A stretch of 64,000 nt of DNA, taken from a virus. The notes beneath the pieces were generated by a model, which was given only the letters and a program-made list of their open reading frames with translations, was not told the DNA's origin and did no database searches. A program made the translations under genes and the position numbers. This document shows, piece after piece, positions 1 to 64,000 of this stretch. Numbering within the stretch: the first letter of the stretch is position 1; the number at the start of each line of letters is the position of its first letter. The DNA lies in the IMG/VR virus record IMGVR_UViG_3300020401_001763, positions 1-64,000 of that record; one strand, written 5' to 3'.

Positions 1-6
1 AGCAAA

Positions 7-444
7 ATGGAACTAGGTAATCCCGTAATCACGGCACTCGTAGGATTGGTTGTATTCTACATAGGACTCAAAATGTTTTCAGGTGGAATGAAATCCATGG
101 GAAACTTAGAACACTTAAACTTTTTTTTAGGTAATCCAATTTATATGTTTATAGGTGGAATTGTTATGACGTTACTCTGGCAATCTTCATCGTTATCTAC
201 CACTGCAATTATAGCTCTCGTTGCAAGTGGAGCTCTTCCTCTACCGGCCGCCATAGCAGCAGTTCTTGGAGCAAATATAGGAACTACTGGTACAATATGG
301 CTCGCAGGCTTCTTCGTATCAGACGGCATGCCAAAAGGCGATACCCTACGAATAGCACTAGCACATAGTGGCGCAAACTTATTCATGGCGGTAATGCTAC
401 TACCATGGGTACATCATATCGCTAGGTTCCTTAGCAAATTTTAA
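7..444 (+). CDS. Na+/phosphate cotransporter-like membrane protein, half length
   Basis: This 145-residue, very hydrophobic protein carries the hallmark of the Na/Pi-cotransporter family (PF02690): a QSSS motif at residues 59-62 followed by a small-residue helix and GANIGTT at 88-94. Full transporters hold two inverted copies of this unit. This gene encodes one, so a functional form would have to dimerise or pair with a host subunit. Helices are visible at about 8-28, 45-65, 66-90 and 118-136. The product would sit in the inner membrane and could raise phosphate or sodium flux during infection, which is inference. It closes an operon that begins before the window and is followed by a clear terminator. 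The ATG at 7 is the only visible start, but its ribosome site lies at the window edge. Confidence 0.72.
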   Translation: MELGNPVITALVGLVVFYIGLKMFSGGMKSMGNLEHLNFFLGNPIYMFIGGIVMTLLWQSSSLSTTAIIALVASGALPLPAAIAAVLGANIGTTGTIWLAGFFVSDGMPKGDTLRIALAHSGANLFMAVMLLPWVHHIARFLSKF

Positions 445-466
445 GTAAATCTTTATTTGATTAAAT

Positions 467-487
467 GCGCCTTCGGGCGCTTTTTTT
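467..487 (+). terminator. Rho-independent terminator
   Basis: A 5-bp GCGCC/GGCGC stem closed by a TTCG tetraloop is followed by seven T. It lies 22 bases after the cotransporter-like gene and ends that operon. The downstream promoter starts within two bases of the T-tract. Confidence 0.9.
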
Positions 488-488
488 A

Positions 489-517
489 TGTACAAACTGT
501 TATAAATAGTGTATAAT
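489..517 (+). promoter_or_regulatory. sigma70-like early promoter overlapping a late promoter
   Basis: TGTACA at 489-494, a 17-bp spacer and TATAAT at 512-517 form a good host-type promoter. Inside the spacer, 501-508 reads TATAAATA, the exact T4 late-promoter octamer. Both would start transcription shortly before the gene at 538, so this operon could be expressed early and late. That fits proteins needed in quantity for packaging. Confidence 0.7.
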
Positions 518-537
518 ATAAACTATTGGAGCTAACT

Positions 538-1377
538 ATGCGTAGATTCAAATCATTCATAAGGGAGATGGCCGAAGTGAGTATTGCTAATTTAAACCCT
601 GACTTTCTGAAGAGAGCTCAAAAGGTAACGTCATTTAATCTTCGTGGATCTGACTTTGAGTCTTTAAAGTATAAAGCAGAAATACAATATCTTTTTAGAA
701 CTTTCTTCTTTCCAAAATTTAACTTAGATGAAACTCTTAAAGGAGACATAAAGTTAAATCAAGTTAATAAGTTGATTCAAAAACTCAAGAGCGAGAGTAT
801 GGTCAACTACAACAAGCTGCATTTTTATAATCTAAAAGGTGTAGGCCCAGGAGAAGCTACGTTGTATTTCTTACTCGATGACGCTCAACTTGGTGGAGGT
901 ACTTCTGCTGGAGTTGACTTGTTAGTCGCTGGTAAAAAATACGAAGTAAAAGCTGCTCTTTATTCTAAGAACGAAAGAACTTTATCAGGTTTTAAGCTTG
1001 GTGGTACTGCTCCAGTAGGAAAATTAGTTACCGAACTCGTGGATATGAAAGAAAGATTAGGCTTTCAAACTAAAGGTAAAGGACAGGCGGAAGTTAATAC
1101 ATCACAGTTAAATGCTATAAGAAAAGAATTTCCGTCAGAAATGAAAAAAATAGAAGCCGAATACGGAAAGATAGCAGGAAGATACTTTGGTAATATTCCT
1201 GTCATTTTTGTAAACAATAACTCAAGTAATAAGATCGATCCGGAAGACACAGCTGAAAAATCTAGACAATTAACAGGAGACGCTGGTGGAATAGTAGCAA
1301 TTAAGAAGATCGCACCAAAAGATATTCTTATGCACGTTGTGACACAAGGTACTATTAAACCAAAAATAAAATTATGA
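538..1377 (+). CDS. PD-(D/E)XK-nuclease-like protein with putative capsid-targeting leader
   Basis: This protein has 279 residues. The ATG at 538 is chosen over an upstream in-frame TTG at 526 because TTGGAG at 526-531 is then its ribosome site. The N-terminus MRRFKSFIRE resembles the T4 internal-protein leader (MKTYQEFI.E), with an IxE sequence at 8-10 that a gp21-type protease could cut. The core has E106, then D127 followed nine residues later by E136-V-K138, the spacing of a PD-(D/E)XK nuclease site. No family is securely recognised. It heads the operon of lysine-rich proteins and overlaps the next gene by 4 nt. Delivery with the genome as a nuclease is inference from leader plus motif. 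Confidence 0.6.
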   Translation: MRRFKSFIREMAEVSIANLNPDFLKRAQKVTSFNLRGSDFESLKYKAEIQYLFRTFFFPKFNLDETLKGDIKLNQVNKLIQKLKSESMVNYNKLHFYNLKGVGPGEATLYFLLDDAQLGGGTSAGVDLLVAGKKYEVKAALYSKNERTLSGFKLGGTAPVGKLVTELVDMKERLGFQTKGKGQAEVNTSQLNAIRKEFPSEMKKIEAEYGKIAGRYFGNIPVIFVNNNSSNKIDPEDTAEKSRQLTGDAGGIVAIKKIAPKDILMHVVTQGTIKPKIKL

Positions 1378-2597
1378 GATTCATAGAATTTATATCTGAG
1401 CAGAAAAACACTCACATGACTCATATCGAGGACAAGGTCCTATACGGTGGAGTCAACGGAACCAGACAGGCGATACTAGCGTTAAGATCTTTAAGAGACA
1501 TGTTAGGAGGAGTCAAAGATGGATCTGTCAGTGTTAAGTGGGATGGAGCTCCTGCCGTTTTCTGTGGTACTGATCCTCGTGATGGCAAATTCTTTGTTGC
1601 AAAGAAGGGGATATTTAATAAGTCGCCAAAGGTATATAAGACCAATGCTGATATTGATGATGACACTGGCGGTGATCTTAATGTAAAACTAAAAAACGCT
1701 CTTAAGTATCTTCCAGCACTTGGAATAAAAGGAGTTATTCAAGGAGACTTTTTGTTTGGCCCTGGTGATTTAAGAACTAAAAAGATAAAAGGTAAGTCTT
1801 ATCTTACGTTCCACCCTAATACTATAGTGTATGCGATACCAACAGGTACTCAGGCAGCTAAAAAAGCAAAGGCCGCTAAGATAGGAATCGTTTGGCATAC
1901 AACATATAAAGGAAATACTTTTGAGACTATGAAAGCTTCATATGGAGTTGATACATCAAAATTTAAATCAAAAGACGTTTGGTCTCAAGACGCAATGTTA
2001 AGAGACATGACACAATTTACTATGTCTAAAAAAGACACGGAGGAAGTCAATGCGCACCTTAGCAACTGTGGCAGAATTTTTAACAAAATATCTGGGACTA
2101 CGTTACGTAGCCTCGAAGCTAATCGTTCCCTTGCTGAAACTATTGAAACATATAATAATACCTTTGTACGTAAAGGTGAAGTTGTTAAAGATACGCGTCG
2201 TCATGTGGCTGGCCTCATTCGCTATATCGAAGGTAAGTACAAAAAAGAAATCGACAAGAGGAAGACCCAAAAAGGTAAAGACGTCCAGCAAAAAAAGCTA
2301 GATGAAATTTTAAAATTCTTCTCACCCGAGAACAAGACAAGTTTACAGATGATGTTTGAACTACAGAAATCTATAGTTCTAGCAAAACTAAAACTTATAA
2401 ATATACTTAATAAGCTCAATAGTAATAAAACTTTTTTGAAAACTAAAAATGGTTATGAGACTACTGGCCAAGAAGGTTATGTTGCTATTGATAAACTTGG
2501 TGGTGATGCAGTGAAGATTGTTGATCGTATGGAATTTTCATACGCCAACTTTTCACCAGATATATTAAAGGGATGGGACAAGCCAGGGAGGAACTAG
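1374..2597 (+). CDS. Nucleic-acid-ligase-like (KxDG) nucleotidyltransferase with putative capsid-targeting leader
   Basis: This 407-residue protein has the adenylation motif K55-W-D-G58 of the covalent nucleotidyltransferase (DNA/RNA ligase) superfamily. GVIQGDFLFG at 120-129 fits motif III/IIIa and IGIVWHTT at 170-177 fits motif IV. Residues 1-9 (MRFIEFISE) look like a T4 capsid-targeting leader ending at an IxE cleavage site. Lysine-rich segments follow the catalytic region. T4-like marine phages carry relatives of unknown function. The substrate cannot be read from sequence: RNA or nick ligation and protein AMPylation are all possible. ATGA overlap with the previous gene indicates translational coupling. 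Confidence 0.7.
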   Translation: MRFIEFISEQKNTHMTHIEDKVLYGGVNGTRQAILALRSLRDMLGGVKDGSVSVKWDGAPAVFCGTDPRDGKFFVAKKGIFNKSPKVYKTNADIDDDTGGDLNVKLKNALKYLPALGIKGVIQGDFLFGPGDLRTKKIKGKSYLTFHPNTIVYAIPTGTQAAKKAKAAKIGIVWHTTYKGNTFETMKASYGVDTSKFKSKDVWSQDAMLRDMTQFTMSKKDTEEVNAHLSNCGRIFNKISGTTLRSLEANRSLAETIETYNNTFVRKGEVVKDTRRHVAGLIRYIEGKYKKEIDKRKTQKGKDVQQKKLDEILKFFSPENKTSLQMMFELQKSIVLAKLKLINILNKLNSNKTFLKTKNGYETTGQEGYVAIDKLGGDAVKIVDRMEFSYANFSPDILKGWDKPGRN

Positions 2598-3679
2598 TGG
2601 CACCATTAGATTTTAAACATCTCACTTTGACTAAAAATAGGCCGGGTGAGGACGACGAAACAAACTACTACGCTCAAAAGCGTAGAAGACAATATCACGG
2701 TAATGAGAGCGCAGACGTAAAAGAACTCTCAATGAAGCCGGATAAAAAACTTCCTAATTTAAGAGTACCGGTCAAAGGTAAAAAAGGCGTAAGTAAGTTT
2801 ATGCGGAAGAAAGCTGCTGCGACAGCTAAAGACGATATAAACGCACAAAAGAATCCGAAGATTGATGAAGCGCTTAAGCCTATATCTACTTTAGATCAGG
2901 TCAAAGCTGCAATAAAGATAGCAAGAGATAAGAGATTCAATATGAAATCTCAGATCGATAAAAAGACAGCTATTGAAAAGATCTCAAAAGATCTCTTAAA
3001 AGATCCTAAAGTTAAAAAAGAAATAGACAAGATCTATGAAGATATCAATCATGATGACGCGCACCGTGATGCTCAACAGCACTCAAACGGAAGTATGAGC
3101 GTTAAGAAAATTCCAAGTATGATTAAAAAACCGGGTGATAAACATTTACACTTACATATGAAGAGTTATCACAAAGAAAAAGACGGTCAAGATTTTGCAA
3201 AGAAGCACGGTTATAAAGTCAAAAATTATGTGAAGACTCAGTCTGGAACTAGAATGGATCTTCATAAAGAAGATGCTAAAAAGTTTGCCACAGCTGATAA
3301 AATGAATTATAAAAAAACAAATATGAAGGATATGCCAAAAGATAAAGATGACGTTGATGAGGCTCTAACTCTACAACAAAGAATGAAAAGATCTCGTATG
3401 ATGAGACGCATGAGAACTCGAATTAAAGTTGGTAGAGAAAGAGCTAAAAGAAAAATGGCTAACAAGGAGAAGTTAGAGAAAAGAGCAAGAAGGCAAGCTC
3501 GAAACATGCTGGCTAAAAAACTTACTAGAGGAATTCCTAAAGCTGAACTAACTTTTGCTAGAAAAAAAGAAATAGAAAAGAGACTTGAAAAGCCAGCACT
3601 TCAGTCAAGAATAAAAAGAATTGCAAAAAGAATATTTAAAGACGTGAGGAAGAAAGAAGTTCAGAGGAAAAAAGGTTAA
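2597..3679 (+). CDS. Highly basic conserved phage protein with coiled C-terminal domain
   Basis: The preferred start is GTG 2597, preceded by AGGGAGG at 2585-2591 and overlapping the stop of the previous gene by one base. An in-frame ATG at 2573 would give a longer form without a good ribosome site. The protein (360 aa) is extremely rich in lysine and arginine, with a predicted helical C-terminal third (about 255-350) of the type found in unknown T4-like phage proteins. Sequences such as KIDE-A and DVDE-A resemble prohead-protease cleavage sites (hydrophobic-x-E). A DNA-condensing or packaged role is plausible but unproven. No enzymatic motif is seen. Confidence 0.7.
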   Translation: MAPLDFKHLTLTKNRPGEDDETNYYAQKRRRQYHGNESADVKELSMKPDKKLPNLRVPVKGKKGVSKFMRKKAAATAKDDINAQKNPKIDEALKPISTLDQVKAAIKIARDKRFNMKSQIDKKTAIEKISKDLLKDPKVKKEIDKIYEDINHDDAHRDAQQHSNGSMSVKKIPSMIKKPGDKHLHLHMKSYHKEKDGQDFAKKHGYKVKNYVKTQSGTRMDLHKEDAKKFATADKMNYKKTNMKDMPKDKDDVDEALTLQQRMKRSRMMRRMRTRIKVGRERAKRKMANKEKLEKRARRQARNMLAKKLTRGIPKAELTFARKKEIEKRLEKPALQSRIKRIAKRIFKDVRKKEVQRKKG

Positions 3680-4869
3680 TGATTAATTCTTTTAAGACAT
3701 TTTTAGTCGAGGAAGAGAAGACACTGTACTTTGTGTGGGGACGTATGAATCCACCTACATCAGGTCATGAAAAACTACTTGACTTTCTGAAAGGTAAAGC
3801 TGGAAGCAATCCTTTCAGAATTTATTTGACACAAACACAGGATAAAAATAAAAATCCTATTCCGTACGTACAGAAAATAAAGTTTGCGCGTAAAGGATTT
3901 CCACAGTATGCTCGACAGATCATGATGCAAAAGAAACTTAAAACAATTTTTGACGCGATGACTTCTTTCTATAATGAAGGTTTTAAACGTGTGGTTATCG
4001 TATGTGGTGAAGATCGCGTAAGAGAATATACCGTCACGTTGAACAAATATAATGGTGTAAAAAGTAGACATGGATTTTATAACTTTGAAAAGATTACAGT
4101 ATTGAACGCTGGCGATAGAGATCCTGAATCAAAAGGTGTCGCAGGAGTGTCAGGTACTAAGCTTCGAGGTTATGCAGATAATGGTGACTTTACTAAGTTC
4201 GCACAGTATATGCCTAAGAGATTATCGAATGCAGATACGAAGGCAGTATATAACGCCGTGCGTAAAGGTCGAGGTTTAAAAGAACAGAAAGAATACTTTA
4301 ACAAACTTAACCTGTCACCAGTATCGGAAAGAAGGGAAGAATATGTCAAAGGAAATCTTTTTAATATTGGGGATAGTGTTATCCTTAGGGATACTAATGA
4401 ACTTTGTCGTGTTACCTATCTTGGCAGCAATTACGTTATAGTAGAGTCTGCTGGTAAACAGTATCGTAAGTGGCTTGAAGATATTGAGCTACACGAAAAA
4501 GAAAGAAAAAAAGAAGTAGCACAAGATAAAGACGTAAAGAAAGCTAAGGGCAGTCAACCAAAAGTTTATTATAAAGGATTAAGCAAGTCAACTAAACAGA
4601 AGCGACTTGCACATTTTAAGAAATACGGAAAGTATGATGACGATAATCCGGCAGCGTACAAGAAAGCTCCCGGCGATAAAACAGCTAAAACTAAGCCAAG
4701 TGTACATACACTTAAGTACAGAAGAATGTATGGAGAGGATGCAGTTGAACTAGCAAAGAAAAAGATCGAGAGAGAAAAAGCTGTCGATAAAATGAAACAC
4801 GCTAGAATGCTTAGTAGAGCAAAAGTAAGAAAAGCAAAAAATCAAATGAGGAGCGAAAAAGATGCTTAA
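3679..4869 (+). CDS. Cytidylyltransferase-fold (NMN adenylyltransferase-like) protein with putative capsid-targeting leader
   Basis: Residues 20-30 (WGRMNPPTSGH) match the HxGH-type nucleotide-binding motif of the nucleotidylyltransferase superfamily. VSGTKLR at 157-163 corresponds to its ISSTxxR motif, and VIVCGEDR at 106-113 fits the central strand. These features resemble NMN or phosphopantetheine adenylyltransferases. The N-terminus MINSFKTFLVE is a capsid-targeting-like leader with an LxE cleavage motif at 9-11. After about residue 280 the protein is a lysine-rich tail of unknown role. The total is 396 aa, and the stop of the preceding gene overlaps its ATG. NAD metabolism acting from the virion is a hypothesis. 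Confidence 0.72.
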   Translation: MINSFKTFLVEEEKTLYFVWGRMNPPTSGHEKLLDFLKGKAGSNPFRIYLTQTQDKNKNPIPYVQKIKFARKGFPQYARQIMMQKKLKTIFDAMTSFYNEGFKRVVIVCGEDRVREYTVTLNKYNGVKSRHGFYNFEKITVLNAGDRDPESKGVAGVSGTKLRGYADNGDFTKFAQYMPKRLSNADTKAVYNAVRKGRGLKEQKEYFNKLNLSPVSERREEYVKGNLFNIGDSVILRDTNELCRVTYLGSNYVIVESAGKQYRKWLEDIELHEKERKKEVAQDKDVKKAKGSQPKVYYKGLSKSTKQKRLAHFKKYGKYDDDNPAAYKKAPGDKTAKTKPSVHTLKYRRMYGEDAVELAKKKIEREKAVDKMKHARMLSRAKVRKAKNQMRSEKDA

Positions 4870-5596
4870 ATTTTCAAGTTACGATGAGGCCATCGACGAG
4901 TTGCTCGAAAACGAAGGCCTTAAAAAGAAAGCAGCTAAATCTGGCATCTCTTATGGTACTTTGAAAAAAGTCTATAATAGAGGAATGGCTGCTTGGAGAA
5001 CTGGTCATAGACCAGGGACTACACCACAGCAATGGGGAATGGCTCGAGTCAACTCTTACATTGGTAAAGGTAAAGGTACTTATTACGGCGCAGATTCTGA
5101 TCTAAGTGGTAAGGGCAAGAAGAAAAAAGAATCAGTAGGAGAGGAAGTAAAATATCCGCATATGATGTATGATCCAAAGACTGGAAAAGAAGTCAAAGCA
5201 AATACTCCAGCTGATCATGCTAAATTTGCGAAGATGGGATATACACATGAAAAACCATCTATGAAAAAAGAAGCGCTCGATCAGAAAGATAAGAAAACAC
5301 TGATGAAAGTTGCTAAGAAACTTAAAGGTGCAAGTGCCAAGCATGCAAATCAGTCAAAAGCTATCATGAAAGACATAGAAGATCAGAAAGAAGCTATGTC
5401 TCCAGCAGATAAAGCAGCGCATGATAGAGCCATTGCGGCATTTAAAGCTAGAGGCGGAAAGATTAAAAAACTTCCACCAGGGAAAGCTCAAGGTTATCAC
5501 GGTAAATCAGATCCAGCATCCGGAATGAAAGGTATGATGGATAAGGGTGACACCAAAGATTTCAAAAAAAATAAGTTCGTAAGGAGTATGAAATGA
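4862..5596 (+). CDS. Conserved lysine-rich phage protein
   Basis: This 244-residue protein opens with MLKFSSYDEAIDELLE, again aromatic and acidic with possible protease sites. Residues 21-80 form a conserved domain containing GISYGTLKKVYNRGMAAW and RPGTTPQQWGMARVNS, which I recognise from T4-like marine phages as a domain of unknown function (possibly DUF5824). The rest is lysine- and alanine-rich, with a conserved-looking KARGGKIKKLPPGKAQGYHG block near the C-terminus. It overlaps both neighbours by a few bases and is preceded by GAGGAG. No catalytic motif is seen. Confidence 0.7.
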   Translation: MLKFSSYDEAIDELLENEGLKKKAAKSGISYGTLKKVYNRGMAAWRTGHRPGTTPQQWGMARVNSYIGKGKGTYYGADSDLSGKGKKKKESVGEEVKYPHMMYDPKTGKEVKANTPADHAKFAKMGYTHEKPSMKKEALDQKDKKTLMKVAKKLKGASAKHANQSKAIMKDIEDQKEAMSPADKAAHDRAIAAFKARGGKIKKLPPGKAQGYHGKSDPASGMKGMMDKGDTKDFKKNKFVRSMK

Positions 5597-5808
5597 TATA
5601 TGACTTTCACACTTTCAGACAAAAGGGTCCTATAAGCGAAGCTACCGACGTTTATGACAAAGATGGAATTCAAATTACTAGAACTGCTTTGAAAGGCGGT
5701 GTTGGTTTTCAAATTAACTACGGTGAAAGAGGTAGGTATATTCAAGTTCTTAAAAAGGATATGAATAAGATCATGAAAGCAATGCAAACAGCAATGAAAG
5801 CAAGATAG
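5593..5808 (+). CDS. Small conserved phage protein with leader-like N-terminus
   Basis: This protein has 71 residues. The start overlaps the previous stop by 4 nt and is preceded by AAGGAG. The N-terminus has the spacing of the capsid-targeting leaders nearby (FHTFRQKGPISE then A), followed by a compact region of predicted strands and a C-terminal helix rich in Met and Lys. No family is recognised. Its position in the same operon suggests a virion-associated role, which is inference. Confidence 0.6.
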   Translation: MIYDFHTFRQKGPISEATDVYDKDGIQITRTALKGGVGFQINYGERGRYIQVLKKDMNKIMKAMQTAMKAR

Positions 5809-5809
5809 T

Positions 5810-6724
5810 ATGCCATTAGGAAAAAACGCAACAGCCGGAGACTACGTAAAAGACTTTAGAAAGTCTAAGGCTCCACAGTTTAAAGGTAAGTCTAAAGAAA
5901 AAAGACATAAGATGGCTATTGCTGCTTATCTCGATAAACGCGATAGTCAAGACGAAGCCAAATTAGCTGGTAATAATCTAAAACTCTTTTCTCAGTTGAA
6001 CAGAGATAAAAAGGTAGATGAACTGTCTATGAAACTAAAGACCAAGGCTAAATTCGCTCGAGCCGTAAGAGGTCCAAGTAAAAAGGCAATGCCTGATATA
6101 TTCAGAACTACTGGAAAGAGAGCAAAAGAAATATCTAAAAAAGCTGATATACTCGTAACTATGAAAAGAGCTAAAGAAAGAGACGAAAGAAGAAAACGTC
6201 TAGGTCTAAAACCAGTAGGAGAATCCTCATCTTTTGCTGTAGATATTAAAGGTCTTCCAACTATGTACATGGACGGAATGACTTCTAATGAAATAAAACA
6301 AAAGTTGCGTAAGATTATCAAACAGCCTTCTATGATACAGGCCGTTGATAGAATACAAAAGTCTAAAGTTAAAAAGATCTTTAGAGACAAAGGTCAAGGA
6401 AGAGAACAGATAGATGCTAATTATAAGTATGACTATGGTTCTCCAGAATCTATTAGACTCATGAAAAAAATTACTCCGGGTGAAAAAATTAAAGAAGGTG
6501 TGAGAGGAAAAACAGACGCGCCAAAAGGACCAGAGTCTTATGAAGCGCAATATAAAAGAAGATTAGTTAAAACCACAGATCCTGAACATAAAGAAAAAGG
6601 TTATAAGTACAGAATTAAAGGTAAGAAGAATAGTTCACTTACTAAAAAGCTGTATAAGTCTAAACCTGATCAGGCTGAGTTTAACAAACAAATGAGAAGG
6701 ATTGCAGGTCATGAGTTTGGATAA
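5810..6724 (+). CDS. Conserved lysine-rich phage protein
   Basis: This 304-residue basic protein begins MPLGKNATAGDYVKDF and continues with a K/R-rich segment, an N-terminal block I know from many T4-like phage genomes without assigned function. VDE-LSMK at about 65-71 repeats a sequence pattern seen in the gene at 2597 (VKE-LSMK), consistent with a shared protease site. A C-terminal region around 245-300 is also very basic. The ribosome site is weak, so coupling to the gene ending two bases earlier is likely. Confidence 0.65.
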   Translation: MPLGKNATAGDYVKDFRKSKAPQFKGKSKEKRHKMAIAAYLDKRDSQDEAKLAGNNLKLFSQLNRDKKVDELSMKLKTKAKFARAVRGPSKKAMPDIFRTTGKRAKEISKKADILVTMKRAKERDERRKRLGLKPVGESSSFAVDIKGLPTMYMDGMTSNEIKQKLRKIIKQPSMIQAVDRIQKSKVKKIFRDKGQGREQIDANYKYDYGSPESIRLMKKITPGEKIKEGVRGKTDAPKGPESYEAQYKRRLVKTTDPEHKEKGYKYRIKGKKNSSLTKKLYKSKPDQAEFNKQMRRIAGHEFG

Positions 6725-7070
6725 ATTTAAAACTTTTAGAGAAGAATGTATAGATGACGATTGCGAATGTTTTGATCTCTACGAAGATTTAGAGTTAGAA
6801 GAAGCCGAATATAAAGGTAGAAAAGTAACTCTTAATAATCCATCTCGATCTAATGATGGAAAGAAAAAGTTTTATGTGTATGTAAAAAATGACAAGGGTA
6901 ATGTTATTAAGTTAGGATTTGGCGATCCAAATATGGAAATAAAAAGAGACGATCCGGCGAGAAGAAAGTCTTTTAGAGCTAGACATAACTGTGATAACCC
7001 AGGTCCAAAATATAAAGCAAGATATTGGTCTTGTTATCAGTGGAGAGCAGGAGCAAAGGTAGATAATTAA
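6711..7070 (+). CDS. Conserved phage protein with leader-like N-terminus
   Basis: ATG 6711 is preceded by AAGGA at 6697-6701, so it is preferred to the TTG at 6702. The 119-residue protein starts MSLDKFKTFREE, another leader-like sequence, then an acidic stretch ending LEE-A, a possible protease site. After that comes a conserved domain with AEYKGRKVTL, FGDPNMEIKRDDP and RARHNCDNPGPK. I recognise this domain from T4-like marine phages, where its function is unknown. It holds conserved cysteines at the RHNCDNPG and YWSCYQW motifs. The gene overlaps its neighbours on both sides. Confidence 0.68.
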   Translation: MSLDKFKTFREECIDDDCECFDLYEDLELEEAEYKGRKVTLNNPSRSNDGKKKFYVYVKNDKGNVIKLGFGDPNMEIKRDDPARRKSFRARHNCDNPGPKYKARYWSCYQWRAGAKVDN

Positions 7071-7513
7071 TGGCGACAAAAGTGAATGAGAACACTGAAT
7101 TGTCTATGCCAATCCGTAATTTAATAGCAATGGTGGTTGGCGCAGCAATCGGTACATGGGCATACTTTGGTATCATAGAAAGACTGAATAATTTAGAAAA
7201 TAAGTTTCAAATTCAAGATGCTGACGTTGGTATGAATACAGAGTTTAGAATCAAATGGCCAAGAGGAGAAATGGGTTCCTTACCAGCTGATTCAGAACAG
7301 TTTATGTTGATTGAACATTTGTCTGGAGAGTTAGAAAAATTAGCAACTCAGATAGAAGATGGACAAGCACCGTACGATCAACAACAACAATTGACATTGA
7401 ACTTTTATAAGGACAGAATTGAAGCTTTAGAAACTGAGATTAAATCAATACGTAAGGACATGATGGACATGGTCCACGATATGAACGGGATGAAAAAGCA
7501 CAATGGTCATTAA
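7070..7513 (+). CDS. Membrane-anchored coiled-coil phage protein
   Basis: This 147-residue protein has one transmembrane helix at about 17-36, then a long soluble part ending in a coiled coil (about 85-140). A middle motif, EFRIKWPRGEMGSLPADSEQF, is typical of a conserved T4-like marine phage family of unknown role. One short N-terminal tail, one helix and a long coil would suit an inner-membrane protein facing the periplasm, but no lysis function can be claimed. It is coupled to the previous stop by TAATG. Confidence 0.65.
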   Translation: MATKVNENTELSMPIRNLIAMVVGAAIGTWAYFGIIERLNNLENKFQIQDADVGMNTEFRIKWPRGEMGSLPADSEQFMLIEHLSGELEKLATQIEDGQAPYDQQQQLTLNFYKDRIEALETEIKSIRKDMMDMVHDMNGMKKHNGH

Positions 7514-7724
7514 AACGATGACACTCTTACTTTACTTAGGAGGCGGTATCATAGAACATACCGGACCTATGTCTATGTCAGAGTGTCTTAAAATGAAAAG
7601 AACTATTGAAAGACACGGCTGGAAAGACAGAAAAGATACTAGATATTCTTGTGAAAAGAAAAAAGTTGAAGTTGATGTAGGTCCAGACGGAAAAGAATTT
7701 ATTGTAAGAATTGTTGAGGAATAA
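7503..7724 (+). CDS. Small conserved phage protein
   Basis: This 73-residue protein has a short hydrophobic N-terminus (about 5-15) and then a charged region with two cysteines, SECLKMKR and RYSCEKKK. The pattern resembles small phage proteins with a weak signal sequence and a periplasmic cysteine pair. The start overlaps the previous gene by 11 nt. No function is recognised. Confidence 0.5.
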   Translation: MVIKTMTLLLYLGGGIIEHTGPMSMSECLKMKRTIERHGWKDRKDTRYSCEKKKVEVDVGPDGKEFIVRIVEE

Positions 7725-7861
7725 TGCCGACTAAATTTAGAAGTGTTTCAATACATGAACCGACTATAAAAGGAACTTCTATTGGAAGAAAGCCAATTAA
7801 GTCGACCATGAATAAAAGTAAGAGGCGCTCTTTTAAAAAGTATAGAGGGCAAGGCAAGTAA
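7724..7861 (+). CDS. Very small basic phage protein
   Basis: This is a 45-codon reading frame joined by TAATG overlaps to both neighbours, so it is very likely translated. The product is basic, and its C-terminal third is nearly all K, R, S and G (KSKRRSFKKYRGQGK). It may bind nucleic acid, which is inference from composition only. Confidence 0.6.
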   Translation: MPTKFRSVSIHEPTIKGTSIGRKPIKSTMNKSKRRSFKKYRGQGK

Positions 7862-8157
7862 TGGAACTAAAACAGGAAATGACGATAACTATGGAACATA
7901 GACTAGATAAGATCGAGGAGAAACTCGACAAGTTAGCGGATGCTATGATAGCTATGGCTCGAGCAGAAGAGAAAATTATAGCGTTGCAAGACGACCATGA
8001 AAACATGAGAGAGCGGCTAAATAAGTTATCGGTAAAACTTGACGATATTCAAAGAACTGTTGATGATAATTCAAGAACAGTTAAACTTATAAATAAGATT
8101 GGAATGGCAGTCATAGTGGCTGCTGTCGGCGCGTACGTTGCGCATATGTGGATGTAA
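7861..8157 (+). CDS. Coiled-coil protein with C-terminal membrane anchor
   Basis: This protein has 98 residues. Heptads of L and I run from about 12 to 75, followed by a hydrophobic helix at about 78-97 (a tail anchor). Such small coil-plus-anchor proteins are common in T4-like phages and may oligomerise at the inner membrane. No function is assigned. TAATG overlap with the preceding tiny gene. Confidence 0.62.
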   Translation: MELKQEMTITMEHRLDKIEEKLDKLADAMIAMARAEEKIIALQDDHENMRERLNKLSVKLDDIQRTVDDNSRTVKLINKIGMAVIVAAVGAYVAHMWM

Positions 8158-8169
8158 AAGGAGAATCAA

Positions 8170-8736
8170 ATGGAAGAAGGTTTTAAATACCATATACCAG
8201 AAGAGATTCCAGCAAATGAAAGAACCGCCTTTCATGGCGCAGCGGCAGCAGCGGCTAAAAGCGGAAAAAAGAAATTTAATTTTGGTGGAAAAACTCATCC
8301 GGTCACTATGAAAAAAGATACCGCTAATGCTATAACATCTAGCAAACATCATAACAAAGATGACAAAATGAAGAAAGAAAGTACTATGACTTTTAGAGAA
8401 AAGCTAATTGCAGTACTCGAAGGAGATAGAAAAGCTCATTATAAGAGTGCCACTCCACCAGAGGAATATGACGAAAAATCAAAATCATCTAAAGGTGCTA
8501 TGGACATGATGAAGAACCGTACAGATGCTGTTACCGTTGATGGTAATAAAGCAGCAGAAGTTACGGCAAAGAACGCAGCAGCTAAAGTACCTGCAAAAAA
8601 GATGAGAAGTAATGATAATAATAAAGGGGATATGAAAATTATTCCTAGTGCCACTCCTATGAAAGGCATGAAGAAAACAATGGAAGCTTACATGAGTATG
8701 AAAGGAAAAACTGATGGCGAAGATACAACCTCCTAA
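8170..8736 (+). CDS. Lysine/alanine-rich phage protein
   Basis: This 188-residue protein is preceded by AAGGAG. It has an Ala-rich segment at about 24-30, then many K and M. An internal stretch MTFREKLIAVLEGD at about 73-86 looks like the leader sequences of neighbouring genes, so it could be a processed precursor. The composition suggests disorder. It shares its 3' end with the next gene (23-nt overlap). Confidence 0.55.
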   Translation: MEEGFKYHIPEEIPANERTAFHGAAAAAAKSGKKKFNFGGKTHPVTMKKDTANAITSSKHHNKDDKMKKESTMTFREKLIAVLEGDRKAHYKSATPPEEYDEKSKSSKGAMDMMKNRTDAVTVDGNKAAEVTAKNAAAKVPAKKMRSNDNNKGDMKIIPSATPMKGMKKTMEAYMSMKGKTDGEDTTS

Positions 8737-8986
8737 GTGGGCACCAAACGCGCATCCAACACCGACCGGTTGGAAGAACGTTGCTACAGGTGAACTATTA
8801 ATTTCTCAACCAATTTCTCAACAGCAAATTGATGAGTATTTTGAAGTTCCAAAGCCAAAGAAGAAAAAAGTTAAAGTTCTTAGAGAGGCTCCTGTAACTA
8901 CAGAAGAGGCTGAAGCCGAGCTTATGCAAGATCAGAGTATTCTTACAGAAGACGATGGTCTACCAAGTGACGTGGAGCGAAACTGA
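8714..8986 (+). CDS. Small conserved phage protein
   Basis: This 90-residue protein begins MAKIQPPKWAPNAHPT, followed by GWKNVATGELLIS and a lysine-rich, then acidic tail. The N-terminal block is recognisable as a conserved phage sequence in which a tryptophan-containing motif is retained, but no function is known to me. It begins inside the end of the previous gene, so coupling is likely. Confidence 0.6.
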   Translation: MAKIQPPKWAPNAHPTPTGWKNVATGELLISQPISQQQIDEYFEVPKPKKKKVKVLREAPVTTEEAEAELMQDQSILTEDDGLPSDVERN

Positions 8987-9010
8987 TTCTGAATCTTAAT
9001 ATATACTTTT

Positions 9011-9379
9011 ATGTTAAGATTTAAAGAATTAAATGAGAAGAATCTCTTTCTCTATGCAGCTAGGCATTATAGAAATCCTAAATTTGCTGATGCTGATGAG
9101 TTTTATGAAGACCTTAAGAGATTCAAATATATTAAAAGATTATTGAATCGTTATATCGAGTCTGATGAATTATCGGAAAGACTGGTATTAAATCATTTGA
9201 TAGTAGTGTTTAACGTATTTGGAATTGAAGCTGCTTTAAAAATATTAGAATTAAAGTTAGAGGACAAACACTGGCCAATTATAAAACCGTTCTTAATATT
9301 TTTAAAGTATATTAAGAACGAAGAATACACTGGAATTACAATGGACCCTAACGTTGTGGATATTTTAAGGAAGATATAA
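9011..9379 (+). CDS. Conserved all-helical phage protein
   Basis: This 122-residue protein begins MLRFKELNEKNLF and is predicted mostly helical, with the conserved-looking block LVLNHLIVVFNVFGIEAA around 58-75. Homologues occur throughout marine T4-like phages, with no role known to me. There is no Shine-Dalgarno sequence in the 24-nt gap before the ATG. The gene is joined to the next by a one-base stop/start overlap. Confidence 0.65.
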   Translation: MLRFKELNEKNLFLYAARHYRNPKFADADEFYEDLKRFKYIKRLLNRYIESDELSERLVLNHLIVVFNVFGIEAALKILELKLEDKHWPIIKPFLIFLKYIKNEEYTGITMDPNVVDILRKI

Positions 9380-9966
9380 TGGGTATCGTAAAAAGAGCGG
9401 CAGATATAGCATACACTTTCAGGTTCATACGAATGCTCGTTTTGGACTGGAAAGATTGGGACGCTTATAAGCAAGGTATCATAGACGAGAATGGAAAGAG
9501 AATAAAAACAGTGAAATTGGATAGCGATGAAAAAAAGTCTTCTTATACTCCTTTTATTCGCTTGTGCGCTAACATCAAGAGGCTCCTTTCAAAAATTCCA
9601 GGGGGAGGAAGTAAACTCGGATCTTTTGCGGCCGCGCTCTTTCTCATTAAAGAAAAATACGGATTCACGGACAAGAACTTAAAAGACATCTGTGAAAAAG
9701 TAAACGTCGACGTACTTGATTTTCTAAATGAAAGTAACGAATGGTTTATGTTAGAAAATAAACAAATATCTCCTGGGATATATAAAGTTCATAATCCTAA
9801 ACTACTTAATACTACTTGTGATGAACTGGTTTGGCCTAAAGACCAAATTAGAATAGAAGAAGAATGTTTTCCTATTGGTGATGTATTTGGCGTAGATATT
9901 TACGAAGCTATACATATGAAAACACAACAAAGAATTTATATTGCTTTGAGCGAGATATACAAATGA
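9379..9966 (+). CDS. Conserved phage protein of unknown function
   Basis: This protein has 195 residues. The central motif RLLSKIPGGGSKLGSFAAAL (about 68-87) and the first 40 residues (AADIAYTFRFIRML, then an Asp/Trp-rich loop) mark a family common to T4-like marine phages and always next to the previous gene. There is no transmembrane segment or catalytic signature. The pairing suggests the two products act together. Confidence 0.65.
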   Translation: MGIVKRAADIAYTFRFIRMLVLDWKDWDAYKQGIIDENGKRIKTVKLDSDEKKSSYTPFIRLCANIKRLLSKIPGGGSKLGSFAAALFLIKEKYGFTDKNLKDICEKVNVDVLDFLNESNEWFMLENKQISPGIYKVHNPKLLNTTCDELVWPKDQIRIEEECFPIGDVFGVDIYEAIHMKTQQRIYIALSEIYK

Positions 9967-10250
9967 AGATATTCGCCGCAGTTAGATGTCCACCGGGATA
10001 TAAGTACGATGAAAAGTCTAAATCATGTGTACCAAAAAATTATTCTAGAGTAGCTAAACTTGGCTACCCTAGATACGGCTTTGGAGGTGGTAAATCTTCG
10101 TCGCAAAAGAATGGTAATGGTACCAATGGTAATGGTAACGGAAATGGCAATGGTAACGGCGGAAATGGAAATGGTAATGGTAACGGTGGAAATGGAAATG
10201 GTGGCGGAAACGGCGGTGGAAACGGCGGAGGAAATGGTGGAGGCCAATGA
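9963..10250 (+). CDS. Asn-Gly-repeat phage protein with N-terminal Cys motif
   Basis: This 95-residue protein has a 35-residue head containing RCPPGYKYDEKSKSCVPKN, a short two-cysteine motif common in small phage proteins. The second half is almost only N and G (blocks of NG, GNGN and GGGN). This tail is low complexity and probably unstructured. The reading frame is supported by ATGA overlaps on both sides. Confidence 0.6.
   Translation: MKIFAAVRCPPGYKYDEKSKSCVPKNYSRVAKLGYPRYGFGGGKSSSQKNGNGTNGNGNGNGNGNGGNGNGNGNGGNGNGGGNGGGNGGGNGGGQ
10110..10248 (+). repeat. Short tandem repeat (AATGGT/AACGGN units)
   Basis: About 23 imperfect 6-bp units encoding Asn-Gly or Gly-Gly. The opposite strand shows long Pro/Phe-rich open frames here only because the repeat lacks stop codons. 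Confidence 0.85.
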
Positions 10251-11032
10251 GAGTCGCAGGTAGACAAAAAGGAGCTAAAATAAAACCATATACACATGTG
10301 GTTGTAAATCCTAATGCACCAAAATCAAGGTATACTTTTAGCATGCATAGTTCAGAAGCAGGAGCAAAGAAAGCGGCTAAAAAATATTCACCATTAGTAG
10401 GAGATGACTTAAAAGTCGTTAAACAATCTGGTAGAAGTCCAAGTACCGACATGTTTGAAGCTACAAAAAGAATACCAAGAAAAAAAGGACAGCCTGCCGG
10501 ATCTGATAAACACAGTGATCTGTACACAGATGAAAACCCGAAAGGAACAATACATGGTCTTAAATTTGCTACAGTCGAAGACGCGAAAGCGTCGGTCGCG
10601 AAAATTAAAAACTCAGGAAAAAAACACGCCCACAAAATTCAAGCTGCCATCGCCATGGAACAAAGAGCTAGAGTTATGGGAAAGACCGGACCTGCCGCGG
10701 TTTATCGAAAGTACATAAACCAAATGAAGAAGAAGACAAAACAAATGCAAAAAGAAGACATACAAGAAGGTAGACCAGGGTTGTGGGATAACATCCGCAA
10801 GCGTAGAGCGTCTGGAAAACGTATGAGAAAGAAGGGTGAAAAAGGAGCTCCTTCACCAGAGGCAATGGCAAGAGCCAGTGCTGCCAGTGAAGAGATGACT
10901 ACTACCGCTTCCATACCGAATCCGATCGATACGTCTATGGGACCTAAATTTACGACAACTAATGTTATGGATAGAAGGAAAAAGAAAAGACCTGCTTTAC
11001 TTAAAAGGTTTTCTCAATATATCTCAAAATGA
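10247..11032 (+). CDS. Conserved basic phage protein, multidomain
   Basis: This protein has 261 residues. Three blocks are recognisable from T4-like phage genomes. The first, about 105-160, contains HGLKFATVEDAKASV and KKHAHKIQAA. The second, about 176-205, contains GRPGLWDNIRKRRASGKRM and KKGEKGAPSP. The third, about 225-261, is a C-terminal block with NPIDTSMGPKF. All are of unknown function and frequently appear as shuffled modules in virion-related genes. The protein is strongly basic. It is the last of the lysine-rich series. Confidence 0.65.
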   Translation: MRVAGRQKGAKIKPYTHVVVNPNAPKSRYTFSMHSSEAGAKKAAKKYSPLVGDDLKVVKQSGRSPSTDMFEATKRIPRKKGQPAGSDKHSDLYTDENPKGTIHGLKFATVEDAKASVAKIKNSGKKHAHKIQAAIAMEQRARVMGKTGPAAVYRKYINQMKKKTKQMQKEDIQEGRPGLWDNIRKRRASGKRMRKKGEKGAPSPEAMARASAASEEMTTTASIPNPIDTSMGPKFTTTNVMDRRKKKRPALLKRFSQYISK

Positions 11033-11532
11033 TTCGTATATATTTAGCTCTGGCAATGTTTGCTATCATAGGTAGCTTGGCTTATGGTGCCAAGTACTAT
11101 TATGATAGTACCCAAAATAAAATAGCAATATTAACTAAAAATAATGCTAACTTGAAAGTTGCAGTAGATACTGCAGAAGCAAGTTTAAAGCTCGCAAAAG
11201 AAGAACAAATAAAGATGAGTGAGCTTAATAATAAACTACAGAATGATCTCCAAAAAGCAGAAAAATATGGAGATAGTTTAAGAAGTAAACTAGCTCAACT
11301 TAATCTAGTAAAAGACGCATTGACAGATGCTAAAAATTTAGAAGGAAGAATGAATGGCGCAACAGCCAAAATATGGCGAGAGATTATGGGTGATACTGGT
11401 GGTGATTCTAACCGGCCTAATCCTAACTGGTTGCAGCGGTCTGAGACAACCGACGGAAATAAAGACGGTGACAAAGATCGAAAAGATAACGATACCAGTA
11501 GTACCGAAGCCGAAACCAGTTCAACTCAATGA
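11029..11532 (+). CDS. Inner-membrane spanin subunit (Rz-like)
   Basis: This protein has 167 residues: one N-terminal transmembrane helix at about 4-22, then a coiled coil at about 28-100 in the periplasm and a hydrophilic Asp/Ser-rich tail. The next gene starts inside it in the +1 frame and encodes a lipoprotein. That nested organisation is the classic Rz/Rz1 arrangement, in which the two proteins bridge the periplasm and fuse inner and outer membranes at lysis. The assignment rests on topology and context, since spanins have little sequence conservation. Confidence 0.75.
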   Translation: MIRIYLALAMFAIIGSLAYGAKYYYDSTQNKIAILTKNNANLKVAVDTAEASLKLAKEEQIKMSELNNKLQNDLQKAEKYGDSLRSKLAQLNLVKDALTDAKNLEGRMNGATAKIWREIMGDTGGDSNRPNPNWLQRSETTDGNKDGDKDRKDNDTSSTEAETSSTQ

Positions 11533-11758
11533 CGTAAGAGTCTACGTCGTTAACGCCGACATATATGAAGAGTTTGTAAAAGAGTTTACTGAAGAATATG
11601 GTGAACTTGCTTTTGTTGCCTTGTCCATGAAAGATTATGAAAATTTAGCTTTAAATATAGCTGAATTGAGAAGATATATAAATCAACAGAAACAAATTAT
11701 AGTTTATTACGAAGAAGCTGTAACAGAGGAGAAAAAGAATGATGGACCTAACAATTAG
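11354..11758 (+). CDS. Outer-membrane spanin lipoprotein (Rz1-like)
   Basis: This protein has 134 residues. A signal sequence at about 10-26 ends in the lipobox L24-T-G-C27, and a short proline-containing stretch (VVPKPKPVQ) follows, both typical of Rz1 proteins. The first 179 nt overlap the 3' part of the Rz-like gene in another frame. The C-terminal 80 residues are longer than usual for Rz1 and helical. It implies a Gram-negative host. It shares 20 nt with the following gene. Confidence 0.78.
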   Translation: MAQQPKYGERLWVILVVILTGLILTGCSGLRQPTEIKTVTKIEKITIPVVPKPKPVQLNDVRVYVVNADIYEEFVKEFTEEYGELAFVALSMKDYENLALNIAELRRYINQQKQIIVYYEEAVTEEKKNDGPNN

Positions 11759-12332
11759 TCTGGCCACTCAATTTTGGCCAATGACTGTTTTTATTATTCT
11801 GGTACTTATCGGCTTTATTATTAACCTATTTGATAGAAGAATGGCAGACTACAGAGTCAACTTTAAATATAAAGAGATGCCACAAATGAAACCAATTCCT
11901 ATTCCAACTAAAGGAAAAGGCTTTTGGAAAGCTATATTTCTATGGGTCTTTGGAACAAGACATTGGATCGTAGCAAAAGACTTTGTCTATTGGATGAATG
12001 GACAACAATACGTAATTCCAAAAGGATTTCAATTCGATGGAGCGAGTGTACCAAAATTCTTAGCTCAATTTTTGTCTCCTGTTGGTGTGTTACTTATTGG
12101 CGGACTAATACATGACTATGGTTATAAGTATGAAACGTTACTACTAAAAAGTAATAGAACTATTGGAAAAAAGACTCAAAAGTGGATGGATCAAACATTC
12201 AGAGATATTAATATAGAAGTTAATGGTTTTTATCTCTTAAACCAACTAGCTTATTGGGCCTTAAGACTCGGTGGTTGGGTTGCTTGGAATAAGCATCGAA
12301 AAGTTGGCGCTCAGATACCAGGGTTAGACTAA
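11739..12332 (+). CDS. DUF1353-family membrane-anchored protein
   Basis: This protein has 197 residues. The family signature FDGASVPKFLA at about 100-110 and LIHDYGY at about 125-131 identifies DUF1353 (PF07087), common in phages and prophages. A transmembrane helix lies at about 12-32 at the N-terminus. The function of the family is unknown, and a link to lysis or cell-wall entry is only suggested by the adjoining spanins. Start 11739 has ATGATG, so the second ATG at 11742 is equally possible. The stop overlaps the next ATG. Confidence 0.78.
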   Translation: MMDLTISLATQFWPMTVFIILVLIGFIINLFDRRMADYRVNFKYKEMPQMKPIPIPTKGKGFWKAIFLWVFGTRHWIVAKDFVYWMNGQQYVIPKGFQFDGASVPKFLAQFLSPVGVLLIGGLIHDYGYKYETLLLKSNRTIGKKTQKWMDQTFRDINIEVNGFYLLNQLAYWALRLGGWVAWNKHRKVGAQIPGLD

Positions 12333-12727
12333 TGTATGAATATAGATGCAAGTTAGTTAAAGTAATCGATGGAGATACGATAGACGTCGATATCGATCTA
12401 GGATTTGGAGTATGGTTAAAAAAAGAAAGAGTTAGATTAGTTGGCATAGATACACCAGAATCGAGAACACGAGATCTGGAAGAAAAAAAGTATGGATTAG
12501 CCGCTAAAGAATTTCTTATTAAATGGACTGGTGCAGGAGAACTTAGGCTTAAAACTCAAAAAGACAAGACTGGAAAATTTGGTAGGATACTAGGAGAGCT
12601 GTGGACGTTTGACACTAACATTAATCAAAAAATGATTGAAGAACATCATGCAGTTGCTTATGAAGGACAATCTAAAGAAGAGATTGAAGAACAACATTTA
12701 GCTAATAGAGAAAGGGTAAAATTATGA
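12332..12727 (+). CDS. Staphylococcal-nuclease-like (thermonuclease) protein
   Basis: This protein has 131 residues. It has the SNase fold signature VIDGDTIDVDID near the start and RLVGIDTPE, with R35, D40 and E43 at the same numbering as the catalytic residues of the Staphylococcus enzyme, and an Arg at 85 for the second catalytic arginine. It is therefore expected to be an active Ca-dependent nuclease. It lacks a signal peptide, so it acts in the cytoplasm, perhaps on host DNA or RNA. TAATG coupling to the DUF1353 gene. Confidence 0.85.
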   Translation: MYEYRCKLVKVIDGDTIDVDIDLGFGVWLKKERVRLVGIDTPESRTRDLEEKKYGLAAKEFLIKWTGAGELRLKTQKDKTGKFGRILGELWTFDTNINQKMIEEHHAVAYEGQSKEEIEEQHLANRERVKL

Positions 12728-12939
12728 AAGCAGGCGAACAGCTTATTTACGCAGCTAAAAAACAAGCAGAAGGCGAGCTTGAAGTTCACAAAGCAAATAT
12801 TGAGGTATATAAAACAATGCCAGCAGGTATTGGTGAACACTCAGATATCACAGAGGCCGTTATCGCAGAACTAGATAAAATGTCAGCGGCCTATGATCGA
12901 ATAGAGATGATAGACAAATATTTCTCTTTAAAAGAATAA
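12724..12939 (+). CDS. Small conserved phage protein
   Basis: This 71-residue protein is predicted to be wholly helical, with conserved-looking KTMPAGIGEHSDI in the middle. It belongs to a small T4-like phage family of unknown role. It overlaps the nuclease gene by 4 nt and ends the operon before a hairpin. Confidence 0.6.
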   Translation: MKAGEQLIYAAKKQAEGELEVHKANIEVYKTMPAGIGEHSDITEAVIAELDKMSAAYDRIEMIDKYFSLKE

Positions 12940-12959
12940 AAAACTTTACTAATGTGGTT

Positions 12960-12997
12960 AAAAAGGGGTTTACAAAGATCCCTTTTTAATATATAAT
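12960..12997 (+). promoter_or_regulatory. Hairpin terminator merged with sigma70-like promoter
   Basis: AAAAAGGG at 12960-12967 pairs with CCCTTTTT at 12980-12987 (8 bp, T-rich end). The -35 box TTTACA (12969-12974) sits in the loop, followed after 17 bp by TATAAT at 12992-12997. The element can end the upstream operon and start the RNR transcript. Confidence 0.8.
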
Positions 12998-13033
12998 AGT
13001 TACAATACAAAAAAATCAGAAAAGGTAAAAGCC

Positions 13034-15247
13034 ATGCAACAATTTGTTGACACAAGAGAGTTTTTGTCTCAGACTAAGTTTTATGACGGCTATTCAAGAT
13101 TCAAGGAATCAGATAATAGATATGAAACTTGGGATGAGGCTGTAGACCGTGTTATTGATATGCACGATGAAAACTACAAAAATTTAGATAATGAATTAAC
13201 CCCGTTTTTAGAAGAAGCAAGAACCGCTTATAAAGAGCAACGAGTACTAGGAGCGCAACGTGCTCTTCAGTTCGGCGGCGAGCAATTGATGAAGCATCAA
13301 ATGAGAATGTACAATTGTACGTCATCATACGTAGATAGACCTGAGTTCTTTGGCGAAGTTTTTTATATTCTATTATGTGGTGCAGGTGCTGGTTTCTCAG
13401 TACAAAAACATCACGTTAAAAAACTACCAAAGGTTCAGATCAGAACTAAGCAGGCTAAAGGATGGGTAGTAGAAGATTCAATCGAAGGTTGGGCAGACGC
13501 ATTAGATGTACTTATGGCGTCTTATTTTGTAAATGGAGGTAAACATCCAGATTACGCCGGCCGAAGAGTATTCTTCGATCTTACTCAAGTAAGACCAAAA
13601 GGTGCTAAAATATCTGGTGGTTTTAAAGCCCCAGGGCCTGAAGGTTTACGTAGATCGCTCGATAAAATAGAACACTTACTTCAAGGTATTGTACTAGAAT
13701 CAAAAGAACCAATTGCATTAAGACCTATTGACGTTTATGACATAGCCATGCATGCTGCAGATGCAGTATTGTCTGGTGGTGTAAGACGTTCGGCTACAAT
13801 TTGTTTATTCTCTCCAGATGACGAAGAGATGATGAATGCAAAAACTGGCAATTGGTTTATGGAAAATCCTCAAAGAGGAAGATCTAATAATTCAGCTGTT
13901 ATCGTAAGAGATAAGACTACTCCAGAACAATTTGGAAAAATTATGGAATCAGTCAAGCAGTTTGGAGAACCCGGATTTGTCTTTGTTGAATCTACAGAGC
14001 ATACAACTAATCCATGCGTAGAAATTGGCATGTTTCCTAAGTTAGGAAATAAATCAGGCTGGCAAGGTTGTAATCTTACAGAAATCAACGGAGGCATGTG
14101 CAATACCGAGGAAGACTTTTATAAGGCATGCCGCGCAGCGTCTATCCTCGGTACCCTACAAGCAGGGTACACTGACTTCAAGTTTTTAACTAAGACTTCG
14201 AAGCAGATATTCGATAGAGAAGCGCTACTTGGCGTTTCTATAACTGGGTGGATGAATAATCCTACTATTTTGTTTAACGCAAACGTCCTTAAAAAAGGAG
14301 CTGAGATTGTTAAGGCAGTAAATAGAGAAGTTGCTGCAATCATTGGAATCAATCCAGCAGCTAGAACCACTTGTGTTAAGCCAAGTGGTAACGCATCGGT
14401 CTTGTTACAAACCGCGTCTGGAATACATGCAGAACATTCTCCAATGTATATCAGAAATGTTCAAATGAATAAAGAATCAGAAATTACTCAGGCGATAACT
14501 AGAACTAATCCTTACATGGTTGAAGAATCTGTATGGTCTTCAACTGGTAGTGATGTCGTAGTTTCATTTCCTATTTTACCTAACAAAGGTTCTAAGTATA
14601 AAGAAGAACTTCTTGGAATCAAGCACTTAGAACTCGTAAAGAAAGCTCAAAAGTACTGGGTAGAAACTGGAACTAATGAAGATCTTTGTGCTGACCCTGG
14701 AATTAGACATAACGTATCTAATACTATTATCGTAGATGATTGGGATGAAGTAGAAAAATACGTATTTGAAAATAGAGGTTCTTTTGCCGGCATATCTTTC
14801 TTGGCTATGACAGGTGATAAAGACTATAACCAAGCTCCAAACACCGCAGTTCCGACCGCAAACGAAATGGTCAAAGATTATGGTAATGCGGCCGTGTTTG
14901 CATCTGGAATGGTAGTTGACGCTCTTAAAGTGTTTCCTAATTTATGGGATGCCATATCGACAGCTCATGGATTTGGACTAGATCTTTCAGTTGAATCTTC
15001 AGAAAACTCTTCTAGAAAAGATTGGATAAGAAGGTTTGAAAACTTTTCTAATAATTATTTAGATGGTGATATGAAAAAAGCTGATTATTGTTTAAAAGAT
15101 GCTTATCTTCTCCACAAATGGAATAAGATTCAATCACATTTAAAACAAGTTGATTGGAAAACGGATTTAACAGAAAAGAAGTATACAGATGTCGACACTC
15201 TCGGAGCGCAGGCGTGCGCGGGTGGCGCGTGTGAGATCGATTTCTAG
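13034..15247 (+). CDS. nrdJ: Class II (adenosylcobalamin-dependent) ribonucleotide reductase
   Basis: This 737-residue monomeric class II RNR makes deoxynucleotides using B12 as radical source. Expected residues are visible: redox Cys at 95 (YNC) and 346 (GCNLTE), the active-site N326-P-C328-V-E330 with thiyl cysteine and glutamate, and a C-terminal CxxxxC pair at 728 and 733 for re-reduction. There is no separate small subunit gene here, as expected for this class. It lets the phage make dNTPs without oxygen or iron provided the host has B12. Its own promoter lies at 12969, with AAAGG before the ATG. Confidence 0.95.
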   Translation: MQQFVDTREFLSQTKFYDGYSRFKESDNRYETWDEAVDRVIDMHDENYKNLDNELTPFLEEARTAYKEQRVLGAQRALQFGGEQLMKHQMRMYNCTSSYVDRPEFFGEVFYILLCGAGAGFSVQKHHVKKLPKVQIRTKQAKGWVVEDSIEGWADALDVLMASYFVNGGKHPDYAGRRVFFDLTQVRPKGAKISGGFKAPGPEGLRRSLDKIEHLLQGIVLESKEPIALRPIDVYDIAMHAADAVLSGGVRRSATICLFSPDDEEMMNAKTGNWFMENPQRGRSNNSAVIVRDKTTPEQFGKIMESVKQFGEPGFVFVESTEHTTNPCVEIGMFPKLGNKSGWQGCNLTEINGGMCNTEEDFYKACRAASILGTLQAGYTDFKFLTKTSKQIFDREALLGVSITGWMNNPTILFNANVLKKGAEIVKAVNREVAAIIGINPAARTTCVKPSGNASVLLQTASGIHAEHSPMYIRNVQMNKESEITQAITRTNPYMVEESVWSSTGSDVVVSFPILPNKGSKYKEELLGIKHLELVKKAQKYWVETGTNEDLCADPGIRHNVSNTIIVDDWDEVEKYVFENRGSFAGISFLAMTGDKDYNQAPNTAVPTANEMVKDYGNAAVFASGMVVDALKVFPNLWDAISTAHGFGLDLSVESSENSSRKDWIRRFENFSNNYLDGDMKKADYCLKDAYLLHKWNKIQSHLKQVDWKTDLTEKKYTDVDTLGAQACAGGACEIDF

Positions 15248-15404
15248 TGTTCCTTCACCGTGCATTAAAGTATGCAAGTTGGAAAATGGTTATTGTGTTG
15301 GATGTTTTAGAACACAAGATGAAATTAGAGATTGGTTTACTGCCACCGATACAGATAAATTGCGAATCCTTGAAAGGATAAATAATGAAGCAATACATAG
15401 TTGA
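15231..15404 (+). CDS. DUF1289-family small cysteine protein
   Basis: The core SPCIKVCKLENGYCVGCFRT matches DUF1289 (PF06945), a short proteobacterial family with four conserved cysteines that could hold metal. GTG at 15231 (preceded by GGTGG) gives 57 residues of typical length. An in-frame ATG at 15189 would overlap the RNR gene by 59 nt and add an Arg-rich leader. Either start overlaps the end of the RNR gene. Its role in phage is unknown. Confidence 0.7.
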   Translation: MRSISSVPSPCIKVCKLENGYCVGCFRTQDEIRDWFTATDTDKLRILERINNEAIHS

Positions 15405-15534
15405 GTGTGAAGAATGTTCGAACACGACTTACGTTGAAAATGAAAGTAATGATTCTATAGAGTTCTGTCCAGTATGTGGCAGACGAGCAGAAGTAGAAGA
15501 GAGAAAAGCAGACTTTGACTGGCAAGAGGAATAA
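15385..15534 (+). CDS. Tiny zinc-ribbon protein
   Basis: This 49-residue frame is preceded by GAAAGGA and followed by a TAATG overlap. It has two CxxC knuckles (CEEC at 8-11 and CPVC at 28-31) spaced like a rubredoxin-type zinc ribbon. An acidic tail follows. It is likely a small zinc protein, and whether it binds nucleic acid or protein cannot be told. Confidence 0.7.
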   Translation: MKQYIVECEECSNTTYVENESNDSIEFCPVCGRRAEVEERKADFDWQEE

Positions 15535-16172
15535 TGGCATACTTAGTACACCCACTACCACCCGAACAAATATTTGTTAGAAAAGAATATCTTTATGACT
15601 TACAAAGAGGTCATGGAGAATACACCCCAGGGATCTGGATATCAGTAAAATCAACACAGTACAAAGCTCTTTACTTTGAAACTTTGTTGACAGAATATGG
15701 AGCACTTTATGATAAACTTCCTCTCTCGGCCTTCGTCTGGAAAACTGATCACGGCGATCTTCCTCTCGATGTTTTGCAGCTTTGGGATTGCTTTGATTAT
15801 CATCTCACTGTAATAGAAAAACCAATTCTTGCAAGATGCGAATTCTTTGGTAAAGATAAAAACATGCACCCAGGCGAATATATGTTTACTATAGATAACG
15901 CTCATTCGGATAGATCGATCTTAGATATAAACTTTAGTGAAGATGATCCGGAACATAAAAGTTTTAATATCATAAAGCTAGACAACGGTCAGTTTGCAGC
16001 TCAGCCAAACAATAGAGTAATTTGGAGAGATTCAAGTCTTATTCCAGATAAACTATTGCAGCCTGATTTTAAAGTGTGCACTCAAAACTATACAGTTGAA
16101 ACAGAACCTAAATGGTCTGTAGGTCATACTGATGAGTGGCAATATAAGACACGCGAAGAGGCTGATAAATAA
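15534..16172 (+). CDS. Conserved phage protein of unknown function
   Basis: This protein has 212 residues and no membrane segment. The N-terminus (MAYLVHPLPPEQIFVRKEYL) and the sequence HPGEYMFTIDNAHSD (about 108-122) look like a conserved phage family, with many aromatic residues and predicted strands. It may be a phage enzyme or structural protein. No motif permits choice. Confidence 0.6.
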   Translation: MAYLVHPLPPEQIFVRKEYLYDLQRGHGEYTPGIWISVKSTQYKALYFETLLTEYGALYDKLPLSAFVWKTDHGDLPLDVLQLWDCFDYHLTVIEKPILARCEFFGKDKNMHPGEYMFTIDNAHSDRSILDINFSEDDPEHKSFNIIKLDNGQFAAQPNNRVIWRDSSLIPDKLLQPDFKVCTQNYTVETEPKWSVGHTDEWQYKTREEADK

Positions 16173-16176
16173 ATGC

Positions 16177-16578
16177 ATGTGGTATTATAATAATGAACCT
16201 TTTGAGACTGCACCAGAAGAATACCAAGGATTTGTCTACGTCATCACAGAACTGGATACGAACAAAAAGTATCTCGGTAAAAAGAACTTCTGGCGGCCGA
16301 AGGTATTACCAAAAAATTCAAAGAGATCTAGAAGGGTACGCACCAGAGTGGAATCCGATTGGAGACTATACTTTGGCTCGAATAAAGAATTACGGTGTCT
16401 CGTTGAAGAACGAGGCGAAACAAACTACAGAAGAGAAATCATCAAACTCTGTAGAACAAAAGGAGAAATGTCTTACTTTGAAGCAAAAGCTCAGTTCGAT
16501 AATGACGTCCTTTTTTCAGACGAATGGTACAACGAATTCATAGGTTGTAAAATACATTCCCGACATTTAAAAAAATAA
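16177..16578 (+). CDS. GIY-YIG-like putative endonuclease
   Basis: This protein has 133 residues. The ATG at 16177 is the likely start, as an upstream in-frame ATG at 16132 would overlap the previous gene. GFVYVITELDTNKKYLGKKN near the N-terminus resembles the GIY-x10-YIG strand pair (here FVY and YLG), and later basic residues and Glu fit this nuclease fold. Relatives in T4-like phages are usually labelled putative endonucleases. Catalytic Tyr/Arg/Glu assignments are uncertain. Confidence 0.6.
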   Translation: MWYYNNEPFETAPEEYQGFVYVITELDTNKKYLGKKNFWRPKVLPKNSKRSRRVRTRVESDWRLYFGSNKELRCLVEERGETNYRREIIKLCRTKGEMSYFEAKAQFDNDVLFSDEWYNEFIGCKIHSRHLKK

Positions 16579-16601
16579 AATCACATCAAAGTGATTTTTT
16601 T
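16577..16601 (+). terminator. Rho-independent terminator
   Basis: AAAATCAC and GTGATTTT form an 8-bp stem around ATCAAA, followed by a T-run ending at 16601. It overlaps the stop codon of the GIY-YIG-like gene by two bases. Confidence 0.85.
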
Positions 16602-16602
16602 G

Positions 16603-16631
16603 TTTACAAACACTAATTTTTAGTATATAAT
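16603..16631 (+). promoter_or_regulatory. sigma70-like promoter
   Basis: TTTACA (16603-16608), a 17-bp spacer and TATAAT (16626-16631) directly abut the terminator's T-run. It drives the RNase H operon. Confidence 0.82.
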
Positions 16632-16664
16632 AGTTATATACAATTGAAAAGGAGTAGTTTTGTT

Positions 16665-16991
16665 ATGGGTATTTTTATTGGAAAGCACGGTAGGTCTAAT
16701 AGCTTCGTCGGAAGATTTGATCCTACTAATCCCTCAGATATAAGAGAATATGAATTAGTAAAAGCTATCGTAAGATCAGTTAACGCTAGCAGTAAAAGAA
16801 AATTTAGAGTCTGCAAAAGAGGTAGAAAACCAGTTTATGGATATGAATGGGGTGGCAACCCTAAAGGCGGAATAAAGAACGCTAAACTCTGGGATGTTTA
16901 TATCTACAGAAAATCTCTACCGTATAACGTTGAGATGCAATTAAATATTATTTCAAACTATCCAGATCCAACATGGAGCGAATACTCATGA
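16665..16991 (+). CDS. Conserved phage protein of unknown function
   Basis: This 108-residue basic protein uses ATG 16665, with AAGGAG ten bases upstream. An alternative TTG at 16644 would consume the ribosome site. No motif is recognised. GYEWGGNPKGGIKNA (about 66-80) suggests a glycine-containing loop. It overlaps the start of the RNase H gene. Confidence 0.6.
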   Translation: MGIFIGKHGRSNSFVGRFDPTNPSDIREYELVKAIVRSVNASSKRKFRVCKRGRKPVYGYEWGGNPKGGIKNAKLWDVYIYRKSLPYNVEMQLNIISNYPDPTWSEYS

Positions 16992-17842
16992 TTATTATGG
17001 ACTACAGTGGCATTGCACTAGCAAGCATTATTATCAATAAGACGTTTGAAGAATCTCTCATTCGTCACATGATACTAAACTCTATTAGAATGTACAGGTC
17101 TCGATATGTTGACGAATATGGCGAGATAGTATTGGCCTGTGATGGTCCTAATAACTGGCGTAGGTCAGCATTTCCACAGTATAAAGCTAATAGAAAAAAA
17201 GGTAGGGACGAGTCTACTTTTGACTGGAATGAAGCTTTCAGAATCTTACATCTTGTAAGAGAAGAGATCAAAGAAAACTTTCCATATAAAGTCATTCATA
17301 TAGATCAATGTGAAGCTGACGATATTATTGGTACATTAGTCGATCTTAAATCAGATGTACCAATTAATCCAGAACCTATCATGATTGTTTCATCAGATAG
17401 AGATTTTGTACAGCTACAAAGGTTTCCAAACGTAAAACAATATTCTCCTATCTTGAAGAAAGAGGTTGTGGAATCTAATCCTAGATTGTTCTTACAAACT
17501 CATATTATTAAGGGTGACAAAGGAGATGGTGTACCAAATATCTTGTCAGAAGATAATGTATTTGTCGAAGGGTTTAGACAAACTCCTATGTCTAAAAAGA
17601 AGATAGATAATATTATTGAAGATTTAGACGATGGAGAATTGCTGTACGCAGCTTCTTGGTATAGGAACTATTGTAGAAATAAAAAATTGATAGATCTTAC
17701 CGAAACTCCTAACGATCTAAAACGTCAGATTATAAATAGTTTTGAGGAACAAGATCCATGGCCAAACAAAGGTAACGTTTTTCCATATCTAGTTTCGAAA
17801 AATTGTAATGAATTGATAAAAAGTGTACAGGAGTTTGTATGA
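16988..17842 (+). CDS. rnh: T4 RNase H-like 5'-3' exonuclease (FEN family)
   Basis: This protein has 284 residues. It removes RNA primers and flaps during lagging-strand synthesis in T4, where it works with gp32. T4-like motifs are clear: the N-terminal MDYSGIA, RRSAFPQYKANR, QCEADDIIGTLV with the metal-binding acids, VSSDRDFVQL and KGDKGDGVPN, all in the usual order. Length is close to T4 RNase H (305 aa). ATG 16988 is preferred (GGAG at 16974) over 16973. The stop overlaps the next gene. Confidence 0.92.
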   Translation: MIIMDYSGIALASIIINKTFEESLIRHMILNSIRMYRSRYVDEYGEIVLACDGPNNWRRSAFPQYKANRKKGRDESTFDWNEAFRILHLVREEIKENFPYKVIHIDQCEADDIIGTLVDLKSDVPINPEPIMIVSSDRDFVQLQRFPNVKQYSPILKKEVVESNPRLFLQTHIIKGDKGDGVPNILSEDNVFVEGFRQTPMSKKKIDNIIEDLDDGELLYAASWYRNYCRNKKLIDLTETPNDLKRQIINSFEEQDPWPNKGNVFPYLVSKNCNELIKSVQEFV

Positions 17843-18258
17843 TGAAACAGTATGTTTTTGAAGTTATCGAAGAAGCTGCCAAACAGCGCAGTCGAGATGA
17901 TAAAGTAAAAGTCTTAAAATCAAACGAGACTTGGGCATTGAAGGATATTATACGAGGCTCAATGGATTCTAAAGTAGAATGGAACTTACCTGAAGGTTCC
18001 CCACCATATCAAGCATCCGCAGCTCATAACCACCCCACAAATCTTCTAAGAGAAAATTCTAAGTTTAAATATTTTGTGAAAGGTGGCCCTGGGGATAAAA
18101 TGCCGAAATATAAAAGAGAACAAATTTTTATAGGTATGCTTGAAGGTGTACATCCTGAAGATGCTAAGCTTGTCGTCTCAATGATTAACAAGAAAAAATT
18201 AACAGGCATTACACGCCCGGTTGTAGAGGAGGCTTTTCCAGGGTTGCTTAAAGACTGA
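17839..18258 (+). CDS. Conserved T4-like phage protein of unknown function
   Basis: This 139-residue protein has a central region (WNLPEGSPPYQASAAHNHP, then LLRENSKFKYFVKGG) that is a family widely kept in T4-like phages next to replication genes. PEDAKLVVSMINKKKL near the C-terminus is a helix that could contact DNA or protein. No role is established to my knowledge. ATGATG overlap with rnh. Confidence 0.68.
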   Translation: MMKQYVFEVIEEAAKQRSRDDKVKVLKSNETWALKDIIRGSMDSKVEWNLPEGSPPYQASAAHNHPTNLLRENSKFKYFVKGGPGDKMPKYKREQIFIGMLEGVHPEDAKLVVSMINKKKLTGITRPVVEEAFPGLLKD

Positions 18259-18281
18259 CTCTATTTCCAGAAAGGACAAGA

Positions 18282-18458
18282 ATGGTACTTGCACAACTTG
18301 AAAGATTACAAAAAGATTCCAGCGATTTAGAACTTTACGCTCTTAAACTTAAAAAGAGAGGAAGAATACAACAAATGGAAAACATCTTAAAGAAAAGAGA
18401 TTATGTAAGGGAAAAAATCAAGTTGATAAAAAGTCCGGAGGTTCAATATTCTACTTAG
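18282..18458 (+). CDS. Small helical phage protein
   Basis: This 58-residue frame has AAAGGA nine bases before the ATG. The product is a single charged helix, probably coiled coil, with alternating L, K and R (residues 4-50). It closes the operon before the promoter at 18474. No homologue is recognised. Confidence 0.6.
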   Translation: MVLAQLERLQKDSSDLELYALKLKKRGRIQQMENILKKRDYVREKIKLIKSPEVQYST

Positions 18459-18473
18459 TTAAAAAAATAAACG

Positions 18474-18502
18474 TTTACAATCATTGAATAATATGATACT
18501 AT
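18474..18502 (+). promoter_or_regulatory. sigma70-like promoter
   Basis: TTTACA at 18474-18479 is followed after 17 bp by TACTAT at 18497-18502. A perfect TATAAT at 18502-18507 would need a 22-bp spacer. It serves the PhoH operon. Confidence 0.6.
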
Positions 18503-18524
18503 ATAATGATAATAAGGAATTGAT

Positions 18525-19097
18525 ATGAATATTTTTATACTTCATGAAGATCCAGTCGTTGCGGCTCAGATGCTTTGTGACAGGCACGTTCCTAAAATGA
18601 TCGTAGAGTCTGCACAAATGTTAAGCACGGCCCACAGGCTACTAGATGGTATACCCGAAAAAAGACCATCAAAGTCAGGAAAGACTATACAAACTTATTA
18701 CGCGTTTGGAGACGAACGCGATAAATTGTATTATGCCGCTGTTCATAAACATCATCCTTGTACCACATGGACTATGGAATCTTCTCAAAATTACAAATGG
18801 CATTATAAACATTTTTACGCCATGGGGCAAGAGTTTACTTATAGAAGAGAAAAGTCTCATAAGACTATCGAATTGCTAGGTAAGTTGTTATCTAAAATTC
18901 CAGAAAATATACCACATGGTCCTCTTACTCCGTTTGCTCAAGCGATGTCGCACTATCCTATGTGTAAGGTAGAAGGCGATGCAGTAAAAGCATATCGTAA
19001 TTATTATCACGTGGCTAAAGACTTTGCCGTTTGGGAATGGAAAAGACCAGCGCCTAGCTGGTGGGAGGGATATAAAGGTGCCAGTTTATACAGTTAG
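18525..19097 (+). CDS. Conserved T4-like phage protein
   Basis: This protein has 190 residues. The opening HEDPVVAAQMLCDRHVPKMIVE with TAHRLLDG, then NYKWHYKHFYAMGQEFTYR and a C-terminal YRNYYHVAKDFAVW, is a family I recognise in many T4-like and other phages as conserved but unassigned. Conserved His, Asp, Cys and Trp residues suggest an enzyme or metal binder. AAGGAA precedes the start. Confidence 0.7.
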   Translation: MNIFILHEDPVVAAQMLCDRHVPKMIVESAQMLSTAHRLLDGIPEKRPSKSGKTIQTYYAFGDERDKLYYAAVHKHHPCTTWTMESSQNYKWHYKHFYAMGQEFTYRREKSHKTIELLGKLLSKIPENIPHGPLTPFAQAMSHYPMCKVEGDAVKAYRNYYHVAKDFAVWEWKRPAPSWWEGYKGASLYS

Positions 19098-19308
19098 AAA
19101 AAAAGATGGAGAAGAAGAGTGGGATATAATGTGTTCTCACGAAGAAGCAAAACAAGCATGTGAAGAATACGGTCTTGTTATAGTTCCTAAATTTCCTGCA
19201 ATAGTTTCTGGTACAGGAAGTTTGTTATCTAAAACAGACAATGGATGGAAAGACAATCTTAAGAGAATCAAATCAGGAGCTGGAAAAGGTAATACTATAA
19301 AAGTATGA
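19078..19308 (+). CDS. Conserved small phage protein
   Basis: The predicted start is GTG 19078 with GGGAGG upstream, giving 76 residues beginning MPVYTVRKKDGEEEW. An ATG at 19024 would lie well inside the previous gene. Residues 7-40 and the C-terminal GWKDNLKRIKSGAGKGNTI resemble a family of small marine T4-like phage proteins. The C-terminal lysines and glycines could bind nucleic acid. The function is unknown. Confidence 0.65.
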   Translation: MPVYTVRKKDGEEEWDIMCSHEEAKQACEEYGLVIVPKFPAIVSGTGSLLSKTDNGWKDNLKRIKSGAGKGNTIKV

Positions 19309-19985
19309 GCAAGCAATCTGTAAAATTTGAAGATCTGATAGAGATAGAACCTATAACTGTAAATCAAGTTAAAGCATTTGACGCGTGGTCTGACGGAGAC
19401 CATCTGGTTCTAGCTGGTTCTGCAGGAACTGGTAAAACTTTCATAGCGTTATACTTAGCGTTACAATCTGTTCTAGAACCATATACGTCATTTAATAAAG
19501 TGGTGTTAGTTAGATCGGTCGTACCAACACGAGAAGTTGGATATTTACCCGGCGATATTGGAGAAAAAGTAGAACCGTTTGAAGCACCATATAAAAATAT
19601 ATGCTTAGAATTATTTAGCGATACAAATTCTACTTACAATAAACTTATAAATAGTCATCAGATGGTATTTAATACCACATCTTTTATTCGTGGAATAACT
19701 ATAGACAATGCAATAGTCGTAGTAGACGAAATGCAAAACCTTAATTTTCACGAGTTGGATTCTGTAATAACACGTGTAGGACGCGATTGCAGAATAATCT
19801 TTTCTGGAGATTATCATCAATCGGACTTTAAGGACTCGTACGAAAGAGATGGAATACAGAGATTCTTAAGAATAGTCGAGCAACTAAAGAACTTTAGTGT
19901 AATCACGTTCGGATGGGACGATATTGTAAGATCTGACTTTTTAAGAGATTACATCATGACAAAAGAAATGTTAGGAGTAAAATGA
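19305..19985 (+). CDS. phoH: PhoH-like ATPase
   Basis: This 226-residue P-loop ATPase of the PhoH family has Walker A G38-S-A-G-T-G-K-T45 and Walker B IVVVDEMQ at 137-144. SVVPTREVGYLPGDIGEK is the PhoH signature between them, and SGDYHQSD follows near 168. PhoH is very common in marine phages. The E. coli homologue is phosphate-starvation induced, but the biochemical role in phage is unsettled (an RNA-directed ATPase is possible). ATGA overlaps tie it to both neighbours. Confidence 0.93.
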   Translation: MSKQSVKFEDLIEIEPITVNQVKAFDAWSDGDHLVLAGSAGTGKTFIALYLALQSVLEPYTSFNKVVLVRSVVPTREVGYLPGDIGEKVEPFEAPYKNICLELFSDTNSTYNKLINSHQMVFNTTSFIRGITIDNAIVVVDEMQNLNFHELDSVITRVGRDCRIIFSGDYHQSDFKDSYERDGIQRFLRIVEQLKNFSVITFGWDDIVRSDFLRDYIMTKEMLGVK

Positions 19986-20254
19986 TGATGAATTGGTTTA
20001 TAGTAGTAACATTCGTTCTAGCTAATCCAATACAAGAGATGCGAAACATGTATGTCTTTACACAACCACAATTTGTATCACTAGAGCAATGCATTGGATA
20101 TGTTGAACAAAATAAAAATAGAATCTTTTACATAGCGGCAGATTCTTACAAGTTTCAGAAAAAGCCTGAAACTATATACTGCGCACCACAAAATGTACTA
20201 GGTGAAATGATTAAAGAAGGATTTGCAGTAAAGAGAAATGAAAAGAGTATTTGA
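19982..20254 (+). CDS. Small secreted or membrane protein
   Basis: This 90-residue protein has a hydrophobic N-terminus at about 4-15 that looks like a short signal sequence or anchor, then a soluble domain with two cysteines (EQCIGY and IYCAPQ). The topology resembles small periplasmic phage proteins. No family is identified. It is coupled to phoH and overlaps the exonuclease gene. Confidence 0.55.
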   Translation: MMMNWFIVVTFVLANPIQEMRNMYVFTQPQFVSLEQCIGYVEQNKNRIFYIAADSYKFQKKPETIYCAPQNVLGEMIKEGFAVKRNEKSI

Positions 20255-20915
20255 GCATGAAAAAATTGATGTTGGATATAATGACTTGGACGCAGACACG
20301 ACCGATACTGGTAGGACATACACTGCTCCTGATGGTTCTTCTTATCCTAGCATTACCACAGTTCTTGGAGTATTAAGTGAAGACGCAATACGTGCATGGC
20401 GAGAAAGAGTTGGCGAGGACGAAGCTAATAAGATTAGCGGCAGAGCTAGTAATCGCGGTACTCGTGTACATAGCATTGTCGAGCGGTATTTAAAGAATGA
20501 AGATACAACAGACAATCTCCCTCATATTAGGCAAAGTCTTGAAAACTTGCGGCCAATTCTTGATAAATCTATCGGGAAAATCTTTGGCCTCGAAGTTGCT
20601 CTTTATAGTAATCATCTTGGTGTTGCTGGTCGTTGCGATTGCATAGCCGAGTTTGATGGAGTACCTTCAATAGTAGATTTTAAGACTTCTAAAAGAATTA
20701 AAAAGAAAAACAAGATACACAGCTATTTCGCTCAAGCAGCAGCATATGCTATAATGTTTGAAGAGCGAACCGGAATGGCCATACCTAACTTGGTCATAGT
20801 CATGGATGTAGACCATGAAAAACCCTTGGTGTTTAGAGAACATCGAGACAATTGGATAAAACTTTTAACGGAGACAATAGATGAGTATCGCAGAAGAAAG
20901 ATGTTCGGACACTAA
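20238..20915 (+). CDS. RecB/Cas4-like PD-(D/E)XK exonuclease
   Basis: This 225-residue protein has the core motifs of a RecB-family nuclease: H78 in RGTRVHSIVE, E119 and D134 in GVAGRCDCIAEFDG, D147-F-K149-T-S, and a QxxxY-like YFAQAAAY at 163-170. Marine T4-like phages carry such an exonuclease near phoH. It probably processes DNA ends for recombination or host DNA breakdown. The protein lacks the Cys cluster of Cas4 proteins, so no Fe-S centre is expected. Confidence 0.85.
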   Translation: MKRVFEHEKIDVGYNDLDADTTDTGRTYTAPDGSSYPSITTVLGVLSEDAIRAWRERVGEDEANKISGRASNRGTRVHSIVERYLKNEDTTDNLPHIRQSLENLRPILDKSIGKIFGLEVALYSNHLGVAGRCDCIAEFDGVPSIVDFKTSKRIKKKNKIHSYFAQAAAYAIMFEERTGMAIPNLVIVMDVDHEKPLVFREHRDNWIKLLTETIDEYRRRKMFGH

Positions 20916-21144
20916 CATGGCTTTAACACAAGTCATTCAGTTAAGAAACGAATTTGAAGATCTAACAAGAGGGTATAATATGCCTGAAGGATCTAGTATA
21001 GATAATATTGAGTGGTTCATAGAAAATGGCCATAGGTCAAATTCTCTTCGTAATGGATTTGCAGATGCAATGAAGATAGCGCGTAGAATTAAGGAGTACT
21101 ATTATGGCAGCTCAAAAAAGACTAGAAAAAGGAAGCGTCTATGA
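20881..21144 (+). CDS. Small conserved phage protein
   Basis: This protein has 87 residues. GGAGA seven bases before ATG 20881 supports this start, although an ATG at 20917 outside the exonuclease gene is also possible. A helical region holds RNEFEDLTRGYNMPEGSSID, and the C-terminus is very basic (KKTRKRKRL). It overlaps the next gene by 41 nt in another frame. Confidence 0.55.
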   Translation: MSIAEERCSDTNMALTQVIQLRNEFEDLTRGYNMPEGSSIDNIEWFIENGHRSNSLRNGFADAMKIARRIKEYYYGSSKKTRKRKRL

Positions 21145-21466
21145 AAAATATGATGTAGATGGCGATGGAGTCGTAAGTGACGAAGAACTAGACGTGGAAA
21201 GAAGAATGATTGAACTTGAAGACCTCAGGTCTGACATGGAGAATGAAGATAAAAAGCAAGACGCCCAAAGAAACATGGCTTGGTTTGCTCTTGGTGGCAT
21301 GCTACTTTATCCTGCTTTTGTTATTACTGCAACGTTATTTAAACTTGATAATGCTGCAAAAATATTAGGAGACATGGCCGCAGTATACTTTGTATCAGTA
21401 GCCGCAATTGTAGCAGCATTTTATGGTAAAGAGGCAATCACACAAAAGAAAGTAGATAAAAAATAA
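21104..21466 (+). CDS. EF-hand membrane protein
   Basis: This protein has 120 residues. Residues 17-28 (DVDGDGVVSDEE) form a canonical EF-hand calcium-binding loop with D at positions 1, 3 and 5 and E at 12. After an acidic coiled segment come two transmembrane helices at about 63-83 and 90-107. Marine T4-like phages carry similar EF-hand plus two-helix proteins of unknown role. Calcium-dependent action at the inner membrane is likely from sequence, but its purpose is unknown. Confidence 0.75.
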   Translation: MAAQKRLEKGSVYEKYDVDGDGVVSDEELDVERRMIELEDLRSDMENEDKKQDAQRNMAWFALGGMLLYPAFVITATLFKLDNAAKILGDMAAVYFVSVAAIVAAFYGKEAITQKKVDKK

Positions 21467-22041
21467 TGAAACTACATAAGTATGAAAATTATGACGAATA
21501 TGTAAAGGAGCAGACTCAGGCTAACGTAGCTAAGTTAAAAAATGTTTGGGTAAGAGAAAACGCTATTCAAAAAGTAGTATCTTACAAACCTTTTGCTTCT
21601 AGCATATTGTGTCATGGAACTAGAAATGGTAGGGAACTCGAGTATTTTAAAAAGTTTCTACCTCATGCAGAAGTCGTTGGAACTGAAATATCTCATACAG
21701 CTACTCAGTTTAAGAACACCGTTCAACACGACTTCCATGAGGTTAGAGAAGACTTTGTTGGTAAGTTTGATATTGTTTATTCAAATTCTTTTGATCACGC
21801 ATATGATCCAAGCAAAGCTATTTTAGCTTGGAAAGATCAACTTACAACAGATGGAGTACTAGTTATCGAACTCATGACAGGAGTTGAGAATATATCCAGA
21901 CCAGTAGATCCACTTGAAATTAACTACGAAGAATTTAAAGAACTTGCTGAAAAAAATGGATTGAGAGTACTTGAAAAAAATATCATGCACAGACAAATGT
22001 CTGGAGCGAAAAATAGTATTATGGTGGCTTTGAAAAAATGA
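21466..22041 (+). CDS. Class I SAM-dependent methyltransferase-like protein
   Basis: This protein has 191 residues. A Rossmann-type order is visible: ILCHGTRNGREL at 47-58 as motif I (glycine loop), VVGTEIS as the acidic end of strand 2, FDIVYSNSFDHAYDP as motif IV and GVLVIEL as strand 5. It is the first gene of a cassette of sugar-transfer enzymes, so its substrate may be a glycan or small molecule. The substrate is not readable. TAATG overlap with the EF-hand gene. Confidence 0.75.
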   Translation: MKLHKYENYDEYVKEQTQANVAKLKNVWVRENAIQKVVSYKPFASSILCHGTRNGRELEYFKKFLPHAEVVGTEISHTATQFKNTVQHDFHEVREDFVGKFDIVYSNSFDHAYDPSKAILAWKDQLTTDGVLVIELMTGVENISRPVDPLEINYEEFKELAEKNGLRVLEKNIMHRQMSGAKNSIMVALKK

Positions 22042-22868
22042 CTAAAAGATTAATATATCAGGTGTACACTGGCAAAAGATCTAAACTTTATGATCATTGC
22101 ACAGCTTCTGTTAAAGCGTACGCTGAAGATATTAACGAGAAAGAATCTCCTAACAATAGGGTTGACTATATAATTCAAACTCAACCTATTATGAAGATTA
22201 AACCTGATGTGTTTGCTACAAATAGAAGTAAAGAATCTTATGAAAAGTATGGAGGATTCTTACCGATATATGAAAAAGAAAATGCTTTTAACTATTGGGA
22301 TCGTTACGATCAAATAGCTATCATAGATGCTGACGTTTGGATAAGGCCAGGGACTGAAAATATATTTAACGTTATGAATCATGAAACGGAATTTGCTGGA
22401 ATGGCAGAGAGAACAGCTCCAATTTTGCCATGGTATAAAGAAAAACTAATAGGTTATACTAGAATGCAATATTCTTCTTTAACCGATGTTGATTGGCGAT
22501 GGAACGAATCCGGTGCTCATTTTTATAATATGGGCGTGATGCTATTAAATAGACATATAGTTCAGTATTTAAAAGGTAAAAGTAAAAGATACGAAACTGG
22601 TAGAGAATTTATTGAAAGACCAGAGTTTAAAAGATTTGTTGATGGACTTGGAGCTTGGAAGTGGAGTACCGATCAAACACTTTTAAATTACTGGGTCAAA
22701 AAAGAAAAAATGGAACAACAAGAATTAAGTTGGAAATGGAATGCACTGTATACTGCAATCTCTAATGAAGACGCTAAGAAGGCTTACTTCGTACATTTCT
22801 TTCTTAAAGACAAATTGCCTAATAGAGGCGAAGACGTAGAAAAGCTTATGGAGGACGTAAATGAATAG
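22038..22868 (+). CDS. GT-A fold glycosyltransferase
   Basis: This protein has 276 residues. IAIIDADVWIRPG at 93-105 carries the DxD metal motif (D97, D99), and AHFYNMGVMLLN around 161-172 matches the acceptor-side motif of GT8-like enzymes. There is no signal or membrane segment, so it works in the cytoplasm. The donor and acceptor are unknown. It overlaps the RuBisCO-like gene by 8 nt. Confidence 0.75.
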   Translation: MTKRLIYQVYTGKRSKLYDHCTASVKAYAEDINEKESPNNRVDYIIQTQPIMKIKPDVFATNRSKESYEKYGGFLPIYEKENAFNYWDRYDQIAIIDADVWIRPGTENIFNVMNHETEFAGMAERTAPILPWYKEKLIGYTRMQYSSLTDVDWRWNESGAHFYNMGVMLLNRHIVQYLKGKSKRYETGREFIERPEFKRFVDGLGAWKWSTDQTLLNYWVKKEKMEQQELSWKWNALYTAISNEDAKKAYFVHFFLKDKLPNRGEDVEKLMEDVNE

Positions 22869-23940
22869 GTACCATGTAACATACGAGGTTGATGGTCCAG
22901 ACATACCAAAGATTGCTCATGAAATAGCCATTGGTCAAAGTATTGGTAATCCAAATATTAGATCTGAGATAGAAAATTCAGATAATATTAAAGAGATGGC
23001 AGCTGAAATCGTAAGCATTGATGGCAATGAGGTTGTGATTTCATTTCCTAATAAAGCATTTAATTGGCCAAACATCAATCAACTTATGTGTATTATTATG
23101 GGTGGACATACTGATATTATGGGAGTTGATAGATGTAGAGTTTTAGATATTAGTATTGAAGTCCCAGTCAAAAAGCCAGTATTAGGAATGTCAGGCTTGA
23201 AAAAAAGAACTGGTGCCGAAGAAAGGCCACTATTTGGAGCTATTGTAAAACCAAAGTCAGGACTTACAAAAGATCAGCTTACTGAAATAGTAAAGCAAAT
23301 GATGGACGGTGGAGCTGATTTTATTAAAGAAGACGAGATCATGGCAGACAATTCATACCTGCCACTTCATGAAAGAGTAGAAGCAATTGAAACACTTAAA
23401 ACAACTTGTGACTGGAAAGGATTCTACGCTTATTGCATAAACGCAGATCCGTTAGATCTCATTGCTAACTTAAAGATAATTGATTATCATACAGGTCTAA
23501 AAGAAAATGTAATGGGAGGTGTTCATATCAACTTTTGGTCTGGCCTAGGTGCATACACCTCTGCTAGAGATATGAATATTCCATGTCACTATCAAAGATC
23601 TGGAATTAGAATCTTAACAGATCCGAGTAATAAATACTCGATAGCTTGGCCAGTCTTAGCTAAGTTAGGCTGTATGGCTGGAGTAGATAGTATGCACGTA
23701 GGAATGCTAGGTGGATATTATCCTGAAGGAGAGAGCGAGGAAGAAACTCTCACGGCGATTGACATATGCAAACAACACAATACAATCCCATCGCTAAGTT
23801 GTGGAATGAATCCCGTGCTCGCTCAAGAAATACGAGAGAGAATTGGTAATGACTTTATGGCCTCAATAGGAGGCTGGCTCCATACTGGAGAAACTATATA
23901 CGAAAAAGTATATGAAATGAGAAAGAGTCTTGATTCATAA
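22861..23940 (+). CDS. RuBisCO-like protein (form IV-type), phage-encoded
   Basis: This 359-residue protein follows the RuBisCO large-subunit order: N-terminal alpha/beta domain (1-105), then the barrel with GAIVKPKSGL at 126-135 (K130 and K132 for K175 and K177), GGADFIKEDE at 150-159 (K156 for the carbamylated K201; D158 and E159 for the metal ligands D203 and E204), DSMHVGMLGG at 276-285 (H279 for H327), SLSCG at 311-315 (S379) and IGG at 336-338. Loop-6 K334 is replaced (GGYYPEG), and the HIHR site is altered to CHYQR. So the metal and enolisation centre is kept but carboxylation is unlikely. It is shorter than known forms. It lies between a glycosyltransferase and a sugar nucleotidyltransferase, suggesting a sugar-phosphate isomerase or decarboxylase role. 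Confidence 0.88.
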   Translation: MNRYHVTYEVDGPDIPKIAHEIAIGQSIGNPNIRSEIENSDNIKEMAAEIVSIDGNEVVISFPNKAFNWPNINQLMCIIMGGHTDIMGVDRCRVLDISIEVPVKKPVLGMSGLKKRTGAEERPLFGAIVKPKSGLTKDQLTEIVKQMMDGGADFIKEDEIMADNSYLPLHERVEAIETLKTTCDWKGFYAYCINADPLDLIANLKIIDYHTGLKENVMGGVHINFWSGLGAYTSARDMNIPCHYQRSGIRILTDPSNKYSIAWPVLAKLGCMAGVDSMHVGMLGGYYPEGESEEETLTAIDICKQHNTIPSLSCGMNPVLAQEIRERIGNDFMASIGGWLHTGETIYEKVYEMRKSLDS

Positions 23941-23983
23941 TCCTATACAACGTGATGATTTAATTGAAGTGAAAGGTAAGACT

Positions 23984-24721
23984 ATGAGTTTAAAACTAAT
24001 TATGCCAATGGCCGGCAATGGTCAAAGATTCTTCGACGCAGGCTATAATAGGCCAAAGCCCTTGATTGATATTAAGGGTAAGCCGATGTTTAAAAGAGTA
24101 ATCGATAATCTTGGAATGGACGTTGATCCTGTTTGTATAGTAAGGCAAGATCATGTAACTGACTACGAGATAGATAAGAGAATTATCGAGCATCAGCCAA
24201 ATGCTAAGATCATTATTACTCCTGGGCTAACTGAAGGTGCAGCTTGTACGGTAAGATTAGCTACTAGTTTATTTAATAGTGAACCTATGATGGTTGCAAA
24301 TTGTGATCAGCTTATGGTTTGGGACGACCTTGGATTTAATGGCCTGTGCGCTAGTGAAAAATTCAAAGGTGGAATTATTCCTACTTTTATTCCTAAGCAT
24401 GAAGAGCCTATTCATAGTTACGTAAGAGTAGATGAAAATAACGAAGTACTTGAACTAGCAGAAAAGAAACTAATATCTAATATAGCTACTGTTGGAGTTT
24501 ACTACTTTGGTAGCGAATCTGAATGGTGCGCGGCTCATGCCAAGCAAATGGATAACGATGATAGAACTAATGGAGAGTTCTATCTCGCTCCAACTTATAA
24601 TTATATTTCGCATCCAGTTGGAATATACCCTGTCGATCATATGATCGGCATGGGTACACCAGAAGAACTAGATGCTTTAGTTGAAAGCGAATGGATGGAA
24701 AGGTTAGACGAAATATCATGA
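23984..24721 (+). CDS. Sugar-phosphate nucleotidyltransferase
   Basis: This protein has 245 residues from ATG 23984, which has AAAGGT upstream and starts at the family's usual N-terminus. An in-frame TTG at 23930 overlaps the previous gene. The sequence LIMPMAGNGQRF at 4-15 is the NTP-binding loop, RPKPLIDIKGKPM at 22-34 the signature lysine region, and ANCDQLMVW near 104-112 the metal Asp strand. It should activate a sugar phosphate (or similar alcohol phosphate) as NDP- or CDP-sugar for the adjacent transferases. The stop overlaps the next ATG. Confidence 0.85.
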   Translation: MSLKLIMPMAGNGQRFFDAGYNRPKPLIDIKGKPMFKRVIDNLGMDVDPVCIVRQDHVTDYEIDKRIIEHQPNAKIIITPGLTEGAACTVRLATSLFNSEPMMVANCDQLMVWDDLGFNGLCASEKFKGGIIPTFIPKHEEPIHSYVRVDENNEVLELAEKKLISNIATVGVYYFGSESEWCAAHAKQMDNDDRTNGEFYLAPTYNYISHPVGIYPVDHMIGMGTPEELDALVESEWMERLDEIS

Positions 24722-25449
24722 AAATAGCTGTGTGCATATCAGGAGTTCCTAGAGGAAAAGTTAGAAGAAACATTGAACATTTAGAAATGGCCTTTGAAGG
24801 CGCTGATTTCTTTTATGCTACATGGAATGAAACTAGTAATGGAATATCTGAAAGCCTTGGAGCTTCCACATATCCAGAACCTAAGATGCATTATAATCCA
24901 TGGAGTGAATGTGTTACAATATGTAAAGCTCCAAAATATAAAGCTTACAAAGAAGACTTCTTAAGAAAAGGTCCACTATCTACTAAAAAGAAACTTCTCA
25001 ATGCTACTAAACAAATCTTAGCTCATGCTTATCAGGTAGAAGATTTGCCAGAAGAATATGATATGATTGTCAGAGCTAGATGGGATACGTTCACGTCTAT
25101 AAAGGTTGACTTCGAAAAATATTTACAAGATTCTTATAATAATCAACAGGCCATAGGTTTTGCTATAAGAGGCAGTAGATGGATAGACGTAAATAAATTT
25201 AGAGATATAGACCATATGTACATAGACGAAAATACAGATAAAAGTTGGAGTAGAGATTGGTCTTACTGGCTAAACGATAATTTGATACTACATCCTAGAA
25301 AAATATTTGATCCGGTCAGAGTCAAGTTACTTCATAGAATGAAAGGCCTTTTGCCTTGTGAGTTTGGTTGGTATCAAGTACTAAGCAATAATGATAACCA
25401 CCATTGTGTGTATGGTGGAGCCGCTATCGAAAGATTTGTAGATAGATAA
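24718..25449 (+). CDS. Putative glycosyltransferase-like phage protein
   Basis: This 243-residue protein starts MKIAVCISGVPRGK, with a strand-loop typical of the first nucleotide-binding segment. FFYATWNE at 36-43 and EEYDMIVRARWDTF at about 112-125 follow, like a family of uncharacterised glycosyltransferase-like proteins in phages and marine bacteria, where the RARWD takes the place of DxD. It is cytoplasmic. Context in the cassette supports sugar transfer, but family assignment is tentative. Confidence 0.62.
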   Translation: MKIAVCISGVPRGKVRRNIEHLEMAFEGADFFYATWNETSNGISESLGASTYPEPKMHYNPWSECVTICKAPKYKAYKEDFLRKGPLSTKKKLLNATKQILAHAYQVEDLPEEYDMIVRARWDTFTSIKVDFEKYLQDSYNNQQAIGFAIRGSRWIDVNKFRDIDHMYIDENTDKSWSRDWSYWLNDNLILHPRKIFDPVRVKLLHRMKGLLPCEFGWYQVLSNNDNHHCVYGGAAIERFVDR

Positions 25450-25860
25450 ATGCTCGACACGCTGTTTAAGAGATACAAATCTAAAAGACCTCATGTTTAT
25501 TACTATGAGAGAGAATTATTTAAGCACAAAATATACCCTGTAAATTTACTACAAGTAGGAATGGACACCACACTACAAGTTTGGCTTAAGTACTTACAAA
25601 ACGCAAACATATATTGTATCGATAGCTTTAATAATTCACAACCAGCTAATTATAGTTTTTTAGATGAGAAAAGATTATTTTGGTCAAGATGTAATCCTAG
25701 TGATAGAAAATCAGTAGATAAGATTATGAAAGAAGTATGGAACAAACCAAGATTTGACATCATTATAGATAATACTAACAACTTTGAAAATCTTAAAAGA
25801 TATTGTATTGGAAAATACTACGCAGAGAAAAAAGATGAAGTCATTTGCCATAGTTGTTAA
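25450..25860 (+). CDS. Methyltransferase-like protein, probably shortened
   Basis: This 136-residue protein resembles the first half of a class I methyltransferase: NLLQVGMDTTLQVW (about 33-46) as a degenerate glycine loop, NIYCIDSFN as strand 2 with its acidic end, and FDIIIDNTNNFENL as motif IV. The expected C-terminal strands are missing, since the frame closes after a further 20 residues while the next gene opens inside it. It could be a decayed or split enzyme. Confidence 0.5.
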   Translation: MLDTLFKRYKSKRPHVYYYERELFKHKIYPVNLLQVGMDTTLQVWLKYLQNANIYCIDSFNNSQPANYSFLDEKRLFWSRCNPSDRKSVDKIMKEVWNKPRFDIIIDNTNNFENLKRYCIGKYYAEKKDEVICHSC

Positions 25861-26536
25861 AGACAACAAGATATCAGAAGCTGGATTTGAAGAGCTTAAA
25901 AGAACGTGGGGATCTTACGGATACGAGTACTCTTCACTTGAAAAACATTATGCGACTCCTCTAGATAAAGTTGAAGGTTACTGCGCTGGAAATGGATTAG
26001 TGTGGAATTATCCATGGGAAGGCGAAGTACTAGATATAAAAAGCGGACTTACTAAAAAAGCGTATCCAACTACGAACAGACTAGCAAGAATATCTTGTTT
26101 TATGAGTCATTGGTATCTTTGGCAAAAGTGTATAAAATTAGATGAAATGATTTTAATATTTGAGCATGATGCCAAACTTATAAAACAGTTACCTAGTGTA
26201 AGGACTTTTCATCGGTCTACATTTGATATTATTGGTATTAATGATCCTTCTATGGCTACTAGAAAATCTAAACTGTATCACGATTTAATTCTTAAAAATC
26301 CAGAAAAGATTCAGCCAGTTCCAACTATAGACGAAGTGCATGTGCCACAAGGATTAGCTGGTAATTCTGCTTATGTGATAAAACCATCTGGAGCTAAGAA
26401 GATGATTGAACTTACAAAAGAACATGGAATGTGGCCAAACGATGCACTTATGTGTAAACAACTAATATCTACATTAGGTGTTACACGAAACTTTTACTCT
26501 ACAATTCAAGGATTGAGGTCAACGACAACACTATGA
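25835..26536 (+). CDS. GT25-like glycosyltransferase
   Basis: This protein has 233 residues from ATG 25835, which overlaps the preceding gene by 26 nt. SCFMSHWYLWQKC at 87-99 and LIFEHDAKL at 107-115 match the GT25 (LPS-type) pattern in which a conserved cysteine/serine loop precedes the acidic metal motif. Here the usual EDD is EHD. GNSAYVIKPSGAKKMIE near 195-211 is also family-like. The next gene is a diverged paralogue. The acceptor is unknown. Confidence 0.7.
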   Translation: MKSFAIVVKDNKISEAGFEELKRTWGSYGYEYSSLEKHYATPLDKVEGYCAGNGLVWNYPWEGEVLDIKSGLTKKAYPTTNRLARISCFMSHWYLWQKCIKLDEMILIFEHDAKLIKQLPSVRTFHRSTFDIIGINDPSMATRKSKLYHDLILKNPEKIQPVPTIDEVHVPQGLAGNSAYVIKPSGAKKMIELTKEHGMWPNDALMCKQLISTLGVTRNFYSTIQGLRSTTTL

Positions 26537-27183
26537 CAAATTACTATGTAATCACTATGATGGACAACAAAAGATCTACTCAGGTCGCGAGAAGATGTAT
26601 TGAAAGTGGAAAGAAGCTTGGATATAATATATTAATGTTTAAAGCTTTTACACCAGATAACTGCAATCCAGAAGAAGTGGCGATCTATAATGATTTACCA
26701 CTAAAAGGATTTGAAGAAAAATATAGCAGAACTGGAAACTGTATATCTGGATTTTTAAGTCATTTTCATCTATGGAAACTTACTGTGGCTAATAACACTC
26801 CAACTTTTATATTTGAACACGATGCAGTGATTCTCAATAAACTTCCAGACATTACTAATTACGATATCTTATCGGTTGGAAAGCCTTCCTATGGAAACTT
26901 TAACATTCCAACTTTCTTAGGTGAAGGTCCACTAACTTCAAAAAGGTACTTCCCTGGCGCTCATGGATACAGAGTAACACCAAAAGGCGCACAAATGTTA
27001 ATTGATGAAGCTAAACATACAGCTGGTCCTACTGACGTGTTTATTCACGTAGATAAATTTCAGTATCATTTAGGAGAAACTTATCCATGGTCAGTAGAAG
27101 CTAACGACTCATTTACTACGATTCAAAGACAAGAAGGCTGTTTAGCAAAACATAATTATGGTGAAACTTATGAAATTATATGA
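26533..27183 (+). CDS. GT25-like glycosyltransferase, paralogue
   Basis: This 216-residue protein has the same order as its neighbour: GFLSHFHLWKL at 73-83, FIFEHDAV at 92-99 and HGYRVTPKGAQMLIDEA near 151-167. The two probably arose by tandem duplication and now differ strongly. A cytoplasmic sugar transferase using the nucleotide sugar made in this cassette is a reasonable guess. It is linked by ATGA to the gene before it and overlaps the next. Confidence 0.68.
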   Translation: MTNYYVITMMDNKRSTQVARRCIESGKKLGYNILMFKAFTPDNCNPEEVAIYNDLPLKGFEEKYSRTGNCISGFLSHFHLWKLTVANNTPTFIFEHDAVILNKLPDITNYDILSVGKPSYGNFNIPTFLGEGPLTSKRYFPGAHGYRVTPKGAQMLIDEAKHTAGPTDVFIHVDKFQYHLGETYPWSVEANDSFTTIQRQEGCLAKHNYGETYEII

Positions 27184-27808
27184 TGAAGCTTTCGTCACTG
27201 GTTGCGATAAAGGACACGAATGGATTCTTCCATGGTTCTTAAATAATTACAAACAACATGTTAATGTACCATTAGTGTTTGCTAACTTTGGTTTAACTGA
27301 AGAAGGCTTAAACCTTGTTAAAGATCATGCTCATGCAATCATGGACTTAACTTCAGCAGAAGAAAAAGGCTGGTTTAAAAAACCATTATCTATGCTAAAG
27401 TGTCCGGCAAAGAAGACTGTTTGGATAGATACCGACTGTCAGATTAAAGAAGACGTATCCGATATATTTGATCTTATTGAAGAAGGTAAACTTTATATGG
27501 TAGAAGATAAACCATGGACTCAAAGGCGAGGAGAGGTTTGGCATAACTCCGGTGTGGTTGGTTTCGTAGGCAAGCCACCGATACTATATCAATGGGTAAA
27601 AGCTGTAAAAGAAAATCCTACGGTAGGAGATCAAGAAACTTTACATTCGATACTTAATCCTATAACTAAGATCGGTAACATCGCTGACTTGCCTAATAGA
27701 TATAATGTTATGAGGTTACAAGTTGAACACGATAGTTACAAAGGACCGGTAAGTATAATGCATTGGACCGGTCGAAAAGGTAAAGATAGAATTAGGAATA
27801 TGTTATGA
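27170..27808 (+). CDS. GT-A fold glycosyltransferase-like protein
   Basis: This protein has 212 residues from ATG 27170 (GGTGA upstream). An in-frame ATG at 27158 adds four residues. The motif KKTVWIDTDCQI at 81-92 contains the DxD (D87, D89), and WHNSGVVGFVGKP near 124-136 resembles the NxGV motif of GT8-like enzymes. There is no signal sequence. Confidence 0.68.
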   Translation: MKLYDEAFVTGCDKGHEWILPWFLNNYKQHVNVPLVFANFGLTEEGLNLVKDHAHAIMDLTSAEEKGWFKKPLSMLKCPAKKTVWIDTDCQIKEDVSDIFDLIEEGKLYMVEDKPWTQRRGEVWHNSGVVGFVGKPPILYQWVKAVKENPTVGDQETLHSILNPITKIGNIADLPNRYNVMRLQVEHDSYKGPVSIMHWTGRKGKDRIRNML

Positions 27809-28425
27809 AGAAAGTTGTACACGTAATTGGTAACGGCGACCAAGCATCTTTATTTCACAAAGAACATCGGACTGGAATGAAACTAACATGTAATATTCCA
27901 CCATGGCCAGTAGCTGGAGCTTATGGTACTATCATGGTAGATTTTAAAATGATGAGAGCGTTACATGAAGGTTCACTTACTATCCCTGGCGATTGGATAT
28001 TAGGAATGAGACCGAAGATATGGATGGATCAACAACCATCTTTCTTTATTAAGCATTCTCATCAAGTTAAAGAATTTTATACAGTTCTTCCAAAATACGT
28101 CGCAAACTATACAGATTTTAATTGTGGTCATATGGCAGTACACTACGCCGCAAATAAAGTTAAAGCAGAAGAAATACATTTATACGGATTTGATTCTATA
28201 TTTGATTTTAATCTAAGAAGCTGTTCTGATTTTTATCTTGGATCTGATAGAGGTAATATGAACACAAATAGATTAGCTAATAACTGGAGACCAGTATGGC
28301 AAAACATGTTTAAAGAGTTTCCAGACACTACTTTTGTTCTACATCACATACACGATGCGATAAAGTTTCAAGTTCCTGATAACGTTGAAGTAATAACTTA
28401 TTCTAGTAAGGCCGTAATGACTTAA
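27805..28425 (+). CDS. Conserved cassette protein, possible sugar-transfer enzyme
   Basis: This 206-residue protein begins VVHVIGNGDQASLF, a glycine-containing nucleotide-binding-like start, with NCGHMAVHYAANK and EIHLYGFDSIFDFNLRS (about 110-145) as conserved motifs. Similar proteins accompany glycosyltransferases in marine phages and bacteria and resemble MptE/DUF115-like proteins in their GNG..S and YGFD motifs. That link is weak. It is the last gene of the cassette and is followed by a terminator. Confidence 0.55.
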   Translation: MKKVVHVIGNGDQASLFHKEHRTGMKLTCNIPPWPVAGAYGTIMVDFKMMRALHEGSLTIPGDWILGMRPKIWMDQQPSFFIKHSHQVKEFYTVLPKYVANYTDFNCGHMAVHYAANKVKAEEIHLYGFDSIFDFNLRSCSDFYLGSDRGNMNTNRLANNWRPVWQNMFKEFPDTTFVLHHIHDAIKFQVPDNVEVITYSSKAVMT

Positions 28426-28454
28426 AAAAAAATTCACTTTGAGGTGATTTTTTT
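28424..28454 (+). terminator. Rho-independent terminator
   Basis: An A-run and TTCAC pair with GTGA plus a T-run around TTTGAG (TCAC/GTGA core, extended by A:T pairs with one bulge), ending with seven T. It closes the 21466-28425 cassette and directly abuts the next promoter. Confidence 0.78.
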
Positions 28455-28455
28455 G

Positions 28456-28484
28456 TTTACATTCTTGTTTTTTTATGGTATAAT
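28456..28484 (+). promoter_or_regulatory. sigma70-like promoter
   Basis: TTTACA (28456-28461), a 17-bp spacer and TATAAT (28479-28484). It starts the operon containing the HExxH protein. Confidence 0.85.
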
Positions 28485-28511
28485 ATAACTATAAAATGAA
28501 GAGGACACAAG

Positions 28512-28922
28512 ATGTTAATAGTTAATGTACAAGGCGGAACAGCACAGAAAAGGCAACTAGCCGAAGACCTTTGTTATTTTGTAGCACAAAGGTACAAGTT
28601 CTCTCCAAAAAAAGAAATAGAAATAGATGTCAACATCAAGAGTATTGATGGTGCACAGGGTTTTTGTATGGACTGTGATGATGGTCTATATGAGATAGAA
28701 ATAGATAACAAAATTACTGGTGACGATTTTATTACATGTGTACTACACGAACTAGTACACGTCAAGCAGTACGTTAAGAAAGAACTACACGATTGTGGTT
28801 GCGTTCAAATGTACAAAAAGGTGGCTTACGAAACTGATATGAATTATCTTGATAAGCCATGGGAAAAAGAAGCATATAAAATGCAAGAAGTATTATTGGA
28901 GGAGTATAAAAATGCTAGCTGA
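28512..28922 (+). CDS. Putative zinc metallopeptidase (HExxH)
   Basis: This protein has 136 residues. H79-E-L-V-H83 lies in a hydrophobic helix (TCVLHELVHVKQYV), the zincin active site, with a later acidic helix WEKEAYKMQE that could give the third ligand (E near 118). Length and layout resemble small SprT-like or phage M-type peptidases. It lacks a signal peptide, so it is cytoplasmic. The target may be a phage or host protein and is not known. Its promoter is at 28456 and AAGAGG precedes the start. Confidence 0.68.
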   Translation: MLIVNVQGGTAQKRQLAEDLCYFVAQRYKFSPKKEIEIDVNIKSIDGAQGFCMDCDDGLYEIEIDNKITGDDFITCVLHELVHVKQYVKKELHDCGCVQMYKKVAYETDMNYLDKPWEKEAYKMQEVLLEEYKNAS

Positions 28923-29127
28923 AGGAGCAACAGAATACGGTTACAGAGGACTGGCCGAGATAGAACTCTTAAAAAAACAAATAGCTGAGGATACTAAAGA
29001 AAAGTACACGCTATACAAGCGTATCAAAGAGTTAACTGAATTACTGGAAGAGCATAAAAAGATAAATCAAGCTTTGAAAGCTGAATTACCACAAAATGTA
29101 ATTGAAAAAATAATTCAAAAAAAGTGA
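28912..29127 (+). CDS. Small coiled-coil protein
   Basis: This protein has 71 residues. ATG 28912 overlaps the end of the peptidase gene and has GGAGG upstream. After a short head (MLAEGATEYGYRG), residues 15-65 are a heptad coiled coil rich in K, E and L. The function is unknown. Its final lysine codons run into the repeated promoter block. Confidence 0.6.
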   Translation: MLAEGATEYGYRGLAEIELLKKQIAEDTKEKYTLYKRIKELTELLEEHKKINQALKAELPQNVIEKIIQKK

Positions 29128-29136
29128 AAAAAGTCC

Positions 29137-29165
29137 TTTACATTTGCTTAAAAGTATGGTATAAT
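29137..29165 (+). promoter_or_regulatory. sigma70-like promoter (repeat copy 1)
   Basis: TTTACA (29137-29142), 17 bp, TATAAT (29160-29165). The block 29124-29178 aligns without gaps to 30639-30693 with 5 differences in 55. Transcription should begin near 29172, so the following 249 bases up to the ATG at 29421 form a long leader. Confidence 0.85.
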
Positions 29166-29171
29166 ATATCT

Positions 29172-29400
29172 ATAAAATGGAAAAAGAAATGAAAACAAAA
29201 GTGGAGAAAATCAATGACATAGCGAAGGTAACCGGCAGGATGTGTGATGGACAACGAGATGACGAGAAGCACATCGGGATTTACAGGTACGGAACTACCC
29301 AGGGAATCAGCGGCGGAGTATAAAACGTTCCCCTCCTTACTATGGGGCCGATAGGTCGGTAAGGAGGATGGTATTGACAACGGCCCCAAAGAATTTATAA
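29172..29400 (+). ncRNA. Candidate structured RNA or cis-regulatory leader with H-type pseudoknot
   Basis: This stretch is visibly richer in G and C than its surroundings and lies between a strong promoter and the gene at 29421. Predicted helices are: GATGTG 29239-29244 with CACATC 29270-29275; GGTA 29286-29289 with TACC 29296-29299; GGGAA 29302-29306 with TTCCC 29328-29332; CCTCCTTAC 29332-29340 with GTAAGGAGG 29359-29367 (9 bp); and TGGGGCCG 29343-29350 with CGGCCCCA 29381-29388 (8 bp). The last two interlock as an H-type pseudoknot. No known riboswitch is recognised. A 48-codon frame (29177-29323) crosses it, but its codons are unlike the phage's and it lacks a ribosome site. Confidence 0.6.
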
Positions 29401-29420
29401 GCGAAACTGAGGAGTACATT

Positions 29421-29624
29421 ATGAAAATTTTAAAAGCAATCAAAGATATTAAATTTGACAATGGAGTTTCCGAGCCCATTGTCATGGCTTCTGCAGCTGG
29501 TTGGTACGTAGGTGCAATCGATAATAGTGAAGGCTTTATTCAGCCTTACGATAGATACACCGGCTACTATGCCACTTCTGGCGAAGCCGAAACAGTTTTG
29601 GACGGGCATTTTAGCAATGCCTAG
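29421..29624 (+). CDS. Small conserved phage protein downstream of structured leader
   Basis: This protein has 67 residues. GAGGAG precedes the ATG. IVMASAAGWYVGAI (about 20-33) and PYDRYTGYYATSGEAETVL (about 42-60) look like a compact beta domain common in small marine phage proteins. No function is known. Its expression may be controlled by the pseudoknot leader. The stop overlaps the following start. Confidence 0.65.
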   Translation: MKILKAIKDIKFDNGVSEPIVMASAAGWYVGAIDNSEGFIQPYDRYTGYYATSGEAETVLDGHFSNA

Positions 29625-29832
29625 TCCATCCGAACTACAAGCAATGACGCCGCTATTTCTTCAACTCCTCTTCTTCGCGGTAGCTGGCGCATTGCTCGTA
29701 GGCACTTTCGTATCGATCGTCGGTTTGATGTATCGATACGCTCTTTTTATAGTATTAGTGCTGTTAGTATTCGTCAGCATTAACTATGGAATTATTGATA
29801 TAAATAAGTTAATACAGGGAGTTGGCGTATGA
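29617..29832 (+). CDS. Small two-helix membrane protein
   Basis: This protein has 71 residues from ATG 29617, which overlaps the previous stop. A second ATG lies at 29644. Hydrophobic helices are at about 12-34 and 38-55. Size and topology would suit a class II holin, but there is no endolysin gene beside it, so this stays a guess. ATGA overlap with the next gene. Confidence 0.55.
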   Translation: MPSPSELQAMTPLFLQLLFFAVAGALLVGTFVSIVGLMYRYALFIVLVLLVFVSINYGIIDINKLIQGVGV

Positions 29833-29984
29833 TTAGGTGGTTTGATTATATGATCATAGCACCGTTCGCTTACGTGCTATCAAAATCATTTATTATTGGA
29901 GCTTATGACTTTACTATTATTTCATATTTGCTCTATGTGGTCTATTGTGTGAAAAGAAAATCATGGGAAGGTAAAAAAGTATGA
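29829..29984 (+). CDS. Very small membrane protein
   Basis: This 51-codon frame is joined by 4-nt overlaps to both neighbours. It carries one or two hydrophobic segments (about 8-22 and 27-41) and a basic C-terminus. It may act with the membrane protein before it. The function is unknown. Confidence 0.55.
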   Translation: MIRWFDYMIIAPFAYVLSKSFIIGAYDFTIISYLLYVVYCVKRKSWEGKKV

Positions 29985-30340
29985 CTATGCATCTAATGCC
30001 AGTTTATTATAATAATAATAACAGCAAAAAACGTAAACCTTTTCGAAAGCCAGGGTGGCAAAAAGCTCAGGCCGAACATGACGCTTGGCTAAAAAAGCGT
30101 GGTGTTCATCCTAGTCAACTTAAAAACAAAGAGAAGTCTAGTGGCAACCGTATTCCGGACTATTCATCAGATCGTAAGAGCGTCCCGACGTCGAACTATG
30201 TCGGTCCAATCGAAGGCCGTAAAGCAGCAAAAGTCTACAGTGGTGACTACATCGTCGGCATCGCAACCATGCACAAATCAAACGCAGTCCCTGTTGGAAG
30301 AGGCGATGACGTCAAGTCGTACGCTAAAATGAGAAGGTAA
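29981..30340 (+). CDS. Conserved phage protein
   Basis: This 119-residue basic protein has the conserved blocks GWQKAQAEHDAWLKKRGV (about 25-42), RIPDYSSDRKSVPTSN and IATMHKSNAVPVG (about 93-105). I recognise these from many T4-like phages, and no role is established. Codon use is slightly more GC-rich near its end than in neighbours. Confidence 0.68.
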   Translation: MTMHLMPVYYNNNNSKKRKPFRKPGWQKAQAEHDAWLKKRGVHPSQLKNKEKSSGNRIPDYSSDRKSVPTSNYVGPIEGRKAAKVYSGDYIVGIATMHKSNAVPVGRGDDVKSYAKMRR

Positions 30341-30346
30341 CAATTT

Positions 30347-30422
<76 letters not shown>

Positions 30423-30438
30423 ATTATGGAGAAGAGGA

Positions 30439-30642
30439 ATGGAACTATTTTTAGTAGCTACACTTTGGATGATAGCTAATAAAGAGTTTGTCGTAACCGC
30501 AAGCAAACAAGTTGACGATGGTTACAAGTGGCATAAGGTAGAATGCAGAAAACCAGACGAAAATATACCCCATGTTAAAATAAAATCCCCAAACGGAAGA
30601 GAATATATTTGCTTAAAGCTAAAAAAAATCACCTTGAAGTGA
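30439..30642 (+). CDS. Small phage protein with signal-like N-terminus
   Basis: This protein has 67 residues. ATG 30439 with GAAGAGG upstream is preferred because an in-frame ATG at 30388 lies inside the tRNA gene. The hydrophobic start (MELFLVATLWMIA) looks like a short signal, followed by a domain with two cysteines (VECRKP and YICLKL). It may be a periplasmic protein. No family is recognised. Confidence 0.6.
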   Translation: MELFLVATLWMIANKEFVVTASKQVDDGYKWHKVECRKPDENIPHVKIKSPNGREYICLKLKKITLK

Positions 30643-30651
30643 AAAAAGTCC

Positions 30652-30680
30652 TTTACATTTGCTCAAAAGTATGATAGAAT
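30652..30680 (+). promoter_or_regulatory. sigma70-like promoter (repeat copy 2)
   Basis: TTTACA (30652-30657), 17 bp, TAGAAT (30675-30680). It is nearly identical in sequence to the promoter block at 29124-29178 and, like it, begins at the end of a lysine-coding tail. It drives the gp33/gp32-side operon. Confidence 0.78.
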
Positions 30681-30711
30681 ATACTTATAAAATAAAAAAT
30701 GAGGAGTTGTT

Positions 30712-30903
30712 ATGGATATGAATATGTTAGTAGATATGTTAGCTAGGATGACAGCTGTAGAAAAAGTACAGTTTGTCGAAAAGCTTTGTGATACGCATCC
30801 TAATTTAGCTTTTGAAATCAGTAACTCAATTGAGGTTACTATGATGGATAAAGTCTTTTTGGAAAACGAAAAGAAAGTACAGGCTGCGAGGCAAGTAGTA
30901 TGA
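30712..30903 (+). CDS. Small helical phage protein
   Basis: This 63-residue protein is helical throughout, with the conserved-looking MTAVEKVQFVEKLC and HPNLAFEISNSIE. AGGAG precedes the ATG. It belongs to a small family in T4-like marine phages that precedes gene 33. The function is unknown. Confidence 0.62.
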   Translation: MDMNMLVDMLARMTAVEKVQFVEKLCDTHPNLAFEISNSIEVTMMDKVFLENEKKVQAARQVV

Positions 30904-31142
30904 AAAATCCTATAGCAAAATATCTAATGTGTTCTTATGCTTACTATGAGCAAGGTGATCCACTTATAACGGATCAAGAGTTTGACGAGTTAGCTAAGTA
31001 CATATTAGCTAATTATGATAATATAGAACATATGCACAAGCATCTTGTGACTATAGGTGATTTGGAAGCTGGTACTTACTTAGGTAAATATCCAGCAATG
31101 GTTAAAGGCGCAGTTGGAAGTTATAGAAGGGGAGAAAGATAA
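30900..31142 (+). CDS. Small protein resembling NAD-dependent DNA ligase domain Ia
   Basis: This protein has 80 residues. YAYYEQGDPLITDQEFDELAKY (about 13-34) resembles the helical Ia subdomain of LigA, which closes over the NMN half of NAD, where the pattern is YY....P..SD.EYD.L. The rest of a ligase is absent. It could be a captured domain or a regulator. Its 3' end overlaps the next gene. Confidence 0.6.
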   Translation: MKNPIAKYLMCSYAYYEQGDPLITDQEFDELAKYILANYDNIEHMHKHLVTIGDLEAGTYLGKYPAMVKGAVGSYRRGER

Positions 31143-32281
31143 TGGGACTCACAGCACTAAAAGGTAAAAAATCAAAAAAGAAAATAGCAAGAGCAAAGGT
31201 TCGTACTGGTGCGAATGCCGCTCCAATTGAACAAGGTTTAGAAAGTGTACAATATTACTTTCAAAACGAAGTATCTCGTAAAGATGCTATTGAACAAGTA
31301 AAGACATATGTCAAAAATACTTTCAGTAAGCAAGAGGCAAGATACATCTTGTCAAATCCTGAATATAAACTCTTACCAAGTTACTATTCAGCAGCTACTG
31401 CTTTCTTTATCAATAGTAATCTTCAAGACGATAAGTTACCTTATTGGCAAGAAGCTTTACAAAAGCGTATGACAGATATTATCGAATCTGGTAAAGTACT
31501 CTATAATGAAAAGCAAAAGGCTAAGAAAGATAGTGCTAATGTCATTACACTATCTCCTGCTCAAAGATTGCAGAAAAAGATTAGTAATACAATTATGCAA
31601 GATCTACTCGAACTCGAAGACGATTGGATCGACGGAAAAGAATCTACTATCAATCTATATGATAGGTTCAAGTTCCATGGCTTGGCAGGCTCCGCTACAC
31701 TGCCAGTTCGTGGGGTGGTTGAGGGCTGGTTGCTAGATTATGAAGATGCCTACCATAAAAGATGTGACCAAGCAGTTGAAGGGTATTCTCACTTGAAGAG
31801 ATCAGAACTCAACCGCCGTATTAAAGCGTGTAATGATATGTTATCAGATCTTGATAGCATCAAAGCAGCGACTAAGGCAAGTAGAACTATAAAGGTTAAA
31901 AGACCTAAGTCTGCAGATAAGCAAGTCGCTAAAGTTAAATTTAAAAAAGAAGATAATGACTTTAAAGTCGTGTCTATCAATCCAGTTCAAATTGTTGGTA
32001 AGACTAGGTTGTATACCTTTAATGCCAAACATAGAGAACTCAGTATGTTCTATACCGATAAACCAAGTGGATTTGAAATATCAGGTTCAACTATAAAGTA
32101 CTTCGATAAAGAACAAAGTATTAAGGTTAGGTTAAGAAAGCCAATGGATATATTGCCATTGATTCTCGATAAGACTCCTAATCAAATACAAAAAGAGTTA
32201 TCAAACCTTTCGGTAAAGGTTAACACTCCTAATGGTAGACTCAATGAGGAAACATTATTGTTAAGAGTGCTTGATAAATGA
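31142..32281 (+). CDS. Conserved T4-like phage protein
   Basis: This 379-residue protein starts with a very basic stretch (LKGKKSKKKIARAKVR) and contains a helical middle followed by a strand-rich C-terminal domain (about 265-379). It always sits immediately before gene 33 in relatives I know. The start with a basic tail and the link to gp33 and gp32 suggest a DNA-binding or replication-linked protein, but no motif proves it. TAATG and ATGA overlaps tie it to both neighbours. Confidence 0.65.
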   Translation: MGLTALKGKKSKKKIARAKVRTGANAAPIEQGLESVQYYFQNEVSRKDAIEQVKTYVKNTFSKQEARYILSNPEYKLLPSYYSAATAFFINSNLQDDKLPYWQEALQKRMTDIIESGKVLYNEKQKAKKDSANVITLSPAQRLQKKISNTIMQDLLELEDDWIDGKESTINLYDRFKFHGLAGSATLPVRGVVEGWLLDYEDAYHKRCDQAVEGYSHLKRSELNRRIKACNDMLSDLDSIKAATKASRTIKVKRPKSADKQVAKVKFKKEDNDFKVVSINPVQIVGKTRLYTFNAKHRELSMFYTDKPSGFEISGSTIKYFDKEQSIKVRLRKPMDILPLILDKTPNQIQKELSNLSVKVNTPNGRLNEETLLLRVLDK

Positions 32282-32526
32282 GTAATAAATTAGAAGACCA
32301 GTTTTTGACTAAGTCAAAATTCACTAAACTTATCGAAGCTACAGTGAGTGATAAACATATACCTTACATGGATGCTATTCTCGATGTATGTCAAAAGAAT
32401 GAAATCGAAATAGAAGACATTAAGAAGTTTATATCGCCTGTAATAAAAGATAAGTTAGAGGCAGAAGCGATGGAATTGAATTTCTTACCGAAAAAAAATT
32501 CAATCGACTCATCGTTATTTGAGTAG
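32278..32526 (+). CDS. gp33: Late-promoter transcription coactivator (T4 gp33-like)
   Basis: This 82-residue protein ends FISPVIKDKLEAEAMELNFLPKKNSIDSSLFE, written here as positions 51-82. It keeps the T4 gp33 pattern: F-I-P/S with an IxxKLxxEA helix, an LxxLP turn and a hydrophobic SSLF tail that in T4 contacts the sliding clamp. In T4, gp33 bridges RNA polymerase beta-flap and clamp so that gp55 can open TATAAATA promoters, which this window also has. It is shorter than T4 gp33 (112 aa) at the N-terminus. Confidence 0.85.
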   Translation: MSNKLEDQFLTKSKFTKLIEATVSDKHIPYMDAILDVCQKNEIEIEDIKKFISPVIKDKLEAEAMELNFLPKKNSIDSSLFE

Positions 32527-32636
32527 ATGCTTATATATAATATAGGTAACTTTGTATCGCTATGATGTTGGCAGGGTTACATTAATATACAGCGTAATAT
32601 TTCAGTTAATACTTCAGTAAATAAGGAGACAATACT
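32527..32636 (+). promoter_or_regulatory. Possible autoregulatory leader of gp32
   Basis: In the 110-nt gap before gp32, GTAAC (32546-32550) can pair with GTTAC (32576-32580), extendable by two G:T pairs. Loop bases CGCT (32558-32561) can pair with AGCG (32591-32594), giving a small pseudoknot. It is followed by an unstructured A/T-rich tract with repeated TTCAGTTAA/TTCAGTAAA up to AAGGAG and the ATG. T4 gene 32 is repressed by its own product through a 5' pseudoknot and an A/T-rich tract of this kind. A TATAAT at 32536-32541 lacks a good -35. Confidence 0.45.
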
Positions 32637-33521
32637 ATGTCATTCGAAACTCTAAAGCGCAATCGCGGCGCAAACATCAATAAAATTATTCAGGCAGCAG
32701 AATCCGCAAATGGTGGAGAAACTAAGTCCTATGCAGATGATAGGATTTGGAAACCTACAGTTGATAAGGCGGGTAACGGTTATGCTGTTATCAGATTCTT
32801 GCCTGGGAAAGACGGAGAGATTCCATTTGTTAGATATTGGGACCATGGATTTAAAGGTCCAACCGGTATGTGGTATATTGAAAACTCTCTAACTTCTATT
32901 GGTCAAAGTGATCCAGTAGGAGAACTTAACTCTAAGCTTTGGAATTCTGGTATCGAATCAGATAAAGAAAAAGCCCGGGCTCAAAAACGTAGACTTCATT
33001 ATGTTACAAACATCTATGTAGCAAATGATCCTTCAGCTCCTCATAACGAAGGTAAGGTATTTCTATATAAGTTTGGTAAGAAGATCTTTGATAAGATTTA
33101 TGATCTTATGAATCCAGCATTTGCAGATGAAAAGCCAATCGATCCATTTGATATGTGGGAAGGTGCAGACTTTAAACTTAAGATTAGAAATGTTGAAGGT
33201 TATAGAAACTACGACAAGTCTGAGTTTACTAGTCCTACTCAACTATTAGATGGTAATGAAGATCAGTTGAAGACTGTATACGAAGGTATGCATGACTTAA
33301 CAGAGTTTACCAATCCAAAGAACTATAAGACATATGATGAACTTAAAACTAAGTTGATGAGAGTTCTTGGTGAGGAAGCTACAGCTGGTGCTTACACCGT
33401 TAAGGAAGAGATTCAAATTAATGAACCTGTTCCAGCCATTGAACCGGTTTCTGCCGCTGAAATGGATGATGAGGCTCAGGATACTATGTCTTACTTTGCA
33501 AAGTTAGCAAAAGAAGACTAA
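32637..33521 (+). CDS. gp32: Single-stranded DNA-binding protein (gp32-like)
   Basis: This 294-residue protein follows gp32 layout: a basic N-terminus (FETLKRNRGANINKI) for cooperativity, a core with WKPTVDKAGNGYAVIRFLPG and GKVFLYKFGKKIFDKI (about 147-162), and an acidic C-terminal tail (AEMDDEAQDTMSYFAKLAKED) used for partner proteins. There are no cysteines anywhere, so the T4 zinc site is absent, as in other marine relatives. It coats single strands in replication and repair. It ends exactly where the convergent minus-strand gene ends, with no spacer. Confidence 0.93.
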   Translation: MSFETLKRNRGANINKIIQAAESANGGETKSYADDRIWKPTVDKAGNGYAVIRFLPGKDGEIPFVRYWDHGFKGPTGMWYIENSLTSIGQSDPVGELNSKLWNSGIESDKEKARAQKRRLHYVTNIYVANDPSAPHNEGKVFLYKFGKKIFDKIYDLMNPAFADEKPIDPFDMWEGADFKLKIRNVEGYRNYDKSEFTSPTQLLDGNEDQLKTVYEGMHDLTEFTNPKNYKTYDELKTKLMRVLGEEATAGAYTVKEEIQINEPVPAIEPVSAAEMDDEAQDTMSYFAKLAKED

Positions 33522-35399
33522 TTACATTATACCTGCAGCTACAAGATAAGGGTCTGCGGTGTCTACACCGGGGCCCTTATTCATTAGTGTAGTACCTCCA
33601 ACCTTTACACTACGATCAGAAGCGTCGACGTTTCCTCCAGTGTTAACACTTACATTACCACCAGTTCCTCCGCCACTTGTTCCAGATCCACTTGATAAAG
33701 TTGGTGGTTCAACACTCCCTGGTTTTACGGTAGTCTTTCCAAGTACAAAGTTAACTTTTTCTACCGTTTCTACGAGTTTGTCTATATTAAGATTTGGATT
33801 TAAGATACCACCTGAACCTTTTGGTCCAAAGTCTACTTCTTTCATACCATCAAAATAACCTGATCCAGCCTTACCACCATTAGCCATAACATTAAGTAAG
33901 TCATAACTTGATGATAGACTACTCGCTATATTTTGTATACTTCTTTTAAAGTTTGTTACTTTTAAATTTTGTAATGACTCAAATGACTTTCCAAAATTAA
34001 CGAGAGCATTTCCCATTAAGTCTAAGCTCTTTATCATTTGTACGTCTAAGTCTTTTAATGGTGATAAAGAATCTACTATTGCAGCTATCTGACCTTTTCT
34101 TCTCTTATCTTGGTTAGCCTCCATGTTAGTGCCAAACAAAAAGTTAATTACTTTTGTAGCACCTTCCATTATACTATCAGTTATAGCACCTAGGCCAGCC
34201 GATCCAAAAAACTTTAACATCGCAGGTCCTACACCAGACAATGCACTTACTTTATCTCCAATATTCGAATCGAGTTTTCCAAGTTCACCTAGAGCTTCTG
34301 CCATATTCTTCATAATGACTTTAAGGCCGCCTCCAGTTACTCCCATCTTGTTGAAGAGATCACCTACACCAGCCAAAGCTCCGAAGAAGCCAGCTACACC
34401 AGCACCAATCAATGTCATACCAATTGAAGCCATACCAGCTAATGGCGCACCAAATAATCCTAGTGCAGCGCCAGTTCCCATGAATGCACCTAGTGCTTTT
34501 AAACTATCTGGTGAAAAAGCATTAAGCGCTTCTGCTACGTTCTTCATCATGGTCGTAATAGCAGAACCATCTACGTTTAGTAATTGAGTTAGCTTATCAC
34601 CTACACCTAAAGCTGTAAAGAATCCAGCGATACCAGCTCCAATAGCTGTAATTCCAACGGCCGCTTTTGCCGCCTTACCTACACCAAATAAAGCTGCAAG
34701 CGCTCCACCACCTGCCATAAGACCACCAAGCTTTACCAAACCTTCATTTGAAAGAGAACCTAATGCCTCACCAAAATTCTTTAAGAACGCAGATATATTC
34801 TTTCCACCGCCACTATCCATCATTTCCATAGCTTTATCAGATGCGGCTAAAGCCGTAAAGAAACCAGCTATTCCAGCTCCCATAAGAGCTATTCCTGCTC
34901 CAGCACTAAATCCCTTACCAAGTGCTCCAAATATAGCACCGGTCGCTAGAACCGCGCCAATGGCCTTCAGACCATTACCACCAAGACCTTCAAGGCCTTC
35001 ACCTAAGTTAATCAATAATTTTTTAAGATTGTCACCACCACCAAACTTTTGCATGATAGCTTCGGCTCCAGCAAGTCCCATAAAGAAAGCGCCAACACCT
35101 GCACCTGCCGCTCCTATACCAATTCCTGCTCCACCAAGTATTGCTCCTAGACCTTTACCACCTAAGAAACCACCAAGGCCTGACATGATACCACCGCCAC
35201 CAGATTTTTTACCACCTCTGGCTTGTGCTGCTGCAGCGGTATTGGATCCTTTTTCTCTGCCTTCTTCTAGTTTTCTTCTAGCTTCATTGGCAAAATAAGC
35301 ACCAAACATGTTTTCAAGACCGGCGATACCAGCATTGATATCGACATTAGTCTGGTTGTTTTCTTTAAGCTGTTCAATTACGTCTACTAGTCTAGCCAT
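33522..35399 (-). CDS. Putative tail tape-measure protein (gp29-like position)
   Basis: This 625-residue protein is glycine/alanine-rich and mostly helical. Four imperfect repeats of about 75-80 residues each hold a hydrophobic GAGIAGFFTAL-type segment (near 90, 170, 246 and 328) followed by a charged amphipathic helix. The C-terminal 60 residues are Gly/Ser/Thr-rich. Long, repeated hydrophobic and helical content next to hub gene 26 fits a tape measure that sits in the tail tube, and T4 gp29 has a similar length. Sequence identity to gp29 is not visible, so this is position-based. Confidence 0.5.
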   Translation of the reverse strand: MARLVDVIEQLKENNQTNVDINAGIAGLENMFGAYFANEARRKLEEGREKGSNTAAAAQARGGKKSGGGGIMSGLGGFLGGKGLGAILGGAGIGIGAAGAGVGAFFMGLAGAEAIMQKFGGGDNLKKLLINLGEGLEGLGGNGLKAIGAVLATGAIFGALGKGFSAGAGIALMGAGIAGFFTALAASDKAMEMMDSGGGKNISAFLKNFGEALGSLSNEGLVKLGGLMAGGGALAALFGVGKAAKAAVGITAIGAGIAGFFTALGVGDKLTQLLNVDGSAITTMMKNVAEALNAFSPDSLKALGAFMGTGAALGLFGAPLAGMASIGMTLIGAGVAGFFGALAGVGDLFNKMGVTGGGLKVIMKNMAEALGELGKLDSNIGDKVSALSGVGPAMLKFFGSAGLGAITDSIMEGATKVINFLFGTNMEANQDKRRKGQIAAIVDSLSPLKDLDVQMIKSLDLMGNALVNFGKSFESLQNLKVTNFKRSIQNIASSLSSSYDLLNVMANGGKAGSGYFDGMKEVDFGPKGSGGILNPNLNIDKLVETVEKVNFVLGKTTVKPGSVEPPTLSSGSGTSGGGTGGNVSVNTGGNVDASDRSVKVGGTTLMNKGPGVDTADPYLVAAGIM

Positions 35400-35553
35400 T
35401 TCCCTGTCTCTGTTTTAGTTCTTCTTCTTTAATTAAGTCAACTAACATTCCAACATATACTTCTTTTTCCCACGGTATCAAATTGTCTATCTCACTAAGC
35501 GAATACTTATGGTGTTGCATTAAATCAAAATTTGTTTTATAATACGCATGCAA
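35392..35553 (-). CDS. Small tail-assembly-like protein (TTG start)
   Basis: This 53-residue frame has its stop overlapping the tape-measure start by 8 nt. It reads HAYYKTNFDLMQHHKYSLSE and then IDNLIPWEKEVYVGMLVDLI, with a Lys/Glu-rich end. The sequence resembles small conserved proteins beside gp26 in T4-like phages (L..YY.T.F.LMQHH.YSL.EI). The likely start is TTG 35553, as no ATG lies upstream in frame. A longer form with another non-ATG start is possible. It may be a chaperone for the tape measure, given its position. Confidence 0.6.
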   Translation of the reverse strand: MHAYYKTNFDLMQHHKYSLSEIDNLIPWEKEVYVGMLVDLIKEEELKQRQGNG

Positions 35554-35573
35554 CGACGTATGAGATAGACTAA

Positions 35574-36287
35574 TTATAAAAAACTTTGCAGGCCCTCCAA
35601 CACTACGGTGTTTTTCTTCTTACATTTACCACATTCATAATTTACGTCATAAGTAAGTTTTGGAATCTTTTCAACGTATTCCCTAACCTTACCAAACTGT
35701 TCTTGAGTCATAGACTCTAAAAATTCTTGAAACTCTTCGTGAGAAGTTTCATTCATATCGATTCTTTCTTCATCTGTCATTACAGACATAACTGATTCTT
35801 TAATCAAAGCAAAAGCCTGTTCAGTCTTGTCAAATCCAATTGCCTTTTCGTTTTTCATCATAGACATAAAAGTCGGGTGCTGCATTTCTAGCACTATATT
35901 ATCTGTGATCTTAACTTCATTACTATCGGTCTGACCTTTCATTTCAATCTTACTTAAATCGATAGTTACTTCTGTCTCATGTTGATCTTCGCACTTATCA
36001 CATTTAAGTAATACTTTAGTTGTCTCACCAACTGACTTTGCTCTTATCTGTAAGAACAAGTACTCTATATCGTAGCCAGTTAGTTTTTTAGTATCTACTT
36101 CATCTAAGATACAAGCTGTTACAGCATCTAGCATAGCCATAGCAATTTGTTGAGGATCTTGAGATTCTAAAGCAATCAACATAACTTTTTCTTCTTTGAC
36201 AAGAAAAGGTCTTACTGATACTTTTTTATTTAATGATGGTACCAAGATTTGATACTTAGGTACGTTATTTAGTTTTGGCAGTGCCAT
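35574..36287 (-). CDS. gp26: Baseplate hub assembly protein gp26-like
   Basis: This 237-residue protein matches T4 gp26 at its start: MALPKLNNVPKYQILVPS, RPFLVKEEKVMLIALES and YDIEYLFLQIRAKSVGE (about 89-105). It has two CxxC pairs (CDKC at about 118-121 and CGKC near 222-225), so a zinc-ribbon-like fold is likely. In T4 the protein takes part in central baseplate hub assembly. GGAGTGAAATGAA precedes the ATG. There is a short gap to the gene upstream. Confidence 0.85.
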   Translation of the reverse strand: MALPKLNNVPKYQILVPSLNKKVSVRPFLVKEEKVMLIALESQDPQQIAMAMLDAVTACILDEVDTKKLTGYDIEYLFLQIRAKSVGETTKVLLKCDKCEDQHETEVTIDLSKIEMKGQTDSNEVKITDNIVLEMQHPTFMSMMKNEKAIGFDKTEQAFALIKESVMSVMTDEERIDMNETSHEEFQEFLESMTQEQFGKVREYVEKIPKLTYDVNYECGKCKKKNTVVLEGLQSFL

Positions 36288-36300
36288 TTCATTTCACTCC

Positions 36301-36930
36301 TTAAAATAATGAGATTCCACCAAGAGGTGTTTGTATGTCCATATTAATAAAGTTCTGCACTCCACTGGCAACTCTCCAGTTAGTATATGCAAATGTAACG
36401 GTCAATTGGACTAGACCGTCAAGTTCGTTATTTAAGTCTACCTGACTAGTATTTATTGGAAAAGCATCGATCAAATCTACGCTGTAAACTGAACCGCCTC
36501 CAAGTCCAAGGTTAAACCTAATAGGTCCTAGTTGTTTACTAAATCCTTTCAATGGTTGCCTTAATTGATGGATTTGTACTGTCCTTGCGTATTCTTTCTT
36601 ATAATTAGATTCCATACCGGTCTCATTTATTACTGATGAGCGCCAGTTATCAAAATATTTTTTAACTCCATAGTCATTCATAAGATAAAAAGTCATAGAC
36701 ACGTCGTCTACAGCATAGCCATAAGCCATCTTTTGAAACTCCATACCTATTCGTCTTTCGTTAGTTATGATAGTTTTTGCTGGTAAGCTGGCGTTGCTGC
36801 AAAGTATGTTAATGTTTCTAGTACTTTCACCAGCAAAAGTTCCGGGCAAAGTAACTAGAAATTTATTGTTTCTCGCAAAACCTAATTTAACCGAGGCTAA
36901 AGCTTTTAATTCATCTACACTAGTTGCCAT
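36301..36930 (-). CDS. Tail-tube-fold protein (gp19/gp54 family)
   Basis: This protein has 209 residues from ATG 36930 with GGAGAG upstream. A longer in-frame ATG at 37038 lies within the previous gene. Features are typical of T4 tube-like proteins: NNKFLVTLP at about 19-27, TNERRIGMEFQKMAYGYAVDD near 56-76, SMTFYLMNDYGVKKYFDNW, and a C-terminal VTFAYTNWRV. These occur in tail tube gp19 and the tube-initiating gp54 and gp48. It lies next to baseplate genes rather than the sheath, so gp54-like is favoured. Confidence 0.65.
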   Translation of the reverse strand: MATSVDELKALASVKLGFARNNKFLVTLPGTFAGESTRNINILCSNASLPAKTIITNERRIGMEFQKMAYGYAVDDVSMTFYLMNDYGVKKYFDNWRSSVINETGMESNYKKEYARTVQIHQLRQPLKGFSKQLGPIRFNLGLGGGSVYSVDLIDAFPINTSQVDLNNELDGLVQLTVTFAYTNWRVASGVQNFINMDIQTPLGGISLF

Positions 36931-37513
36931 TAGCAGCTCTCCTAGAATCAGAGTATATACTTCCTGCACTAGACTTTTTCCATGACGCGGTTGGAAGAAA
37001 CGTAGCGATTTCCCATTCAGGCGCAGGCACTTCAGCAAATTTTGATTTTACATGACTAAGTAAGTAATGTTTAAAGCAAGGCTTAAAATATCTAAACTTT
37101 CGAGTGCCACTCAATAAACTATATGTCAATCTAAATTTGGTAGTGTTATCGTATTTTTTGTTATTAGTTATTTCTAGCAATCCATCTAAAAATTTAGCTC
37201 TTAATATAGGAGGAAGATAATGTAAGTTAACTCCATAGAATCCACCTTTAGCTGGTTCTACTGGAATTGTAAGTGGAAATGTATCGTAGTATGGCAGTTT
37301 ATCTTTTGTCTTTGGATCGTAAAAAAACATAAACATTCCACCATAACTATGAGTACGAACTTGTTCTAATTCATCTTCTCTCATAAGCTGTTCACGATTT
37401 ATTCTTGTTAGCCTTTGGATTCTTTTACGAAACCACTCTCGAGATTCAGCTGTACGTGGTGTGATACCAGCTCTAAATGCTTCTAGTTCTAGTTTTTGAA
37501 AGAGATTGCTCAT
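36920..37513 (-). CDS. Conserved T4-like structural protein
   Basis: This protein has 197 residues. RTAESREWFRKRIQRL (about 20-35), MFMFFYDPKTKDKLPYYDTFPL (about 60-81), GGFYGVNLHYLPP and PEWEIATFLPTASWKKS form a family found beside baseplate hub genes in marine T4-like phages. I do not know an assigned gp number. The late octamer lies 5 nt before the ATG with no ribosome site between. It overlaps the tube-like gene by 11 nt. Confidence 0.65.
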   Translation of the reverse strand: MSNLFQKLELEAFRAGITPRTAESREWFRKRIQRLTRINREQLMREDELEQVRTHSYGGMFMFFYDPKTKDKLPYYDTFPLTIPVEPAKGGFYGVNLHYLPPILRAKFLDGLLEITNNKKYDNTTKFRLTYSLLSGTRKFRYFKPCFKHYLLSHVKSKFAEVPAPEWEIATFLPTASWKKSSAGSIYSDSRRAANGN

Positions 37514-37518
37514 ACTTC

Positions 37519-37526
37519 TATTTATA
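37519..37526 (-). promoter_or_regulatory. T4-type late promoter (minus strand)
   Basis: TATAAATA reads on the minus strand from 37526 to 37519, ending 5 nt before the ATG at 37513. With T4 geometry the transcript would begin at or next to that ATG. Confidence 0.72.
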
Positions 37527-37527
37527 A

Positions 37528-38031
37528 CTATTTTTTGCGCTTTTTACGCCTGAATTGTTTTAATGGCCTATATGTACCTTTGAGCTTTCCAGGGACTGGT
37601 TTTTGCATAAGTTTCATTTCTTGTAAAGTTTTTTCAGTCCATATTTGAAACTCCCATCCCCTATCTTTAGCAAATTCATTTGCGGCTTCCCACTTATTCA
37701 TATTTTTTATATATGTTAAACCTTCACTTATGTACTGCTTAGTCTTTCTTTTACCTTCAGGTGGTCGTGTTTCTTTTTCTGGTTTTATCTCTACTAAGAG
37801 AGTTTTATCATCAAATACTATTTTCATGTCAACAAAATATCTGTGGTATTTCTTATCAACTTCATAAAAATACGGCACTATAACTTCTTCAGAACTCCAA
37901 TTTCTTACCTTTGGATTATTATCGCACCACTGAAATACGGCCTTCTCCCATAAAGACCTATATACTACTTTAGAGGCATCACCTTTGTACTTTTGTCTGT
38001 TCTTAACCTTATATAAGCCTGAATAAACCAT
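37528..38031 (-). CDS. gp4: Head completion protein gp4 (gp50-like)
   Basis: This 167-residue protein closely follows T4 gp4: YSGLYKVKNRQKYKGD, VVYRSLWEKAVFQWCDNNP, NWSSEEVIVPYF, a YFVDMKIVF strand, and LLVEIKPEKE with D68 and E81-I-K83 as a PD-(D/E)XK-like nuclease centre (TnsA-like). In T4 it finishes the packaged head, probably by trimming DNA at the portal before tail joining. The last 20 residues are very basic. It diverges from the gp48 gene across 56 bases. Confidence 0.92.
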   Translation of the reverse strand: MVYSGLYKVKNRQKYKGDASKVVYRSLWEKAVFQWCDNNPKVRNWSSEEVIVPYFYEVDKKYHRYFVDMKIVFDDKTLLVEIKPEKETRPPEGKRKTKQYISEGLTYIKNMNKWEAANEFAKDRGWEFQIWTEKTLQEMKLMQKPVPGKLKGTYRPLKQFRRKKRKK

Positions 38032-38040
38032 GATTTTCGT

Positions 38041-38048
38041 TATAAATA
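38041..38048 (+). promoter_or_regulatory. T4-type late promoter
   Basis: TATAAATA at 38041-38048, with predicted start near 38054 and AAGGA before the gp48 ATG at 38088. Confidence 0.82.
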
Positions 38049-38087
38049 GAAAAATAATACTTAACTATATCTATAAGGAAAAAAAAT

Positions 38088-39422
38088 ATGCCAATGCTAG
38101 ATTTTCCGGGAGCTAAGCTACAAAAGCTAGGTCCAAGTGGAGAAAAGATAGTTGCCAACGCCGTACCAGGGTTAGATGCTTTTGGTGGTGAAGGTCCTAA
38201 AATTAAAAACGTTCTATCTACCGCCACTTCAACAGTAGGTAATGAACTTTTAGCTTTTGCTCAATCATTACAAGGTCATGGTGAAGACTTAAAATATCCA
38301 CTGGAAACTGGTAATCCAGCTTATCAGTCACGAGTAAAATTTCAAGTTTTTGAATTTAGAGCAAAGCAAGATGGTGTTACACAGAAATCTCATGTTAAAC
38401 AACCGACTGACAATCTTGCTACCTCAGCAGGATCAGTAGATGGTATTGAACATGCTGAAGAATTTGCTGGATTAGGACCAGCAACTACGGCCTCTCAGAG
38501 TTTAAAAAGGCCAATGACACCTGATGAGGAAGATGAAGCATTGGAAGTAGCCGAAAGAGGTCTAGCACTTCAAACCGAAAAAGCTACGGCTGGAGCCTCA
38601 GCTGTAGAAGACTCTGTAACTGATACGGCCATAGGTAAAGCTGCCATAGCTGCAGTGTCGGGTGGATTAGACTTTCAACTTAAAAGAGACGAGCCAATCG
38701 TTGATCTGTATATGCCAATTTCTTTTAATTATGCTGATGGTGTACAATATGAAAACGCAAGTTTAGGAGCTTCAGGTGCTGTTTCGGAGGCTTTGATTAA
38801 CGCAGGAGCTGATGTTGCTATGGGAGCCGGACAAGCAGTGGCGAACTTATACAACGACGCCAAAGGTAGTTTCTTTGATCTACTAGACGGAAATATTGAT
38901 CTAGCTTCTGACGCTTCGAGGTTTGGATTACAAAGAATAAACGAAATATTTAATCCAGTTACTGGAATCAAAAATGCTGTCACAGGCGCAACAAGAATGA
39001 TTATCAATCCAAACGTAAGAGCTTTATTTAGAGGTGTTAATCTACGAGAATTTGCGTTTCAATTTAAGTTCATTGCTGACTCTGCACAAGAAGCAGAACA
39101 AGTACGTAAGATAATCAAACACTTTAGAAAACAATTATATCCAGATACGTTTGGTGCATCATTTAATGTCGGTGGAACTACAGTAAATGCAGACGTTGGA
39201 TTTAAGTTTCCACACGTATTTCAGATAAGTTTTCATCATAGAGGAAGTAGAAACTTAAAACTTCCAAAATTTAAGTATTGTTATTTAAGAAATGTCAATC
39301 ACACTATTAATCCAACAGGTGGAGCATTACGTAGAGATGGACAGCCAAACGAAATAGATCTTACACTTAGCTTTGTAGAGTATAAGACACTAACAAAACA
39401 AGATATCGAACAAGGATTCTAA
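38088..39422 (+). CDS. gp48: Baseplate tail-tube cap gp48-like
   Basis: This 444-residue protein is longer than T4 gp48 (364). The C-terminal region NPNVRALFRGVNLREFAFQF (about 304-323), then KIIKHFRKQLYPDTFG, NADVGFKFPHVFQI and EIDLTLSFVEYKTL, is the conserved tube-cap fold. The middle (about 95-260) is Ala-rich and low in conserved features. It should cap the baseplate hub where tube polymerisation begins. A late promoter precedes it. Confidence 0.85.
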   Translation: MPMLDFPGAKLQKLGPSGEKIVANAVPGLDAFGGEGPKIKNVLSTATSTVGNELLAFAQSLQGHGEDLKYPLETGNPAYQSRVKFQVFEFRAKQDGVTQKSHVKQPTDNLATSAGSVDGIEHAEEFAGLGPATTASQSLKRPMTPDEEDEALEVAERGLALQTEKATAGASAVEDSVTDTAIGKAAIAAVSGGLDFQLKRDEPIVDLYMPISFNYADGVQYENASLGASGAVSEALINAGADVAMGAGQAVANLYNDAKGSFFDLLDGNIDLASDASRFGLQRINEIFNPVTGIKNAVTGATRMIINPNVRALFRGVNLREFAFQFKFIADSAQEAEQVRKIIKHFRKQLYPDTFGASFNVGGTTVNADVGFKFPHVFQISFHHRGSRNLKLPKFKYCYLRNVNHTINPTGGALRRDGQPNEIDLTLSFVEYKTLTKQDIEQGF

Positions 39423-39423
39423 T

Positions 39424-40152
39424 ATGCTTTATTTTGAAGACTTTAAAACTTTACTATATAACTTTGGAAATGAAGTTGATCCAGTAGTATTTCAAGATAT
39501 ATCTAAGTACGCAGATGTAGTGGATCAGATTAAAGATAATCTAACGTTTTTTAATCTGCATTTTGTACAAGAAGGTTTCAGACCAGATCAAGTTTCAATA
39601 CAACTGTATGGTACACCACTTTATTACTGGACTTTTTATCTTCTCAATGATGATATTAGGCAGCAAGGTTGGCCATTAATCAGAGGCGAACTTGAAACAT
39701 ACACTAAAAAATTATTTCCAAACACGGTCTTAACTACAAGAAATGATATCGCATCAAAACTTAAAGTAGGACAAATTGCAACTGGAGTATCTTCTGGTGC
39801 AAGTGGTAAGATTATAAGAAGAAATCTTAATCTTGGCCAAATAGTAGTAGAAGGAACTGTAGGATTCAGAATTGGTGGAGAAAATATTAACTCAACAAAT
39901 GCTGCTGGAGATCTTGAAACTATATTTGCGGTTTCTAGTGCAAATGAATATCAATCAGAGTCTCATTACATCGATGGAAGTGGAACAATAGTAGATATAG
40001 ATCCGCACGTAGGCCCGGGCGCGCTTCTCACTGGTAAAACTTTTGAAGAAGTATATTTTGATGTCAATGAGAGTTTACGTACTATAAAAATTATCAAGCC
40101 ATCACTAATGAGCACAGTAATATCAGGTTATAAAAAAGCGATAAAGTCATAA
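39424..40152 (+). CDS. gp53: Baseplate wedge gp53-like
   Basis: This protein has 242 residues. FNLHFVQEGFRPDQVSIQLY and GTPLYYWTFYLLNDD (about 63-77) match the T4 gp53 region (LANAIYGNPQLYWVLLMCND), where a polypeptide clamps wedges together. A domain insert (about 110-200) with GASGKIIRR separates it from a C-terminal helix IKIIKPSLMSTVISGYKK. There is one base between it and gp48. Confidence 0.8.
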   Translation: MLYFEDFKTLLYNFGNEVDPVVFQDISKYADVVDQIKDNLTFFNLHFVQEGFRPDQVSIQLYGTPLYYWTFYLLNDDIRQQGWPLIRGELETYTKKLFPNTVLTTRNDIASKLKVGQIATGVSSGASGKIIRRNLNLGQIVVEGTVGFRIGGENINSTNAAGDLETIFAVSSANEYQSESHYIDGSGTIVDIDPHVGPGALLTGKTFEEVYFDVNESLRTIKIIKPSLMSTVISGYKKAIKS

Positions 40153-40153
40153 A

Positions 40154-41506
40154 ATGTCAAACACAGCATTAGCTCAACAACAAACTGACTTTCAAATTAT
40201 AAGTGCAGTTATTTCGAGTGATAGAAGTCCGGTAGGAATTGATATCGCAAAAGTCATAAGTGACTTTGTAATTTATGAACATATAGAAAAGGCGTATCTT
40301 ACGGCTAGATTTGTATTTTACGATCAAGAAAATATAGTTCAAGATATGGACTTTCAAGGTGGAGAAAAATTAACACTTACACTACAACACTCTGAAGAAA
40401 GAATTACAGGAAACGATATAGAAAAAGTATTTCTTATCGATAAGATTGATAACATATTTAAAGTGGACGAGAGAAATGAATCAGTTGTTATACACTGTAT
40501 TGAATATCATGCTTTTGAATCTGCCGCTCAAAATATAAGTAAGTCATATTCCGGAGCTCCTTCGAAGATTATTAAAAAGATATTAAACGAATATTTAGAT
40601 AAAGAATTACTCATAGATGATGTTGATGCTATAAATGATCTTAAAGTAATAATACCAAATTTAGATCCAATTGAAGCTTGTAACTGGCTGAAAAAAAGAG
40701 TCTTATCTCAATCTGGTCTTCCTTTTTATCTTTATTCTGCTTTAGGCGTAAATAACTTGGTACTAAAAAGTTTAGATAAGATGTTAACACAAACACCACT
40801 TAATTTAAATACACCCTACATATATGCACCGAGTGTAACCTCTAACGATGCAGGTAGTCAAAAATATTATCTTATAGAAAACTATGAATATAATAGTGGA
40901 GAAAAATTAATGCCATTAGTAATGGAAGGATTAGTAGGAGCTGAATATCAATTTTTTAATACAATGACAGGAACTCCTACTAAGATTCATTTTGACGTTG
41001 ATGAAGATCTATTTAGTCCACTGGTAGTAGACAATAAATTAGGCGCTCAAAATACAAGATATAACTATGCACCTGGGTATAAAATTAAAGATAAGCCATT
41101 GAGCCAACTTGACTCTAGATCGATAACTCAAATATCATCGTCTGGAGCGTACAAGCAACTTCAAGGTAGTTTTAAAAGTTATAACGATGAATCGGCATCT
41201 GGACAACATAGAAGAAAAGCCATTGGTGCTGCAGTAAAGAAATTTGTAACTAAGACTCCATTAAGAATTACTGTATCAGGCCGAGAGTTTTTAACTGGAG
41301 ATGAAAACTATACCATTGGTAAAACAATACGAGTCTTGTTCTTAGATAACACGCAAGAATCTGGAGAACAAAGACCAAAATACGATCAAAAAAAATCAGG
41401 TGATTACATTATATTTGCCACTGAACATATATTTAAAACAGAAAGATATGACGTGAACTTGTTACTTGGTAAAGTAGCTTCTGTCGGAGAGGAGCCAATT
41501 ACATGA
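40154..41506 (+). CDS. gp27: Baseplate central hub gp27-like
   Basis: This 450-residue protein has the general order of gp27/VgrG hub subunits: two tube-like domains (FQIISAVISSDRSP, IYEHIEKAYLTARFVFYD and EKVFLIDKIDNIF; then PSKIIKKILNEYL, ACNWLKKRVLS and SGLPFYLYS near 180-200) and a C-terminal beta region ending in RYDVNLLLGKVAS. It forms the trimeric hub that carries gp5. There is no zinc or catalytic motif. The start of gp5 overlaps its stop. Confidence 0.85.
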   Translation: MSNTALAQQQTDFQIISAVISSDRSPVGIDIAKVISDFVIYEHIEKAYLTARFVFYDQENIVQDMDFQGGEKLTLTLQHSEERITGNDIEKVFLIDKIDNIFKVDERNESVVIHCIEYHAFESAAQNISKSYSGAPSKIIKKILNEYLDKELLIDDVDAINDLKVIIPNLDPIEACNWLKKRVLSQSGLPFYLYSALGVNNLVLKSLDKMLTQTPLNLNTPYIYAPSVTSNDAGSQKYYLIENYEYNSGEKLMPLVMEGLVGAEYQFFNTMTGTPTKIHFDVDEDLFSPLVVDNKLGAQNTRYNYAPGYKIKDKPLSQLDSRSITQISSSGAYKQLQGSFKSYNDESASGQHRRKAIGAAVKKFVTKTPLRITVSGREFLTGDENYTIGKTIRVLFLDNTQESGEQRPKYDQKKSGDYIIFATEHIFKTERYDVNLLLGKVASVGEEPIT

Positions 41507-42348
41507 GTTTTTATGGTGATCAAACTCGATGGTTTGTTGGCACGGTTGTTGATGTCAATGATCCACTTAAACTAGATAGAGTGCGAGTTAGAATACACGG
41601 TGTTCATTCGTCTAATACAGTTGATATTCCTAACCAAGATTTACCATGGGCGCAGGTTAACATACCAGTTACTGAAGATGGAAGTTCTGGATTAGGTGCA
41701 AATTGTAATTTGAAGAATAGAGCACAAGTCTTCGGTATATTTTTAGACGGCAAAAATTCTCAACTTCCTCTAGTCTTAGGTTCAATACCTAAAATAGAAT
41801 TAGATGACAATGAATTATCTGAACAATTAGATAAGGCTGATTCTTTAATAGATATACAAATAACAGGAAATACTAATACTGAAAAAGCTTTTAATTTTTT
41901 CGTTTCAGAAGCTGGTGGTGGATTTACAGAGAAACAAGCTTGTGGAATGATTGGTAATTTTATGGTAGAATCTGGTGCAAATGCTAATAATGGAGACTTA
42001 AATCCTTCAGCCAGATCTGGATTCGAAGATGAAAATAGTTTTGGAATCGCGCAATGGAATCCAGCAAAGGCAGCTGGAAATAGGTTTGGTCAATTAGTAG
42101 ATTTTGCTAATCAAAGAAATTTAAATTATAGAGATATAGAAACACAACTTAAGTTTGTAAAGTTCGAACTAGAAACTACACCATACTTAGGTCTTGGTAA
42201 ATTAAGAAAAACAAAAACAGTAAAAGAAGCAACTATAGTGTTTCAAGATAAGTATGAAAGACCAAATAAAGATTTAGCTCATACTAACCAAAGAGTAGCT
42301 TTTGCTAATGAGGTCTATAAAAAATTAGGTATAGGAGCAACGACGTAA
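41503..42348 (+). CDS. gp5: gp5-type hub protein: OB domain plus tail lysozyme
   Basis: This 281-residue protein has residues 1-95 as a gp5 OB domain (RWFVGTVVDVNDPLKLDRVRV, DLPWAQVNIPVT and GIFLDGKNSQLPLVLG). Residues 125-275 are a phage tail lysozyme domain with the catalytic E156 in GMIGNFMVESGANANNG and FGIAQWN at 180-186. The T4 C-terminal needle is absent and is instead a separate gene at 44550. It would cut peptidoglycan as the tail tube enters the periplasm. ATGA overlap with gp27. Confidence 0.88.
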   Translation: MSFYGDQTRWFVGTVVDVNDPLKLDRVRVRIHGVHSSNTVDIPNQDLPWAQVNIPVTEDGSSGLGANCNLKNRAQVFGIFLDGKNSQLPLVLGSIPKIELDDNELSEQLDKADSLIDIQITGNTNTEKAFNFFVSEAGGGFTEKQACGMIGNFMVESGANANNGDLNPSARSGFEDENSFGIAQWNPAKAAGNRFGQLVDFANQRNLNYRDIETQLKFVKFELETTPYLGLGKLRKTKTVKEATIVFQDKYERPNKDLAHTNQRVAFANEVYKKLGIGATT

Positions 42349-44550
42349 ATGGCGATTGAAGAAGGAAGAGGCAGATCGGTACAAATTCCGAACGACGTTA
42401 ACGTTTTAGAAATCATACAAGTTACTGTATTTCAAAATCAAAGTTCTATCGGAAAAAGACTCTTTACTGGTCAATTTACTTTTAGCAATAATAAGGTAAC
42501 TGTAAAAACAAAGAAGCCACAGTTTAAAATAAAAGTTGAATACGAAAAATCTGTATCTCGAGAAGAGTTTCAACAGTCAGTTCCTCCTGAGTTATTCAAT
42601 GCGGTAACTAATATTGAGGCACAGATAAAACCTCAAATGTTAGCAACCGCTGAAAATGTAAAAGCCGAAAGAAGTTTACTTGAAGGTGCACCTATTAATA
42701 ATATGGGCGAATCACTAGCAGGTATAAAAAGCTTGTTTGCAGGTGGAAAGCCTATAAAAGCTTTTAGAAAAAAAGCAGCACCGAGTGTATTGGAAGAAAA
42801 TGCTGGTGAAGGCATTGGTGTAGTAACAAATGCACTAGCTAATGAAACTAAAACTTTATTTGGAGATACTGGAATACAACCAAAAGCTTTTCTAAAATCA
42901 GTAGTTGCAGATGGAAGTGCAAAAGCTCAACTTAGAACTTTTCAAAAAAATTTAAATCTTAAACCAGAAAAAGCGAGACAGATATTAACTAAATTCAAAC
43001 CAGCAACTGATAAACTATCAGCGTCAACTGGTAATATCTTAGAAAAAGCAATGCAAAATTTTCAATCTGGTAGAAGTCCACAAAAACAAATAACAACACA
43101 AACTCAAAAAACTATAAAAGAAAAAACTAGTGAAATATTTAATCAAGGTGATCCATTGAGTTCAGATATTTTTGGTAAAATATCGAAAGCGGCTGGAAGA
43201 AGTGGAACTAATATTCAAGCTGCTTTGGCCGCAGTAAAAACAAAAGGTGTAAAGCCTATCAATCCACTTAATGGTTTGCCAGATATTTCAGGTGACATTA
43301 AGAATAAGTTTGGTGCTTTAGCCCCAGGAGCTGTAGTTCCAGAAGGATTTAAAGAGCCACCAAATTTTATTGAAGGATTAGATTTTAAGACTGGAAAACC
43401 TAACTTTGATACTAATCTATCTAAGTTGATTGGTAAAAGTGAACTTACTGCTGACGCGATAACACCATCTTTTATTAAAGATCTACAACAGCATGCTGGT
43501 GGTTTTACTGGACTTACAACACCAAGTGATTATGCTTTTGAAGTTATTGATGGATTTAATGAATTAAAAACAGACTTTGAAAATTCTCAAAGAGGAAAAG
43601 AAGATACAAAAAGATCTATAAGAACATTAGTTATAGGCTGGACTGCAAAAGTTTGGGGAGGACCAAAAGAAGTAAACGCGAAAAGATTACATGAATTATC
43701 CATTGAAGCTCAAAAGAACGCACTTGTAAAAGAATTTCAAAGTCAAGGTAATTCTGCTAGTGATGCTGTTAAAAAAGCAGATACAAAGATGAAGAATAAA
43801 CCATTTGATTTTGGATTACAAGCTCATTATGTTATTCTTACAAATGGATCTATACAAAGAGGAAGACCTATAGACCTTACTAGATCTGAAACTATGTTTG
43901 ATTTAGACGGTGTTCAACTTACTATTGTAGCTTCGGAAAAGCATCCGGTTAACGCAGATCAACAAAGAGCGTTGGAAAACTTTACAAAATTATTTTATGA
44001 ATCTTTTGAAGGTGCTAACGTGTTTGGAGATTACGAGTATGATTTAAGATACTTAGGTCCTGGGATAGATGTTGAAGCTCTTAGAGAAAAGTTTAGTAAA
44101 GTAAATAATGTAGAGGACCCAACAAAAATAACTTCGTCACCTACTAAAAAAGAAGCTGCGTTTATCAAACCAAAGAAACTAGCAAAGCCAGCAGAAACTG
44201 CTTTTAATTCAAAGCGTAAATTTAGCTTTGATAAAGTGGCTCAAGACTTTGATAAGATTAATCAAGTCGATGGCACTAAGATACAAAAAGACTTAGATGC
44301 GGCTATAGGTGAGATGAATACAGGCCTTGATAAAATTTCTAGTGATGACTTTGACTTACAAGCCGAAATAGAAAAAGCTAAAAATGCTCAGAATGGTTCT
44401 ATTGGTAAGTTTAATTCTGATAATATCATCAAAAATAAAACAGCTGCCATCGATAAAGCTGCTGGAGCTTTTAATAGAAATATAAAAGACGTTGCAGGTA
44501 ATAACAAAATAGCTAACACTATAGCAAACAAATTAGGATTTTTAAGATAA
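42349..44550 (+). CDS. Large baseplate-region protein with amidase_2-like domain
   Basis: This 733-residue protein starts with a beta-rich segment (1-65). A long helical region (about 80-330) then leads to 423-560, where RTLVIGWTAK, HYVILTNGSIQRGRP at 493-507, VQLTIVAS and DQQRALENFTKLFYE resemble the PGRP/amidase_2 fold (N-acetylmuramoyl-alanine amidase). The first zinc His is replaced (LVIGW rather than VVHxT) and a cysteine is lacking, so it is probably inactive. Wedged between the two gp5 parts, it is likely a tail-tip component binding cell wall. Confidence 0.6.
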   Translation: MAIEEGRGRSVQIPNDVNVLEIIQVTVFQNQSSIGKRLFTGQFTFSNNKVTVKTKKPQFKIKVEYEKSVSREEFQQSVPPELFNAVTNIEAQIKPQMLATAENVKAERSLLEGAPINNMGESLAGIKSLFAGGKPIKAFRKKAAPSVLEENAGEGIGVVTNALANETKTLFGDTGIQPKAFLKSVVADGSAKAQLRTFQKNLNLKPEKARQILTKFKPATDKLSASTGNILEKAMQNFQSGRSPQKQITTQTQKTIKEKTSEIFNQGDPLSSDIFGKISKAAGRSGTNIQAALAAVKTKGVKPINPLNGLPDISGDIKNKFGALAPGAVVPEGFKEPPNFIEGLDFKTGKPNFDTNLSKLIGKSELTADAITPSFIKDLQQHAGGFTGLTTPSDYAFEVIDGFNELKTDFENSQRGKEDTKRSIRTLVIGWTAKVWGGPKEVNAKRLHELSIEAQKNALVKEFQSQGNSASDAVKKADTKMKNKPFDFGLQAHYVILTNGSIQRGRPIDLTRSETMFDLDGVQLTIVASEKHPVNADQQRALENFTKLFYESFEGANVFGDYEYDLRYLGPGIDVEALREKFSKVNNVEDPTKITSSPTKKEAAFIKPKKLAKPAETAFNSKRKFSFDKVAQDFDKINQVDGTKIQKDLDAAIGEMNTGLDKISSDDFDLQAEIEKAKNAQNGSIGKFNSDNIIKNKTAAIDKAAGAFNRNIKDVAGNNKIANTIANKLGFLR

Positions 44551-45944
44551 TGACAGAAATATTCGAAAATTTAGATCAAAATGTAAATCCAGCTAAATTA
44601 AGAGAATTAGAAAATGCTCAGCATGGCTATGAAGATCCTGAAGGTGTGTTTCCTAAGCCTGAATATCTTCAAGGATCTGGAGTAAACGACAAAGCAAGAG
44701 GCTCTAAAAGAACTAATGTATATTTAGGTGGAAGTGTTTCAGGTTTAGATTTAGAACTTGAATCTGAACCAGTGTCTGTATATCCAAACAATCAAGTTAA
44801 AGAAACAGCTTCTGGCCATATTATTGAATATGATGATACACCAAATGCTCAAAGAGTCATGATACGCCATAGAACAGGATCAGGCGTAGAGATGAGAGCA
44901 GATGGAACTGTCATTTATAGTTCTACAAAAAATACAGTAAGAGTTACTGCAGAAGACGAGAAAGTTATCGTAGATGGTGATGGTGAACTTCACTATAATG
45001 GTAACCTTAAATTAAAAGTTGCCGGAGATTTTGACATTGAAGTTGGTGGTGACTTCAATATAAAAACTGACGGTGATTTAGAACAGACAGTAAAAAGAGG
45101 ATTTATTCAAGAGATTGCTGGAAATCAAGAAATTGAAATTGTTGGTAGCAAAACTGAACAAATTGCCGGTACTAAATCAGAAGTAATACTTGGAGATAGA
45201 TTTGAAACTATTAAAGGTAACGTAACACAGATAGTTGGATCTAACGTAACTCAAACTTACGGTGATACTTTAATCCTTACAGCAGAAAACGAAATAACAC
45301 TTTCAACAAGAAGTGCTAATATCGCTTCTTCTTCTCTGTTAGTGGCAGGAGACAGTGGAACTATTGGTGGAGAAGAAATGGTAGTATACGGAAAGACCGC
45401 TCATATTCCAAGAATTAACTCAACTGAAATGACTTCAACAACTTTTAGAGGCGATTTAGTTGGTACAGCCACTCAAGCAATTGATGCCAATCAATCGGCA
45501 AAAGCTTTAGTTGCAACTTCATTAGGTGCAGGTGCTGGTACTGGTGGACATAGCGCAACTGATACTACAGCGACAAATAAGAATACTGTTCAAGTTACAA
45601 ATGCTGTAGCTCAAGCTATATTAAACAATTCTCCAAAAGGGATAAGAAGAGTTGACGTTGATGATGGTAATTTCTTAAAAGATAAAATTGATCAAACTAC
45701 AAATTATGGTGGCGTGTCAAAAACCTTGCTCACAACTAGAGAAGCAAGATCAAAGTTAAGGGACGCTAATAATTTAAATAATGAAGAGTTTATTGGAGCA
45801 ATTTTATCTGAAGGTATAATATCTCCTGGGTTTGCTAACATAGCTCCTGGGAAAACTGGAAGAATAATTGGTAGTGAAAAGTCGCCTATGAGACCAGATC
45901 AACCGGTCGGTAGAGCAGCTACTACTTCAAAGTTATTTACATAA
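44550..45944 (+). CDS. gp5-type beta-helix needle protein
   Basis: This protein has 464 residues. Residues about 105-265 are short repeats (VAGDFDIEVGGDFNIKTDGDL, then IVGSKTEQIAGTKSEVILGD and similar) spelling the triple-stranded beta-helix of the gp5/VgrG spike. No OB or lysozyme domain is present, so this is the needle half of a split gp5. The C-terminal part (about 295-464) is unusual, with a conserved SATDTTATNKN and a low-complexity region. It should pierce the outer membrane. TAATG overlap with the preceding gene. Confidence 0.78.
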   Translation: MTEIFENLDQNVNPAKLRELENAQHGYEDPEGVFPKPEYLQGSGVNDKARGSKRTNVYLGGSVSGLDLELESEPVSVYPNNQVKETASGHIIEYDDTPNAQRVMIRHRTGSGVEMRADGTVIYSSTKNTVRVTAEDEKVIVDGDGELHYNGNLKLKVAGDFDIEVGGDFNIKTDGDLEQTVKRGFIQEIAGNQEIEIVGSKTEQIAGTKSEVILGDRFETIKGNVTQIVGSNVTQTYGDTLILTAENEITLSTRSANIASSSLLVAGDSGTIGGEEMVVYGKTAHIPRINSTEMTSTTFRGDLVGTATQAIDANQSAKALVATSLGAGAGTGGHSATDTTATNKNTVQVTNAVAQAILNNSPKGIRRVDVDDGNFLKDKIDQTTNYGGVSKTLLTTREARSKLRDANNLNNEEFIGAILSEGIISPGFANIAPGKTGRIIGSEKSPMRPDQPVGRAATTSKLFT

Positions 45945-45956
45945 TTAGGTAAACGA

Positions 45957-46598
45957 ATGGCAAAAACATATAAGACTACATACTTTCCTGATCCAAAGTT
46001 TAATCCTTTGTTTCAAGAAGAGATAACTAGCAGAACTAGATTAGCGCCTGGGATTACTATGGCTACTTTTTTAGGAGGTCTTGGTGATCCAGTTACATTG
46101 ACTCATATAATTGAAGATGACGATAGAATGCGATTAGCAAAACAATATGTGTTACAAGCTCGGGCTATGAAGGTAGTTAACTCTGCTACTTGTAGTAGAG
46201 AGTTTGCTAATCATAGATTGCAAGTCGTCGAAGGCTTATACCGGGCTGAGCCGGGTGAGACTCTTGATGTCAGTGATGGAATAAATTATTTAATGTCAAG
46301 AGGCCGTGCAGTAGTCTATGAACTCATAGACGAAAATGGTCAAGTAGATAATGAAAAAACATTTGACTTAGCAATATATCTTAAAAACTTATTACAGTTT
46401 GATAAGTTAATATTAGATTACGATATCTATAATCCTGATGGAAGTTTAAACGTTCAGTTGATATTGGTGATGCCAGAGATTATTCCTCCATGGACAGTAA
46501 CTTATCAAAATGAAGTTGAAACCAGATTTAATAATTACGTGCAGTCTACTAACGAACTAATGGAAATTTTAGATCCAAACGAAGAAATTTCGTTATAA
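45957..46598 (+). CDS. Conserved baseplate-region protein
   Basis: This 213-residue protein lies between the needle and gp25 genes. Central YVLQARAMKVVNSATCSREFANHRLQVV (about 65-92) and TFDLAIYLKNLLQFDKLILDYDIY (about 138-161) look like a conserved structural family, but no gp number is known to me. It might be the tip or a wedge accessory. Its last bases hold the late promoter for gp25. Confidence 0.6.
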   Translation: MAKTYKTTYFPDPKFNPLFQEEITSRTRLAPGITMATFLGGLGDPVTLTHIIEDDDRMRLAKQYVLQARAMKVVNSATCSREFANHRLQVVEGLYRAEPGETLDVSDGINYLMSRGRAVVYELIDENGQVDNEKTFDLAIYLKNLLQFDKLILDYDIYNPDGSLNVQLILVMPEIIPPWTVTYQNEVETRFNNYVQSTNELMEILDPNEEISL

Positions 46599-46601
46599 AT
46601 A
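46594..46601 (+). promoter_or_regulatory. T4-type late promoter
   Basis: TATAAATA at 46594-46601, overlapping the end of the preceding gene. AAAGGA and the gp25 ATG at 46620 follow. Confidence 0.82.
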
Positions 46602-46619
46602 GACAATAAAGGAAATATA

Positions 46620-47063
46620 ATGCCAGCAAGAGCTTTTTCAATAGAAGATGGAAATCTTGGTAATAAAACCATAACTACGGCCAGAACCGTAGGTTATCAA
46701 GATATAGACCTGTCATTTACAAAGAAGCCTTCTGGAGATATTTTTAAAAAGAGTAACGCAGCGGCAGTAAAACAAGCTGTAAGAAATTTGTTACTTACAA
46801 ATTTTGCAGAGAAACCTTTCTTGCCGAGATATGGTGGTGATTTAAATTCAATGCTTTTTAGATTAAGCACTGATATTGATGATGATTCGCTAGAAGAGAG
46901 AATAATAAAGTCAATAGAAGACTTCGAACCTAGGGCAAAAGTACTTAACATAAATAGTATCATAAGTCCAGACGAGAACGAAGTAAAAGTTACGGTGTTC
47001 TTTCAAGTTGTTAATACAGCTCAACAGGTGCAAGTGGAAGTTTCTTTAACGAGGTTAAGATAA
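46620..47063 (+). CDS. gp25: Baseplate wedge gp25-like
   Basis: This 147-residue protein carries the gp25 signature: FLPRYGGDLNSMLF (about 67-80) and D101-F-E103-P-R105 (the EPR motif kept in all contractile tail gp25 homologues and T6SS TssE). In T4 it forms the start point of sheath polymerisation and joins gp6 and gp53 in the wedge. Length is near T4's (132 aa). Confidence 0.92.
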   Translation: MPARAFSIEDGNLGNKTITTARTVGYQDIDLSFTKKPSGDIFKKSNAAAVKQAVRNLLLTNFAEKPFLPRYGGDLNSMLFRLSTDIDDDSLEERIIKSIEDFEPRAKVLNINSIISPDENEVKVTVFFQVVNTAQQVQVEVSLTRLR

Positions 47064-48893
47064 ATGGCAACAACAATTAAATCAACTCAATTAGATTTTG
47101 ATACTATCAAAACTAAACTTAAAGACTTTCTTAAACAAAAAACAGAATTTGCTGATTACGATTTTGAAGCTTCTGGACTAAGTAATGTACTAGACGTTTT
47201 AGCTTATAACACACATTTCAATGGTCTTATTGGTAACTTTGCCTTAAATGAAAGCTTTTTAAATACAGCACAGCTTCGAAGTTCAATAGTTTCTCATGCT
47301 GAAGCTTTAGGATATGTTCCAAGATCTTACTCGTCTGCTCAAGCTAAACTTAACTTATCTCTTTCTGTGGCTTCGTCAACTAGACCAACTGCAATCACAC
47401 TGCCAAGAAACACGCAGTTTACAACTTCAGTTGATGATGTTTCTTATACGTTTCAAACTCGAGAAAATTTTACGGCTTTAGATGATGGAGCAGGACTTTA
47501 TCAGTTCTTAGATGGAAATGGTCAAACTGGTATTCCAGTATTCGAAGGACAAGAAAAAACAAAGACTTTCTTTGTTGGTGAAACTGGTGATTCACAAATT
47601 TACGTTATTCCAGATGTTACAATGGACACCACTACTATCAGAGTAAGAGTGTTTGCGACTGCATCATCAACGGCTTTTGATACTTATACTAATATTAATC
47701 AAGCGATAAGAATAACAAATACTTCTACACTCTTTCAAATAAAAGAAGTTCCAAATGGCTACTTTGAAGTAATATTTGGAGATGGTATATCTACTGGAAA
47801 AGCCCCAGAAGCTGGAAATAAAATTGTAATTGATTATCTATCTACTAAAGCTACAGCCGCTAACGGAGCTTCTTCGTTCTCGCCTACAACTACTATCACC
47901 GTAGATGGATCACCAATTAATTTAACTACCGTTACTGAAAGTAACGCATCAGGCGGAGCGTTTAAAGAAAGTATAGAATCAATAAGACAAAATGCTCCTA
48001 TATCTTTCACGGCCCAAAGAAGACTCGTTACTGCAGAAGACTATACTGCTCAAATTTTGGCAAACTACGGTTCGTTCTTAGATGACGTAACTTCATTTGG
48101 CGGAGCTGATAATCAACCTCCTCAGTTTGGAAAAGTATTTGTTGGACTTAAGTTTAAATCCAATATCGCTGATGACACTCAACAGAACGTTAAAGATACT
48201 ATAAGAACAGAACTTACAGATAACTTAGCCATAATGTCTATCGATACAGTTTTTGTCGATCCTATAACTACAAATGTTCAAATAAATACTACTTTTAACT
48301 TAGATCCAGACTTAACGAGTTCTACGTCTAAAACAGTTGAAAATCTAGTTCAAACGACTATTAATAACTTCTTCTCTACTAACTTAAATAAGTTTAACAA
48401 AGTGTTTAGAAGATCTAACTTATTAACTCAACTAGACGCTTTGGACGAAGCTATTCTTAACTCTAAGATGGATGTAAAACTTAATCAAACTTTTACTCCA
48501 TCGGTAGGAGAAACACTTCAATATACTGTTAACTTTCCAGTGGCCATAGCCACGCCAGATGATGTTAATCATACTTTGACTACTTCAAGATTTACTTTAA
48601 ATGGGCAAACTTGTACCATTAAAAATCTTTTAAAGTCTACTAAATTACAAGTTTTTAATAATGATGGTGACGTTGTTGTAGATAATATAGGCTCATACGT
48701 AGGTGCTACTGGTACTGTTACTTTTACAGGATTTAATCCTTCTGCATTTGAAGGCTCTGGCATAAGAGTAGATATTACTCCAGCAAATCAAAATACAATA
48801 AGACCTCTACGTAATTATATTCTAGATATTGATAGAACATTATCAACTTCTAAAGCTCAACTAGATTTTCAGAATACGCAGGTAACATTATAA
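47064..48893 (+). CDS. gp6: Baseplate wedge gp6-like
   Basis: This protein has 609 residues (T4 gp6 is 660). The N-terminal FDTIKTKLKDFLKQKTEF, then FEASGLSNVLDVLAYNTHFNG, LNESFLNTAQLRSSIVSHAE and LGYVPRSYSSA, is the strongly conserved gp6/TssF-like part. RRLVTAEDYTAQILANYG near 315-332 is also typical. It forms the inner ring of the baseplate with gp25 and gp53. It starts one base after the gp25 stop. Confidence 0.92.
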   Translation: MATTIKSTQLDFDTIKTKLKDFLKQKTEFADYDFEASGLSNVLDVLAYNTHFNGLIGNFALNESFLNTAQLRSSIVSHAEALGYVPRSYSSAQAKLNLSLSVASSTRPTAITLPRNTQFTTSVDDVSYTFQTRENFTALDDGAGLYQFLDGNGQTGIPVFEGQEKTKTFFVGETGDSQIYVIPDVTMDTTTIRVRVFATASSTAFDTYTNINQAIRITNTSTLFQIKEVPNGYFEVIFGDGISTGKAPEAGNKIVIDYLSTKATAANGASSFSPTTTITVDGSPINLTTVTESNASGGAFKESIESIRQNAPISFTAQRRLVTAEDYTAQILANYGSFLDDVTSFGGADNQPPQFGKVFVGLKFKSNIADDTQQNVKDTIRTELTDNLAIMSIDTVFVDPITTNVQINTTFNLDPDLTSSTSKTVENLVQTTINNFFSTNLNKFNKVFRRSNLLTQLDALDEAILNSKMDVKLNQTFTPSVGETLQYTVNFPVAIATPDDVNHTLTTSRFTLNGQTCTIKNLLKSTKLQVFNNDGDVVVDNIGSYVGATGTVTFTGFNPSAFEGSGIRVDITPANQNTIRPLRNYILDIDRTLSTSKAQLDFQNTQVTL

Positions 48894-48894
48894 T

Positions 48895-49848
48895 ATGTCG
48901 CAAAATCCACATCTTAATAGAAGACCTAGAAGTTTTCAAGTAAGAAAAGTTAGAGAATCTCTTCCGGAGTATTTTACTGCTGATTTTCCAAAGCTCGTAT
49001 CTTTCTTAGAAAATTATTATGAGTTTATGGATTCTGATGGTCCTCATGGATTTGGAGAAGACAATAGAAGACTATTTGACACGCGTGACATACATGCGAC
49101 GCAGACTCAGTTTTTAAACAATCTTGTATCAGAAATTGCTGGTGGCTTAAAAACTGGTGAAAACTTTTCTGACGTAAGATTTGCTCTTACAAGACTTGCT
49201 CAATTTGCTCAACATAAAGGAAGTAGATTTTCTATTGAAGAGTTTTTTAGATTATTCTTTCAACAAGCTGCAGAAGTTGAATATCCTAAGAGACAGATAT
49301 TTACGGTTGGAGAATCAGAGATTGGTACGGAATCTCTAAAATTTATACAAAATGCTGAATTGTACCAGATCTTTTCGCTACTTATTAAAGTAGGTATAGA
49401 TACTTCTCAGTGGAGTGAGTTATATAAAAAGTTTGTACATCCTGCAGGATTTTTCTTTGCAGGAGAAGTTATAGTTGAAAGAGAAGCAAGTTTAAGTCTT
49501 TCTGCTCCGTTAGTTGTATTAGATTCAGCTGTTGGACCGATATTGACTTCTGAAGCTTTATTATCTCCGGTTTCATCGTTTACTCAGATGACTGGATTAA
49601 TTGATTCAGATGCTACAACATTTAGAGTAGGCTTAGACCAAATTGTAAGTGTATATCAAAATCTTTCGGCTCAACAAATTGATAAATTTTATTCTAATAC
49701 TGCACAACTTATTGGAGTTAACTCGTTCAAGTTTGATGATAGTGACATCGGAGACAGCGCAGGTGCAGCAAGACCTGACTTCTCGCTAACTACAGAGACT
49801 ATGGACAATGAAATGTTCACTAGATACACCAGTGATTCATCTTTCTAG
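48895..49848 (+). CDS. Baseplate wedge-associated structural protein
   Basis: This protein has 317 residues. LPEYFTADFPKLVSFLENYYEFMD (about 24-47), ALTRLAQFAQHKGSRFSIEEFFRLFF, YPKRQIFTVGESEIG and KKFVHPAGFFFAGEV are conserved motifs of marine T4-like baseplate genes following gp6. They correspond to part of the gp7-type wedge protein by position only. The C-terminal 90 residues look like a flexible linker with DSD repeats. The gene ends inside the next late promoter. Confidence 0.72.
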   Translation: MSQNPHLNRRPRSFQVRKVRESLPEYFTADFPKLVSFLENYYEFMDSDGPHGFGEDNRRLFDTRDIHATQTQFLNNLVSEIAGGLKTGENFSDVRFALTRLAQFAQHKGSRFSIEEFFRLFFQQAAEVEYPKRQIFTVGESEIGTESLKFIQNAELYQIFSLLIKVGIDTSQWSELYKKFVHPAGFFFAGEVIVEREASLSLSAPLVVLDSAVGPILTSEALLSPVSSFTQMTGLIDSDATTFRVGLDQIVSVYQNLSAQQIDKFYSNTAQLIGVNSFKFDDSDIGDSAGAARPDFSLTTETMDNEMFTRYTSDSSF

Positions 49849-49856
49849 TATAAATA
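49849..49856 (+). promoter_or_regulatory. T4-type late promoter
   Basis: TATAAATA at 49849-49856, touching the stop of the previous gene. AGGAA and ATG 49879 follow. Confidence 0.82.
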
Positions 49857-49878
49857 GAACAATATATCAGGAATTAAA

Positions 49879-50820
49879 ATGACTAGGCAAAACATTAATA
49901 TTGGTAGTTCAGCAAATGACGGTACAGGAGATACTCTTCGTACTGCTGGAACTAAAATAAATCAAAATTTAATAGAACTATATACCAGACTTGGTGGAGA
50001 CAGCGCTACGCTTTCAACCGGAGTATCGTTTACAGATAGTGCGGTTGTTTTTGAAGGAGCTTCCATAGATTCTCATGAAACGTTCTTGATAGCTACAGAT
50101 CCTACAGCCGATAGAACGATAAGTCTACCAAATGCCACTGGTACTATAGTGTTAAAAGATACCACTGACACATTAACGAATAAGACGTTAACTGCACCAA
50201 TTATATCAACTATTTCAAATACTGGTACGATTACGTTACCAACTTCTACTGACACATTAGTAGGAAGAGCTACAGCAGACACTTTAACAAATAAAACCTT
50301 AACGTCACCTACAATTTATAGGCCTAAGATTCAGCAATCAATAATTGATTCAGCTGGAGCCACTATGATCAACCTAACTTCTACTTCAAGTGCTGTTAAT
50401 AATTTAAAGATAACTAACCAAGTGTCTGGAAGTAATCCAACAGTTCAAGCTGAAGGAGCTGATACAAATATTAACTTAAAACTAAACGGGCAAGGAAAAG
50501 GTTCTGTAGAAGTATCTAAACTTGCTTATACTTCTGCCACAGAAACGGCAGATGGAGCGGTAGATTCTGCAGCCTCTCTTATTATTTGTAATAAGTCTGG
50601 CTCGCTTGCATTAGCTTTAGGCCCAGGAACTACTGCAGGAGAATTTAAAATTTTTACAAACATTGGAACCGGTACCGCAACAGTTACTCCGCATCCTTTT
50701 GCTCAAGGTACCTCTTTTGATGTAACACAGAATAATGCAACACAGTGTATATGGAATGGAACCAGCTGGTTTATGCTAGCAGGCGCGGATTCAGCCGGCA
50801 CTGGTGTAACAATTACGTAG
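49879..50820 (+). CDS. Tail-fibre-like structural protein
   Basis: This 313-residue protein begins TRQNINIGSSANDGTGDTLRTAG, a common N-terminal attachment motif of phage structural proteins, followed by DTLTNKTLT repeats (about 96 and 133) typical of fibre shafts and a C-terminal beta domain with KSGSLALALGPG and NGTSWFMLAG. It is likely a short fibre or decorating protein on the baseplate. A receptor is not identifiable. Confidence 0.75.
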   Translation: MTRQNINIGSSANDGTGDTLRTAGTKINQNLIELYTRLGGDSATLSTGVSFTDSAVVFEGASIDSHETFLIATDPTADRTISLPNATGTIVLKDTTDTLTNKTLTAPIISTISNTGTITLPTSTDTLVGRATADTLTNKTLTSPTIYRPKIQQSIIDSAGATMINLTSTSSAVNNLKITNQVSGSNPTVQAEGADTNINLKLNGQGKGSVEVSKLAYTSATETADGAVDSAASLIICNKSGSLALALGPGTTAGEFKIFTNIGTGTATVTPHPFAQGTSFDVTQNNATQCIWNGTSWFMLAGADSAGTGVTIT

Positions 50821-50829
50821 AGATAAAAA

Positions 50830-52209
50830 ATGACAGCAATTATTACAGATCCTCTAAAAAGACAATTAACTCAAACTATTTTTAACGAGGTTACAGCTCA
50901 AACTGCTAGATACTACATCGGAATTGGTAGGTCGGAAGCGTGGGACAGTGCGGAGACTGTTCCAACTCCAATAGATAATCCAAGATCTATTAGAAATGCT
51001 CGAGCATCTATGCAGTCTATAAAAACAGCAGGAGACGTTACATTTACTATTCCTAGATATAACTGGTCTTCAGGCGCAATATATAATGGTTATGACGATA
51101 ATCTTACAGAGATTCCAGCTACAAATCAATATTACGTTCTTACAGAAGATAACCAAGTTTATATAGTACTTCAAGGTGGTAAAGATGCTAATGGTAATTC
51201 TACTGCTTCTACAGTAAAACCAACTGGAACTTCTGTAAAACCATTTAAAACTGCAGATGGTTATGTATGGAAATTTTTATTTGCTCTTAGCGCAACAAGA
51301 GCAAGTAAGTTCTTATCAGCAAACTTTGTACCAGTAGAAAAAATATTAGATTCTGCCGGTGGTGCAGGATTAAGTTCTTTAGAGGCACAACAGGCATCTG
51401 TTCAAGATGCTGCGTCAGCTGGTCAGATTATTGGAATCAACGTAACTGCAGGAGGAAGTGGCTATACTTCACCTCCAACTGTAACAATTGACGGAGATGG
51501 AAAAGCCGCGGCTGCCACAGCAACTGTTTCTGGTGGAGCAGTGGTAAAAATTGAATTAGACTCAAGCGCAGACAGTGCTATAACCATGGGACACGGATAT
51601 AATTTTGCTAGCGTGTCTATAACTGGCGGCGGTGGTGCTGGTGCAGTAGCACGAGCAATCATTGGACCAGATAGCGGGATGGGCGCTGACTGTAGAAACG
51701 AACTTAAAGCTACTTCTCTTATGTTTAATACAAAACCAGCAGGAACAGAAACAGGAGATTTTGTAGTAGGTAATGATTTTAGACAAATCGTACTTATGAG
51801 AAATCCAAGAAAAGGAACTGTAGATTCTGACTTTACGGCAGCTACTGGTAGAGTATTAAAGTTTTTACAAGTAACGAGCAACACAGACGCTGCAAACTTT
51901 ACTGTTGACACTGAAATAACAGGTGGTTCAACTGGAGCTAAAGCTTATGTTGATGATATAGACAGTGATAAAGTATACTATCACCAATCAGAAGAGACTG
52001 GATTTAAACCTTTTCAAGAAGGCGAAGCTATATCTGGTGGTGGTAACTCGGCAAACTTAGTAGCAGTTGGTGTAGATGCAGACAGTGATGCATTTACAAG
52101 AGATGATGTCTTAAATACTAGTGGAGAGATATTATACATAGAAAATAGAGCACCAGTAGTACGAGCGTCTAATCAAACAGAAGATATAAAAATTGTAGTA
52201 ACACTATAA
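50830..52209 (+). CDS. gp8: Baseplate wedge gp8-like
   Basis: This protein has 459 residues. The N-terminus TAIITDPLKRQLTQTIFNEV, with YYIGIGRSEAW and VPTPIDNPRS, and the C-terminus GEILYIENRAPVVRASNQTE, with DIKIVVTL at the end, are the gp8-type blocks. A central Gly/Ala-rich insert with VTAGGSGYTSPPTVTI and SITGGGGAGA (about 205-280) is a repeated beta module. It is a structural subunit of the wedge. Confidence 0.85.
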   Translation: MTAIITDPLKRQLTQTIFNEVTAQTARYYIGIGRSEAWDSAETVPTPIDNPRSIRNARASMQSIKTAGDVTFTIPRYNWSSGAIYNGYDDNLTEIPATNQYYVLTEDNQVYIVLQGGKDANGNSTASTVKPTGTSVKPFKTADGYVWKFLFALSATRASKFLSANFVPVEKILDSAGGAGLSSLEAQQASVQDAASAGQIIGINVTAGGSGYTSPPTVTIDGDGKAAAATATVSGGAVVKIELDSSADSAITMGHGYNFASVSITGGGGAGAVARAIIGPDSGMGADCRNELKATSLMFNTKPAGTETGDFVVGNDFRQIVLMRNPRKGTVDSDFTAATGRVLKFLQVTSNTDAANFTVDTEITGGSTGAKAYVDDIDSDKVYYHQSEETGFKPFQEGEAISGGGNSANLVAVGVDADSDAFTRDDVLNTSGEILYIENRAPVVRASNQTEDIKIVVTL

Positions 52210-52219
52210 GGCGAAAATA

Positions 52220-55200
52220 ATGGCGACAAATCTTACTAATACAACCTTTGCTACTACCTATAAAGATGATTTTGCGGACAGTGATAACTTTCACAGAATA
52301 CTTTTTAATTCAGGTAGAGCACTTCAGGCAAGAGAACTAACTCAAAGCCAAACTATCATGCAAAGAGAGATGCAGAGGTTTGGTGATAATATATTTAAAG
52401 AAGGAGCAGTTGTTCGACCGGGTGGTGCTAATATTAATCAAAAGTTTGAGTTTGTAAAACTTGACACTTCAATAAATACACTTCCAGCAGACATTAGTAC
52501 ACTAGTAGGTACTTCATTTACAGGTCAAACTTCTGGAGTAATTGCAAAAGTTCTTGAAGTAGTCGCAGCTTCAGGTAGTGATCCAGCAACGTTATATGTC
52601 CAATACACTAATACAAGTTCAGCTCTTGCTGGAACTTCCACTATTAGAATGACTAACGGTGAAGATATTAATAATGGTAGTGATACACTTACAGTTCAAA
52701 CTACTAATACTACTGCTAATCCAGCCACCGGTGTCGGTACGCAAGTAACTCTACTATCTGGTGTTTACTATGCCAGAGGACATTTTGTATTTACTCAAGA
52801 TCAATCTAAAATTATATCAAAATACACAGATACTCCAGACGCAAACGTTGGATTTAAAGTTGTAGAAGAAATTGTAACCGCTGCAGATAATACGGCTTTG
52901 TATGATAATCAAGGTAGTGTTCCAAACTTAGCTGCACCGGGAGCCGACAGATACAGAATCAGATTAACTATAGCTCTTGACACAGAAGTAGATTCGGACG
53001 AAAATTTTGTAACCGTTGCCGTAGTTAAAAAAGGCGTGATATATAATGCGATTAATGCTAATGATGCGTATAACGTGCCGAACGAAGTTGTAGCTAAAAG
53101 AATATTTGAAAACTCTGGAGACTATTTTGTAAAACCTTTTACAACTAGATTCGATTTAGACTCAGACAATACTAAACTTCAGCTAGTCGTAAGTGCTGGT
53201 ACCGCAGTGGTCGATGGATTCAGAGCTTCTAGAACGTTCCCAACCACGTTAAGAATTAATAGATCAACTCAAACTACCACGATCAATAACGAAGTAGTTG
53301 CAGCTGATTATGGTAACTTCGTAATAGTCAATCCTAACGTAGATTCTGATACTCAAGGTGTTCCTAATATAAACGTATTTCAAAAGCTTACACTAAAAAA
53401 TGATTCAGATTTTCAAGGGACAACGATAGGTACGGCCAGAGTTAAAGCCATTGACGAAGACGGTATTAACTTAAAATATAATTTGTTCGACGTAAAGATG
53501 AACGCTGGTCAAGCTTTTAGAAACGTAAAAAGTATTGGAACAAGTATAACTGATTACTTTAATCCTATATTAGAAAATAATAAAGCAGTAATCAAAGAAA
53601 CTTCTAATAGTAGCAGTTTGTTTCTTCTACCTAGACCAAGACCGAAAGCGCTTACAGATATATCTTTAACTGTACAAGAAAGATTTGTCGCAGCCACTGA
53701 TGGTGTCGGCACAGCCTCTATTTCGTTATCCGGAACCGGAGAAACTTTTGCAAATACCGACGATTGGATCATTGGTTCTGATAGTAATATCATATCACCA
53801 AGTACACTATTTGACAATCCATCGGTTGGTGGTGTTGGTACTCAATCGTCAACAATAACCGGACTACCGGCAAATAAAACTTTAGAAATTCTTGCTTATG
53901 TTAATAAAGCTAATGCTTCAGTTAAAACAAAAACTCTTAGCACTAGATCTATTAGTGTAGGTATTCAAACAGATGCTATCACAGGTAAACAGTTCTTGCC
54001 GTTAAATAGAGCTGATATATTTTCAGTTAACGAAGTTCTTAAAGATGGTGATAGTAATATTAGTTACATAGACAGATTTACTCTTGATAATGGACAAAGA
54101 GATAATCACTATGACTTAGGAAGACTCGTACTTAAGGGTGGTCAATCTGCTCCGGCCGGCAGTGTGTTTATTAATTATCAACACTTCGAACACGGAGTGT
54201 CTGGAGACTTTTTTGCGATTAATTCTTACACCGGTCAAGTTAATTATGATCAGATTCCAAAGCACAGACTTTCTGATGGTAGAACTATTCCATTGAGAGA
54301 TGTTTTAGACTTCAGACCAGTCATGGATTCTGATGGAGAATTCGCAGGTGGAATTGCAAGAGCTATCAAGCAACCTAGGACTAACACTTTAATTCAGGCT
54401 GACATAGAATACTTCTTAGCCACAGCAGGTAAACTTGTAATTGATAGGAATGGTATCATAAGATTTATAAGAGGTAATCCAGCATTTTCACCTGTAACTC
54501 CGGACAAGCCAGATGGAACTCTAGGTTTATATGATATTAAACTTAACGCCAATACCGGTAACGATTCAGATGTGGCTGTAAGAAAGATAGAGCACAAAAG
54601 ATTTACTATGAAAGATATTGGATTCTTGGAAAAAAGAATCGATAAATTAGAAGAAGTAACCTCACTTAGCGCTCTTGAATTAGATACAAAACATTTTCAA
54701 GTTCTAGATTCTGCTGGAAATGATAGAACAAAAGGTGGATTCTTTATCGATAACTTTACAACGCACTCTCTTTCAGCTATCGATCCTATTGAATATAGAG
54801 CGGCATTAGATCCTGTTGAGCATTGTATAAGACCTACATTTACAGAAGAAAATATTAGACTTATATATGACTCAGCTCAATCTACAGGCGTTAGAAAGAT
54901 TGGTGATAACATTTACTTAGAGCATGAAGAAATAGAATACATAAATCAAGATTTAGCGAGTAAAGCTATCCAAATTAATCCTTTCTCAGTAGTAGTATAT
55001 GAAGGAACCACTACACTTTCTCCTGCTTCAGACGAATGGAGAGACGTTAATAGATTAGCTGATAAAACTGTCCCAGGTGGAACTAGACTTTCAACTAATC
55101 AAGCTTACAATTGGAATAACTGGTCATGGAACTGGGGTGGTATAGCTACAGAAAATCTTAAAGTTGGTTCTTCAACAGGAGCCATAGCAGGTACAGTAAA

Positions 55201-56257
55201 CAGAGTTGTCAGTGAAGAAACAGTACTTGAACTTGTAGAAGATAGAGTTACTCAAACAGCACTGTTACCGTTTATGAGATCAAGAAAAGTCTTCTTTAAA
55301 GTTCAAGGGATGAGACCAAATACTCGAGTGTTCCCTTTCTTTGATGGTACACTTATATCTGATTTTACAAGATCAGAAGCTTTTCAGTTTTACTCAGATG
55401 CTACAGAAGATTTTGGTAATACTTTAAAAGGAGCAACTACTCATCCTGATGGATCTTCAACTCTTACCACTAATGGTGATGGCGAAATAACAGGTTCATT
55501 TATCGTGCCTAATAACGATAATATCAAGTTCAGAGTAGGACAAGTAGAATTTAAGATAATGGATATCAGCGCAAACAACGAAGCAGACGCTGCAGCGATA
55601 GCAAAAGCTCCATACTCTGCAAAAGGATTCTTAGATACTAAAGAAGCAACTTATCAATCTACTCGAGTACTTAACGTTCAAGGCGTAAGAATAAGAGATA
55701 ACGCTAGGTATCAAGTTGATGACGGCGGAGACAATAACCACGGCAAAGGCACTGTAATAAGCGATGCTAACTTAGTGACTGGTACTACTAATACATGGTC
55801 AAGCGATCCTAATGCTAATACTTATGGAAACTGGGCTAATGAATTTGCGGGTCTAGGTTCAGATCCATTGGATCCTTTTGGAGGTGCTGGGGCGCAGATC
55901 GATACTAATAACAACGACGCGCCTGATAATGGTACACATTGTTGTACAGCCGCTGAAAAGCGAGGAGATATGTCATTTACTGAAGTCAAAAAGTTAAGAG
56001 CTTGGCATAGAAAACAGTCTGTCATCTGGCAAGAAGGTTATGATATTTGGGGTAAGATAATAGCTGATAACTTAGTAGCAAAGTCACAATGGCAATCTGA
56101 TAGAGTTAGAGATTTTTATGACAATAAGATCAATGGTAAGTACTCTATAGGAGCGCTTTACGCAGACATTGTTATTACTCCAATGTCGATGTTAATAGGA
56201 ACATATCAGGTGATGAAGAAAAAATTTGAATTAAAGGATATAAGAAAATGGCAGTAA
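52220..56257 (+). CDS. Large baseplate/tail structural protein (DUF4815-type)
   Basis: This protein has 1345 residues. The N-terminal NFHRILFNSGRALQARELTQSQ (about 23-44), with REMQRFGDNIFKEGAVV, is the DUF4815 (PF16075) signature found in long marine myovirus baseplate proteins. The middle is beta-rich with repeated short motifs such as LDTSINTLPADI. The remaining part has RHPLRDVLDFRPV-like sequence and a helical region KDIGFLEKRIDKLEEVTSL near 800. A glycine/Asn-rich segment comes near 1180-1260, and at about 1245 two adjacent cysteines (HCC). It is the largest protein here, possibly in the gp10/gp7 position. Confidence 0.75.
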   Translation: MATNLTNTTFATTYKDDFADSDNFHRILFNSGRALQARELTQSQTIMQREMQRFGDNIFKEGAVVRPGGANINQKFEFVKLDTSINTLPADISTLVGTSFTGQTSGVIAKVLEVVAASGSDPATLYVQYTNTSSALAGTSTIRMTNGEDINNGSDTLTVQTTNTTANPATGVGTQVTLLSGVYYARGHFVFTQDQSKIISKYTDTPDANVGFKVVEEIVTAADNTALYDNQGSVPNLAAPGADRYRIRLTIALDTEVDSDENFVTVAVVKKGVIYNAINANDAYNVPNEVVAKRIFENSGDYFVKPFTTRFDLDSDNTKLQLVVSAGTAVVDGFRASRTFPTTLRINRSTQTTTINNEVVAADYGNFVIVNPNVDSDTQGVPNINVFQKLTLKNDSDFQGTTIGTARVKAIDEDGINLKYNLFDVKMNAGQAFRNVKSIGTSITDYFNPILENNKAVIKETSNSSSLFLLPRPRPKALTDISLTVQERFVAATDGVGTASISLSGTGETFANTDDWIIGSDSNIISPSTLFDNPSVGGVGTQSSTITGLPANKTLEILAYVNKANASVKTKTLSTRSISVGIQTDAITGKQFLPLNRADIFSVNEVLKDGDSNISYIDRFTLDNGQRDNHYDLGRLVLKGGQSAPAGSVFINYQHFEHGVSGDFFAINSYTGQVNYDQIPKHRLSDGRTIPLRDVLDFRPVMDSDGEFAGGIARAIKQPRTNTLIQADIEYFLATAGKLVIDRNGIIRFIRGNPAFSPVTPDKPDGTLGLYDIKLNANTGNDSDVAVRKIEHKRFTMKDIGFLEKRIDKLEEVTSLSALELDTKHFQVLDSAGNDRTKGGFFIDNFTTHSLSAIDPIEYRAALDPVEHCIRPTFTEENIRLIYDSAQSTGVRKIGDNIYLEHEEIEYINQDLASKAIQINPFSVVVYEGTTTLSPASDEWRDVNRLADKTVPGGTRLSTNQAYNWNNWSWNWGGIATENLKVGSSTGAIAGTVNRVVSEETVLELVEDRVTQTALLPFMRSRKVFFKVQGMRPNTRVFPFFDGTLISDFTRSEAFQFYSDATEDFGNTLKGATTHPDGSSTLTTNGDGEITGSFIVPNNDNIKFRVGQVEFKIMDISANNEADAAAIAKAPYSAKGFLDTKEATYQSTRVLNVQGVRIRDNARYQVDDGGDNNHGKGTVISDANLVTGTTNTWSSDPNANTYGNWANEFAGLGSDPLDPFGGAGAQIDTNNNDAPDNGTHCCTAAEKRGDMSFTEVKKLRAWHRKQSVIWQEGYDIWGKIIADNLVAKSQWQSDRVRDFYDNKINGKYSIGALYADIVITPMSMLIGTYQVMKKKFELKDIRKWQ

Positions 56258-57828
56258 CCTCTCTAGGCTATCAAGTCAATAAGCAACCAATTGCGCAATC
56301 GTTTTACGTAGATGAACCACTTGGAGTCTACTGTACGAAAGTAGATTTATTCTTCGCTCAAAAAGATGCGGCTCTTCCTGTACAAATTCAAATAAGACCA
56401 ATGGTTAATGGCTTTCCTTCCGGAAGTGATATTATTCCTGGGTCCACTGTAGTTTTACCATCTGGCTCAGTTAACGTCGATACAGTTGGTCCAGAGCTTA
56501 CACCTACTACTTTTACTTTTCAAGAGCCAATATTTTTAAAAGGCACACAAGATTATGCTTTAGTTGTAATTGCTGATTCTAAAGATTATCAAATTTATAT
56601 AGCTGAGATTAATGAATTTACTTTTGGTTCTACTGAAAGAAGAGTAAATAAACAACCAACATTAGGAAGTCTGTTTTATTCTCAGAATGGAGTTACATTC
56701 ACTCCTGCGCAAAACCAAGATCTTTCTTTTAAACTATATCAAGCTAAATTTACCAGAACTACTGGTAATATCGTACTTCATAATGCTTCGGTACCTAAGA
56801 AAAAACTAGTAAAAAATCCAGTCACTGTGACTTCAGGTAGTCAAGAAGTGAGAATAAGACATATTGGTCATGGCCTTGTAGTTGGAAATAAAGTAACTAT
56901 TACTGGCGTAGATTCAGCTGGTGTTGGTGGCATATCAAAATCAAGTATTGAAGGCGCCAGAAGACCAATTACTAAAGTTGACTTTAGTGGTTACACGTTT
57001 AACGCAGATTCTGCTGCAGACTCAGATGCTATCGGAGGTGGTTCAGATATTTTAATTACAAAGAACATACCTTTCAGCATTTTATATCCACACGCTGCGG
57101 TATTGCAACCTAGAGGAACTCATGTTGCAGCTGGTGTTAAAACATCTACCGGTAAATCTTTTGCTGGATCGGAAACTGCTTTTCAAAAATTATCTGATTT
57201 TGAACCTATTAAACTTAATCAAAATAATCAGGCAGATAAAGTTTATGTCGTAGGTCATGATAGTGCTGAAGCCGAAGAGCTAGGCGCAGGTAATAAGTCT
57301 ATGGACGTAAAAATTAACATAGCCACTGAAGATTCTAACGTTGCTCCTATGATCGACATGCAAAGAATGTCAATGTCATTGATTGATAATATTATCGATA
57401 AGCAAGATTCATCAGCAACTAGTGGATTTAACGTGCCAATTTCTTTTGTCAATGAAACTTCGGCCACTGGTGGTACTTCGGCGGCAAAACACTTAACTAA
57501 AATCGTTACACTAGCAGAAGAAGCAGTTGGACTAAAAATAATAGCCAGTGCCAATAAACCAAATGGAACAGACTTTCAGCTTTTCTTTAGAACAGCAACT
57601 TCTGATGAAATCATAACTGACAATGACTTTACTTTACTCGCGCCAGAAGCTAATATACCTACAGACGATAACCCAGGAAGATATAGAGAACATAGATTCT
57701 TGGCTGGAGGACAAAACGGTGCGTTACCTGGGTTTAGTAAGTTTCAGATCAAGATCGTCATGAGAAGTACTAACGCGGCCAAAGTGCCAAGGATTAAAGA
57801 TTTAAGAATTATAGCATTGAGCGTATAA
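56248..57828 (+). CDS. Conserved baseplate/tail structural protein
   Basis: This 526-residue protein overlaps the DUF4815 gene by 10 nt. PIAQSFYVDEPLGVYCTKVDLFFAQKD (about 15-41), VQIQIRPMVNGFPSGS and QDYALVVIADSKDYQIYIAEI (about 110-130) are conserved in this position across marine T4-like phages. The middle has a SGSQEVRIRHIGHGLVVGNKVTI module, like a beta domain that recurs in fibre proteins. It probably binds its large neighbour. Confidence 0.7.
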   Translation: MAVTSLGYQVNKQPIAQSFYVDEPLGVYCTKVDLFFAQKDAALPVQIQIRPMVNGFPSGSDIIPGSTVVLPSGSVNVDTVGPELTPTTFTFQEPIFLKGTQDYALVVIADSKDYQIYIAEINEFTFGSTERRVNKQPTLGSLFYSQNGVTFTPAQNQDLSFKLYQAKFTRTTGNIVLHNASVPKKKLVKNPVTVTSGSQEVRIRHIGHGLVVGNKVTITGVDSAGVGGISKSSIEGARRPITKVDFSGYTFNADSAADSDAIGGGSDILITKNIPFSILYPHAAVLQPRGTHVAAGVKTSTGKSFAGSETAFQKLSDFEPIKLNQNNQADKVYVVGHDSAEAEELGAGNKSMDVKINIATEDSNVAPMIDMQRMSMSLIDNIIDKQDSSATSGFNVPISFVNETSATGGTSAAKHLTKIVTLAEEAVGLKIIASANKPNGTDFQLFFRTATSDEIITDNDFTLLAPEANIPTDDNPGRYREHRFLAGGQNGALPGFSKFQIKIVMRSTNAAKVPRIKDLRIIALSV

Positions 57829-57830
57829 TT

Positions 57831-58055
57831 ATGGCAAAAATTAAAGTTGAGAACCACCCTGGTTATGTTCGTGATACTCTTACAGGTGCTATTTTGAACA
57901 CTAATGTAGAAGAAATTAGAGCGGCTAAAGCTAGAAAAGCTGCGAAAGAAAAAGAAAAAGAAGATATAAATAACTTAAAGAATGAAGTAAGTGATATAAA
58001 GCTTATGCTAAATACAATTATAGAGAAATTAGATGGCAGCAAGAACAACAGTTAA
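57831..58055 (+). CDS. Small coiled-coil structural accessory
   Basis: This protein has 74 residues. A short head (KVENHPGYVRDTLTGAILNT) is followed by a lysine/alanine/glutamate-rich coil (about 28-68). Such genes accompany fibre genes in marine T4-like phages. It may trimerise a fibre or serve as an assembly chaperone. The start has two bases between it and the preceding stop. Confidence 0.62.
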   Translation: MAKIKVENHPGYVRDTLTGAILNTNVEEIRAAKARKAAKEKEKEDINNLKNEVSDIKLMLNTIIEKLDGSKNNS

Positions 58056-58512
58056 TCTTACCGATCCAGTATCAACCTGGGTTACTAAGACAAATACCAT
58101 ATCCACTGACATAGGTGACAGAACGCAGTTCGACGCGCAGATTGTAGCAGGTAACGCCGATTCTAACTTAGTCGCGGCTATTAACTTTTCAATCAACAAT
58201 GCTGGAACCGACTCGGCGGCTGTAATAATTCTCACGAGATCGAGTATATCCGCTATAGACTCTGGTGGTGATGGAGCTCTATCATACGACTCAGCAACTG
58301 GAGTTATAACATATAGGGGACCATCTTCAGCTGAAGTTAGAGCACACTTTCAAAAAGATAGTGCTAATGGAATTGCATTTGATTCATCAACTGGTAGATT
58401 CTCTATAGCACCTAACACTATTACCAGTGCAGACTTTAATAACGCAACAACGCTAACTATTAAAGATGTAAATGGTACGACAGTAAAGACGATGTTTTCA
58501 CCGGGTAGTTAA
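58033..58512 (+). CDS. Small tail-fibre-like protein
   Basis: This 159-residue protein starts within the end of the coil protein. It has a strand-rich sequence with repeated D/S/G turns (GDRTQFDAQIV, ALSYDSATGVITYRGPSSAEV and FDSSTGRFSIAP). That pattern (DSATGVITY then STGRFSI) is typical of phage-fibre shaft repeats. It might be a fibre tip or connector. Confidence 0.65.
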   Translation: MAARTTVNLTDPVSTWVTKTNTISTDIGDRTQFDAQIVAGNADSNLVAAINFSINNAGTDSAAVIILTRSSISAIDSGGDGALSYDSATGVITYRGPSSAEVRAHFQKDSANGIAFDSSTGRFSIAPNTITSADFNNATTLTIKDVNGTTVKTMFSPGS

Positions 58513-58514
58513 AA

Positions 58515-59492
58515 ATGGCAGGACCACTTAAAATCACAGCAGATAATAATTTACAAGAAATGACTTCTGGAGAACAGGATTACATAGAACATGTTCTACT
58601 AGGAGACTTCGCTTCGGCAGATACTGGAGTTGGAACAGTTTCGGTTAACCCTGGAAGCACCACAGGACTTACTCTTATTGGAACTTTTACAGACACTAGA
58701 AGAACAGAAGCTGTAGGAACACATCCGGCAGCTGGAACTACAACCACTGTTAACACTTATAATTTTTATCAAGATCGTCAAACAGCCTCTGAAAGTATCT
58801 CAAATAGACCAGTTGAGTATGACGGATCTTCTATATCAGAACAAACTGACGCAACTATAGATCCTCTTTGGATTGACAGTACACAAGACAATTTAGTAGG
58901 AGCTGGACTAGGATCTTATGTTTTACAACCAAGCGCTCCTTCAGGTGGAACGTGGACAGAAAAAGGAACTCTTACCAATACTATAATAGGTGGATCTAGT
59001 AATACTACTAAATTGTGGAGAAAAACAGTTGCAACTAGTGTTCCTACAACAGTAAGACCTCTTAAGTTAGCTTCTTCAAATGTCATTCAAGAGATGACAG
59101 ATACAGAAATAAAACAATTCACTCCAAGGTTAAGAAATAAAATTAAAGCTGGAATAGGTCAGTATCAATTAGCTACTTCTGCTCCAGGGAGTGGTGGTAC
59201 ATGGGCTGCCGCTGGATCAGCTTTTACCGATACTAGAAGGCAAGTGTCGAATCAAAGTTATTCTGGTAGTTATACTGGTACTTACTCTCAAAACTTTGCT
59301 GGAAGTTACACTGGTTATTACGCAAGATACCAAGCATATACCGGTTCTTACTTAGGTAACTTTGCTGGAACTTACACTGGTTATTATACTGGTTATTTCT
59401 CTGGAACTTATACGGGTTCTTATACTGGAGCAACGGTGCAAAGTGCTACTGAAAATGTAGCTACTTTAACACTCTGGGTAAGAACAGCTTAA
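58515..59492 (+). CDS. Tail-fibre/adhesin-like protein with Tyr/Gly/Thr repeats
   Basis: This protein has 325 residues. Two homologous halves start PLKITADNNLQEMT (4-17) and PLKLASSNVIQEMT (about 182-195) and reach FTDTRR near 57 and 242. Residues 248-308 are then a run of about twelve Y/F-T/S-G repeats (YTGSY, FAGTY, YTGYY). A short C-terminal strand ends LWVRTA. Such repeats occur in marine phage fibres and are likely an extended beta structure exposed to the host. No receptor can be named. Confidence 0.72.
   Translation: MAGPLKITADNNLQEMTSGEQDYIEHVLLGDFASADTGVGTVSVNPGSTTGLTLIGTFTDTRRTEAVGTHPAAGTTTTVNTYNFYQDRQTASESISNRPVEYDGSSISEQTDATIDPLWIDSTQDNLVGAGLGSYVLQPSAPSGGTWTEKGTLTNTIIGGSSNTTKLWRKTVATSVPTTVRPLKLASSNVIQEMTDTEIKQFTPRLRNKIKAGIGQYQLATSAPGSGGTWAAAGSAFTDTRRQVSNQSYSGSYTGTYSQNFAGSYTGYYARYQAYTGSYLGNFAGTYTGYYTGYFSGTYTGSYTGATVQSATENVATLTLWVRTA
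59258..59433 (+). repeat. Tandem repeat coding Tyr/Thr/Gly motifs
   Basis: Imperfect repeats of about 12-15 bp, with consensus TATACTGGTTATTAC or near. Their similarity would favour slippage or recombination and so change in fibre length. Confidence 0.75.
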
Positions 59493-59526
59493 ATATATAA
59501 TATTGTTAGATTATTAGGAGATATGA

Positions 59527-59970
59527 ATGGACTACACTCAACTTCCTCGCACGATTAAACTTCCATATTGGACAAATGATCAAAAAGATCAAGTTGTATG
59601 CCAGTTTCACTATGAAGGTGGACCTATCAGTACTGTCTCTGTTTCAGATACTGAAGAAGGTAATCCAGACTGGCATGAAATTATGGAAAAATTTACTATT
59701 GAAGAGATTGATAAGAATACCGAAGAACTCTTAGCAATAGAAAGAGAAAAAGAAAGAAAACAAAAAGAGCTTGCAGAAGATCAAGCTGCTCAAATGAAGT
59801 CAGATGTTCTTTACGAAGCAAAACTTGAAGCTTTTGAAATTCCAGAAATTAAAAATTCAAAGAATAGAAAATTAAAATCTTTGATACGTAAATCTAAAAC
59901 TCTTGGAGAAATTCAAGCTTACACCGCCGTATTAGTTATGAAAGAGATGGAAAAGAGTGATGGAAAGTAA
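59527..59970 (+). CDS. Conserved phage protein, mostly coiled-coil
   Basis: This protein has 147 residues and TTAGGAGA before the ATG. Residues 1-45 form a beta domain (PRTIKLPYWTNDQKDQVVCQF, then YEGGPISTVSVSD), followed by a charged helix (about 50-100) and a final helical section with NSKNRKLKSLIRKSKTLGEI. A conserved protein of this type follows tail-fibre genes in marine T4-like phages and may be a fibre-assembly chaperone. Confidence 0.62.
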   Translation: MDYTQLPRTIKLPYWTNDQKDQVVCQFHYEGGPISTVSVSDTEEGNPDWHEIMEKFTIEEIDKNTEELLAIEREKERKQKELAEDQAAQMKSDVLYEAKLEAFEIPEIKNSKNRKLKSLIRKSKTLGEIQAYTAVLVMKEMEKSDGK

Positions 59971-60652
59971 TGGCTTTCTTTACGTAGCATCTCTTAATCC
60001 TATCTTCATATCAGCAGCCAGATATTCAGCAATAAGCTTAAAAGATCATTGGCCAGAAGCACACATCACTCTTTTTACTCATGAAGATTGGATAGAAGAA
60101 GATGATAAAAAAATATTTGATAGAATATGTACAGGCACTCCTAGACACGTACGTGCAAAATTGTGGGCTTTAGATAAGACACCTTACGAATTAACGTGCT
60201 ATATAGATTGCGATACACAAGTTCATAACGAAGATATTAAACATATATTTGAACAACACGACCCTGAAGCCAATATTAGCATGAGCCGCGCGCGAGCGTA
60301 CGCGGCATCTATTGATGCTAAGTTTCCGGGTGGAGAATTGATAGATCACTGTGGATTGTTTTTATATGATAATAAGCCAAAGACATTAAATTTTATGAAA
60401 GAATGGTGGAATCAGTATAGATTACAAACTACTCCTTCAGAATGGGCTAAGTTCGATAAAGAATTATATCCAAATTATTTGCAACCATGGGATATGTTTT
60501 CTTTTTGGTGGCTGCAAAACAATACTGAACATAAAATAAAAAGATCATACTTTCCAGATCCTGACGCTAGATGGAATTTTATCTATACATATGATATAAA
60601 AGAACTGATGGGAAAATCTTGCGTAATATCACATAGGCCAGTTCCAAGATGA
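59960..60652 (+). CDS. GT-A fold glycosyltransferase
   Basis: This protein has 230 residues. ATG 59960 is preferred over GTG 59957. NGFLYVASLNPIFISAARYSA at 4-24 and LTCYIDCDTQV at 78-88 with D83-C-D85 are the nucleotide-sugar and metal motifs. HCGLFLYDNKP near 132-142 is the acceptor motif. It begins a second modification group following fibre genes. The target may be virion or host glycan, or a phage base modification. Confidence 0.7.
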   Translation: MESNGFLYVASLNPIFISAARYSAISLKDHWPEAHITLFTHEDWIEEDDKKIFDRICTGTPRHVRAKLWALDKTPYELTCYIDCDTQVHNEDIKHIFEQHDPEANISMSRARAYAASIDAKFPGGELIDHCGLFLYDNKPKTLNFMKEWWNQYRLQTTPSEWAKFDKELYPNYLQPWDMFSFWWLQNNTEHKIKRSYFPDPDARWNFIYTYDIKELMGKSCVISHRPVPR

Positions 60653-61269
60653 AAAGCATAGAAATAAACAATGACGAGTTAAAACAAGCACTAGATGAAA
60701 TTGGTGAATGGTTTAATACTTTCGACTTAGAGAATAACATTAAAATTTTTGGAGAAGAAGACACAAATGAGTATTATACTGAAGATGACTTTTTACAATT
60801 GCAACTAAATGATTTAGATCATGATGGTTTTGGAGCTACTATATCTTATGGAGTAGATCTTAACGCAAATAACATGATTTCAGCAGAAGTTAAGTCTCAT
60901 GTTACTCGAATAGACGAATTGTTAAAGCCAGTATTATCAGCACCACATTGCCCAGTAAAAATGTACTATCCAAAAAATGGTTTTATGCATTGGCATAATA
61001 ATCATAACGCACCAGGGTATAATATTCTGTTAACTTATACAAAAGAAGGAAAGGGTTTCTTTAGATATAGAGATCCACAAACAAAAACAACCGTGACTAT
61101 GCACGACTCTCCTGGGTGGACAGCAAAAGTAGGTTACTATGGTTCTAATGAAGAACCAGATAAAGTTTACTGGCATTGCGCTCGAGCATATGAACCTAGA
61201 CTTACTCTAGGATATATTATTCCACACGAAGAGATGTGGGAGATGATGTGTGAAGATATTCAAGAGTAA
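60649..61269 (+). CDS. 2OG-Fe(II)-oxygenase-like protein
   Basis: This 206-residue protein is predicted to be a double-stranded beta-helix. H114-W-H116 with H119, then H176 and R184 (VYWHCARAYEPRLTLGY), fit the iron ligands and the 2-oxoglutarate-binding Arg, although the acidic ligand of HxD is not obvious (HWH). Phage 2OG oxygenases of this size are common in marine T4-like phages. The substrate is unknown (protein, base or glycan). It is overlapped at the stop by a convergent gene. Confidence 0.62.
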   Translation: MKSIEINNDELKQALDEIGEWFNTFDLENNIKIFGEEDTNEYYTEDDFLQLQLNDLDHDGFGATISYGVDLNANNMISAEVKSHVTRIDELLKPVLSAPHCPVKMYYPKNGFMHWHNNHNAPGYNILLTYTKEGKGFFRYRDPQTKTTVTMHDSPGWTAKVGYYGSNEEPDKVYWHCARAYEPRLTLGYIIPHEEMWEMMCEDIQE

Positions 61270-62015
61270 TATTGCTTAAACTCCTCGTACATCCAGTCTT
61301 CTGAAGGACCGTTAAATATACAAATTAGCATTTCTGGATGATGGTGCAACACAACGTTATCAAATGGTATACCTTCAAAATCGTACCTTTTTACTTGATT
61401 TTTAAATGCTTTACCTTTATGGAAATCTGTTTCATCAACGCCATTAATTCTAGAGTATATTAATCTTTTAGGAAAAAAACTTAAAGGCATGTTTTCATGG
61501 AATAAAAATCTATCGATTCCTTTGTACTTAGTCATAAAAAAATCTGGATTTGAATCAAAGTGATTCCAAATGTATCCTAAGGATTTATTCTTCCAAAGCA
61601 ACACGCTTGAGTTAGCATACATATCCCACTTTTCTTTAAACTTAGGAGAACTTCCATCAGTTACTTTATCTCTCTTCCAGTAAGCTCGTATCATAGTAAG
61701 ATTGTCTCTTAATTGTTCTTTAATAAAATTGTCTAGATTGTTTTGTATAACTACATCTAAATCAAAAAAGAGATTAATGTCACCTGTGTCAATGAAATCT
61801 TCTTGGAACATACATAACTTATTCCAGTAGCCTTCATAGTAATCTTCTGTAGTTATTGGAATTACTTTAATCTTTTTGTCTATATCAGAAGAGTCGTCTG
61901 TATAACAATAAAAATTAAATGATATAGATATATTAATAGAACACATATAAAGTAGACGGTTAACCCAGTCTGCAGAATATTTTGTTCCCCACTTGACACA
62001 TATTATATTAAGCAT
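61260..62015 (-). CDS. GT-A fold glycosyltransferase
   Basis: This protein has 251 residues from ATG 62015. A longer frame to 62081 overlaps the divergent gene and lacks a better start. MLNIICVKWGTKYSADWVNRL is a usual N-terminus of this family, and INLFFDLDVVI at 80-90 has the DxD (D85, D87). The late octamer lies 5 nt upstream of the ATG with no ribosome site. It is antisense to both neighbours and overlaps the oxygenase gene by 10 nt. Confidence 0.72.
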   Translation of the reverse strand: MLNIICVKWGTKYSADWVNRLLYMCSINISISFNFYCYTDDSSDIDKKIKVIPITTEDYYEGYWNKLCMFQEDFIDTGDINLFFDLDVVIQNNLDNFIKEQLRDNLTMIRAYWKRDKVTDGSSPKFKEKWDMYANSSVLLWKNKSLGYIWNHFDSNPDFFMTKYKGIDRFLFHENMPLSFFPKRLIYSRINGVDETDFHKGKAFKNQVKRYDFEGIPFDNVVLHHHPEMLICIFNGPSEDWMYEEFKQYYS

Positions 62016-62020
62016 GGAGT

Positions 62021-62028
62021 TATTTATA
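62021..62028 (-). promoter_or_regulatory. T4-type late promoter (minus strand)
   Basis: TATAAATA reads from 62028 to 62021, then ACTCC and ATG (62015). The spacing is the same as at 37519, so a leaderless mRNA is predicted. The octamer overlaps the start of the plus-strand gene. Confidence 0.7.
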
Positions 62029-62639
62029 TGAAATTTGGTATAGATCCCGCAACAGCAACTGTGATAAAGAGATATCCGCACAGAGCTGAAGACTTAGTTA
62101 AATCTTTTAGTGATAGACAAGTTATATGTAAGCACTGGCTAGCAGAAGAACTTGACAAAATTATAAAGCGTGGAATAAAAAAAGACAGACCTGATAAGAG
62201 AATATACGTAGCCGGCTGTTGGTATGGAAATGTATTAGTACCTTTAATAACTGACATGTTTCCTGATTGTGACATTAGAATGCATGATATAAATGAGCAA
62301 GTGATAAAAATAGTTAAAAATATTTACTTTCCAGATTTAGACCAGTTGAAGGCTTCTGTGCTTGATAGCCAACACTTTAGTTACAATGACACTTTAATTA
62401 ATACATCTTGTGAACATATGAAACCATTAAAGTGTACTTCTGGAACTTTAATGATATTACAAAGTAATGATTACACTCATGACAAAGATGGAACAGCAAT
62501 AAACGATCATATCAATTGTGTCAAAGACGTTGACGAATTAATAGCACAATATAAAATGCGAGAGGATAAAATCTTTTATAAAGGCGAAAAAGATTTTGTA
62601 ACTTATAAAAGATTTATGGCAATAGGATTAAGAAAATGA
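62028..62639 (+). CDS. SAM-methyltransferase-like protein
   Basis: This protein has 203 residues with GGAG 9 nt before the ATG. RIYVAGCWYGNVLVPLI at about 58-74 looks like motif I with a shortened glycine loop, DIRMHDINEQVIKIV as strand 2, and NDTLINTSCEHM near 116-127 as motif IV. The methyl acceptor is unknown. It is divergent from the minus-strand glycosyltransferase and overlaps the next gene by 4 nt. Confidence 0.65.
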   Translation: MKFGIDPATATVIKRYPHRAEDLVKSFSDRQVICKHWLAEELDKIIKRGIKKDRPDKRIYVAGCWYGNVLVPLITDMFPDCDIRMHDINEQVIKIVKNIYFPDLDQLKASVLDSQHFSYNDTLINTSCEHMKPLKCTSGTLMILQSNDYTHDKDGTAINDHINCVKDVDELIAQYKMREDKIFYKGEKDFVTYKRFMAIGLRK

Positions 62640-63295
62640 TAGAAAAGTGGAAAGAATGGTGTAATGAAAAATTATCTTACGAAGGTAAAGCTAGAAAAAT
62701 AGGATTATTAGTATCTGGCGGAGCAGATTCAGCCATGGCTTTATACGTGTTATCAAAACACATACTGGATTGCGATAAAGACAAAATATTCAGTAAGTCA
62801 ATTATAGTACCTATGCATGGATGGGATCAAAGAAGAATTAATGTATATTCTCCTGACTCAGCAAAAGATGTAATTAAAGTAGTAAAAAAACTGATACCAG
62901 AAGCTCCTATAAAAAACTTACAGATCTGTGGTTATTATAAAGAAAAAGGAGAAGAAAAAGCTAAGTATCATAATCCATTTGCTTACATGTTAGTAAAAGA
63001 AAATATAATCGATGTTTATTATTCTGGAAGTACAAAACAACCAGAAGAACACGTAATGAAAAAACTAAAAATGGAAGATTTGAAAAGAACCGAAGACCTA
63101 CAACGTAAAAAAGGCCCTATGGGTTCTTACACTAAGAGAGAACTAGCGTTGCTTTACAAAGATTATGGACTTATGGAAGATTTATTTCCAGTAACAGTAT
63201 CTTGTATAGGTGACGCACCACAACCTTGCAAAAATTGTTGGTGGTGCTTAGAAAAATATGATGCGTTTGGAATGTATGATGGTGGTGTCAAATGA
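62636..63295 (+). CDS. PP-loop ATPase similar to QueC
   Basis: This protein has 219 residues. S27-G-G-A-D-S32 is the PP-loop motif. Near the end, C190, C198, C201 and C204 (CIGDAPQPCKNCWWC) form a four-cysteine zinc site with QueC spacing. QueC converts 7-carboxy-7-deazaguanine to preQ0, used in tRNA and in some phages for DNA modification. No QueD, QueE or FolE is in the window, so the substrate could instead be a related acid or sugar. Confidence 0.72.
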   Translation: MIEKWKEWCNEKLSYEGKARKIGLLVSGGADSAMALYVLSKHILDCDKDKIFSKSIIVPMHGWDQRRINVYSPDSAKDVIKVVKKLIPEAPIKNLQICGYYKEKGEEKAKYHNPFAYMLVKENIIDVYYSGSTKQPEEHVMKKLKMEDLKRTEDLQRKKGPMGSYTKRELALLYKDYGLMEDLFPVTVSCIGDAPQPCKNCWWCLEKYDAFGMYDGGVK

Positions 63296-64000
63296 TCCAC
63301 ATATTAACTTTGAAAGTTGGTGATAAGTATAGTTCTCAATATATTAACAATCTTTATAGAGGTATTAAGAAAAATACTACGGTAGAGTTTAAAATGTATT
63401 GTTATACAGAAGATCCAAAAGACATAGTTGATGACGTAGAAATTATTGAATTGGCTAATCCAAATTTACTAAAGTTGCAATGGCATAAAATACAATTTCA
63501 TTCTAAAAATTTTGCTGGAATTAAAAATGGAGAAAGATGTTTGATACTTGACATCGATTGGATCATTACTGGTAATTTAGATGATATACTGAGTTTTGAT
63601 ATTAAATCTGGTCATTTTGGTTGTTTTGAAAGATGGTGGTCAAACCGACTCGAATGGTGTAGTATAAACGGTGGTTTTCAAATGTACAGAATGGGAGATA
63701 CAGAGTATCTTCATAGAATATTTTTTGCTGATGCTGAATACTGGCAAGAGAGATTTATTAAGTTAGGAGAAGCTGAACCACCGGTTAATGGAGAACAAAA
63801 TTTTGTAGATCTAATAATTGGACCAGAAAGATATTGGTTTCCAAAACAATGGTTTGCCAAGTATCATGAGCCAGAAATGAAAAAGATCGAAAAAAATTGG
63901 ATAAAAAGAGTAAGTCCTAATCCATTGTTAATAGATGGTGAGTGGGATGACGATATTAAGATGATTCATTTTTCAAATGCAAAAAACATTATAGAAAATT
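63292..64000 (+). CDS. GT-A fold glycosyltransferase (partial, runs off window)
   Basis: The first 236 residues are present, open to the last base. MIHILTLKVGDKYSSQYINNL resembles the start of the minus-strand enzyme at 62015, and RCLILDIDWIITG at 82-94 has the DxD (D87, D89). NGGFQMYRMG near 122-131 is the usual acceptor motif. It overlaps the QueC-like stop by ATGA. Its end cannot be given. Confidence 0.75.
   Translation, partial: MIHILTLKVGDKYSSQYINNLYRGIKKNTTVEFKMYCYTEDPKDIVDDVEIIELANPNLLKLQWHKIQFHSKNFAGIKNGERCLILDIDWIITGNLDDILSFDIKSGHFGCFERWWSNRLEWCSINGGFQMYRMGDTEYLHRIFFADAEYWQERFIKLGEAEPPVNGEQNFVDLIIGPERYWFPKQWFAKYHEPEMKKIEKNWIKRVSPNPLLIDGEWDDDIKMIHFSNAKNIIEN

Follow-up and report, generated by a model that had tools for sequence, protein, structure and literature searches.

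The window, the whole stretch of DNA analysed here (64,000 nucleotides), belongs to a virus record of 68,951 bases from a T4-like phage, and homologues of gp33 and gp32 lie downstream of the locus described below. Judged by gp32, the closest isolates are Phage C48C1 and the Methylophilales phages Melnitz. All features given here are on the plus strand. A sigma70-type promoter with an extended −10 element, TTTACA-17-TATAAT, is located at 29137–29165, and the RNA that it drives is expected to start at about 29172. A 67-aa gene with its own Shine-Dalgarno (SD) sequence lies downstream (29421–29624). Both the promoter and the small gene with its ribosome site had been described in a first-pass annotation of this DNA, and both were found. 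It may be noted that near-identical extended −10 promoters occur at 28456–28484, 29137–29165, and 30652–30680, all within 2.2 kb, and that the RNA is present only at the middle one.

The elements follow each other in a fixed order: the promoter, an SD sequence with a start-stop mini-ORF, a three-way junction of helices P1, P2, and P3, a pseudoknot PK1, and finally P4 with PK2. The near-invariant alignment columns of a conserved GNAA (GTAA in the window, 29228–29231) link the stop codon of the mini-ORF to P1. P1 is formed by CCGGC (29232–29236) and GGCGG (29312–29316), with one G-G mismatch in the window. P2 pairs GATGTG (29239–29244) with CACATC (29270–29275). P3 consists of P3a (GATT, 29278–29281, with AATC, 29305–29308) and P3b (GGTA, 29286–29289, with TACC, 29296–29299), and its loop GGAAC (29291–29295) pairs with GTTCC (29327–29331) to make PK1. 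The 3′ half of the RNA, at 29332–29388, is an H-type pseudoknot. Here CCTCCTTAC (29332–29340) and GTAAGGAGG (29359–29367) form the 9 bp of P4, and the loop strand TGGGGCCG (29343–29350) pairs with the outside strand CGGCCCCA (29381–29388) to form the 8 bp of PK2, across a crossing loop ATGGTATTGACAA (29368–29380) that in the family is usually 12 nt, with the consensus ATGTNTTGANNN.

The two interlocked helices were located exactly where the first-pass annotation had placed them. The upstream helices that it had listed as 6, 4, and 5 bp are also present, at sizes of 6, 4, and 4 bp. It had overlooked the SD with ATG-ACA-TAG, helix P1, PK1, and the start of the unit at the promoter. The folding energy of the window RNA taken singly is unremarkable (z = −0.29), and hence a comparison of relatives was needed to make the case. 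Unconstrained folds of the RNAs at loci L005 and L162 gave P1, P2, and P3 exactly as proposed; in the window, P2 and P3 formed, but P1, which carries the mismatch, did not.

A search with the downstream 67-aa protein returned 31 loci, among which were four near copies and one locus (L005) with a divergent RNA. At L005 both pseudoknot helices are swapped for other perfect helices, CGCTTTTACC/GGTAAAAGCG and GAGGGGC/GCCCCTC. A 29-base degenerate motif built from the window and L005 RNAs was found in 99 IMG/VR contigs and in one contig of a Euryarchaeota MAG; a looser version of the motif returned the same 99 contigs. A covariance model of the RNA, R1, was then built and the members were confirmed with it. 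R1 added L087, L309, L288, L330, and L350, at E values of 1e-17 or better. A pattern scan for the 5′ motif gave one true extra member (L350), the remaining new loci being coding coincidences. The RNA is thus borne by many uncultured marine phages: by sequence pattern and covariance model, the family comprises about 100 viral contigs besides the window, all of the same architecture. The RNA also occurs, together with phage-like small genes, on the contig L243 (NZLM01000077.1), which was assigned to a Euryarchaeota MAG but is probably a mis-binned phage. A comparison of L216 with L120 and L053 showed different cores in front of one and the same 3′ pseudoknot module, which suggests recombination at the P4 boundary.

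Statistics for the core helices (P1, P2, P3a, P3b, and PK1) were obtained on 35 representatives. The cells of these helices were paired in 91.7% of cases, compared with 72.3% after shuffling and at most 47% after sliding, and the covariation score was 0.526, compared with 0.192 (shuffled) and at most 0.131 (slid). Changes on both sides were seen in 17 of the 24 core pairs, including all five pairs of P1; P2 was the weakest core helix, at 75.6% paired. In P3a, L087, L309, L288, and L330 share a compensatory change from T-A to A-T. For PK1, the P3 loop has the form GGNNN and the strand directly before P4 the form NNNCC, with matched changes (GGAAC/GTTCC, GGTAG/CTACC, GGTTG/CAACC, and GGATC/GATCC). 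The 35 representatives contain 28 distinct versions of P4 and 20 of PK2. In a wider set, the P4 strands of each member were 100% paired, a value that holds by construction because P4 was picked as the longest stem; the control is the pairing with the strands of other members, which was 55.5%. PK2 was present in 54 of 55 members, in 24 distinct versions with a near-constant spacer, usually of 12 nt. Compensatory changes in both pseudoknot helices, proposed earlier as a check, were seen in P4 and PK2 alike. Every helix of the predicted RNA covaries, and on this comparative evidence an RNA family with the stated architecture almost certainly exists.

The mini-ORF of the window is ATG ACA TAG (29214–29222), preceded by the Shine-Dalgarno sequence GGAG (29203–29206). 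An SD 4-mer was present in 72 of 72 distinct members, compared with 31% of shuffled leaders. All 72 also have an ATG and an in-frame stop directly 5′ of the conserved GNAA. Seven codon versions occur, all in frame: ATG ACA TAG (61 members), ATG CGG CGA TAA, ATG AGG CGA TAA, ATG TTG TAG, ATG TTA TAG, and the longer ATG GAT TAC GGA TAG and ATG AAA GAA CCA TAG. The stop codon is TAG or TAA, and TGA in none of the members. As would be expected of an RNA coupled to a leader ORF, the SD, the start, and the in-frame stop are thus conserved in all 72 members while the codons change. Since codons and length vary and the SD, start, and stop are kept, we infer a signature of translation. There is a slim chance that ATG…TAG is instead an untranslated RNA motif, a reading that concerns the mini-ORF only and could be combined with any of those weighed below: TAGC and GNAA are near-invariant in themselves, and ATGACATAGC could be kept as RNA, but this does not readily account for seven versions of differing codons and length that all retain ATG, SD, and in-frame stop. 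The distance from the stop to P1 is the same in most members, P1 beginning about 9 nt after TAG. From this spacing and the known size of the mRNA channel, the leading edge of a terminating ribosome would fall at the first pair of P1. A second mini-ORF, ATG-NNN-TGA, within the crossing loop was also considered; many members have it, but it is missing from L005, L162, and the frame of the window, and it was rejected. A 48-codon frame in the window, whose conservation as protein had been named as a point against an RNA, is not so conserved: stops interrupt it in all but 10 of 64 members, and the spacer lengths are spread over the three reading frames.

The RNA was compared with known families. 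In Rfam 15, no family scored above gathering for it, only tRNAs scoring above, and no riboswitch model matched up to E = 10, in agreement with the first impression that it resembled no known riboswitch. The latter models include those of the glutamine riboswitches (glnA and Downstream-peptide). BLAST of four members against 50,697 GenBank phages gave nothing significant, and covariance searches of C48C1, Melnitz, phiM12, S-RIM12, and T4 gave nothing better than E = 0.15. Identity with T4 rnaC/rnaD was rejected (R1 not significant in T4, best E 2.4; the sequences differ). A tmRNA or split tmRNA (RF00023, RF01849) was rejected for want of a tRNA-like acceptor/T-arm domain, a tag ORF, or a model match. 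P4 as an anti-Shine-Dalgarno or SD mimic (CCTCCTTA equals the 16S 3′ end) was likewise dropped, as other members pair differently, for example CGCTTTTACC/GGTAAAAGCG. A literature search returned no account of the RNA; as it covered few subscription papers, this absence is not a proof of novelty. Judged from sequence comparison, the RNA represents a family of accessory phage RNAs that is new and previously uncatalogued. Three carriers have separate alpha-type two-piece tmRNA genes (G010:2458–2778, G040:68821–69137, and G028:54363–54803), which hints that the host may belong to the Alphaproteobacteria; the hint is limited, because an alpha-type tmRNA is also found in Melnitz, a phage of OM43 (PMC9004378).

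A promoter comparable to that of the window lies upstream of the RNA in 63 of 66 members. The first proteins downstream fall into 16 unrelated clusters of small proteins. For most members, 30–50 nt separate P4 from the start of the next gene, with neither promoter nor terminator between, so that the RNA is also the 5′ UTR of that gene; no intrinsic terminator was found at the 3′ end of the RNA. Three distant members (L243, L170, and L206) have a further promoter separating the RNA from the gene, and in L202 and L210 noncoding DNA extends for roughly 200 nt or more beyond the RNA. This noncoding stretch (L202:830–1050, and in L210, where it has an inverted repeat CACAGAGAGG...CCTCTCTGTG) is possibly a second structured RNA. 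All of 47 records contained the RNA exactly once, among them some of 81, 131, and 328 kb; this count is a lower bound because the records are mostly fragments.

Close relatives lack the RNA. The 67-aa gene is not specific to it, since homologues in L006–L013 stand directly behind a bare promoter. The RNA was found in 8 of 78 gp32-bearing loci, many of which are short, and nowhere in G047 (152.7 kb) or G049 (123 kb). In G040 (81.6 kb) it lies 26 kb away from gp32, which rules out an obligate leader of the gp33/gp32 operon, and an MPSPSE homologue near gp32 in the same record has no RNA leader (L370). Given these RNA-less relatives and bare promoters, the RNA constitutes an optional module, set between a promoter and any following gene. 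Hence, it is an accessory module, and not a tmRNA, a gene-specific leader, or a protein-coding sequence. At L428, a promoter 5′ of a p379 homologue leads into a leader of another kind that looks structured (GAGGAACGAGTATAAACGTGG...GACTCGC) and for which no Rfam family reached gathering; at this position, the relatives with the RNA carry other genes.

The facts shared by the family call for a function that combines ribosome loading, an intact adjacent fold, and no particular gene. We tentatively favour, at a little short of an even chance, an RNA that engages ribosomes and works, in part at least, in trans instead of controlling one particular gene. Ribosomes would initiate at the mini-ORF (2–4 codons) and terminate almost immediately, and the spacing alone would park the ribosome with its mRNA entry side against P1, leaving the fold undisturbed as long as a ribosome is bound to the RNA. 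The 3′ pseudoknot would probably block exonucleases, giving a stable RNA of about 215 nt, which most likely would act on, or be held by, ribosomes during infection, in trans. The covarying helices, the universal mini-ORF, its constant distance to P1, and the single copy per record are in favour of this, as are the unrelated downstream proteins, the second promoters, the distance in G040, and the relatives without RNA. Against it stand the double role of the RNA as a 5′ UTR in most members and the lack of a terminator; the single copy is not decisive, because a cis leader would not require multiple copies either. The more specific proposal, that a trans-acting RNA recruits host ribosomes by a start-stop ORF serving as a decoy and places its pseudoknotted domain at their mRNA entry side, so as to control translation during infection, is doubtful; such a ribosome-targeting RNA would, if true, be unlike any described class.

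It is quite possible, if short of probable, that the RNA is instead a generic 5′ leader acting in cis, in which ribosome loading at the mini-ORF and a stable fold protect or tune the translation of whichever small operon is fused to it. The direct fusion to the SD of the next gene in most members and the drive of that gene from the RNA's own promoter suit this well; unrelated genes are expected of a generic effect, and the bare-promoter 67-aa genes of L006–L013 fit too. It sits poorly with the intervening promoters of L243, L170, and L206, the noncoding DNA of L202/L210, a single copy per record where similar promoters recur in the window, and near-invariant unpaired core nucleotides that exceed the needs of a stabiliser. 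A metabolite riboswitch, whose invariant core would bind a ligand and whose pseudoknots and mini-ORF occupancy would switch the downstream gene, is improbable: the invariant TTTACA/CARGGAA and GNAA around covarying helices form an aptamer-like pattern, but the genes behind the RNA share no function, there is neither conserved SD sequestration nor a terminator, and Rfam gave no riboswitch. Thus the first-pass reading of a structured, pseudoknotted marine-phage RNA outside known families, with its own promoter, stands, whereas its riboswitch for the downstream gene is not supported, in view of the 16 protein families, the one copy per record, and the promoters that intervene in some members. More improbable still is a cis-acting RNA for processive antitermination of the HK022 put or EAR kind, which would bind RNA polymerase directly downstream of the promoter; the position immediately behind a promoter, the pseudoknots, and the place 5′ of operons agree with it, but such an RNA would not call for every member to keep a mini-ORF with a ribosome site and an in-frame stop, there is one copy per record, and the other promoters of the phage are without the RNA. 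Both the riboswitch and the antitermination RNA are rated below the ribosome-engaging RNA and the generic cis leader. That the family exists and has this architecture is much more secure than any function assigned to it.

Among known systems, T4 rnaC and rnaD are likewise small untranslated RNAs of a T4-like phage and lie next to tRNA-Arg; these stable RNAs are not known to have an assigned function. The two-piece (alpha-type) tmRNA of the Melnitz type is a phage RNA too, present in a single copy, equipped with pseudoknots and a short ORF, and in Melnitz placed near gp33/gp32 like the RNA of the window (PMC9004378), but the window RNA has no tRNA-like domain, tag ORF, or match to RF01849/RF00023. 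Marine T4-like cyanophages also have candidate structured RNAs, the manA and wcaG motifs (PMC2864571); Rfam includes the two, and no match to either was obtained. A minimal ORF with an immediate stop and adjacent RNA structure is also found in leader-peptide regulators and eukaryotic start-stop uORFs (e.g., Hoxa TIE, PMC8172242). These control one linked gene, whereas the phage RNA precedes an arbitrary gene and its codons are not conserved as in a sensor.

In this family, a universal mini-ORF with a ribosome site is thus combined with a fold of two pseudoknots, and comparison gives strong support to the structure and the mini-ORF. If the RNA acts on ribosomes, it would represent a new phage route to handling host translation; if it acts in cis, it would be a portable phage expression leader.
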